Part shown: piece after piece, positions 1-28,753 of the stretch
Numbering within the stretch: position 1 is the stretch's first letter
Layout of the letters: each line of letters begins with the position of its first letter
Virus record (IMG/VR): IMGVR_UViG_3300044954_000123
Coordinates: 1 to 28,753 of that record
Reading direction: 5' to 3' (one strand)
DNA: 28,753 bases
Source of the DNA: a virus
Made by a program: the position numbers and the translations under genes
Notes under the pieces: model-generated
What the model was told of the DNA's origin: nothing
The model's input: the letters and a program-made list of their open reading frames with translations, nothing else
Database searches by the model: none

Positions 1-59
1 CCGCGCGCGACGAGCTGCTCAAGCTGATGTCCGAGGCGCCGGTTGGAGCGGCGACATGA
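1..59 (+). CDS. 3' end of an unknown protein
   Basis: An open frame enters from the left edge, with its first whole codon at position 3, and stops at the TGA at 57-59. The visible residues read ARDELLKLMSEAPVGAAT. The stop overlaps the ATG of the exonuclease gene (ATGA at 56-59), which is the coupling style used throughout this window, so this is probably the last codons of a translated upstream gene in the same operon. Eighteen residues are too few to assign a function. Confidence 0.5.
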   Translation, partial: ARDELLKLMSEAPVGAAT

Positions 60-985
60 CACCGACCGGCGCCAGTTCTCGCCTGACATGTACCGATCGT
101 GACGGTTGGCTCAGACATCGCCTGCGCGCAGTTGGGTCAAGCGAGGCCGCATCACTTTGGACTGCCGAACTGGCGCGCCTCAGTGTGCCAGAGACGCCAT
201 TCCGGACGGCGCTTGATGTCTACGCGGAGAAGATTGGCGCCGTCACACCGGTAGACAATCCGACACCGCGCATGCGGTGGGGTCTTCGGCACGAGCCAAC
301 GATCGCGTCGGCGTTCGCCGAGGAGACCGGCCTCCGCGTCGAGGCATTGCCACCGTTCACGATTTACTGCCACGGCGCCATCCCGGCGCAGGCCACGCCC
401 GATCGTCTCGTCGTCGCTGACGACTGGCGCGTCCTCGAACTCAAGGCTGCTGGCGGTGAGCAGGCGCGTCACTGGGACGACGGCGTCCCGATGCGCTACC
501 AGGTGCAGGTGCAGCACCAGCTGATGGTGATGGGGCTGGAGCGCGCCTACCTCGCAGTGCTGATCGGGATCGACGACTTCCGCTGGTTTTCAATCGACGC
601 AAATCGCGACTTCATCTCGCAGCACTCAGCACGCGTGGTGGAGTTCTGGCGCCAAGTCGAGGCGCGCGAGCCTCCTGAGCCGTGTGCGCTGGACGTCGAT
701 GTGCTGCGCGGCATGTACCCGCGCTCTGCCGAGGGCAAGCGGATCAAACTCGATGACGCCGGATACGAGGCGCTGCTCGATTCGCACATCGAGGCGAAGG
801 TCGAGGCCAAGGCTGCCGAGGAGCGCGCCGACGAAGCGAAGGCGCAGTTGCAGCTCGCGATGGGTGACGCCGAGTTCGCCGACCTCCCGAGTGGCCGAAG
901 CATCCGGTGGCGCACGCAGACTCGCGTGACGCCTCCTCAGCCGGAGAAGACGAGCGTCACGAGGGTGTTCACGGTCCGGATCTGA
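56..985 (+). CDS. YqaJ-type viral recombinase / lambda-exonuclease-like nuclease
   Basis: This 309-residue protein matches the YqaJ/lambda exonuclease fold, which degrades one strand of a duplex end to give the single strand used by an annealing protein. The N-terminal W18..R22...GSSEA (to about residue 31) resembles the family's W...R...GGSD/E-A motif. The region MRWGLRHEP (73-81) holds a conserved Glu, PDR (115-117) the active-site Asp, and ELK (128-130) the E-x-K catalytic pair. YQVQVQHQL (148-156) is the usual trailing motif. Residues 240-270 are charged, Ala-rich and helical. The start is the ATG at 56, preceded by a GGAG-like sequence. The recT gene follows after 129 bases, giving the classic exonuclease/annealase pair. 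Family assignment is firm; activity is inferred. Confidence 0.93.
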   Translation: MTPTGASSRLTCTDRDGWLRHRLRAVGSSEAASLWTAELARLSVPETPFRTALDVYAEKIGAVTPVDNPTPRMRWGLRHEPTIASAFAEETGLRVEALPPFTIYCHGAIPAQATPDRLVVADDWRVLELKAAGGEQARHWDDGVPMRYQVQVQHQLMVMGLERAYLAVLIGIDDFRWFSIDANRDFISQHSARVVEFWRQVEAREPPEPCALDVDVLRGMYPRSAEGKRIKLDDAGYEALLDSHIEAKVEAKAAEERADEAKAQLQLAMGDAEFADLPSGRSIRWRTQTRVTPPQPEKTSVTRVFTVRI

Positions 986-1069
986 TCAAGCAAGCGCTGA
1001 TGCAGCCGGCAGGGGCTGCGCGCCGTCCATGTCCGTAATCAGCACCACTTCCGTCCAACCGCCAACGCT

Positions 1070-1093
1070 CCCGGCCGGCCTGCCACGGCCGGG
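1070..1093 (+). other. GC hairpin upstream of recT
   Basis: CCCGGCCG (1070-1077) and CGGCCGGG (1086-1093) form a perfect 8-bp stem with an 8-base loop, between the exonuclease gene and the recT ribosome binding site. No T-run follows, so it is not a typical intrinsic terminator. It may protect an RNA 3' end or modulate recT expression. Confidence 0.5.
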
Positions 1094-1114
1094 GGCACTT
1101 CTCACGAGGGAACC

Positions 1115-2302
1115 ATGACGGCCGCTAACGCGACGAGCGCTCAGACGCCAGCCGAAATCGGCAGGGCGAAGATCCACGACCTTCGATCCATGCTCGAGAA
1201 GATGGCGCCGCAGCTACAGCAGGCGCTGCCGAAGCACATGAATGCAGATCGACTTGCGCGGATTGCGCTGACGGCAGTGCAGCGCGTCCCCAAGCTGCTC
1301 GATTGCACGCAGAGGAGCTTCGCTGGTGCGCTGATGACGGCGGCGCAGCTCGGACTCGAACCGGACGGCGTGATCGGCCAGGCGTACCTCATCCCACGGG
1401 CAAACCGTCGCGCCGGGACCGACGAGGTGGTGTTGCAGGTCGGCTACAAAGGACTCCTCGAGCTGTCGCAGCGGAGCGGGCAGATCGGGTCGATCTCCGT
1501 GCGCGTCGTGCGGCGCGGCGACGAGTTCACGTTCAGCTACGGACTCGACGACACTCTGACGCACCGCCCTGGCGATGAGAACGCCGAGGCCGAGGTGACG
1601 CATGTCTACGCGATCGTCAGAACGAAAGACGGCGGGCGCTACTTCGAGTTGATGACGCGAGGCCAGATCGAGGCGCATCGTCGCCGCTATTCGAAGGACG
1701 GTCGCGAAGACTCAGCGTGGAACACTGCGTGGGAGTGGATGGCGAAGAAGACGGTTCTGATCCAGGCACTCAAGCTGGCGCCGAAGTCGATCGAGTTGGC
1801 TCATGCGGTGGCGGTGGAAGAGCCGCAGGATCTGATCGAAACGTCGCACGTTGGTCTGCTCGATCTCGACGGAGCTACTCCGGAGCCGATTGAGAACACG
1901 ACCTCTGACACCGAGACCACGCAAGCGCTCGCCGAGCTCGGCAAGTCGACAGCACCGAGGCGCGGCACGAAGCCACCATCTCAGGCCCCGGCCGTCCAGC
2001 CGGCGACCACTTCTGCAGCGCCTGAGTCGCCGCCGGCGCCAGCCGTGACCACTACGACGCATCCGGCCGGCCCTCCGCCTGGCATGCAGACGCAGCGCTC
2101 TCACGAGGATGTCGAGCGCGAGATCATCCAGATCATCGGCCGCATTGATGCCCTCATGCCGCGCCTCGGACGCGATGTCGCCGCGCGTGTCTGCAAGGAG
2201 AGCGGTGCGTCACTTGGTGCCCGTCGCTACGGGCTGCTGCAAATCTCCGAGTTCCAGCGGCTGCTCGGCGCCTGCGAGACGGAACTCGAGCGTCCGAGAT
2301 GA
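1115..2302 (+). CDS. recT: RecT family single-strand annealing protein
   Basis: The 395-residue product carries the RecT core at about residues 20-235. It includes the conserved stretch with SFAGALMTAAQLGLEPDG (68-85), then QAYLIP and the QVGYKGLLELSQRSG region typical of RecT/Bet-like annealases, and ends the core with TAWEWMAKKTVLIQALK. RecT anneals the single strands made by the upstream YqaJ nuclease during phage recombination. After the core there is a Pro/Thr/Ala-rich linker (about 260-325) and a helical tail (about 330-395) absent from a minimal RecT of roughly 270 residues. The tail may bind SSB or another partner; that is inference. GAGGG at 1106-1110 supports the ATG at 1115. Confidence 0.93.
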   Translation: MTAANATSAQTPAEIGRAKIHDLRSMLEKMAPQLQQALPKHMNADRLARIALTAVQRVPKLLDCTQRSFAGALMTAAQLGLEPDGVIGQAYLIPRANRRAGTDEVVLQVGYKGLLELSQRSGQIGSISVRVVRRGDEFTFSYGLDDTLTHRPGDENAEAEVTHVYAIVRTKDGGRYFELMTRGQIEAHRRRYSKDGREDSAWNTAWEWMAKKTVLIQALKLAPKSIELAHAVAVEEPQDLIETSHVGLLDLDGATPEPIENTTSDTETTQALAELGKSTAPRRGTKPPSQAPAVQPATTSAAPESPPAPAVTTTTHPAGPPPGMQTQRSHEDVEREIIQIIGRIDALMPRLGRDVAARVCKESGASLGARRYGLLQISEFQRLLGACETELERPR

Positions 2303-2391
2303 CCAATTTTGCCGTCAGCCGTGACCGCAGTCGCGGCTGGACACGATGGCGGGCTGACGAAGGAGTTCGAAGTGCAAGGCCAAGCTACTGA
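2299..2391 (+). CDS. possible 30-residue small protein overlapping recT
   Basis: An ATG at 2299 overlaps the recT stop (ATGA at 2299-2302), the coupling used by most genes here. The frame runs 30 codons, beginning MTNFAVSRDRSRGW, to a TGA at 2389-2391. The product is basic and Trp-rich, with no recognisable family. It overlaps the start of the next gene by 20 bases. It could be a real micro-gene or simply a translational bridge that carries ribosomes to the next start. Evidence is limited to position and coupling. Confidence 0.35.
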   Translation: MTNFAVSRDRSRGWTRWRADEGVRSARPSY

Positions 2392-2656
2392 CCCACCAGT
2401 GTCTGAGCAGCCGCAAGTGCCAGCTCCGGCAGGAATGCCGGTGGCGATCAACATCGAGTTGCCAGACGACATCGTGCTGGCAGCGGCAGCGTCGCTCCAG
2501 CGTCCTCCGCAGCACGTATTGCAGGTGCTGGCCGGAGTGATCGGCCAGCTGATCGTTCGAGGGATCGGCGTGCGCGTCGGACCGCCACCGCGGCAGGACG
2601 GAATCGTCGTCGCGAAAGGCATGCCGCCAGTAGGGCAGAAGCTGGTGCGCACGTGA
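2372..2656 (+). CDS. small hypothetical protein in the recombination operon
   Basis: I place the start at the GTG at 2372 because AGGAG lies at 2361-2365, six bases upstream. The frame is open further up to a TTG at 2309, which lacks such a site. The product is 94 residues: a Pro/Gln-rich N-terminus, then a helical segment (LPDDIVLAAAASLQRPPQHV) and a short hydrophobic, Gly/Val-rich C-terminal half. I recognise no family. Between recT and the resolvase gene, it is likely an accessory of phage DNA metabolism, but nothing in the sequence shows a function. Confidence 0.6.
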   Translation: MQGQATDPPVSEQPQVPAPAGMPVAINIELPDDIVLAAAASLQRPPQHVLQVLAGVIGQLIVRGIGVRVGPPPRQDGIVVAKGMPPVGQKLVRT

Positions 2657-2850
2657 GTTCGTCCGTCAGTCGGGCTCCGATCGCATGCCAAAGGCGCGGC
2701 TGCCTCGAGGATCTCACGGATGAGGAGGCGATCGAGAGCCTGCACGAGCACGGCTTCGCGTGGTGCGAGTCGTGTCGCGAGGAGCAGCGCGTCGGCGAGG
2801 AGGCAGACCGACAGGTCGACGCGGACCTCGATCAGCGAGCTGGGATGTGA
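2653..2850 (+). CDS. small zinc-knuckle-like protein
   Basis: The 65-residue product starts at a GTG that overlaps the previous stop (GTGA, 2653-2656). It has two cysteine pairs, CQRRGC near residue 12 and CESC near residue 38, a C-x4-C ... C-x2-C arrangement able to bind zinc. The rest is highly acidic (repeated Glu/Asp with Arg). Such mini zinc proteins are common in phage early regions and are usually of unknown function. DNA or protein binding is a guess. Confidence 0.6.
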   Translation: MSSSVSRAPIACQRRGCLEDLTDEEAIESLHEHGFAWCESCREEQRVGEEADRQVDADLDQRAGM

Positions 2851-2902
2851 CACTCCGCGAAGCAGGCACGGGCAAAGCACGAGTGGGATGGAGGGGACGT
2901 CG

Positions 2903-3355
2903 ATGCGGCTCGCAATCACGGTGCACGGCGTCGCGGCGCCGCAGGGCAGCTTCCGAGCGTTCGTCAACAGGAGGACCGGGCACGCGGTGATGCAGCAGTC
3001 CTGCAAGCGCACGATGCCGTGGCGGCAGGAGGTCGCAGCTGTGGCCGCGCGAGCGGCAACACTTGATCGCTCATGTCCGACGTCGTCTCCGGTGATGCTC
3101 AAAGTCACGTTCTCGATGCCGAGGCCGGCGTCCCACTTCGGCGCGCATGGGTTGCGACCGAGAGCGCCACGCTGGCCAAGTAAGAAGCCGGACCTCTCGA
3201 AGCTCGTGCGCGCCATCGAGGACGCATTGACTGGCGTGGTCTACGACGACGACGCTCGAATCGTCATGCACGACATCACGAAACGCTACGCGGAGCCAGG
3301 ATCACCGCCGCGCGCCGAGATCGTGGTCGAGACGCTGCAAGAGTCAGAGCCATGA
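2903..3355 (+). CDS. rusA: RusA-like Holliday junction resolvase
   Basis: The 150-residue product has the RusA signature: KKPDLSKLVRAIEDALTG at about residues 94-111 followed by YDDD at 114-117, giving the metal-binding Asp set (D97, D107 and the D115-D117 cluster). RusA homologues cut four-way junctions and branched phage DNA and work downstream of RecT-type recombination. The frame opens earlier, but the ATG at 2903 is preceded by GGAGGGG at 2890-2896 and starts a typical RusA N-terminus (MRLAITVHGVAAPQGSFR), so I choose it. The length fits the usual 120-150 residues. The stop overlaps the next gene (ATGA). Confidence 0.9.
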   Translation: MRLAITVHGVAAPQGSFRAFVNRRTGHAVMQQSCKRTMPWRQEVAAVAARAATLDRSCPTSSPVMLKVTFSMPRPASHFGAHGLRPRAPRWPSKKPDLSKLVRAIEDALTGVVYDDDARIVMHDITKRYAEPGSPPRAEIVVETLQESEP

Positions 3356-3519
3356 CCTGCCGCAAGCGCCTCTACCAGTTCGAGCGCCAGACCGAGGCAC
3401 ACGGACTACTCGTCAGGCGCCAACTCTGCCGCGGACACATCGACGACAATGGTCGCTGCAGGTCGTGCGGTGGCATCTACGGGAAGCGCAGAGGCAAGCC
3501 GGTGGAGGTGGTGCGATGA
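3352..3519 (+). CDS. 55-residue cysteine-rich basic protein
   Basis: An ATG at 3352 overlaps the rusA stop (ATGA at 3352-3355). The frame runs 55 codons to the TGA at 3517-3519. The product is strongly basic and contains C3, C31, C41 and C44; the CRSC pair resembles half of a zinc knuckle. Together with the 65-residue protein on the other side of rusA it makes two candidate zinc mini-proteins flanking the resolvase. Function is unknown, but the coupling to rusA makes translation likely. Confidence 0.6.
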   Translation: MTCRKRLYQFERQTEAHGLLVRRQLCRGHIDDNGRCRSCGGIYGKRRGKPVEVVR

Positions 3520-3566
3520 ACTGCGGTGGAGACTGAGGTGTGGCTCTACGTTCCATGACAGCGAGC

Positions 3567-3587
3567 GGCCGAGTCGCGGTCTCGGCC
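3567..3587 (+). other. hairpin between the rusA cluster and the replication gene
   Basis: GGCCGAG (3567-3573) and CTCGGCC (3581-3587) form a perfect 7-bp stem with a 7-base loop. It lies in the 115-base gap before the replication gene. No T-run follows, so a termination role is unproven. Confidence 0.4.
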
Positions 3588-3634
3588 TGATCCGATCGGC
3601 GCCCTTGGCGGGGCAGTCAGGGAGGGAAGGAAGC

Positions 3635-4612
3635 GTGGGCGTTAAGCTGCCTTGGTTCCGGATGCACCCGAGCGACTGGCTGACCGACCTTGCGGGTGTC
3701 GACCTGCTCGTCGAGGGCGCGTGGATCCGGATCGTCTGCGAGATGCGCCGCTTGGGGGTTGGCACGCTCAGCCGCTCGACCGCGGCGTGGGCCATCTTCC
3801 TCGGCCTCCCGACACGGAAGGCCGCGACCGCGCTGCTGGTGAAGATCGGCAAGGCCGGGATCGGCGATGTCAGCGTCGGCGGTGACGAAGAGGTCACCGT
3901 GACGTCGCGCCGAGTCACCCGCGACCTCGTCACCGAGCAGCGCGAGCGCGACCAGACGGCCGAACGGACGCGCGTCTACCGAGGGCGAGCACGTGGCGGT
4001 GACGCTCCTGTGACGCATTCGTCACGACGCTGTGACGACGCTGTGACGCAGGAGAGTCAGAGTCAGATACAGAAGAAGACTCGCACCCCCAGTGCAACTC
4101 GCACGGTAACCGCGCACGCGAGCCCGCTCGGTGAGAGTCTCGTTCGACCGAGTCTGAGAGCGCAGGACACGCCACCACCGGCAGTCCGACGCATCGACGG
4201 CGGGCTCTCGTCGATCGGATCGCTGCTGGCAGGAATCGCGAGGTCGATCGGCGAGACGCGCGAACGAGAACAGGCCTGCGCGCCACCACACGCCATTGCG
4301 CGGCACGAATCGGCTCAGAGGTCGATCTCGACACCGCAACGCGCCTGCGGACCGCCAAGAGCGCCATACGCCATTCGGGATCCGATCGCACTCGCCGTTC
4401 GCGCCTGGCGCTCCGGCAAGTCACCCGCCGGGGCTGGCACCCACGGTCTTCACGTTGCGCTGCGCGCCGCCGCCCACGCCATCCGCGAGGGGCGCGAGCA
4501 GCTCAGGCTCTTCTGGCACCTGCTCGCCACGCCGCTGCGCGCATGGTGCCGCACCGCCGACGACGACCAGGCGACAGCGTGGATGCGCCTCGTCCGTGTG
4601 CGGGTCGCGTGA
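3635..4612 (+). CDS. phage replication initiator / replisome organizer (DUF1376-like N-terminus)
   Basis: The start is set at the GTG at 3635, which follows the purine-rich GGAGGGAAGGAAG, and the protein then reads VKLPWFRMHPSDWLTDLAGVD. This is the opening of DUF1376/replisome-organizer winged-helix proteins. The winged-helix part covers about residues 1-95, followed by a charged segment (RVTRDLVTEQRERDQTAERTR), a long Ser/Thr/Arg-rich disordered linker (about 115-250) and a helical C-terminal domain (about 255-325). Proteins of this type bind the phage origin and recruit the host helicase. The DNA of the linker contains five tandem 11-bp repeats (3999-4053), as expected if the gene carries its own origin, as lambda O does. 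The 325-residue length fits. Function is inferred from fold and context. Confidence 0.72.
   Translation: MGVKLPWFRMHPSDWLTDLAGVDLLVEGAWIRIVCEMRRLGVGTLSRSTAAWAIFLGLPTRKAATALLVKIGKAGIGDVSVGGDEEVTVTSRRVTRDLVTEQRERDQTAERTRVYRGRARGGDAPVTHSSRRCDDAVTQESQSQIQKKTRTPSATRTVTAHASPLGESLVRPSLRAQDTPPPAVRRIDGGLSSIGSLLAGIARSIGETREREQACAPPHAIARHESAQRSISTPQRACGPPRAPYAIRDPIALAVRAWRSGKSPAGAGTHGLHVALRAAAHAIREGREQLRLFWHLLATPLRAWCRTADDDQATAWMRLVRVRVA
3999..4053 (+). repeat. five tandem 11-bp repeats, candidate replication origin iterons
   Basis: Five copies start at 3999, 4010, 4021, 4032 and 4043, exactly 11 bp apart, sharing GTGACG (the third copy has GTCACG) with a frequent ACGCT ending. Copies 3 and 4 differ at one base. 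Eleven is not a multiple of three, so successive copies are read in different frames (for example ...RRCDDAVTQ...) and cannot be explained by repeated amino acids. One repeat per helical turn is typical of iterons bound by an initiator. A short direct repeat (GAGTCA at 4054 and 4060) and a visibly less GC-rich stretch to about 4080 follow, a candidate unwinding element. More GTGAC/GTCAC elements lie at 3882-3934, but there many coincide with Val-Thr codons. Confidence 0.75.
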
Positions 4613-4616
4613 CGCC

Positions 4617-5018
4617 TTGGCGAATCGCTCGCGCCTGACCGATCCGGAGTTCCGCGCGAAGCTCGAGATCGCGTTTCGCGCGCGCTCGGATGGCCACCTG
4701 TCCGTCCGGGCGGCCGCCAAGGTCGCGGCGATCCCTTGGCAGACGCTGCGGCGTTGGGAGAGGCGGCTGCGCAGCGACAGCGCGGCCCAGATCGAGCCGC
4801 CGGTTGCCACCCCTCGAGCCGAGGCGCTACGACGAGCGAGGCTGGCACGCAGTGCAGCCGCTCACGAGGCACGCCGCAAGCGGTCGATGGAGTCCTCGCG
4901 CTGCTGCATCCTGCAATGCTCGGCCTGCCTTGCGCGGGTGATGTTTGACGGCACCGACCGGTTCGACGTCGTCGCGCTGCCATACGGTGGCTGGGTGGCA
5001 CTCGCTCACCACTGCTAG
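4617..5018 (+). CDS. HTH protein with C-terminal cysteine motif
   Basis: The first sensible start in this frame is the TTG at 4617, five bases after the previous stop, giving a 133-residue product that begins MANRSRLTDPEFRAKLEIAF. Residues of the segment LSVRAAAKVAAIPWQTLRRWER form a helix-turn-helix (about 26-47). The C-terminal third has CCILQCSACLARV and a final Cys, a possible metal site. A longer frame exists upstream but it overlaps the replication gene and looks non-coding. It may be a transcription factor or DNA-packaging adaptor; its position just before the structural genes fits a late-gene regulator. No strong SD is visible. Confidence 0.6.
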   Translation: MANRSRLTDPEFRAKLEIAFRARSDGHLSVRAAAKVAAIPWQTLRRWERRLRSDSAAQIEPPVATPRAEALRRARLARSAAAHEARRKRSMESSRCCILQCSACLARVMFDGTDRFDVVALPYGGWVALAHHC

Positions 5019-5050
5019 GTGACCCCCAGTCGAGCCGTGTAAGGCAGCCA

Positions 5051-5067
5051 CCCTCTGGTCTGGAGGG
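5051..5067 (+). promoter_or_regulatory. hairpin covering the ribosome binding site of the 5073 gene
   Basis: CCCTC (5051-5055) can pair with GAGGG (5063-5067) across a 7-base loop. The 3' arm is part of the SD sequence GGAGGG that serves the ATG at 5073. Such a structure would lower or regulate initiation at the first gene of the structural block. It is seen only as sequence complementarity. Confidence 0.4.
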
Positions 5068-5072
5068 CTCGA

Positions 5073-5477
5073 ATGTTGAACGTCATGTCTGCGTTCCAAA
5101 TCTTCTCCAAGACCGGGATTGGCTTCTCGGCCGACCCGCTCAATCCCAGCGTCGATCCGAACAACAAGACGCACAGCCTGCGCAGCGGAATCGACTTCCA
5201 GGTTCACTTCAACTACACGCGCGGCACCTCTGGCGAGACCGGGATTGTCTTCGGATTCGACGTGCGCCACGACTCCTCGGCAAGCTGGATGAAGCTGCAG
5301 GACGCGAACCTGTCTGGCATCGAGTGGCTGCTCGGGGCGACCGGGACTGGCTCGTTCTGGTACGGAGAATTTGCAAGGCGAATCGCCGGCGCTGACCTCC
5401 GCGTGTGGGCCTACACCGTCGGCTCGTCGGTCGCGTCGACGAGCCTCACGATCAACATCGTCACCGTTTCGGAGTAG
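5073..5477 (+). CDS. small beta-rich structural protein (decoration/fibre-like), module 1a
   Basis: The 134-residue product starts at the ATG at 5073 behind GGAGGG; a second in-frame ATG lies at 5085. It alternates short hydrophobic strands with Gly/Ser/Thr turns, for example FGFDVRHDSSASWMKLQD and the strand-rich end TVGSSVASTSLTINIVTVSE. It has no signal peptide or membrane segment. This matches small phage beta-sandwich proteins that decorate capsids or tails. It is paired with the next gene, and similar pairs occur at 17156-17989 and 24460-25277. Structural role is inferred from composition and context; no named family is recognised. Confidence 0.62.
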   Translation: MLNVMSAFQIFSKTGIGFSADPLNPSVDPNNKTHSLRSGIDFQVHFNYTRGTSGETGIVFGFDVRHDSSASWMKLQDANLSGIEWLLGATGTGSFWYGEFARRIAGADLRVWAYTVGSSVASTSLTINIVTVSE

Positions 5478-5480
5478 CGC

Positions 5481-5867
5481 ATGCCGTTGCCGACAACCAT
5501 CATGAACCGATCGGCCGCTGCCTCAACGCTGTCGGCCGGCAACAACGACTCCGACATGTTCTCGCTGCGCTCCGCTCGAGGGCAGCTCACTCTCATCCAC
5601 ATCAAGGGCGGGGCTGGCATGGTCAGCTTCGTCGCGAATCTCTGGCTGCTCGCCGACGACGGCGCCACCTGGACGCAGGTGCTTGACACCGCCGGCGCCG
5701 CCGTGTCGCTCTTCGGCACGATCTCTGCCTCCGTGACCGGCAAGGCCTACCCGATCTGGATCGGTGGCGACTCGCTGTCGCTGTCCCCGATGAAGGTCAC
5801 GTGCGTCGTGACCGGCACGCCGGCGACCACGGACTCGATCCGGATCGGACTGGCGCAGGCGGCCTGA
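5481..5867 (+). CDS. small beta-rich structural protein, module 1b
   Basis: The 128-residue product starts at the ATG at 5481, three bases after the previous stop. It contains LWLLADDGATWTQVLDT (about residues 54-70), very close to FSIDGATWFNVYDTN in the protein at 17156. The D-G-A-T-W turn followed by a V-x-D strand is therefore a shared signature. The rest is strand/turn rich (VSFVANLWLL, KVTCVVTGT, SIRIGLAQAA). It lies directly upstream of the terminase genes. I infer a capsid or tail decoration protein; no enzyme motif is present. Confidence 0.64.
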   Translation: MPLPTTIMNRSAAASTLSAGNNDSDMFSLRSARGQLTLIHIKGGAGMVSFVANLWLLADDGATWTQVLDTAGAAVSLFGTISASVTGKAYPIWIGGDSLSLSPMKVTCVVTGTPATTDSIRIGLAQAA

Positions 5868-5878
5868 GAGGCTGGCGA

Positions 5879-6502
5879 TTGACCGCCCCGAAAGTCGCCC
5901 GCAGGTCGGCAAGGGGACTCCCGGACGTGAACTGGGGCCTGCTGGCCGAGCGTTACGCGGCGAACCCATCGCTGACACTCGACGCTCTGGCGAAGGAGAC
6001 CGGGCGCAGCCTCAGCACGTTGAGGACGCACTCGAGGCGCGGCCGATGGATGGAACTGCGCCGCAAGGTGCAAGCCCGGACCGCGGAGTCCCTGCGTGCG
6101 AAGCTCCAGCAGCGGATGGAGCGGTTCGCGCTGCATCGGCAGGCGTTGATGCTCAAAATCGCCCGGCGAGGCCTGCGCGCGCTGGCAGCGAACCTCGCCG
6201 CGCCAGCGGGCGAACACGGGTTCGGCAGCGACAAGGTCGACGGCTACCAGCTGCAGGCCATCCTGCGGGCGTTCGACGAGGGCACGCTCGCCGGGAAGGT
6301 CGCGGAGCAGATCACCCCGATCCTGTTCCAGGCGATGGACAGGGCGGCGATCGACGAGCTGATGGCAGAGCGCCGCTCGAGCGCGATGTCGCCGGCGAAG
6401 CCGCAGCCCCACTCAATGAACGGGACGACTTCGACCCCGAAGCCGCCCTCCACCGACGGGCGCGTCGCTTTGCTCTTCTCCCGACGCAACGGGAGTTCGT
6501 AG
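5879..6502 (+). CDS. terS: terminase small subunit
   Basis: I set the start at the TTG at 5879, preceded by GAGAGG. The product is at most 207 residues. The N-terminal part has a homeodomain-like HTH (LLAERYAANPSLTLDALAKETGRSLSTLRT, about residues 20-50), followed by an Arg-rich helical central domain (about 55-150) of the oligomerising type. TerS binds the packaging site and loads TerL. The last roughly 38 residues (from MSPAKPQ) are low-complexity, and the adjacent frame over the same bases encodes the obvious TerL N-terminus. The true product may end or change frame near 6385-6430. Confidence 0.8.
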   Translation: MTAPKVARRSARGLPDVNWGLLAERYAANPSLTLDALAKETGRSLSTLRTHSRRGRWMELRRKVQARTAESLRAKLQQRMERFALHRQALMLKIARRGLRALAANLAAPAGEHGFGSDKVDGYQLQAILRAFDEGTLAGKVAEQITPILFQAMDRAAIDELMAERRSSAMSPAKPQPHSMNGTTSTPKPPSTDGRVALLFSRRNGSS

Positions 6503-7794
6503 CCGATGACTCCCGCGCTGTTCTCTACGCCGGTGGAGTGGGCTCGGCGAAGAGCTTCTCGCTCCTCTTCAAAACGCTCACGCACATCGCCAAGCCCGGC
6601 TCGCGCGGCATCCTCGGCCGTCGCCACATGCCCGAGCTGCACGCGACGCTCTGGCGCGACTTCTTCGACATCGTCCCGCCCGACTGGATCGCTCCGAAGG
6701 GGATCGACCGGGCGCGTCACTCCGTCCGCTTCCGCAACGGGTCGCTGCTCGACTTCGTTCACCTCGCCGATCCCTCGCGCGTCAAGGGGCCGACCGTCTC
6801 CTACGTCGGTATCGACGAAGCGACAGAGGTGCCCGAGGACAGCTTCCGGATGCTCCGGATGCGCCTCCGGCAGCCCGGCTTCACCGGTCAGCTGTTCGCC
6901 GCCACAAACCCCGGTGGACGCTCGCACTACCTCTTCCGCGACTTCGTCGACCCGTCGACTCGCGCGCACGGGAATGCCTACCACTGCGCCAGCTCGTTGG
7001 AGAACGTCTTCGTCCCGCCCGAGTACCACGACGACCTCCTGCGATCGTTCTCCGGCGACTACGCGCGGCGCTACATCGAGGGCGAGTGGATCGACTGGGA
7101 GGGCCGCGTCTGGCCGTCCTTCACCGACCTCAACGTGCTCGACGCCGGGTCGACCTGGATCCCTCCCGAGTGGCAGCGCGACCTCGCGATCGACTTCGGC
7201 TACGAGCACTCCTTCGCCTGCCTCTGGATCGCGTGGGATCCGCGCGTCAGCCCGCCGCGCATGGTCGTCTACGACGAGCACGTGGAGCGAAGGAAGACGC
7301 TCCGCGAGCACGCTGAGGCGATCAGGCTCCACCGGCTGCAGGAGCGCCAGCCCTTCCTCGGCTACCAGGCGGCGTGGGCCGACCACGACGCGCAGGACCG
7401 TCACGAGCTCGCGTCCCTGCCGCCCGACCTGCGCATCGTCACGAGGCCCGCGCGCAAGCACCAGCGTGCGCTGGCTCTCACCGCGATGGAGGCGGCCTTC
7501 AAGCCTCGGCAGGACGGCGTGCCCGGCGTGCTGGTCATGTCGAACTGCCGCGTCACGATCGACCAGTGGCGAGGCTTCCGTCGCCCGCGCGTCATCCCTG
7601 CGAGCGACCCCGACGCCGTCGTCGAGACGAACGAGCGCGGCGAGTCGATCGACGACACATGCGATGCCGGCTGGATGGGGTACTGGTCGCGGATCGGCGA
7701 CCACTTCGAGAGCGAGCCGCACTACCAGCCTGGCATGGACGACCGCGCGCGGAGCCGCATCTACCGCGGCTGGCGCGAAGGCGCACGGAGCTGA
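6046..7794 (+). CDS. terL: terminase large subunit (N-terminal start unresolved)
   Basis: This is the packaging motor. The ATPase domain has a Walker A variant AGGVGSAKS (6529-6555), Walker B VGIDEATE (near 6805-6828), and a coupling segment FAATNPGG. The RNase H-like nuclease domain has AIDFGYEHSF (near 7186-7215), WADHD (near 7378) and a final Asp in DDTCDAGWMGYW. The first start codon in this frame is at 6046, deep inside terS, and the residues encoded before about 6375 look non-coding. From 6301 to 6535 the frame has no ATG, GTG, TTG, CTG, ATT, ATC or ATA. The real protein (about 465 residues) probably begins near 6385-6420, either through a -1 frameshift from terS or because of an indel. 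An ATG at 6416 sits one frame away. Confidence 0.9.
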   Translation: MDGTAPQGASPDRGVPACEAPAADGAVRAASAGVDAQNRPARPARAGSEPRRASGRTRVRQRQGRRLPAAGHPAGVRRGHARREGRGADHPDPVPGDGQGGDRRADGRAPLERDVAGEAAAPLNERDDFDPEAALHRRARRFALLPTQREFVADDSRAVLYAGGVGSAKSFSLLFKTLTHIAKPGSRGILGRRHMPELHATLWRDFFDIVPPDWIAPKGIDRARHSVRFRNGSLLDFVHLADPSRVKGPTVSYVGIDEATEVPEDSFRMLRMRLRQPGFTGQLFAATNPGGRSHYLFRDFVDPSTRAHGNAYHCASSLENVFVPPEYHDDLLRSFSGDYARRYIEGEWIDWEGRVWPSFTDLNVLDAGSTWIPPEWQRDLAIDFGYEHSFACLWIAWDPRVSPPRMVVYDEHVERRKTLREHAEAIRLHRLQERQPFLGYQAAWADHDAQDRHELASLPPDLRIVTRPARKHQRALALTAMEAAFKPRQDGVPGVLVMSNCRVTIDQWRGFRRPRVIPASDPDAVVETNERGESIDDTCDAGWMGYWSRIGDHFESEPHYQPGMDDRARSRIYRGWREGARS

Positions 7795-7799
7795 AACCG

Positions 7800-9353
7800 A
7801 TGCCTGCTGAACAGACGCAGGGCTACGCACCGCCGACCATCTCGCTCGTCGACCTGATGCGCGTCCACCCGACCTGGCTGCGCCACCGCGACGAGTGGAT
7901 CCAGATCCGCGACGTCACGACCGGAGCGCTCGGCGACAAGCGGCGCCTCGAGCGCTACCTCCCCCGCGCGAAGCGCGAAAGCGACTCCGAGTACGCCGCG
8001 CGCGTCGCCATGACCGAGTTCGTGCCCGAGTGTCTCGTGGTCCGTGAGCGCATCATCGGCGCGCTCTACTCGGTAAAGCCGACACGCGAGCTCGACGAGC
8101 AGCTCACCGACTGGACCGCGCACGTCGACCACCGCCGGCAGTCGCTCGACCACTTCCTCGAGACGCAGGTCATGCCGCCCGCGCTCGACTTCGGGGCGGC
8201 GCACGTCCTCGTTGACCGCCTGAGCGACGGCGGGGCGCCTCCGGCCGATCGCGCCGAGCAGGAGCGACGGAAGCTGCTGTGGCCTTTCCTCGCTGCCTAC
8301 TCGCCGCTCGAGGTGCGCCAGTGGGAGATCGGCGAAGAGGGCGCGCTCCTCTGGGCGCTGATCGTCGAGGAGGGCTGGCACGTCACCCCCGAAACCGGGC
8401 AGCGCCGTCCGATGCGCACCTATCGGCGCTTCGACCGGACGGGCTGGGCGAAGTGGGTGGTCGTGGCCGCGGCGAACGACGGCGCCCTCCCGACCGAGCA
8501 CTGGTCGGCGAGCGGCGAACAGTCCGACGACGAGATCAGGCGCGGCGGCACGTCGAAGTGGGTGATGACCGGGCCGACTTTCGGCGCGCACGGAAGCCCA
8601 GGCGTCGTGCCGCTCGTGTCATTCATTCCGTCGCGCATCGAGGAGCTGGTCGGCCGCTCGATCGTCGGCCCGGCCGCGCGACTCGATCTCAAGCTCGCGC
8701 GCCTCGACTCCGACCGGACTTGGGATCTTTACGTGCATGCGCACCCCTACTTGGTCGCGAAGACCGACCGTCAGCTCGCCGAGATAGGGGTGGGCTCGAA
8801 CGAGTTCATGAAACTCCGGCCGGACACGCAGACCGAGAAGGAGGACGCGAAGTACCTCGACCTCCCGACCGAGTCGTTCGCCGCGCGCGAGCGCGCCATC
8901 GCGGACACGCGCACCGACATCTATCGGCACCTCGGGATCGACCCACTCGGCGTCGTTACCAGCGCTCCGTCCGAGGCGTCCGGCGTGGCGCGAGCTTGGT
9001 CGTTCTCGACCTCGGAGGCGCGCCACCTTGGGCGGCTCGGCGACCGTGTCGAGGACTGCGAGATGCGACTGCTGGAGATTGTTGCGAGCTACGCGCAGAT
9101 CGAACCGCCGAAGCGAGGCGCGGTGAAGTGGCCAGAGACATTCGAAACAGCAGCGCCGACGCAGCTGATCGAGGACGCAATCGCCTTCCGGCAGGCGTGC
9201 CGGTCCGACACGGCGCAGCGCCTCGTCGAGAAGCGCCTCGCGCTCCACATCGTCGGCGAGGTCTCGTCCGAGGTCTCGAAGCAGATCGAGACAGAGATCG
9301 ACGGTGGCGAGGCAACTCCGTTTGCGGAACCGAGCGTCGTGGTGGCGCAATGA
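7800..9353 (+). CDS. portal protein (DUF4055-like)
   Basis: The 517-residue product starts at the ATG at 7800, five bases after the terL stop. The segment LERYLPRAKRESDSEYAARV is typical of DUF4055-like portals, as is the later region of LVSFIPSRIEELVGRSIVGPAARLDLKLARLDSDR, containing the long helix next to the tunnel. The C-terminal part SEASGVARAWSFSTSEARHLGRLGDRVEDCE is also portal-like. The portal forms the dodecameric gate at one capsid vertex, docks TerL and later holds the neck. Position between terL and the scaffold/capsid genes is canonical. The frame is open upstream inside terL, but that part has no matching start signal. Confidence 0.87.
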   Translation: MPAEQTQGYAPPTISLVDLMRVHPTWLRHRDEWIQIRDVTTGALGDKRRLERYLPRAKRESDSEYAARVAMTEFVPECLVVRERIIGALYSVKPTRELDEQLTDWTAHVDHRRQSLDHFLETQVMPPALDFGAAHVLVDRLSDGGAPPADRAEQERRKLLWPFLAAYSPLEVRQWEIGEEGALLWALIVEEGWHVTPETGQRRPMRTYRRFDRTGWAKWVVVAAANDGALPTEHWSASGEQSDDEIRRGGTSKWVMTGPTFGAHGSPGVVPLVSFIPSRIEELVGRSIVGPAARLDLKLARLDSDRTWDLYVHAHPYLVAKTDRQLAEIGVGSNEFMKLRPDTQTEKEDAKYLDLPTESFAARERAIADTRTDIYRHLGIDPLGVVTSAPSEASGVARAWSFSTSEARHLGRLGDRVEDCEMRLLEIVASYAQIEPPKRGAVKWPETFETAAPTQLIEDAIAFRQACRSDTAQRLVEKRLALHIVGEVSSEVSKQIETEIDGGEATPFAEPSVVVAQ

Positions 9354-9382
9354 CTCACTTTCACCGGAGCTCGTGAACGGCT

Positions 9383-10141
9383 ATGGGTGACGGCAACGAC
9401 GGCGCGCACGCGCCGGGAGCCGCCGGGCAACCGGGGGCTGGCGGCAATGGGGCGGCCGGAACGCCTCCTTCGGTCGACGCGCTCGTGCAGGCCCTCGCTG
9501 CGCACGCAGGCTTCAACCAGCTCCTGACCGGGGCTGCGGTGGGGCATGCGAAGCGGATCGAGGATCGCCTCTCCAAGCAGCTCGAGGATCTTGCCGGCAG
9601 GCTGCCGGCCGCTCCTGCGAATGCCGGGAAGATCGCCCAGGCCGACGAAAAAACCGACTTGGCCGCGCAGCTCAAGGCCGCGCAGGATCAGGCCGCCAAG
9701 TTCCAGCAGCGCTACTTGTCGGAGCGCAAGCAGTCTGCGCTCACCGCCGCGCTCACGAAGCACGGCTGCCGGCACGAGGGCGTCGCCCACGCGCTGCAGC
9801 TGCTCATGGCGCGCGGCGACATCCGCGAGGTGACCGGCGCGAACGGCCAGCCCACGCTGGTCGGCACCACGCAGGTCTCTGGGGTGGAGCAGGACGTCCC
9901 GGTCGACGATGCGGTGCGGGCGTGGCTGACAGCCAACCCGCTCTACCTTCCCCCGACCGGGTCCGGTGGCAGCGGTGCGAGTGGCGGACGGTCCGCGGCT
10001 GGCCCGACCTACGCGGGCAGGCCGGTCGACCAGATGACCGCCGAAGAGGTTCAAGGGCTGCCCAAGGAGGAGCGCCGCAAGCTCGCGGCGCAACTCGGTG
10101 TGGGCGGTGCAAAGCCGGGCGGCTTCTGGGACATGATCTAA
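9383..10141 (+). CDS. capsid scaffold-like protein
   Basis: The 252-residue product starts at the ATG at 9383. It has a Gly/Ala-rich disordered N-terminus (1-35), a helical and coiled-coil centre (about 40-125, with KTDLAAQLKAAQDQAAKFQQRY), a Gly/Ser-rich linker and a charged C-terminal helix (MTAEEVQGLPKEERRKLAAQLG). Scaffold proteins of tailed phages share this disordered-coil-basic-end layout and sit directly before the capsid gene, as here. No protease domain is visible, so this is a scaffold rather than a protease fusion. Confidence 0.75.
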   Translation: MGDGNDGAHAPGAAGQPGAGGNGAAGTPPSVDALVQALAAHAGFNQLLTGAAVGHAKRIEDRLSKQLEDLAGRLPAAPANAGKIAQADEKTDLAAQLKAAQDQAAKFQQRYLSERKQSALTAALTKHGCRHEGVAHALQLLMARGDIREVTGANGQPTLVGTTQVSGVEQDVPVDDAVRAWLTANPLYLPPTGSGGSGASGGRSAAGPTYAGRPVDQMTAEEVQGLPKEERRKLAAQLGVGGAKPGGFWDMI

Positions 10142-10151
10142 GGAGTCCTCC

Positions 10152-11015
10152 GTGGCTGTTTCGACTGCCTCTGCGTGGAACAGTGCATCCGCTCTGGCCG
10201 TACTCGCGATCGAGGGCGCGATCGAGTTCGCGTCCAAGTTCCCTGTCATCGCCAACCTGGTGAACGTCAAGGACGTGAACGGCGGGCTCGTCTCGCGCTT
10301 CCGTCGCTGGCCGACCCTCTCGGCCGGGGCGATCACCGAGGGCACCGACACCACGCCCACGACCGTGACGCCGACTGCCGCAGCGCTCACGCCGTCTCAG
10401 GTCGGCATCGACATGGAGATCACCGACCTGCTGTCGGCTGCCGGTGGCCCGCCTCTCGCCGCGTTCGCCCGCCAGGGCGTCCTCGCCGTCATGGAGAAGC
10501 TCGAGGACGACCTCGCGGCGCTCTTCGGAGCGCTGAACGGCGGCACGTCGATCGGAACCTCCGGCAGCGACCTGGTGTTCGCCAACTGCCTCGACGCGAT
10601 CGTCACGCTCAAGGCCGCGCAGGCGCCGCCGGACATGGCGTTCGTGCTGCACCCCCAGCAGTTCCGCGACTACTGGGCCTCGGTCGGCAACACCTCGACG
10701 GCGGCGTCGTTCGTCGGGCAGGGTGTGACGAACGTCGATGGCTGGGCTGCCGGATCGCGTGGCAACGGCTTCGTGACCAACATCGCTGGCATCCCGTCTT
10801 ACGAGTCGGCTCGCTGCCCGCTCGTCAACACCAACGCGGACCGCGGAGGTGCGCTGCTCAATCGGGACGCGATCTCCGTGTCCCGCATGTGGGCGGCCAA
10901 GGTCGAGCAGGAGCGCAACCCGCGAGGCGTCTCGAACGTCCTCGTCATCACCTCGGCCTACGGTGTCGGCGAGACCGCCGACAACTTCGGCGTGCCCGTC
11001 GAGACCGACGCCTGA
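10152..11015 (+). CDS. major capsid protein (HK97-fold, probable)
   Basis: The 287-residue product starts at a GTG at 10152, with AGGAG at 10141-10145 overlapping the scaffold stop. Features that fit an HK97-type coat include an N-terminal helix, RFRRWPTLSAGAITEGTD (an E-loop/P-domain-like strand), a spine-like helix with FARQGVLAVMEKLEDDLAALFGALNGG, and an A-domain-like stretch FVLHPQQFRDYW...IAGIPSYES. It follows the scaffold gene and is followed by a strong hairpin, as is common for the most abundant structural gene. It lacks the long N-terminal delta domain of HK97 itself, in agreement with a separate scaffold gene. Confidence 0.85.
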   Translation: MAVSTASAWNSASALAVLAIEGAIEFASKFPVIANLVNVKDVNGGLVSRFRRWPTLSAGAITEGTDTTPTTVTPTAAALTPSQVGIDMEITDLLSAAGGPPLAAFARQGVLAVMEKLEDDLAALFGALNGGTSIGTSGSDLVFANCLDAIVTLKAAQAPPDMAFVLHPQQFRDYWASVGNTSTAASFVGQGVTNVDGWAAGSRGNGFVTNIAGIPSYESARCPLVNTNADRGGALLNRDAISVSRMWAAKVEQERNPRGVSNVLVITSAYGVGETADNFGVPVETDA

Positions 11016-11028
11016 CCTGACATTCAGT

Positions 11029-11062
11029 GCGGCGCGCGGCGGCGCACGCTGCCGCGCGCCGC
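11029..11062 (+). terminator. strong GC hairpin after the capsid gene
   Basis: GCGGCGCGCGGC (11029-11040) and GCCGCGCGCCGC (11051-11062) are perfect 12-bp complements. Three further pairs (one G-T) close the loop to four bases, GCAC. It lies 14 bases after the capsid stop. No T-run follows, so it may act as a partial terminator, an RNA 3'-end stabiliser or a processing site that raises capsid mRNA over downstream genes. Confidence 0.65.
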
Positions 11063-11085
11063 CCGCTCGCATCTTGGAGTCCCGC

Positions 11086-11685
11086 ATGCCGGTGCTCGAG
11101 GAACGTCCCGAGATCAAAGGGCGAAGCGTCGTGATCCCGCCTGGGATCAACGGCACCACTGGCGATCAGCGGACCGTCTACGCCGGCGACGGGACGCGCC
11201 GGATCGGCGGCGATACCGCCTACTTCCGGCTGTGGAAGCTGATTCGCAAGCACGCGGCAAACGGCGTCGACTGCGGCGAGTTCTACGTCGTCAAGGGTCT
11301 GCCGGTCTCGACGCGCCACAACGGTGGCGAAGGGGTCGGCATCCGCGGCGACGGCTCCATGCAGTTTCAGCCGACACACTGGCTTGCGCGAGGTTGGCAC
11401 CACATCGACGAGCTCCCGCAGGGCTGGGAGGAGATCAATCGCCGGTGCGTCGAGCGCCTCGCCGAGCAGGAGCGCGACGTCTCGTCGCTCGCTGCGCTGG
11501 CGCACTCGCAGGAGCAGGTGGCCGCGCTTCTCGCGCGGCTCATGGAGGAGCGCGCACATGGCGCAGGAGATCGGACTGGTGCGGCTCCGAATGCCGAGGG
11601 GCTCGGCGGCGCGGAAGCAGGCGGAAGCAGCGTTGCTGCGCCGGGCCCAGGAAGCCGGCGAGGAGCGCGCGGCGAAGGTCGCTGA
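11086..11685 (+). CDS. hypothetical head-region protein
   Basis: The start is the ATG at 11086, with TTGGAG at 11075-11080. The 199-residue product opens with a basic, Gly-rich part (RSVVIPPGINGTTGDQ), then a compact domain with a Trp/Phe core (TAYFRLWKLIRKH, GEFYVVKGLPV, THWLARGWHHIDELPQGW). A helical heptad-like region follows (ERLAEQERDVSSLAALAHSQEQVAALLARLMEE, not quoted as one run in the protein family literature I know). The last 45 residues are Gly/Ala/Arg-rich and overlap the next gene by 128 bases in another frame, so the natural end may differ. No family is recognised; position suggests a head or connector component. Confidence 0.65.
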   Translation: MPVLEERPEIKGRSVVIPPGINGTTGDQRTVYAGDGTRRIGGDTAYFRLWKLIRKHAANGVDCGEFYVVKGLPVSTRHNGGEGVGIRGDGSMQFQPTHWLARGWHHIDELPQGWEEINRRCVERLAEQERDVSSLAALAHSQEQVAALLARLMEERAHGAGDRTGAAPNAEGLGGAEAGGSSVAAPGPGSRRGARGEGR

Positions 11686-11884
11686 GGCCGAGCGCCGCGA
11701 GGCATCGGTCAGAGAGCGATCGGCCGCAGCGCGGCGCGCCTGCGATGCGAAGCCGCTGCGCGAGCGCGTCATGGACGCGAAGGCGCAGGTGCAGGCCGAG
11801 CTGATCCGGCGCGGCGTCGAGCGCAGAACCGCCGAGCTGCAGGCGACCGCAGCAGCCGAGCGCGTCGCGCGGGGCGCCAGGTGA
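11558..11884 (+). CDS. Arg/Ala/Glu-rich helical protein
   Basis: The ATG at 11558 follows a strong SD, GGAGGAG at 11544-11550, seven bases away, which decides this start. The 108-residue product is almost entirely charged helix (AAKVAEAERREASVRERSA, AQVQAELIRRGVERRTAELQ), probably a coiled coil. It overlaps the preceding gene by 128 bases in a different frame and its stop overlaps the next GTG. It could be a minor head component or chaperone. No family is recognised. Confidence 0.62.
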   Translation: MAQEIGLVRLRMPRGSAARKQAEAALLRRAQEAGEERAAKVAEAERREASVRERSAAARRACDAKPLRERVMDAKAQVQAELIRRGVERRTAELQATAAAERVARGAR

Positions 11885-12039
11885 AGGCGACGGCCAAGGA
11901 GATCGACCGCCGGGTCGTGAAGGCGCAGACGTTCGTCGCCGCGCAGGCCCGGCTGAGGGGGGAACAGGAGGCCGCCGCGCGCCAACAGGGCGCACAGGCT
12001 GCAGAGGCGACGTTCGAGCAGCTGCGAAAGAGGCGATGA
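11881..12039 (+). CDS. 52-residue helical basic protein
   Basis: A GTG at 11881 overlaps the previous stop (GTGA 11881-11884). The frame runs 52 codons to a TGA at 12037-12039, which itself overlaps the ATG of the next gene. The product (begins MKATAKEIDRRVVKAQTF, ends FEQLRKRR) is Gln/Ala/Arg-rich and helical, like the gene before it. Double coupling supports translation. Function is unknown. Confidence 0.55.
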   Translation: MKATAKEIDRRVVKAQTFVAAQARLRGEQEAAARQQGAQAAEATFEQLRKRR

Positions 12040-12329
12040 CGGAGGTGCTCATGCGGATGATCGGACTCATCGCCGCCGTGCTGGCGCTCGCCGGGGTCGT
12101 TGTCGGCTGCTCGACCGAGGGGCTCATGGCGGCGCGACCAGCCGTGACTGCCATCGAGGGGGGTCTCGTCGCGGCCGGGCAGCCAGCAGCCGCCGGCGCC
12201 GTCGAGGTGGGCTTCCATGCCTGGGAGGCGGCCCTCTACGCCCTCGGCGCTATGGCCACTGGCTGGGGGGCGAAGGCCGGCGTCCGCGCGGTTCGCAAGC
12301 GGACACCAAAGGCGGCGCCACGTGGCTGA
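12036..12329 (+). CDS. small lipoprotein with second hydrophobic segment
   Basis: The 97-residue product starts at the ATG at 12036 (ATGA overlap); an internal ATG at 12051 is an alternative. Residues 8-24 form a signal peptide ending in a lipobox, LAGVVVGC, with Cys at about 25 as the predicted lipidation site. A second hydrophobic stretch (WEAALYALGAMATGWGAKAG) is followed by a basic C-terminus. A lipoprotein is unusual in a head-completion cluster. It could be an outer-membrane spanin-like lysis protein, a superinfection-exclusion lipoprotein or a membrane-anchored moron. No endolysin is in view to support the first. Confidence 0.65.
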   Translation: MTEVLMRMIGLIAAVLALAGVVVGCSTEGLMAARPAVTAIEGGLVAAGQPAAAGAVEVGFHAWEAALYALGAMATGWGAKAGVRAVRKRTPKAAPRG

Positions 12330-12696
12330 TTCACGCTTAGAACCGACCGAGAGCGAACTCGCCGACATGCGCGGCCTCCTGCGGCTGCGCCTCGAGCAGG
12401 CCGACGAAGTCGAGGGGGTGATCGCCTCGACTCTCAAGGCGCGCCGCACCGCGAAGGAGCGCTGCGAGACGGCCCTGGCGCACGACCTGCAGGAGATTCT
12501 GCTTGGTCCGTCCGGGATCGCGTTCCGTGACGGTCCTGGAGGCGGAGTCGTCGACACGACGCAGCTGCGGCAGAACCGCCGCGCGCGGGCCGCCGCGCTT
12601 GCGCGGATCGACCAGGAGTTCCGCAAGCGGCTGGAGCCGGAGCTTCTCCCGAAGGTCGCTCGCGCTCCGACGCCTAGGGCGGGGGTCACGCGGTGA
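12322..12696 (+). CDS. helical hypothetical protein
   Basis: I choose the GTG at 12322, which overlaps the end of the lipoprotein gene by eight bases and gives a 124-residue protein starting MADSRLEPTESELADMRG. The N-terminal half is a charged helix (LLRLRLEQADEVEGVIASTL, KARRTAKERCETALAHDLQE). The middle has a Gly-rich loop (GPGGGVVDTTQ) and the end is another basic helix. No family is recognised. Its place among small connector genes suggests a structural or assembly role. Confidence 0.6.
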   Translation: MADSRLEPTESELADMRGLLRLRLEQADEVEGVIASTLKARRTAKERCETALAHDLQEILLGPSGIAFRDGPGGGVVDTTQLRQNRRARAAALARIDQEFRKRLEPELLPKVARAPTPRAGVTR

Positions 12697-13037
12697 GCCT
12701 AGTGCGCCTCATCCTGCTGCGCAGGGCGCGCCGGCGGCAGCGCTGCGCGAGGGCTGCGCGGGCGTTCCGGAACGGTTCGGAGATCGCGCTGCGCGCGATT
12801 GGCGTCATCCAGCATCAGGCCGCCATGTGGCGCCATGTCGTCGTTGCGTCGTCTTCAGTCCCACTCGTCGTCCGCTCCGGACCATGCGCGCTCTGCGGCG
12901 CGATCTCGGCCACGATGCTGCCGATCCCGCCTGCAGACGCCAGCGATGAACTGATCGTCACGCCACGCGCAGCAGGGCTTTGCCTCCAATGCGGCACCCG
13001 CACTGTCATGCTGGGAGCTGGCCATGCCGATCGCTGA
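12693..13037 (+). CDS. small zinc-ribbon-like protein
   Basis: A GTG at 12693 overlaps the previous stop (GTGA). The 114-residue product has a very basic N-terminal helix (LLRRARRRQRCARAARAF) and then CALC (about residues 67-70) and CLQC (about 98-101), two C-x2-C pairs about 28 residues apart, typical of a zinc ribbon. The last 14 bases overlap the next gene. Possibly a nucleic-acid-binding protein; its presence in a structural operon is odd. No named family is recognised. Confidence 0.6.
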   Translation: MSLVRLILLRRARRRQRCARAARAFRNGSEIALRAIGVIQHQAAMWRHVVVASSSVPLVVRSGPCALCGAISATMLPIPPADASDELIVTPRAAGLCLQCGTRTVMLGAGHADR

Positions 13038-13734
13038 TCCGATCAGGATCGTCGATGCCAGAGAGCTCGATGTGTCGCGCTTCGACGGTGCCAAGGTGAC
13101 GCGGGTCGTGCGCCGCAACCTCGAGGAACACCGCCGCGCCCTCAAGGAGGCTGGCTTCGTCGTGCCGCCTGACGACGACGGACTCCCTACCGAGGAGGAG
13201 GTGGCCGGCTACGTCTCGAACGTCAGGGCGTGGCTCGACAACGAGAGCCGCCACGCGAAGGAGGTCGTGGTCGACCTCTCAGCCACGCCAGCGAGTCGCG
13301 AAACGCTGCTCCAGTGGATCCGCGGGATCTCGGAGAAGGGATTCAACGACCGCGACTTCGACCTCTCGGTCACATCGCACTCGCGCGCCTCGAGCCGCCG
13401 CCAGTGGTTCGACTGGGCGACAGCGAACGGGATCGACCACTTCGCGATGGTGATCCCGCCGGCCACCGAGGAGTCGATCTCGATCGCCGGCGTGCTGTCG
13501 GAACACGTCGGGCGCATCCGGACGACCGACGAGTGGCACTCGATCGCCAAGGAGGTCAACCGCGACCGCAAGGGCATGAGCCTGCTGTTCTCGCTCGGCC
13601 TGCACCACAACGACCCGCACCAGATGCTGCCAATCCCGTCGGGGCGCCTCGCCGCCGCGACGAAGGTCTTGATCGAGTACCGGGACGGCTTCCTCCGCCG
13701 ACGACGCCGCGCTGGGCGGCACAAGGAGGAGTGA
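13024..13734 (+). CDS. hypothetical protein of the head-completion block
   Basis: The 236-residue product starts at the ATG at 13024 behind GGGAGCTGGCC. It has a charged helical N-terminus (TRVVRRNLEEHRRALKEAG), a central domain with alternating strands and helices (RETLLQWIRGISEKGF, DFDLSVTSHSRASSRRQWF, DWATANGIDHFAMVIPP), a His/Asn-rich patch (LGLHHNDPHQM) and an extremely basic end (RRRRRAGRHKEE). The tail could bind DNA or the capsid interior. I recognise no family. Its position between the capsid and connector genes suggests a minor head protein. Confidence 0.6.
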   Translation: MPIADPIRIVDARELDVSRFDGAKVTRVVRRNLEEHRRALKEAGFVVPPDDDGLPTEEEVAGYVSNVRAWLDNESRHAKEVVVDLSATPASRETLLQWIRGISEKGFNDRDFDLSVTSHSRASSRRQWFDWATANGIDHFAMVIPPATEESISIAGVLSEHVGRIRTTDEWHSIAKEVNRDRKGMSLLFSLGLHHNDPHQMLPIPSGRLAAATKVLIEYRDGFLRRRRRAGRHKEE

Positions 13735-13740
13735 TCGACT

Positions 13741-14526
13741 ATGGCGACCGCCGCTGCCTCGATTCTCGCACCGGTCATCGAACCCGTGATGCTCTCGGGG
13801 ACGAGCTTCACGATTCGCGTGACTCGCGTCCCGACAGCACTCATCAACGCCTCGACCGGCGGCTACGTCGTCTACCGCTCGACCGACGAGTCCGCGTGGG
13901 CGAAGGTCGAGAACACCGACTTCATCGCCTGCTCTCCCACGCTGGCGCAGCCGGCGAGCACCTCACCGCTCCCCACGGTCACTCTGACGAGCCAACCGAC
14001 ATCTGGCACGGTCTACTACCGCGCGCGGGCCGATGACGTCCTGGGCGCCCCCACGCAGCGCTCGCCGTGGTCGAACGTGATCGTCGTCTACGATCGAGCA
14101 GGAACGCGCGTCGCAGTGCCAGCGTGGCCGGTCGACGTCGTGCCGAACACTGGCGCGCTCGCCGGTGTCATCCGTCAGTTCGAGGACAGCGACTCGTCGG
14201 CTGGAGTCACTTGGCACGACGCGCGAACGGTCATGGTTCGCTTCGCCGAACAGCTCTACGACGAACTGCGGCAGTCCATGAAGCAAGGTCAGGCGCTCGC
14301 CGTCTTCGAGGCGCCTCCCCCGGCGTTGCGGCACTGGTTCGAGTACACGGTCGCGGCCGAGCTCGTCCATCGCTCGTCGCTCCCGACGGAGAAGCTCGTC
14401 GAAGTCGCAGGGCGGCTGCAGGCAAACGCGGCGAAGTGGTGGGACGAACTGACCGACGACACCGGGAGCTTCCTACTGCCGGGCGCCGGCGCAGCGACCA
14501 TCGGTGCTGGGAGGGTCGTCCGATGA
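13741..14526 (+). CDS. connector-region protein with FN3-like N-terminal domain
   Basis: The 261-residue product starts at the ATG at 13741. Residues 8-118 look like a fibronectin type III-type beta sandwich: GGYVVYRSTDES, then TVYYRARADD and SPWSNVIVVYD, the usual Y-x-Y-R-V-R-A...SPWSN pattern. Residues 130-261 form a separate, mostly helical domain (DARTVMVRFAEQLYDELRQS, LRHWFEYTVAAELV, VAGRLQANAAKWWDELTDD). FN3-like domains are often exposed on phage virions and may bind cell-surface sugars. The helical half may be the docking part. It is placed where head-tail connector proteins are expected. Confidence 0.6.
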   Translation: MATAAASILAPVIEPVMLSGTSFTIRVTRVPTALINASTGGYVVYRSTDESAWAKVENTDFIACSPTLAQPASTSPLPTVTLTSQPTSGTVYYRARADDVLGAPTQRSPWSNVIVVYDRAGTRVAVPAWPVDVVPNTGALAGVIRQFEDSDSSAGVTWHDARTVMVRFAEQLYDELRQSMKQGQALAVFEAPPPALRHWFEYTVAAELVHRSSLPTEKLVEVAGRLQANAAKWWDELTDDTGSFLLPGAGAATIGAGRVVR

Positions 14527-15059
14527 CGATCGCGGTTCAGGCCGACATGACGCAAGGGGAACGTCTGGTCGAGGCCTTGACGACGCGGCTCCTCGCCACG
14601 CTCGCGAACCTGCGCACCGCATGGCACACGATCGGTGTCAAGGTGCAGGAGCACATCGCCGAGCGCTGGACAAGCGGCTACTCGAGCATGGCGCCGCTCG
14701 CCGACTCGACGCTCTACCGGAAGGCGAAGCGCTTAGGGTACTACCGTCAATCGCGTGGCACCGGTGCGTTCATGCGTCGCGGCCGGTACGGGTTCTGGTG
14801 GACCGGCAAGGCGATGGCGCGCGCGCTCGGCACGGACGCATTCGAGGCCACAAACCGGTCGCTTGTCATCGACTTTGGCCGCGACTCCGAGCCGCGCCGC
14901 AACCTCGAGCGGATGCACTTCGGTGGCAAAACGCGTCCAGCCCGACCGGTCTACGACATCGACCAGGTCGCCTCGATCGCGCAGGAGTGGATGGACAAGT
15001 TCGTGACGGCGACTCTCAACGTCAGCAACTTCGGCACCGTTTCGGTCCGTCGGTCATGA
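14523..15059 (+). CDS. virion morphogenesis / tail completion-like protein
   Basis: The ATG at 14523 overlaps the previous stop (ATGA). The 178-residue product has an N-terminal helix (GERLVEALTTRLLATLANLR), a motif-rich centre with YSSMAPLADSTLYRKAKRLG, a Tyr/Arg/Trp loop (MRRGRYGFWWTGKAMARAL) and a C-terminal strand-helix region. The SPLADSTLKRK-like phrase followed by a W-T-G-x-x-x-x-A segment recalls Mu gpG/HK97 gp10-like tail completion proteins, which are found just upstream of tail terminator genes, as here. The assignment is by pattern and position. Confidence 0.6.
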   Translation: MTIAVQADMTQGERLVEALTTRLLATLANLRTAWHTIGVKVQEHIAERWTSGYSSMAPLADSTLYRKAKRLGYYRQSRGTGAFMRRGRYGFWWTGKAMARALGTDAFEATNRSLVIDFGRDSEPRRNLERMHFGGKTRPARPVYDIDQVASIAQEWMDKFVTATLNVSNFGTVSVRRS

Positions 15060-15364
15060 AGGATGACCAATTGCAGCGGTCGACGCTCGACACGGTGTTT
15101 CGGATGGGTGTCCCGTCCGCGATTCTTGCCGTCATTCTCTGCGGAGGGTGGCGAGTCGTTGCCGCGTTCGGGCCAGACCTACATGACTTCATTCGCTCCG
15201 CGACGGTTCAGCTCCAAGTGATGTCCGACAACCTACCGCGGATGGAGGAGTCGCTGCACGCGATTGCGACCGAGCTGCCGTCGCTGCGGGATCGGCTGGA
15301 AAAGATCGAGACGAAAGTCGACCGCGCCATCGCTGGCTCAGGAGCTGCGAATGGCGATCGGTGA
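15056..15364 (+). CDS. small membrane protein with C-terminal coiled coil
   Basis: The ATG at 15056 overlaps the previous stop (ATGA). The 102-residue product has one membrane segment (about residues 18-40, containing VPSAILAVILCGGWRVVAAF) and a periplasm- or cytoplasm-facing heptad region (MEESLHAIATELPSLRDRLE, KIETKVDRAIAG). One N-terminal membrane helix plus coiled coil is the layout of i-spanins and of some holin-associated proteins. With the lipoprotein at 12036 it could form a lysis or exclusion pair, but no lysin is near. It overlaps the next gene by 14 bases. Confidence 0.6.
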   Translation: MKDDQLQRSTLDTVFRMGVPSAILAVILCGGWRVVAAFGPDLHDFIRSATVQLQVMSDNLPRMEESLHAIATELPSLRDRLEKIETKVDRAIAGSGAANGDR

Positions 15365-15878
15365 CGACAACCGCTTTTCCGCTGCTGACGAAGCGCTGTG
15401 GGCGTCAATCACAGCACTTGGGGTGCGCGCGACATCACTGCGCGACTGGCGCAAGGAGCAGAGCCCGAGCGGACAGTCAGAGGGGCGGAACTTCTCGTCC
15501 GGCGAGCTGCCGCGAGTCGAAGACATCAGCGCAAACGACTGCCCGGCACTGATCGTCACCGAGCGAGGAGCGCTGGCGCCTGATGACATCGGGCCTGACT
15601 TCGAGAATTTCGCCTACCCGAAGTCGGTCATCGGGCTGATCTGGAAAAGTCGCGACGAGGTCACCACCTCGAAGAAGGTGAAGCGGTTCGCTGAGTTGCT
15701 GCACGCCGTCCTGGTCGAGCAGCGTGCGAGTTGCTTCGGTTCGCTTGTCACCGTTACGCCGAACCCGATCCGGCGTTTTGAGATCGGCGCAGTCGAGTTT
15801 CCACAGTTCGAGGCAAACGACACCGTCGCCGCATTCGGCATGACGGTGGCCTTCATCCTCGACGTGCCAGTCAGCTGA
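15351..15878 (+). CDS. tail terminator-like protein
   Basis: The ATG at 15351 has AGGAG ten bases upstream and starts MAIGDDNRFSAADEALWASI; an earlier open stretch has no such signal. The 175-residue product has an N-terminal helix, a strand-rich middle (CPALIVTERGALAPDD, GLIWKSRDE) and late strands (CFGSLVTVTPNPIRRFEIGAVEF, FGMTVAFILDVPVS). Size, alpha/beta pattern and the position immediately before the tail tube gene fit tail terminator/gpU-like proteins. No catalytic motif is seen. Confidence 0.58.
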   Translation: MAIGDDNRFSAADEALWASITALGVRATSLRDWRKEQSPSGQSEGRNFSSGELPRVEDISANDCPALIVTERGALAPDDIGPDFENFAYPKSVIGLIWKSRDEVTTSKKVKRFAELLHAVLVEQRASCFGSLVTVTPNPIRRFEIGAVEFPQFEANDTVAAFGMTVAFILDVPVS

Positions 15879-15894
15879 AGGGGAGGTCTGCACC

Positions 15895-17145
15895 ATGCCG
15901 GAAATCATCGGCGGTGAACGCTGGGTCCAGTTCGACACCACGGTCGAAGCCGTGGCTGGCGTCAAGAACGGCACGCAGACGCTGAAGCCGTTCCGCGCGG
16001 TCGGCGGCGGCATCGGCCTCAACCCGCAGGTGCAGTTCATCGAGGTCGAGGAACACGCCGGATCGACGTCGCAGCCGGCGCCGGTCAAGTCGCACGTCGC
16101 ACCGGCCGGCACCATCCAGGTGATTGCGTCACCGTACGACGCTGCCGTCGACTTCGATCCCGGCGCCGGCACTGCGTCGATCTTCAAGCGCCTCATCTCG
16201 CTTGCCATGACCCGCACCAGCGGCGTGCTGTCGAGCCTGTCCTTCTACGACGCGCTGCCGAACCTCGCGACCGTGGAGTACCTCGGCGTCAAGCTGAACG
16301 GGTTCACTTTCAGCTTCGAGGCCAACGGCCAGCAGCTCGACTTCTCGATCGACCTGCTCGGCCTGAACGCTGGGCGTCTCAACACCGGGCTCACCACCGT
16401 CGGCACGCTGCCGACCTCGCGGCACTGGAGGGTCGCGCAGATGGTGATGCAGGCCGGCGCCGATCTCACCGTCGTGGCAAGCAACCGGAAGGTTCAAGCG
16501 TTCTCGGGCAGCTTCTCGAACAACCTCACCGCGGCTGGCAAGCAGGTCTGGTATCCGACCGGGCGCAACGACACGACTGCTCCCGGCGTGCAGGAGCTCC
16601 AGGAGGGCGAGGCGTCGCTCGAGGGAACCTTCGAGTTGACCATGACGGACTCGACATGGCTCGATCGGTTCCTCACCGGGACCACCGCCGCCTTCCGTCT
16701 GATGGCATTCCACCCTGACTCCTCAACGCTCACCAGCTCCGGCTCTTTCACGACCACGAGCAATCCGACCGTGATCATCGCGGAGGACTTCACGACCGAG
16801 GTCGAGGTCGGCGACATCGTCCTGCTGCAGGACGCGAGCGCTGCCAACCCGGACTCGTGGAAGACCGAGGTCTTGCGGGTCAAGACCGTGACCTCTGCCG
16901 GTGGTGCTGGCGTGAACTCGATCCAGCTCGAGACCGACGGAGCGAACGACGCTGAGTCGGTCGGTCGCAGCCAGTCGTTTTCGGCTGCCACCAAAATCTT
17001 CACGAAGGCATGCCAATTCCGCATCCCGTCGACGAGGATCACCGCGCACGCTCCGACGGGCGCCGTCCGCGAGAAGGTGCGCCAGACGCTCTCGTGGCGT
17101 GCAGAGCCGTTGAGCGGCACGCTGCTCGGCTTCATGTGCCGTTGA
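15895..17145 (+). CDS. major tail (tube) protein
   Basis: The 416-residue product starts at the ATG at 15895, after GGGGAGG. It is strand-rich, with Gly/Thr/Ser turns and hydrophobic strands typical of tail tube proteins (FTFSFEANGQQLDFSIDLLG, GEASLEGTFELTMTD). It is longer than a minimal tube protein of roughly 200-250 residues. Residues about 290-355 (TVIIAEDFTTEVEVGDIVLL) look like an inserted extra beta domain that could be displayed on the tail surface. It sits between the terminator-like gene and the tape measure gene, the canonical place. A tail appendage protein is the alternative. Confidence 0.72.
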   Translation: MPEIIGGERWVQFDTTVEAVAGVKNGTQTLKPFRAVGGGIGLNPQVQFIEVEEHAGSTSQPAPVKSHVAPAGTIQVIASPYDAAVDFDPGAGTASIFKRLISLAMTRTSGVLSSLSFYDALPNLATVEYLGVKLNGFTFSFEANGQQLDFSIDLLGLNAGRLNTGLTTVGTLPTSRHWRVAQMVMQAGADLTVVASNRKVQAFSGSFSNNLTAAGKQVWYPTGRNDTTAPGVQELQEGEASLEGTFELTMTDSTWLDRFLTGTTAAFRLMAFHPDSSTLTSSGSFTTTSNPTVIIAEDFTTEVEVGDIVLLQDASAANPDSWKTEVLRVKTVTSAGGAGVNSIQLETDGANDAESVGRSQSFSAATKIFTKACQFRIPSTRITAHAPTGAVREKVRQTLSWRAEPLSGTLLGFMCR

Positions 17146-17155
17146 GCGACCTGCC

Positions 17156-17560
17156 ATGCCGCAGGTTCGCCACTCGTCATCGCAGCTGATCGCGACCACG
17201 ACCCCGGCCGCGAACTTCACGACCAACCCGATCGAGTCCGGGTTGATCGACCACGCGATGCTCTACGTCGCGTTCACCGTGGGGTCGTTGACGAACTACG
17301 CGATCAAGCCGCAGTTCTCGATCGACGGCGCGACCTGGTTCAACGTCTACGACACGAACCTGACGCAGATCATCTACACCTGGACGGTCACCTTCAATGG
17401 AGCGTTCGCGCTCGGCAGCAACAACACGGCCGCCAGGATGCAGCCGCTTGCGATCTGCGTACCGCTGCTGCGATTCAACGGAACCCTTTCGGGCACGACC
17501 ACGAGTTCCAGCATCGCTGCCGACGCGACGTTCTTCACGCTCGGTGGAGGTCAGGAGTGA
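17156..17560 (+). CDS. small beta-rich structural protein, module 2a
   Basis: The 134-residue product starts at the ATG at 17156, ten bases after the tube gene. It shares FSIDGATWFNVYDTN (about residues 59-73) with the module 1b protein and the pattern GSLTNYAIKPQ-x-W-x-N-x-Y-D with the next gene. It is built of short strands and Thr/Ser-rich turns and ends with a Gly tail. Probably a decoration or tail-tube-associated beta sandwich. No signal peptide or enzyme motif is visible. Confidence 0.65.
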   Translation: MPQVRHSSSQLIATTTPAANFTTNPIESGLIDHAMLYVAFTVGSLTNYAIKPQFSIDGATWFNVYDTNLTQIIYTWTVTFNGAFALGSNNTAARMQPLAICVPLLRFNGTLSGTTTSSSIAADATFFTLGGGQE

Positions 17561-17563
17561 TCC

Positions 17564-17989
17564 GTGGGACAGTCAGGCAACACGACGGCGCTGATGTCCG
17601 CGGTGTCGCTCTCGTCGACCTCAATGGTGATCTCGTCGCCATACGACGTCGATGGTGCCGATTTCCTCGGCCTGCTGATCGACGTCTCGATCGGCTCGTT
17701 CACCAGCATCACAATCACTGCCGACGTCCTCACTCCGACAGGATTGTGGCGCAACCTGTACGACCCGGCGCTGGTGTTGTGGCGCATCGTCCTCAGTGCC
17801 ACCTTTTCTGGAGCTGTGCCGATCGGCGCTCAGTCCGCGGCGACGAACACGCGCGTGTCGCAGCTACCACTCTCAGCGGTCACCATGCGGTTCAGCGTCG
17901 TCCCATCCGGCAGCGCAGCGACCCCAGCCTCGATCACGCTGCGAGTGACGCCATTCCGACGTCCGGCCGGCGCCTACCAATCGAGATGA
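17564..17989 (+). CDS. small beta-rich structural protein, module 2b
   Basis: The start is a GTG at 17564 with AGGAG at 17553-17557. The 141-residue product has GSFTSITITADVLTPTGLWR followed by NLYD, matching the GS-x-T...W-x-N-x-YD pattern of its neighbour, so the two look like tandem paralogues that have diverged. It is strand/turn rich throughout (MRFSVVPSGSAATPASITLR). It lies between the tail tube and the tail assembly genes. Role inferred as virion decoration. Confidence 0.65.
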   Translation: MGQSGNTTALMSAVSLSSTSMVISSPYDVDGADFLGLLIDVSIGSFTSITITADVLTPTGLWRNLYDPALVLWRIVLSATFSGAVPIGAQSAATNTRVSQLPLSAVTMRFSVVPSGSAATPASITLRVTPFRRPAGAYQSR

Positions 17990-17990
17990 C

Positions 17991-18335
17991 ATGAAGTCCG
18001 CCGACCAGCTCATGCGCGAAGCCGCCACTCCGATCGAGCTTGATGCCGTCGAGACGGTGCCGCCGCCGCTGAGGATCAGGTCCGGCGACGACGTGCGCGA
18101 GTACCGACTGCGAAGGTCATCGACTGATGACCTCCTCGGAGCGCAGCGGCGATTTCATTCGCTCGCTCAGGACGGCTCCGACATGACGAGTGGAGCGCTC
18201 GCGCAGCTGCTGGCCGTCTATATGGAACCGGCAGACGCCCAACGACTCCTGCGCGAGCAGGGGCCTGCCACGGTCCATTTAGTCCTGCGGACGCTGGCCG
18301 AACGCACCGCACGCGAGATTTCGAAGGAGACCTGA
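17991..18335 (+). CDS. tail assembly chaperone-like protein
   Basis: The 114-residue product starts at the ATG at 17991, one base after the previous stop, and ends three bases before the tape measure gene. It has a short N-terminal strand region (REYRLRRSSTDDLLGAQRRF) and helices (GALAQLLAVYMEPADAQRLL, VHLVLRTLAERTAREIS). Size and the place immediately before the tape measure gene fit the gpG-type tail chaperone. There is no room for the usual frameshifted gpGT extension and no classic slippery heptamer at its end. Assignment rests mostly on position. Confidence 0.6.
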   Translation: MKSADQLMREAATPIELDAVETVPPPLRIRSGDDVREYRLRRSSTDDLLGAQRRFHSLAQDGSDMTSGALAQLLAVYMEPADAQRLLREQGPATVHLVLRTLAERTAREISKET

Positions 18336-18338
18336 GCC

Positions 18339-20327
18339 GTGGCGTCGGGGCAGTCCATCACGATCACGATCGAGGCCGACAACAAGGCGGCGCCGACGAT
18401 CCAGCAGGTGAAGGCCGACTTCACCGGGCTCGCGGAAGAAATCGCGACGGCGATGGATAAAGCCAACAAGAAGACCGAGGAAAGCGGCTCGAAGTTCGGC
18501 TCGATCCTCAAGGGCGTGTTCGGAGGCGTCCTGAGTGTCGTCAGCGGAGTTGCCGGCGCGATTGGCGGTGTGTTCTCCGGCGCCGTGAAGCTGGTCGGCT
18601 CGATCCTCGGCGGACTGATCGATGTGGCGAAGGCAGTCGTTGGCGGGATCATCGCCGCGTTCAAGTTCCTGCCGGACGCTCTTGGGCTCGTCTTCAACAA
18701 GGTGACCGCGCTGGCGGTTGGCGCCTTCGGCTTCGTCGCGTTCAAACTTGGAGAGGCGGCCGCGAAGTCCGAGGCGATGGGGAAGGCACTCGAGCGGCTC
18801 GCCAAGAAGGCTGGCACCAGCTCCAGTGCGCTCGTCGCTGCGATCAAGAGCGGGTCCGGCGAGACCATCACGAGGCTCGACGCGATGCGCGTCGCCAACG
18901 AGGCGCTGATTGCAGGCCTCGATGTAGGCCCGGCGAAGTTCGAACAACTCGCGGCAGTGGCTGATCTCTTGGCCGATGCCGTCGGCGGCAATACGGCAGA
19001 GGCCTTCGCTCAACTCGTGCAAGGTATCCGCGCCGGCAATGACGGACTGCTGGAAGCTGTCGGCATCCACATCGAGGCGAAGGCGTCCTACGAAGACTAC
19101 GCTTCCGCACTCGGAAAGTCGGCTGAGGAGCTCACCGAGGCAGAGAAATCACAGGCGCTGCTGAACGATGTGCTTCGAGAGAGCGAGCGCCTGCTGAATG
19201 ATGCCGGCGCCTCGGCCGACCTCCTTGGCGACACCTACGACCGGATCGGGGTGATCCTCAAGGACAGCTTCACCGATGCGGCAGACGCCGCGCGGCCGGC
19301 GTTGTTGTCGATCGCGAAAGCCATCGAACCGATTCTGGTCAGTGCGCAGGCTTGGATCGAGGTCAACCGCGAGCTGATCGCGTCGGAGGTCGGCACCTTC
19401 GCCGAGAAGATCGCCGACGCCATCTCGCGCTTCGCGAACCGGCTGCCCGACATCGTCAGCATGGTCGGAGGTGGGCTCTCCAAGGCTTTTGACCTCGCCG
19501 GTCGAGCAGGCTCCATTGCGTGGACCGCTATCACCGACGTGATCGGCGGGGCCATCCGCGAGTTCCATGTCTTCCGCGACGCCTTTATTGGGCTCCTCGA
19601 AGGGCGCGGCTTCTCGATTGAGGGCTCGGTGCTGCTGCAGACCTTCCGCGTCATCAAGACGCAGGCGAAGGTGCTGGCGATCGAAGCGGCGCAGGCATTC
19701 GCAGGCAGTTTCCAAAAGGCCGCCGTCGACACCGCCAACTCGATGATTGACCTGCGCAACGTGTTTGCAGAGATGCAGCTGCTGGCAACCGTCGTCGCCA
19801 ACAAGACCCGGGACGCGGGCGAATTTTTCACCAATCAGTTCAACCCTCGCAGAATAGAGGCGCGCCGCCAGGAGAACGCGGCGGCCGCGATCCGTGCGAC
19901 AGCGCTGCCACATCTCGACATCAAATCACTGCAAAGCGTGCTCGGTAGCGAACTGTCGTCGGCGCAGGCCGACGCCGAGGTGGAGCTGACCCGACTCGGC
20001 ACCGCACTCGACGACGTCAGCCGGCGCGGCTCGGCCGTGCGCGAGGCCGCTTCCGAGGCGGTTGGCGATCTGACGAGGTCAGTCACCGAGTTCTTCGAGA
20101 CCGACGCCGAGCGTGCTGCACGTGAACTCGAGGTGACAGAGTCTGCCAACGCAGCCGCGAGCGCCACGCTGCAGTCCTCCGTGAGCCTGTCGCGAGCGGT
20201 GGTCGACGAGCAGCTCCGGCGGCGCCGCGAGATGGAAAAGATCCACGCCGAGTTCGAGGAGCTGCGGCGGCAGCTGTTCGGCGGCACGTCGGCTGGCGGT
20301 GTGCAGACCGTCTCGGCGGGGGGCTAA
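18339..20327 (+). CDS. tail tape measure protein
   Basis: The 662-residue product starts at a GTG at 18339. An N-terminal TITIEADNKAA strand and a charged helix lead into a hydrophobic, Gly/Val-rich region (about residues 55-145, for example GGVLSVVSGVAGAIGGVFSG), as in tape measures that insert in the membrane. Central helices follow (FAQLVQGIRAGNDGLLEAVG resembles the region found in many TMPs), then a long coiled coil to the end. TMPs set tail length at about 0.15 nm per residue, so 662 residues suggest roughly a 100-nm tail. No lysozyme or peptidase domain is visible. The longest gene but one of the tail block, in the right position. Confidence 0.9.
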   Translation: MASGQSITITIEADNKAAPTIQQVKADFTGLAEEIATAMDKANKKTEESGSKFGSILKGVFGGVLSVVSGVAGAIGGVFSGAVKLVGSILGGLIDVAKAVVGGIIAAFKFLPDALGLVFNKVTALAVGAFGFVAFKLGEAAAKSEAMGKALERLAKKAGTSSSALVAAIKSGSGETITRLDAMRVANEALIAGLDVGPAKFEQLAAVADLLADAVGGNTAEAFAQLVQGIRAGNDGLLEAVGIHIEAKASYEDYASALGKSAEELTEAEKSQALLNDVLRESERLLNDAGASADLLGDTYDRIGVILKDSFTDAADAARPALLSIAKAIEPILVSAQAWIEVNRELIASEVGTFAEKIADAISRFANRLPDIVSMVGGGLSKAFDLAGRAGSIAWTAITDVIGGAIREFHVFRDAFIGLLEGRGFSIEGSVLLQTFRVIKTQAKVLAIEAAQAFAGSFQKAAVDTANSMIDLRNVFAEMQLLATVVANKTRDAGEFFTNQFNPRRIEARRQENAAAAIRATALPHLDIKSLQSVLGSELSSAQADAEVELTRLGTALDDVSRRGSAVREAASEAVGDLTRSVTEFFETDAERAARELEVTESANAAASATLQSSVSLSRAVVDEQLRRRREMEKIHAEFEELRRQLFGGTSAGGVQTVSAGG

Positions 20328-20330
20328 CCG

Positions 20331-20996
20331 GTGTCCTTCACCCGCCCACGCTTCGCGCTCGGCGCCGCCAATGCGCTCACCATGCCGATGGCGACCGTGG
20401 CTGGGCTGTCGCTTGCGGAAGTGACCATCTCGACCGACCGGCAAGTTTCGTCCACGCCGCTCCTGCATCAGGAGGTGACGGCGCTCAATGATGCAACGCC
20501 GGCAGTTCAGACTCGCATCGAGATGCGGCTCGGCCTGTCGACCGCGAGCCAACCGGCCGCACTCACCGCACTCCAACTCCTGCGCAGCACGATCGGCACC
20601 AGCAAGAAGCACCTCTGGCTGATCGACGACGACCAGGTCAATGTGTTGTACACTCTCAACAACGAGGCTGCCGGAGCTGGTGTCGTCGTCGAGTACGGCA
20701 CCCCTCCGAAGGCGTGGTTCGCGCTCGGCGACTACATGCTGGTTACCGCGAGTGGCGGCGGCAGCGTCAACGAGGTCGTCGTCGTGACGTCGAAGAATGA
20801 CGGCACCCCCAGCTTCACCGCCACGCTGTCGACGCTGCACGACGCAGGAGCGAGCGCCTACCGAGTCGGGATCGTCTACCCGAACTCCGTGCTGACCGGC
20901 ATCCGTCCGAGCGCTCTGCCACTAGGAAAAGGGTCCGTCGTGCTGTCGTGGCTCTCAGGCTCTGTTCCGCTCCACGGCACTAACCTCCCGAGCTGA
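20331..20996 (+). CDS. distal tail-like protein
   Basis: The 221-residue product starts at a GTG at 20331, three bases after the tape measure stop. It is beta-rich with a central helix (PAALTALQLLRSTIGTSKKH) and strands WLIDDDQVNVLYTL, GVVVEYG and VNEVVVVTSKN. It lies between the tape measure and the hub-like gene, where Dit proteins sit in siphoviruses. I see no diagnostic motif, so this is a positional call supported by fold composition. Confidence 0.5.
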   Translation: MSFTRPRFALGAANALTMPMATVAGLSLAEVTISTDRQVSSTPLLHQEVTALNDATPAVQTRIEMRLGLSTASQPAALTALQLLRSTIGTSKKHLWLIDDDQVNVLYTLNNEAAGAGVVVEYGTPPKAWFALGDYMLVTASGGGSVNEVVVVTSKNDGTPSFTATLSTLHDAGASAYRVGIVYPNSVLTGIRPSALPLGKGSVVLSWLSGSVPLHGTNLPS

Positions 20997-21002
20997 CTAG
21001 CG

Positions 21003-23714
21003 ATGCCGACATGGACACTGAAGATCGGCGGCAGTGCGATCGACCCAGAGGCCAAGCGTGTTTCGGTGCGCCGGCTGAAGGTCGACGCCCGAGTGACCGA
21101 CACGCTGCAGTTCAGTGAGTCAGCACTCCACTTTGATGGTACGTGGTCAGAGGGCGCCACCGTTGTCCTCGAGTATCCGACCGGCACGGTGCGATTCACC
21201 GGGCGCGTCGCCGAGAAGAACGCTGTCGGTACACCCGGGTCTGAGTCGATCGAATACACCGCCGTCGGCTGGCGTGCGCTGGCGCAGAACGTGCAGGTCT
21301 CGCGCAGCTCGACCGACACCTACCCTGAGCGAATTTACAACGCCGAGAACGACGACATTGACAAGGCGTACCGCGCACTCGGTCCGTCGGCGACCGTCGG
21401 ACAGATCATTGAGGATCTGTTCAACACGTTTCTGACGGGGCTGCGCAGCGAAGGCGCTTGCCATGCCAGTGCCACTCCATACGTCGCAGGAGAGTTAGCT
21501 CTGCTCACGTTCATCCCGGGAAAGATCGTTTTCTCCGGGATGACCTTCGACCAGGCGATCGTCGCCATCCTCGCCGAGCAGGGGCCGGCGTGGTCGTGCT
21601 GGGTCGACGCGACCGGCGTCTGGCACTTCTTCGATCGCACGACTCAGACACCCACGACTGTGAGCATGGGCGCCGGCGGCGCGATCTCGTCGAATCAGCT
21701 GCTGCGCCACATCCGCAATCGCCACACCGCGGTGAAGGTCGTCGGCAAGCGTGGTCGCGGGCAAGAGGTGTGGCCGATGGTCGTCGGCTTCGGGACTGAC
21801 GAGTTTGGCGTTGCGCTGTCCGGCCTTACGAAGAGCTGGAACACGGCGCTCGAGAGCACTTGGACGCTGCGCAAGGGCGAGGGGCTTCGCGACAACGGCT
21901 TCGTCGCGAGCGTGGTCTCGTCGACCGTGATCGAGCTGACTGGCAAGAATTGGCCTGTCGGCACCGACTGGAGCAACGGCTTCGCCGTCTTCCCACGCAT
22001 CTCACTGACCAAAGCGTTCACGATCGCCTCGACCTTCAGTCCAAACCGCATCGAGCTCTCGAACCCGATCACCGGTGTCAACGTCGGCGACCCTGTCGTC
22101 CTGTTCAAGCTCGACCAATACGGTGACGTGTTCCGCCTGTTCCAGGTGACCGACCCTGCGTTCCGTGAGTTCGTGATGGAGGGCACGTCGCAACTTGACT
22201 GCTGCCCGCACATCCTAGCGATCATCAGAAACGCTGCAGGCGCGGTGGTTGGAACCCAACAGGTGAGCGTTCGCCTCGAGGGCGATGGCAAGGTGCGCGC
22301 GATGTTTCCGCTGCTCGGTCGCGGCAGTCATCCGACGCTCACTGGAGAGTCGGTGGTCGCGACTGACGTCAAGTTCGTGTTCTGTTACCGACCGGTCGGG
22401 ACGACGACGCCGATCCTCGCGAGGTTCCCGACATCTGGATTCTCTGGTGTTGCGTCCGGCGCACCGTGGTCGATCCAGCGTGAACTGACGGTCGCCGTCG
22501 AGGAGTTCGACGACGCAACCGCAACCAGTGCCTACGTCACGCTCGCCACTGAATTGCACAAGGCGACAAGTGCCGTCGGTGCATCCGGGCGGGTCGCCCT
22601 CTCCGGGATCGACTGGACGTGGGTGGATCCACGTCGCCGCGTTCACATGTCGCACTCGTCAGATACCACTGGATGGGAGGCGCTTGGAGCGCTCCTGACG
22701 TCGGTGCAGTTCGATTTCGAGAGTGACGCGACGGAACTTGACCTGTCGGAAGATGGGTCGAGCGCTGGCGTGAACTACCAGTCGATGCTCGACCAGATCA
22801 GGCAGCGCATGAAGGCCGGAGCGGCCAACATCGAGACCAAGAAGCTCGGCGACTTCGTGAACTGCAGGGGCGAGGAGCGCAAGCGCGGCGGTTACGACAG
22901 CGACACCTTCGGCGCCGCGGAGGGCAGCGAGCGCTCGACAGAGACCATCAGCCCGCCGACCTACGAAATGCCGCGACCGTTTGCCTACGACGACACATCC
23001 ACCAGAGCGTGCAAGTGCGACAAGGAGGTGATGGCTTGCCAAACCAAGGATCAAACGGAGGCGATGTCGAGGGAGTCGCCGCAGTGGGTGTGCTTCCCGG
23101 ATGATCGTCACGGGATCGTCGTCAAGCACCCTGGAGACGGCGTTAACCCTCTCACCGGCGTCGCCTACAACTACTGTTCTGCATCGCAGCTGGCCTTCAA
23201 GCACACCGGAAGCGCGATCGTTCCGGGTGGCAACTACTACCCATTCGCCTGCAACAAAGTCGCGATCGGATCACCTCCAGACGGCGTGTTTTTGCTCGGA
23301 GGCCCGACCACGATTCCGAACGGCACCTGTGCATTGGGCTGGCGCACGCTGGTAGTGGTGGAGCCGTTCGACCTCGACGATGGCACCACCGGCACTGAGA
23401 TCGGGGTCGGAGACTTCCTCGTCCAGTTTCTCGCCGCGTACGACAACTACATGCAGCACAACGAGGAAGCCCACTGCTGCCTCGACACGCGCCTGATCTG
23501 CCTCGACGAGGCGCTGTTCGTGAACACCGGCGGCGGCGGAAGCTGCCCGACCAAGTGCCGGACGCCGGTCTGGAAGGCGCTCGAAGACCTGTTCACGATC
23601 ACGCAGAAGCTGTACCAGTGCATCATGTCCATCCATTACGCCGAGGGTCCGAAGCAGGCGATCTGCGTTGCTCCGCAGGCGCATTGGGACACGGCTGGCT
23701 GCGGAGCCTGCTAA
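21003..23714 (+). CDS. tail tip / baseplate hub protein with Cys-rich C-terminus
   Basis: The 903-residue product starts at the ATG at 21003. The N-terminal half (about 1-270) resembles the gp27/Tal hub fold: a strand-rich first domain (LQFSESALHFDGTWSEGA, VRFTGRVAEK) and then SGMTFDQAIVAILAEQGPAW and a WHFFDR strand typical of hub domains. The middle (about 280-600) is beta-rich. From about residue 660 the protein changes character: 16 cysteines in about 245 residues, including CKC, CC, C-x3-C and a final CGAC. That region may be cross-linked or bind metal and could be the receptor-binding part. The stop overlaps the next start (TAATG). Confidence 0.72.
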   Translation: MPTWTLKIGGSAIDPEAKRVSVRRLKVDARVTDTLQFSESALHFDGTWSEGATVVLEYPTGTVRFTGRVAEKNAVGTPGSESIEYTAVGWRALAQNVQVSRSSTDTYPERIYNAENDDIDKAYRALGPSATVGQIIEDLFNTFLTGLRSEGACHASATPYVAGELALLTFIPGKIVFSGMTFDQAIVAILAEQGPAWSCWVDATGVWHFFDRTTQTPTTVSMGAGGAISSNQLLRHIRNRHTAVKVVGKRGRGQEVWPMVVGFGTDEFGVALSGLTKSWNTALESTWTLRKGEGLRDNGFVASVVSSTVIELTGKNWPVGTDWSNGFAVFPRISLTKAFTIASTFSPNRIELSNPITGVNVGDPVVLFKLDQYGDVFRLFQVTDPAFREFVMEGTSQLDCCPHILAIIRNAAGAVVGTQQVSVRLEGDGKVRAMFPLLGRGSHPTLTGESVVATDVKFVFCYRPVGTTTPILARFPTSGFSGVASGAPWSIQRELTVAVEEFDDATATSAYVTLATELHKATSAVGASGRVALSGIDWTWVDPRRRVHMSHSSDTTGWEALGALLTSVQFDFESDATELDLSEDGSSAGVNYQSMLDQIRQRMKAGAANIETKKLGDFVNCRGEERKRGGYDSDTFGAAEGSERSTETISPPTYEMPRPFAYDDTSTRACKCDKEVMACQTKDQTEAMSRESPQWVCFPDDRHGIVVKHPGDGVNPLTGVAYNYCSASQLAFKHTGSAIVPGGNYYPFACNKVAIGSPPDGVFLLGGPTTIPNGTCALGWRTLVVVEPFDLDDGTTGTEIGVGDFLVQFLAAYDNYMQHNEEAHCCLDTRLICLDEALFVNTGGGGSCPTKCRTPVWKALEDLFTITQKLYQCIMSIHYAEGPKQAICVAPQAHWDTAGCGAC

Positions 23715-24352
23715 TGGGGCGTCTGGTAGCGCGAGAACAGAAACGAGTCCTGCGCGAGATGACCACTCGCGATGGCGCGCGGCTGCGCGTCGTCGGGTAT
23801 CGAATCCCAGAGCCGAGCTACCAGAACGACGGCTGCGGGCCACGGACCACGACGCAAGTTCACCCGGACGACCTGCTCGAGGGACTGTTCTCGGCAGCGC
23901 TGGAGAACTGCAGCTTCGCGCGCGCGCTCGACGCATTGATGCCAGGTGTCGTGTCGGACATTCAGTCGGACTCGCTGCTTGGACTCGGGGTAAACGGTCA
24001 CGCCGGTGCCGCCTTATCCGTGCTTCTGCTAGACGCCCAGCAGCAAGGCATCGTCCCGATGCTGATCCGCGCGACCGAGCTGCGCGACGACGCCGCTGCC
24101 GACCGCTTCATCTCGGGCTGGAACGATCCACAGCAGCGCACCGAGATGGCTGCGGCAGCGGCGCTACTGCTGGCGCCGCGCGACGACTGCGGCGACCGCG
24201 AGCTGGCAGCCGAGTTCCGGCGGTGGGGGCTCTCACCGCGACGGCTCGAGCGAAAAACGATGGGGGGCGCCACGATCTCGGAGCCGGTTTCGGCGGCGAG
24301 ATTGCAACTGCGACGGATCATTGACACGTCGGCACGTATCGGAAAGGGCTGA
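23714..24352 (+). CDS. hypothetical tail-tip-associated protein
   Basis: The ATG at 23714 shares a base with the previous stop (TAATG). The 212-residue product has a basic N-terminus, a helical core (DDLLEGLFSAALENCSFARA, GAALSVLLLDAQQQGIVPML) and a charged C-terminal region. Helical repeats rather than a beta fold are predicted by eye, unlike the small proteins around it. The frame continues as sensible coding sequence beyond the TGA at 24350-24352. Function is unknown; coupling to the hub gene suggests a tail role. Confidence 0.6.
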   Translation: MGRLVAREQKRVLREMTTRDGARLRVVGYRIPEPSYQNDGCGPRTTTQVHPDDLLEGLFSAALENCSFARALDALMPGVVSDIQSDSLLGLGVNGHAGAALSVLLLDAQQQGIVPMLIRATELRDDAAADRFISGWNDPQQRTEMAAAAALLLAPRDDCGDRELAAEFRRWGLSPRRLERKTMGGATISEPVSAARLQLRRIIDTSARIGKG

Positions 24353-24373
24353 GGCGACAAGGGCGCTGCCCAG

Positions 24374-24463
24374 GTGGGGCAGGACAGGCTTCAGCAGGTG
24401 GTGGAGATGAGCAGGCAGATGCAGGACTCACTACTGCGTCTCAAGGGTGGCGCACAGTCATGA
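24374..24463 (+). CDS. possible 29-residue helical peptide or readthrough extension
   Basis: In the same frame as the preceding gene, after its TGA, the sequence reads QVGQDRLQQVVEMSRQMQ and on to a TGA at 24461-24463 that overlaps the next ATG. It is an amphipathic, coiled-coil-like helix. It could be a micro-gene from the GTG at 24374 (AAGGG lies ten bases upstream) or the old C-terminus of the preceding protein, now behind a stop. Evidence is modest. Confidence 0.3.
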   Translation: MGQDRLQQVVEMSRQMQDSLLRLKGGAQS

Positions 24464-24843
24464 GTCAGCTCATCACCGATCTTTCGATTTCGGCCACGAC
24501 GACTACCGGGCTCCTGAGCCTGAGCGGGTTCTCGCGACCTTGGATCACGCTGCTATGGCAATTCGACCTGCCGAGCGGCACTGGCACCAACACGCTGACG
24601 ATCGCGGCCAGCGTCGTCGCGAACTGGGAAGCCGACTCGGCATCCGAGGTCACGATGCCGCTCGACATGTCGGCGCACTGGCGCGGGCCGCGCATCATTG
24701 ATGACAGCATCATCACGAGCGCAAGCGGTGCAAAGTACAAGTCGGTTTCCGACATCCGGAACATCCACGACTTCGTGAAGTTGACGTTCACATACGGTGG
24801 CGCCGGAACGCGAGTCTTCCGCGTCAACCTCTGGGCACGCTGA
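24460..24843 (+). CDS. small beta-rich structural protein, module 3a
   Basis: The 127-residue product starts at the ATG at 24460 (ATGA overlap with the frame before it). It is strand-rich (PWITLLWQFDLPSGTGTNTL, FVKLTFTYGGAGTRVFRVNL) with no signal peptide. Composition, length and pairing with the next gene match the pairs at 5073-5867 and 17156-17989, though I see no shared long motif with them. Likely a tail-end decoration or fibre-associated protein. Confidence 0.6.
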   Translation: MSQLITDLSISATTTTGLLSLSGFSRPWITLLWQFDLPSGTGTNTLTIAASVVANWEADSASEVTMPLDMSAHWRGPRIIDDSIITSASGAKYKSVSDIRNIHDFVKLTFTYGGAGTRVFRVNLWAR

Positions 24844-25277
24844 TGCCGTCCTTCGACCCGGGGCTCTACACGCTGATCCCGCGCGACGACGGGTCGCACG
24901 CCAACGACTGGGTCACTGACGAGTTCTTGTTCGCCGCAGCGTCAGGAGCGTCCGTCGATTGGGTGCATGGGTCGCGCAGAGCTGCGATGGCGGAAGTCCG
25001 GATCGAGCTCTACGACGGCAGCGGCATCAATACGTGGACCGTGCGACCGGTCCAGATCCTCGATTCATCCGTGCCGAGCGACAGCCGCGTCATCTTCGAC
25101 GACGAGCGCCCATGCGCCGTCGGCGTCGCGCCGCTTTCGTTTGCCAAGACCGGCCTGCCTATCCAGCGGCTCTTCAGCGTGCCGGTGCGAATGGGAGCCT
25201 GCGCGTTGAGGTTTGCGCGCAGCGGTGCCGGGACATCTAGGCTGCGCGTCCGGCTCTTCAGTGCCGGTGGGCGCTAA
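24843..25277 (+). CDS. small beta-rich structural protein, module 3b
   Basis: The ATG at 24843 shares a base with the previous stop (TGATG). The 144-residue product is beta-rich: MAEVRIELYDGSGINTWTVR, RLFSVPVRMGACALRF and SRLRVRLFSAGGR. It closes the structural block; the next gene has its own promoter. The W-x-V-R end motif and Gly-rich turns resemble the partner gene. Role inferred as virion decoration or receptor-binding accessory. Confidence 0.6.
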   Translation: MPSFDPGLYTLIPRDDGSHANDWVTDEFLFAAASGASVDWVHGSRRAAMAEVRIELYDGSGINTWTVRPVQILDSSVPSDSRVIFDDERPCAVGVAPLSFAKTGLPIQRLFSVPVRMGACALRFARSGAGTSRLRVRLFSAGGR

Positions 25278-25298
25278 CCGCTCTCCGCGATAGGCCGC

Positions 25299-25326
25299 TT
25301 GCGTGCAGGGCCGGTGGCCCTATAAT
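25299..25326 (+). promoter_or_regulatory. sigma70-like promoter with an inverted repeat in the spacer
   Basis: TTGCGT (25299-25304) and a perfect TATAAT (25321-25326) are separated by 16 bases. AGGGCC (25307-25312) and GGCCCT (25316-25321) form a perfect inverted repeat around GGT that fills the spacer and touches the -10 box, a classic place for an operator. It starts a new transcription unit after the tail genes. An ATG at 25333 lies at about the start of transcription, but the 26-codon frame from it is Arg-rich and overlaps the real gene start at 25391. Confidence 0.75.
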
Positions 25327-25390
25327 CTCGGCATGATGCGCAGGACCGCGCGTCACTCGCGCCTCGGAGGCTGGGGCAGGAGATGCTGCG

Positions 25391-25966
25391 ATGAGTATGA
25401 GCACCGCACGTGAGCTGACCGCCCGCATGGACTCCGCCGTGACCGATGCGCTCCTGGCCGGAGAGGGGGGGCTGGCGATCGCGGCCCGCCTCGGGCTCGA
25501 CTACGACGCCGACAGCGGGTGTGTCGTGCTGCCAGGATACCGGGCGGATGACGGACATGCCGAGGTCGACTACTCCGAGATGTCGAGCGGCAGGGAGGCG
25601 GCAGACGCCTACGTCGCCTCGGGCGACTGGAGCGGCGACGTCGACGAGGATGATCAGCGGACCTGCTACATCCATGTCCACACGTGGCGCGTCGGGCTGC
25701 GACTCGTCGACGACGACGCAGCGTCCGACGAGCGCGAGGTCGAGGCCTGCTCCGAGATCGACACGGAGACCCATGTCATCGACGTCGACCCGACCGAGCC
25801 GCGCTGCGCTAGTGACGTCCAGCGCAGCGAGCGCAAGCACGACTGGAGCGGCAATGACTCTACGTGTCCGCACTGCGGCGTACGTCGGATTGAGCGGGAC
25901 GACGCTACCGACGCGGGCACCGGCCAGCAGGGCAAGCACATGATCCGCTACATCCGTCCCGACTGA
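25391..25966 (+). CDS. acidic hypothetical protein with C-terminal zinc-like motif
   Basis: The ATG at 25391 follows AGGAG at 25378-25382 and the promoter above. The 191-residue product is very acidic (about half of residues 70-130 are Asp/Glu or polar). A strand-rich region (QRTCYIHVHTWRVGLRLVDD) sits in the middle, and KHDWSGNDSTCPHCGVRRIE near the end contains CPHC and a His/Cys upstream, like half a zinc ribbon. The first protein of a promoter-driven accessory unit; it could be a DNA-mimic or inhibitor protein, but that is only suggested by charge. No family is recognised. Confidence 0.65.
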   Translation: MSMSTARELTARMDSAVTDALLAGEGGLAIAARLGLDYDADSGCVVLPGYRADDGHAEVDYSEMSSGREAADAYVASGDWSGDVDEDDQRTCYIHVHTWRVGLRLVDDDAASDEREVEACSEIDTETHVIDVDPTEPRCASDVQRSERKHDWSGNDSTCPHCGVRRIERDDATDAGTGQQGKHMIRYIRPD

Positions 25967-25989
25967 TGGAGATGGAGAGGAGCCAGACG

Positions 25990-26436
25990 ATGCCGCGCCG
26001 CCTACCACGTGACCTAGCAGCAGACCTCCTCACGCTGCTCCATCGGCACGACCTGACTCAGCTGCGAGCAGCCGAGATCCTCGGCGTCGACGGTCGCACG
26101 GTCAGGCGCTGGCTCGCCGACCCGTCCACGCCGGGCTATCGGAGGTGCCCGGCGTGGGTGCCGGAGATTCTCGCGGCCCGCCTCTCGCGGCTCGCCGCTA
26201 GCGCTCGAAACAGACCGGCAGCCAGCGATCAGTGGTGTCGACGAGATCCTGCACGGGGAGCAGGAGGGCGCCAGCAGCGCCGCAGCGATTCAGCTCATCG
26301 ACAAGCAACCGATGGTAGACAGACCTGCGCTCGAGCTCATACTCACCGGACAGCGCCACATCCTTCGGTTCGATCCGCAGCTCGCGCGAGACCTTCGTCT
26401 GCCAAGCCTTCGCGTGGGCTGCGATCCCCTCCGTGA
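25990..26436 (+). CDS. small HTH DNA-binding protein
   Basis: The in-frame ATG at 25966 is possible, but the ATG at 25990 has GAGAGGAG just upstream and is preferred, giving 148 residues. Residues about 15-42, LTQLRAAEILGVDGRTVRRW, form a clear helix-turn-helix of the kind found in small phage repressors/activators. The sequence after about residue 70 looks non-coding (Arg/Ser/Pro/His-rich) and runs antisense over the - strand gene for 239 bases. A forward TAG at 26199-26201 lies one frame off, just where the HTH domain ends, so an indel may have extended the frame. Candidate binder of the inverted repeat at 25307-25321. Confidence 0.65.
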   Translation: MPRRLPRDLAADLLTLLHRHDLTQLRAAEILGVDGRTVRRWLADPSTPGYRRCPAWVPEILAARLSRLAASARNRPAASDQWCRRDPARGAGGRQQRRSDSAHRQATDGRQTCARAHTHRTAPHPSVRSAARARPSSAKPSRGLRSPP

Positions 26437-26806
26437 TCGCAGCGGCTCGGAAGTCGTCCACCGGACGCTTGGCTCGGTAGCCGGCTGGTCGCACCGTCAC
26501 GTACCACTCGCCTGTGTCGAGCAGCGTGCTGCCAACGACCGCCCAGCCATCGTCCGCGAGATCGTCAGTCCACGCCGTCCACGCCTCAGCCATCGCAGCG
26601 CGGCGCGCCTCCGCATCGGAACCGTACTTCGCGCGAGTCGCCGCGACTCTGGACTCGACGGTCGCGAACACCGAAGACCCAAGTGTCGAGGCACACACGA
26701 GCCGGTACTCCCAGGTGACTGGCTTCGCGCCGGGCGCCGCGGCCCCGAGGAGCGTGGCGCTCAAGAGCCCGGCGGCGAAGGCGATGGCGACGTAGAGGCG
26801 GGGCAT
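26198..26806 (-). CDS. exported hypothetical protein, the only - strand gene
   Basis: The start is the ATG whose complement is at 26804-26806. On the - strand GAGGAG lies five bases before it; a longer frame to 26845 has no such site. The 202-residue product begins MPRLYVAIAFAAGLLSATLL, a signal peptide with likely cleavage after the AAAPGA region (about residue 27). The mature part contains WEYRLVC and DDLADDGWAVVGSTLLDTGEWYV, which resemble DUF4177-like phrases, and ends WLPVCFER. Two cysteines may pair. Opposite orientation and export mark it as a moron-type gene expressed apart from the structural block. Function unknown. Confidence 0.72.
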   Translation of the reverse strand: MPRLYVAIAFAAGLLSATLLGAAAPGAKPVTWEYRLVCASTLGSSVFATVESRVAATRAKYGSDAEARRAAMAEAWTAWTDDLADDGWAVVGSTLLDTGEWYVTVRPAGYRAKRPVDDFRAAAITEGIAAHAKAWQTKVSRELRIEPKDVALSGEYELERRSVYHRLLVDELNRCGAAGALLLPVQDLVDTTDRWLPVCFER

Positions 26807-26915
26807 CGGAGCTCCTCGAAGGACGCAGAAAAACGGCGACCTCAACCGATGAGTCTAACGCATCCGTATGGCGCGCAACGACTTGCGCCGACTGGAACTG
26901 GCCGAAGTCCGACGC

Positions 26916-26944
26916 TTGACTTCAACTCGGAAGCTGTCGATACT
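26916..26944 (+). promoter_or_regulatory. sigma70-like promoter for the 27212 unit
   Basis: TTGACT (26916-26921) and GATACT (26939-26944) are 17 bases apart, five of six and four of six matches to consensus with ideal spacing. Transcription would start near 26951 and give a leader of about 260 bases before the first gene. The forward direction fits the genes to the right. Confidence 0.55.
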
Positions 26945-27010
26945 CCCGTCGTCGAGGCGCAACAGAACATTGAGGCTCGGATGGGCCCCATGAGTTGCTG
27001 CGCCTCGCCA

Positions 27011-27035
27011 CTGGCACCACCAGCGGTGGTGTCAG
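27011..27035 (+). other. large dyad in the leader
   Basis: CTGGCACCACC (27011-27021) pairs with GGTGGTGTCAG (27025-27035) around AGC, an 11-bp stem with one G-T pair. It lies about 60 bases into the predicted leader. It could be an operator, an attenuator stem or a terminator without a T-run. Confidence 0.55.
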
Positions 27036-27192
27036 GCTGGCCGAAGGCGGACTCAGGACAGAGCCCGCCGACGCGCGGCACGCGGACGGCAGGGTAATTT
27101 TTAGGCGTTGCCGAATCGCCGAATCCCTGCTGTTCTCTACCGCGCGGTCGCCGGTGGGGAAAAGGGCGCATGTAGTGCCTCGGCGTTGGGCC

Positions 27193-27206
27193 GGCTCCTG
27201 GGAGCC
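27193..27206 (+). promoter_or_regulatory. hairpin over the ribosome binding site of 27212
   Basis: GGCTCC (27193-27198) is complementary to GGAGCC (27201-27206). The 3' arm includes the GGGAG that serves the ATG at 27212. Pairing would hide the site, a possible translational control. Confidence 0.4.
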
Positions 27207-27211
27207 AGCTC

Positions 27212-27541
27212 ATGGCATCGTCCGAGGGATCGCGCGAGTTGCTCGCGCGGATCAGGCTGCTGTTGCTCGAGGCCCTCGCCGTCGTCGGTCAGCTCGCCCA
27301 ACGCGGAGGAGGGGAGCTGGTGGCGAGTCAGGGACAGCGGATGACGCTGGGTCGAGCCGCGTCGCTGGTGGATGTCAGCGAGCGGACGCTGCGACGGGCA
27401 TGCGAGGGTGGGTCACTGCAGTCGGAGCGGATCGAGGCGGCCGGGGAGGGCCGTCTGGTGATCGTCTCGCGCTCCGATGTGCTGCGGTGGGCCGCCGAGC
27501 GTGCCAGTCGCAGGGGGAACGCGCGCCGTGCCCGCTCCTGA
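27212..27541 (+). CDS. excisionase / MerR-like HTH protein
   Basis: The ATG at 27212 has GGGAG at 27200-27204. The 109-residue product has an N-terminal hydrophobic helix (LLARIRLLLLEALAVVGQLA) and then a winged-helix DNA-binding domain: MTLGRAASLVDVSERTLRRA (44-63), a short wing, and LVIVSRSDVLRWAAERA. That is the excisionase/HTH_17 layout, in which the helix LGRAASLVDVS...TLRRACEGG is followed by a residue pair binding the groove. The basic tail (RRGNARRARS) may help DNA binding. No integrase is in the window, so a regulatory role is as likely as excision. Confidence 0.7.
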   Translation: MASSEGSRELLARIRLLLLEALAVVGQLAQRGGGELVASQGQRMTLGRAASLVDVSERTLRRACEGGSLQSERIEAAGEGRLVIVSRSDVLRWAAERASRRGNARRARS

Positions 27542-27962
27542 TCGCAGCGGACACCGGCAGCCCGCTCTGCCACTGCCGGCGATGGACCCTTCCGCGTCCG
27601 GCCGCTGGCCACGGATGCGCGGCCCGGGCGGCAGGGTGCCCGGCTGGCACGCGCACGAGGTGACCGAGGCACTGCGCCACCTCGACGGGGCCAAGCAATC
27701 GGTGCGCGATGTCGCCGAGCTGCTGCGACTGTCGACGCCGGACACGGTCGTGTCCGAGCAGCGCCATTTGGAACTCCTCGCCGCCGCCCTCTACCCGCAC
27801 GTAAGTGGCACCGCCGGAGCGCTGGCACAGGCGATCCGGTTCGTCCGCCACGCCGCAGCTATGGCGGCGCTCGGCGAGGAGCCGGTGCGCCCGGCGACGC
27901 AACTCTCGGTGATCTTAGGCGCGCCGACTCGGCCGCCGGCGACAGCGGAAGGAGGATCGTGA
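27528..27962 (+). CDS. hypothetical helical protein
   Basis: The GTG at 27528 overlaps the previous gene by 14 bases and follows a GGGGG run; an ATG at 27582 is an alternative start. The 144-residue product has a Pro/Arg-rich flexible N-terminus (to about residue 42) and a helical domain (HEVTEALRHLDGAKQSVRDV, AELLRLSTPDTVVSEQRHLE, GALAQAIRFVRHAAAMAALG). No family is recognised. The stop shares a base with the next ATG (TGATG). Confidence 0.6.
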   Translation: MPAPDRSGHRQPALPLPAMDPSASGRWPRMRGPGGRVPGWHAHEVTEALRHLDGAKQSVRDVAELLRLSTPDTVVSEQRHLELLAAALYPHVSGTAGALAQAIRFVRHAAAMAALGEEPVRPATQLSVILGAPTRPPATAEGGS

Positions 27963-28102
27963 TGCTGCGATGGTTGGCCAGCCTTGAGGATCGGATCTCA
28001 GCTTCACTGGCGTGGAGAGTCGTCGTGATGATTGCGTTCGCCGCGATCGTCATCGGCGCGATCCTCTGCCCAATCCCCGACTACATGGGGAGCCAACCGT
28101 GA
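27962..28102 (+). CDS. 46-residue single-pass membrane protein
   Basis: The ATG at 27962 shares a base with the previous stop, and the frame runs to a TGA at 28100-28102, itself sharing a base with the next ATG. Residues 17-36 (AWRVVVMIAFAAIVIGAILC) form one membrane helix, preceded by a short amphipathic helix and followed by CPIPDYMGSQP. Small single-pass proteins of this kind occur as holin-like, antiholin-like or exclusion proteins. Function is not shown by the sequence. Confidence 0.6.
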   Translation: MLRWLASLEDRISASLAWRVVVMIAFAAIVIGAILCPIPDYMGSQP

Positions 28103-28215
28103 TGTTCGCGCAACTACGCGCTCGCTGCTATGCGCGCGAAGCGTCGCGCGAGCACAGCGTCGAGCGGTTCGATTCGAAGGCAAACGAGACATGGAGATCG
28201 AGACATGATCGCTAA
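28102..28215 (+). CDS. 37-residue basic protein
   Basis: The ATG at 28102 shares a base with the previous stop (TGATG). The 37-residue product, beginning MFAQLRARCYAREASREH, is highly charged and ends at a TAA at 28213-28215. It overlaps the next gene by 11 bases. Coupling on both sides supports translation, but no family is recognised. Confidence 0.45.
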   Translation: MFAQLRARCYAREASREHSVERFDSKANETWRSRHDR

Positions 28216-28753
28216 ACCGGTTGCCAAGATGCTCGCGTTCCACGGCGACGCGAGCGTGCAGTCGAAATACATCGCCCGCATCGACTCTCATCGTGCGCAG
28301 GACGAGCTCGTCAAGGGAACCTACTGGGTACTCGGGAAAGGGTGTGCTGTCGGCTGCACGGTCCACTCCAAGAGCCACGCCGAATTTGAGACGCAGCTCG
28401 GCATCCCTTGCGTGCTCGCGCGGCTCGAGGACAGGATGTTCGAATCGCTGCCGAACGAAGACGCACAGGAGTTTCCCGGTCAGTTCCTGCGGGCTCCTCG
28501 CCTCGGTGCCGACCTGTCGATGGTCTGGCCACGCTTCGCGCTCTGGATGCTGAGTGCCGCGGATGGTCCGGTAGTTCACGCCGCGGCAAGGTGTGACGAT
28601 GTCAAGAAGGCTGTGGAGTGCGTCGCAGCGCTCTACCGCGAGTGGGTCGAGACTGGGGTGAGGCCTGTGCGCGAGCGGTGGTCGACCGACACCGCCGCCC
28701 GCGCCGACGCCCGCGCCGCCGCCGCCGCCGCCGCCGAAGCCGCTGCCGCCGCC
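28205..28753 (+). CDS. alanine-repeat conserved hypothetical protein, 3' end beyond the window
   Basis: The ATG at 28205 follows GGAG near 28193. The frame is open to the right edge (183 codons visible). The first 150 or so residues are a compact domain with GTYWVLGKGCAVGCTVHSKS (near residues 38-57), QLGIPCVLARLEDRMFESLP and FPGQFLRAPRLGADLSMVWP. I recall similar domains in phage and bacterial hypothetical proteins that end in long Ala repeats; I cannot name a family. From about residue 163 the sequence becomes ARADARAAAAAAAEAAAAA, encoded by a GCC triplet run (28696-28753). Length of the repeat cannot be seen. Confidence 0.75.
   Translation, partial: MIAKPVAKMLAFHGDASVQSKYIARIDSHRAQDELVKGTYWVLGKGCAVGCTVHSKSHAEFETQLGIPCVLARLEDRMFESLPNEDAQEFPGQFLRAPRLGADLSMVWPRFALWMLSAADGPVVHAAARCDDVKKAVECVAALYREWVETGVRPVRERWSTDTAARADARAAAAAAAEAAAAA
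28696..28753 (+). repeat. GCC trinucleotide repeat encoding poly-Ala
   Basis: From 28696 the coding strand is a run of GCC codons broken by CGC, GAC, GAA and GCT, giving an Ala-rich stretch that continues past the edge. Such a tract can change length by slippage. It is in frame with the upstream gene. Confidence 0.7.

Follow-up and report, generated by a model that had tools for sequence, protein, structure and literature searches.

A helically phased GTGACG array inside a phage initiator gene: a probable replication origin with counterparts across initiator families

In a 28.7-kb stretch of viral DNA, we found that the gene for a putative replication initiator carries a helically spaced array of five GTGACG-type hexamers (iterons), followed by an A+T-richer tract with a 6-bp repeat, and that this array is maintained at the DNA level, beyond synonymous chance. 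Reading its sequence, we hold with good confidence that the array is the phage replication origin or its core. By analogy with lambda ori and SPP1 oriL, the site is very probably a theta-type iteron origin located within the gene of its own initiator.

The window, i.e., the whole stretch analysed (28,753 nucleotides), is a linear fragment from an IMG/VR virus record (IMGVR_UViG_3300044954_000123) with genes in the order RecE-like exonuclease, RecT, RusA, initiator, and HTH gene, followed by those for terminase, portal, and major head protein. We identified no helicase gene within the 28.7-kb fragment. The contig end (28692-28753) is a low-complexity, GCC-rich alanine run that may mark an assembly break. 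The features of the initiator gene are as follows.

3635..4612, + strand: replication initiator gene (replisome-organiser-like), 325 aa, with a GTG start and GGGAGGGAAGGAAG upstream; from the ORF and codon-position GC
3635..3998, + strand: N-terminal winged-helix domain, residues 1-121, predicted from AF2, Foldseek, and profile links
3882..3933, no single strand: three extra GTGACG/CGTCAC sites, at 3882 (+), 3899 (+), and 3928 (-); sequence reading
3999..4004, + strand: iteron 1, GTGACG; sequence reading
4010..4015, + strand: iteron 2, GTGACG, with codons for Val-Thr; sequence reading
4021..4026, no strand assigned: iteron 3, GTCACG, alternatively an inverted copy CGTCAC at 4020-4025; no in-frame TGA
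4032..4037, + strand: iteron 4, GTGACG; sequence reading
4043..4048, + strand: iteron 5, GTGACG, with codons for Val-Thr; opens the conserved terminal motif
4043..4067, + strand: terminal motif GTGACGC-N3-AGANNC-AGANNC-AGA, common to other phage initiator genes; 1 match in the window, 0.00 expected
4049..4079, + strand: A+T-richer, purine-rich tract with the 6-bp repeat GAGTCA GAGTCA GATACA GAAGAA; presumed unwinding element

The initiator gene and its array

The initiator shows a weak match to PHROG 9327 ("primosomal protein"), and its C-terminal half (4082-4609) has no PHROG match. In an AlphaFold2 prediction that included 47 relatives, residues 1-121 form a winged helix (pLDDT 90.5), comprising helices at 12-19, 24-40, 47-54, and 61-74, strands at 78-81 and 87-90, and a long helix at 92-121. 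The top Foldseek matches to this domain are winged-helix proteins (TubR, ArsR/MarR types, and ORC1), all with E > 0.001, and the protein is predicted to carry a DNA-binding winged-helix domain, which stops at base 3998, directly before the first base of the array. Among annotated proteins, the closest carry the names replisome organiser, replication initiator, or "protein O," and 13 of the 48 proteins aligned with the domain match the Pfam family Phage_rep_org_N. The window protein differs from this replisome-organiser family in having no Pfam match at all, including to PF09681 (Phage_rep_org_N) itself. Single-sequence searches recovered no close relatives of either the initiator or RecT, so that conservation inside the window's own lineage cannot be shown.

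The iterons start exactly 11 bp apart throughout, and the sequence confirms the five repeats at 11-bp steps from 3999 given in a preliminary description of this DNA; TRF independently found a period-11 array at 4024-4048. The copy at 4021 reads GTCACG and differs from GTGACG by one base. Across the 28.7-kb window, the array is the top self-match at periods 7 to 24 (44 bp), with identities of 30/44. The five 11-bp slots give a summed match of 29/30 to a GTGACG ladder, which was reached in 0/5000 synonymous resamplings and 0/5000 synonymous permutations of the gene; among 300 Markov versions of the full window, the best ladder match was 23/30 and none reached 29. Lone GTGACG hexamers in the window show only a slight excess (46 observed versus 36.6 expected); thus, the signal is the phased cluster.

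One helical turn takes 10 or 11 bp, neither of which is divisible by three, and iterons 1 to 5 fall in reading frames 1, 0, 2, 1, and 0. Iteron 3 is the sole copy in the frame where GTGACG gives a stop (xxG TGA CGx), and it is altered at exactly the position where GTGACG would create that TGA codon. The codon-position GC signature (frame 0) is strong at 3635-3880 and 4448-4612 and is suspended at 3998-4081. With mixed frames and no synonymous shuffle attaining the array, the initial view that the pattern is held at the DNA and not the protein level is borne out. A 33-bp duplication is also visible within the window.

The tract has GAGTCA copies at 4054 and 4060, correctly placed from the outset, and TRF detects AGAGTC x2.5 at 4053-4067. 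Positions 4050-4079, containing GAGTCAGAGTCAGATACAGAAGAA, are 57% A+T (versus about 33% overall) and 80% purine; the A+T enrichment is moderate, not extreme, and makes the tract a candidate unwinding element. As judged from the sequences compared, the iteron at 4043 and the tract to about 4073 form a single conserved unit. Hence, the extent first assigned, 3999-4053, holds for the repeats and not for the limits, the more so with the further sites at 3882, 3899, and 3928. These lie ~100 bp upstream of the array, inside the winged-helix coding part, and another GTGACG (4609-4614) overlaps the initiator stop codon, ahead of the HTH gene, which apparently starts with TTG at 4617.

Recurrence in other replication genes

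An exact scan for three GTGACG copies in 2.9 million viral contigs recovered 102 loci with the copies 11 bp apart and at least 120 with a 10-bp step, compared with 6 at 13 bp, the sole control spacing; near-duplicates are included in all of these counts. A long ORF encloses the array at 59 and 69 loci, and the majority of such ORFs belong to phage replication-initiator families (PHROGs). In a set of 87 array ORFs, of which 85 come from these loci, the leading PHROGs comprise replication initiation protein, DnaD-like helicase loader, O-like, primosomal protein, and replisome organiser, with assignments detailed for ten proteins. The scan had suggested that the coding strand always reads CGTCAC; we rejected this rule as an artefact of the scan pattern, since three coding-strand GTGACG copies at 11 bp force a stop. 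Rescanning with GTCACG in the middle recovered 11 loci, and four of these (L230, L231, L235, and L237) show the window-type arrangement in a winged-helix gene, with the middle copy again in the stop frame.

The tract also recurs. In 105 array-bearing genes, A+T is 0.481 over the 60 bp 3' of the array versus 0.395 over the 60 bp before it (p=3e-9), and the 6-bp self-match is 0.394 versus 0.301 (p=2e-8). Purine richness was rejected as a general feature, being equal upstream and downstream across the same genes (p=0.52); the general features of the tract are A+T enrichment and 6-bp periodicity. The less GC-rich purine stretch originally described behind the array is therefore real in the window, and its A+T trend is recurrent, while its purine character is not general. 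The tract sequence itself varies by gene, being AGATACAGATACA in some and AGAGAAGAGAAG, CCTACAGTACAG, or others elsewhere.

The terminal motif, a pattern derived from other loci but with knowledge of the window sequence and hence not fully blind, has 47 viral matches, 32 of them with upstream iterons, and 22 matches in 85,000 cellular genomes, 3 of them with upstream iterons. At loci picked by this motif alone, successive GTGACG spacings of 10 (7 cases), 11 (8), 21 (5), and 22 bp (8) dominate. It is read in frame 1 in 20 non-redundant loci (xGT GAC GCx, e.g., DAPETETET) and in frame 0 in the window (GTG ACG CAG, peptide VTQESQSQIQ); by these sequences, what is conserved in the motif is the DNA and not the encoded peptide.

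We also linked the window to this family through its protein. A search with the window domain across the 12,484 ORFs that the retrieved loci contain gave one convincing match, in L041 (E 1.5e-4). In this distant homologue (L041:4395-4865), the stop codon is the TGA of the array's first GTGACG, i.e., an iteron supplies the stop. Built from the window protein and six relatives of the first round, a profile recovered 62 further matches among 12,717 ORFs, and 61/62 are array bearing (Fisher p 3e-93); as arrays are present in three of the seed members, this result is a chain and not a blind test. Conversely, a reverse profile made without the window and L041 had as its sole match among the 279 window ORFs the window initiator (E 8e-6). 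By this reciprocal profile match, the window protein joins an array-bearing winged-helix replisome-organiser superfamily, a link whose individual steps score weakly (E 1e-4 to 1e-5).

A protein-only test used 24 new non-redundant genes selected by their winged-helix domain alone. GTRACG pairs at 10, 11, 21, or 22 bp occur in 19/24 of these, with 49 such helical pairs in total versus 1.39 expected from synonymous shuffles (n=500, maximum 7), and the commonest successive GTRACG spacing is 11 bp (24 cases). Non-helical control spacings gave 10 pairs versus a null of 0.6, an excess far below the helical one and expected, as the sites are clustered. The question of whether relatives keep the repeat and its period while residues vary can thus be answered in the affirmative, both from these domain-picked genes, which exceed synonymous expectation, and from the terminal motif, which is read elsewhere in another frame.

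Seven loci of the 11-bp scan (L012, L024, L051, L052, L063, L085, and L101) have the array in another setting. In L051 (9547-9600) and L052, it lies at the 3' end of a large gene, which in L051 encodes a Toprim DNA primase, beside AGTGTTGAGATGACGCACC and an inverted copy thereof (roughly a 19-bp inverted repeat). The L051-type array appears to be the origin of a satellite or phage of the primase type. In phage-inducible islands (PICI), the 3' end of the replication gene is known to harbour the origin (PMC6092414), and this precedent, together with the arrays at primase gene 3' ends, supports an origin function for the repeat itself.

Known origins and competing readings

Origins inside initiator genes are already known. 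In SPP1 oriL, direct repeats and an AT-rich unwinding element lie inside gene 38, the gene of the origin-binding protein gp38 (PMC6316719); in the lambda/Stx ori, iterons and then an AT-rich tract lie in mid-gene O, and extra iterons lengthen the protein (PMC7466680). The window shares with oriL the presence of repeats and an A+T-richer tract inside the initiator gene, a likeness of anatomy, and with the lambda/Stx ori the order of iterons and then tract in the middle of that gene. The parallel originally drawn with the origin inside lambda gene O is accordingly sound and applies to SPP1 as well. Relatives of the window protein are named replisome organisers, as is gp38. There are also differences: lambda has four iterons, each an inverted repeat (PMC7466680), whereas the window has GTGACG hexamers every 11 bp; the window protein, unlike lambda O, is unmatched to the Lambda O family in Pfam and PHROGs; and gp38 binding and replication were shown experimentally, whereas the putative window origin is read from sequence. 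Origins with a DnaA box and DnaA-trios have double-strand sites beside a short repeated strand-specific motif (PMC10797057). Double-strand sites adjoin a short repeated motif in the window too, although with another protein and other motifs, and a single-strand reading of its 6-bp tract is hypothetical.

Extrapolating from lambda and SPP1, we propose that several copies of the encoded winged-helix protein would bind the GTGACG iterons and, as these are one helical turn apart, line up on one face of the DNA. The bound complex might then strain and open the adjoining purine-rich, A+T-richer 6-bp-repeat tract (4049-4079), at which the initiator or a partner would load the replicative helicase. 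The site would be the phage's main origin, and its placement in the linker that joins the DNA-binding domain to the remainder of the protein would let the DNA stay fixed while the amino acids are free to vary. The cumulative GC skew, which had been put forward as a check, lends this reading no support: it has a maximum of low amplitude at about 4 kb, where a classical bidirectional origin has a minimum, and thus counts against an origin, with the opposite sign and weakly.

The alternative that survives best, which we nevertheless consider improbable, is that the array is an autoregulatory or copy-control site, used for self-repression or handcuffing by the initiator, with the origin elsewhere. 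Plasmid iterons often serve copy control, the array has the phased multi-site form typical of such sites, and three more GTGACG sites lie upstream in the gene. However, the array is located mid-gene, about 360 bp past the start, and an origin-like tract stands at a fixed 3-nt distance from it in many phages; moreover, in primase-type replicons the array stands where the primase gene ends (3'), the place at which comparable elements have their origins (PICI; PMC6092414). Distinctly less probable still is another DNA-level role, for instance as a site for recombination, packaging, or host-factor binding that accompanies replication genes. RecE/RecT/RusA genes are indeed next door in the window, and the origin role of the array is putative, but arrays lie inside the initiator gene itself across many initiator families, and helically phased repeats with an A+T-richer tract are the anatomy of an origin. 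A purely coding effect, with selection for a VT/RH/SR-rich linker peptide or slippage and the DNA periodicity as a by-product, might draw on the 33-bp duplication and on the similar linker peptides across array loci (RHxxVTxxS, VTxRHxxS), but is already contradicted and very improbable, given spacings of 10 and 11 bp that put the hexamer in all three frames, the synonymous shuffles, the DAPETET of most terminal motifs against VTQESQSQ in the window, the change in copy 3 exactly where a stop would form, and the loss of the codon-position signature within the array.

Named phages, distant homologues, and a possible common signature

Among named phages, helically spaced GTAACG-type pairs are present in Xanthomonas SAC (p 0.03), Staphylococcus SN10 (p 0.002), and Acinetobacter Silvergun (p 0.009); in Listeria A500, P. 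aeruginosa D14H, and Mycobacterium Huphlepuff, the tract is accompanied by a few GTAACG sites. Other named relatives have the tract only or neither, with few or no GTRACG pairs in several. A distant homologue (E 0.7, 24% identity) is encoded, unannotated, on a 3.5-Mb Sinorhizobium plasmid (L351:2417-3100); its linker has repeats around ATAGGG and then CAGAAACCAGAAACCAG at the position equivalent to the tract, with an 8-bp repeat CAGAAACC. A rule of GTGACG in all relatives was accordingly rejected, as named phages often have GTAACG or the tract only and the Sinorhizobium homologue has other repeats. These differing repeats suggest that the anatomy may extend beyond the GTRACG letters.

In the mycobacteriophage RepA replicons (Miko, Rachaly, and Jeeves), repA and its flanks suffice to sustain autonomous replication, with an origin presumed to lie "within or immediately adjacent to" repA; their authors found no repeats in the regions that they examined (PMC7157519). 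Some mycobacteriophage RepA-like genes, e.g., that of Huphlepuff, resemble the window in having the 6-bp tract and GTAACG sites.

An undescribed origin type, as had been suggested, is thus too broad a claim with respect to the kind of origin, which is that of lambda ori and SPP1 oriL. It may hold for the GTRACG helical array with its tract across initiator families, of which we found no description in the openly accessible full-text literature. We tentatively suggest, as a conjecture less probable than its negation, that temperate phages of Proteobacteria, Firmicutes, and Actinobacteria might share a common origin code, with GTRACG every 10-11 bp and a one-strand 6-bp tract at a fixed distance, embedded in linker codons across many initiator families (and at primase gene 3' ends), in which the initiator would read the tract single-stranded, like DnaA on DnaA-trios.

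To our knowledge, most temperate phage origins are unmapped. Papers often say of a phage origin only that it probably lies within or close to the initiator gene (e.g., PMC7157519), a gap that the present finding addresses: a signature that persists across reading frames would allow origins to be assigned in many phage genomes and opens binding and melting to direct tests. It also offers a clear case of a DNA signal that limits the amino acids of a linker, down to one base that avoids a stop codon.

DNA matches of the window to mycobacteriophages were rejected, being either not significant or not in a replication gene. Between two other loci, a mycobacteriophage and an unrelated viral contig, a 69-bp stretch in the C-terminal part of the initiator genes (L352:2001-2069 and L314:2071-2139) shows 83% DNA identity, which is unusually high at such a distance.
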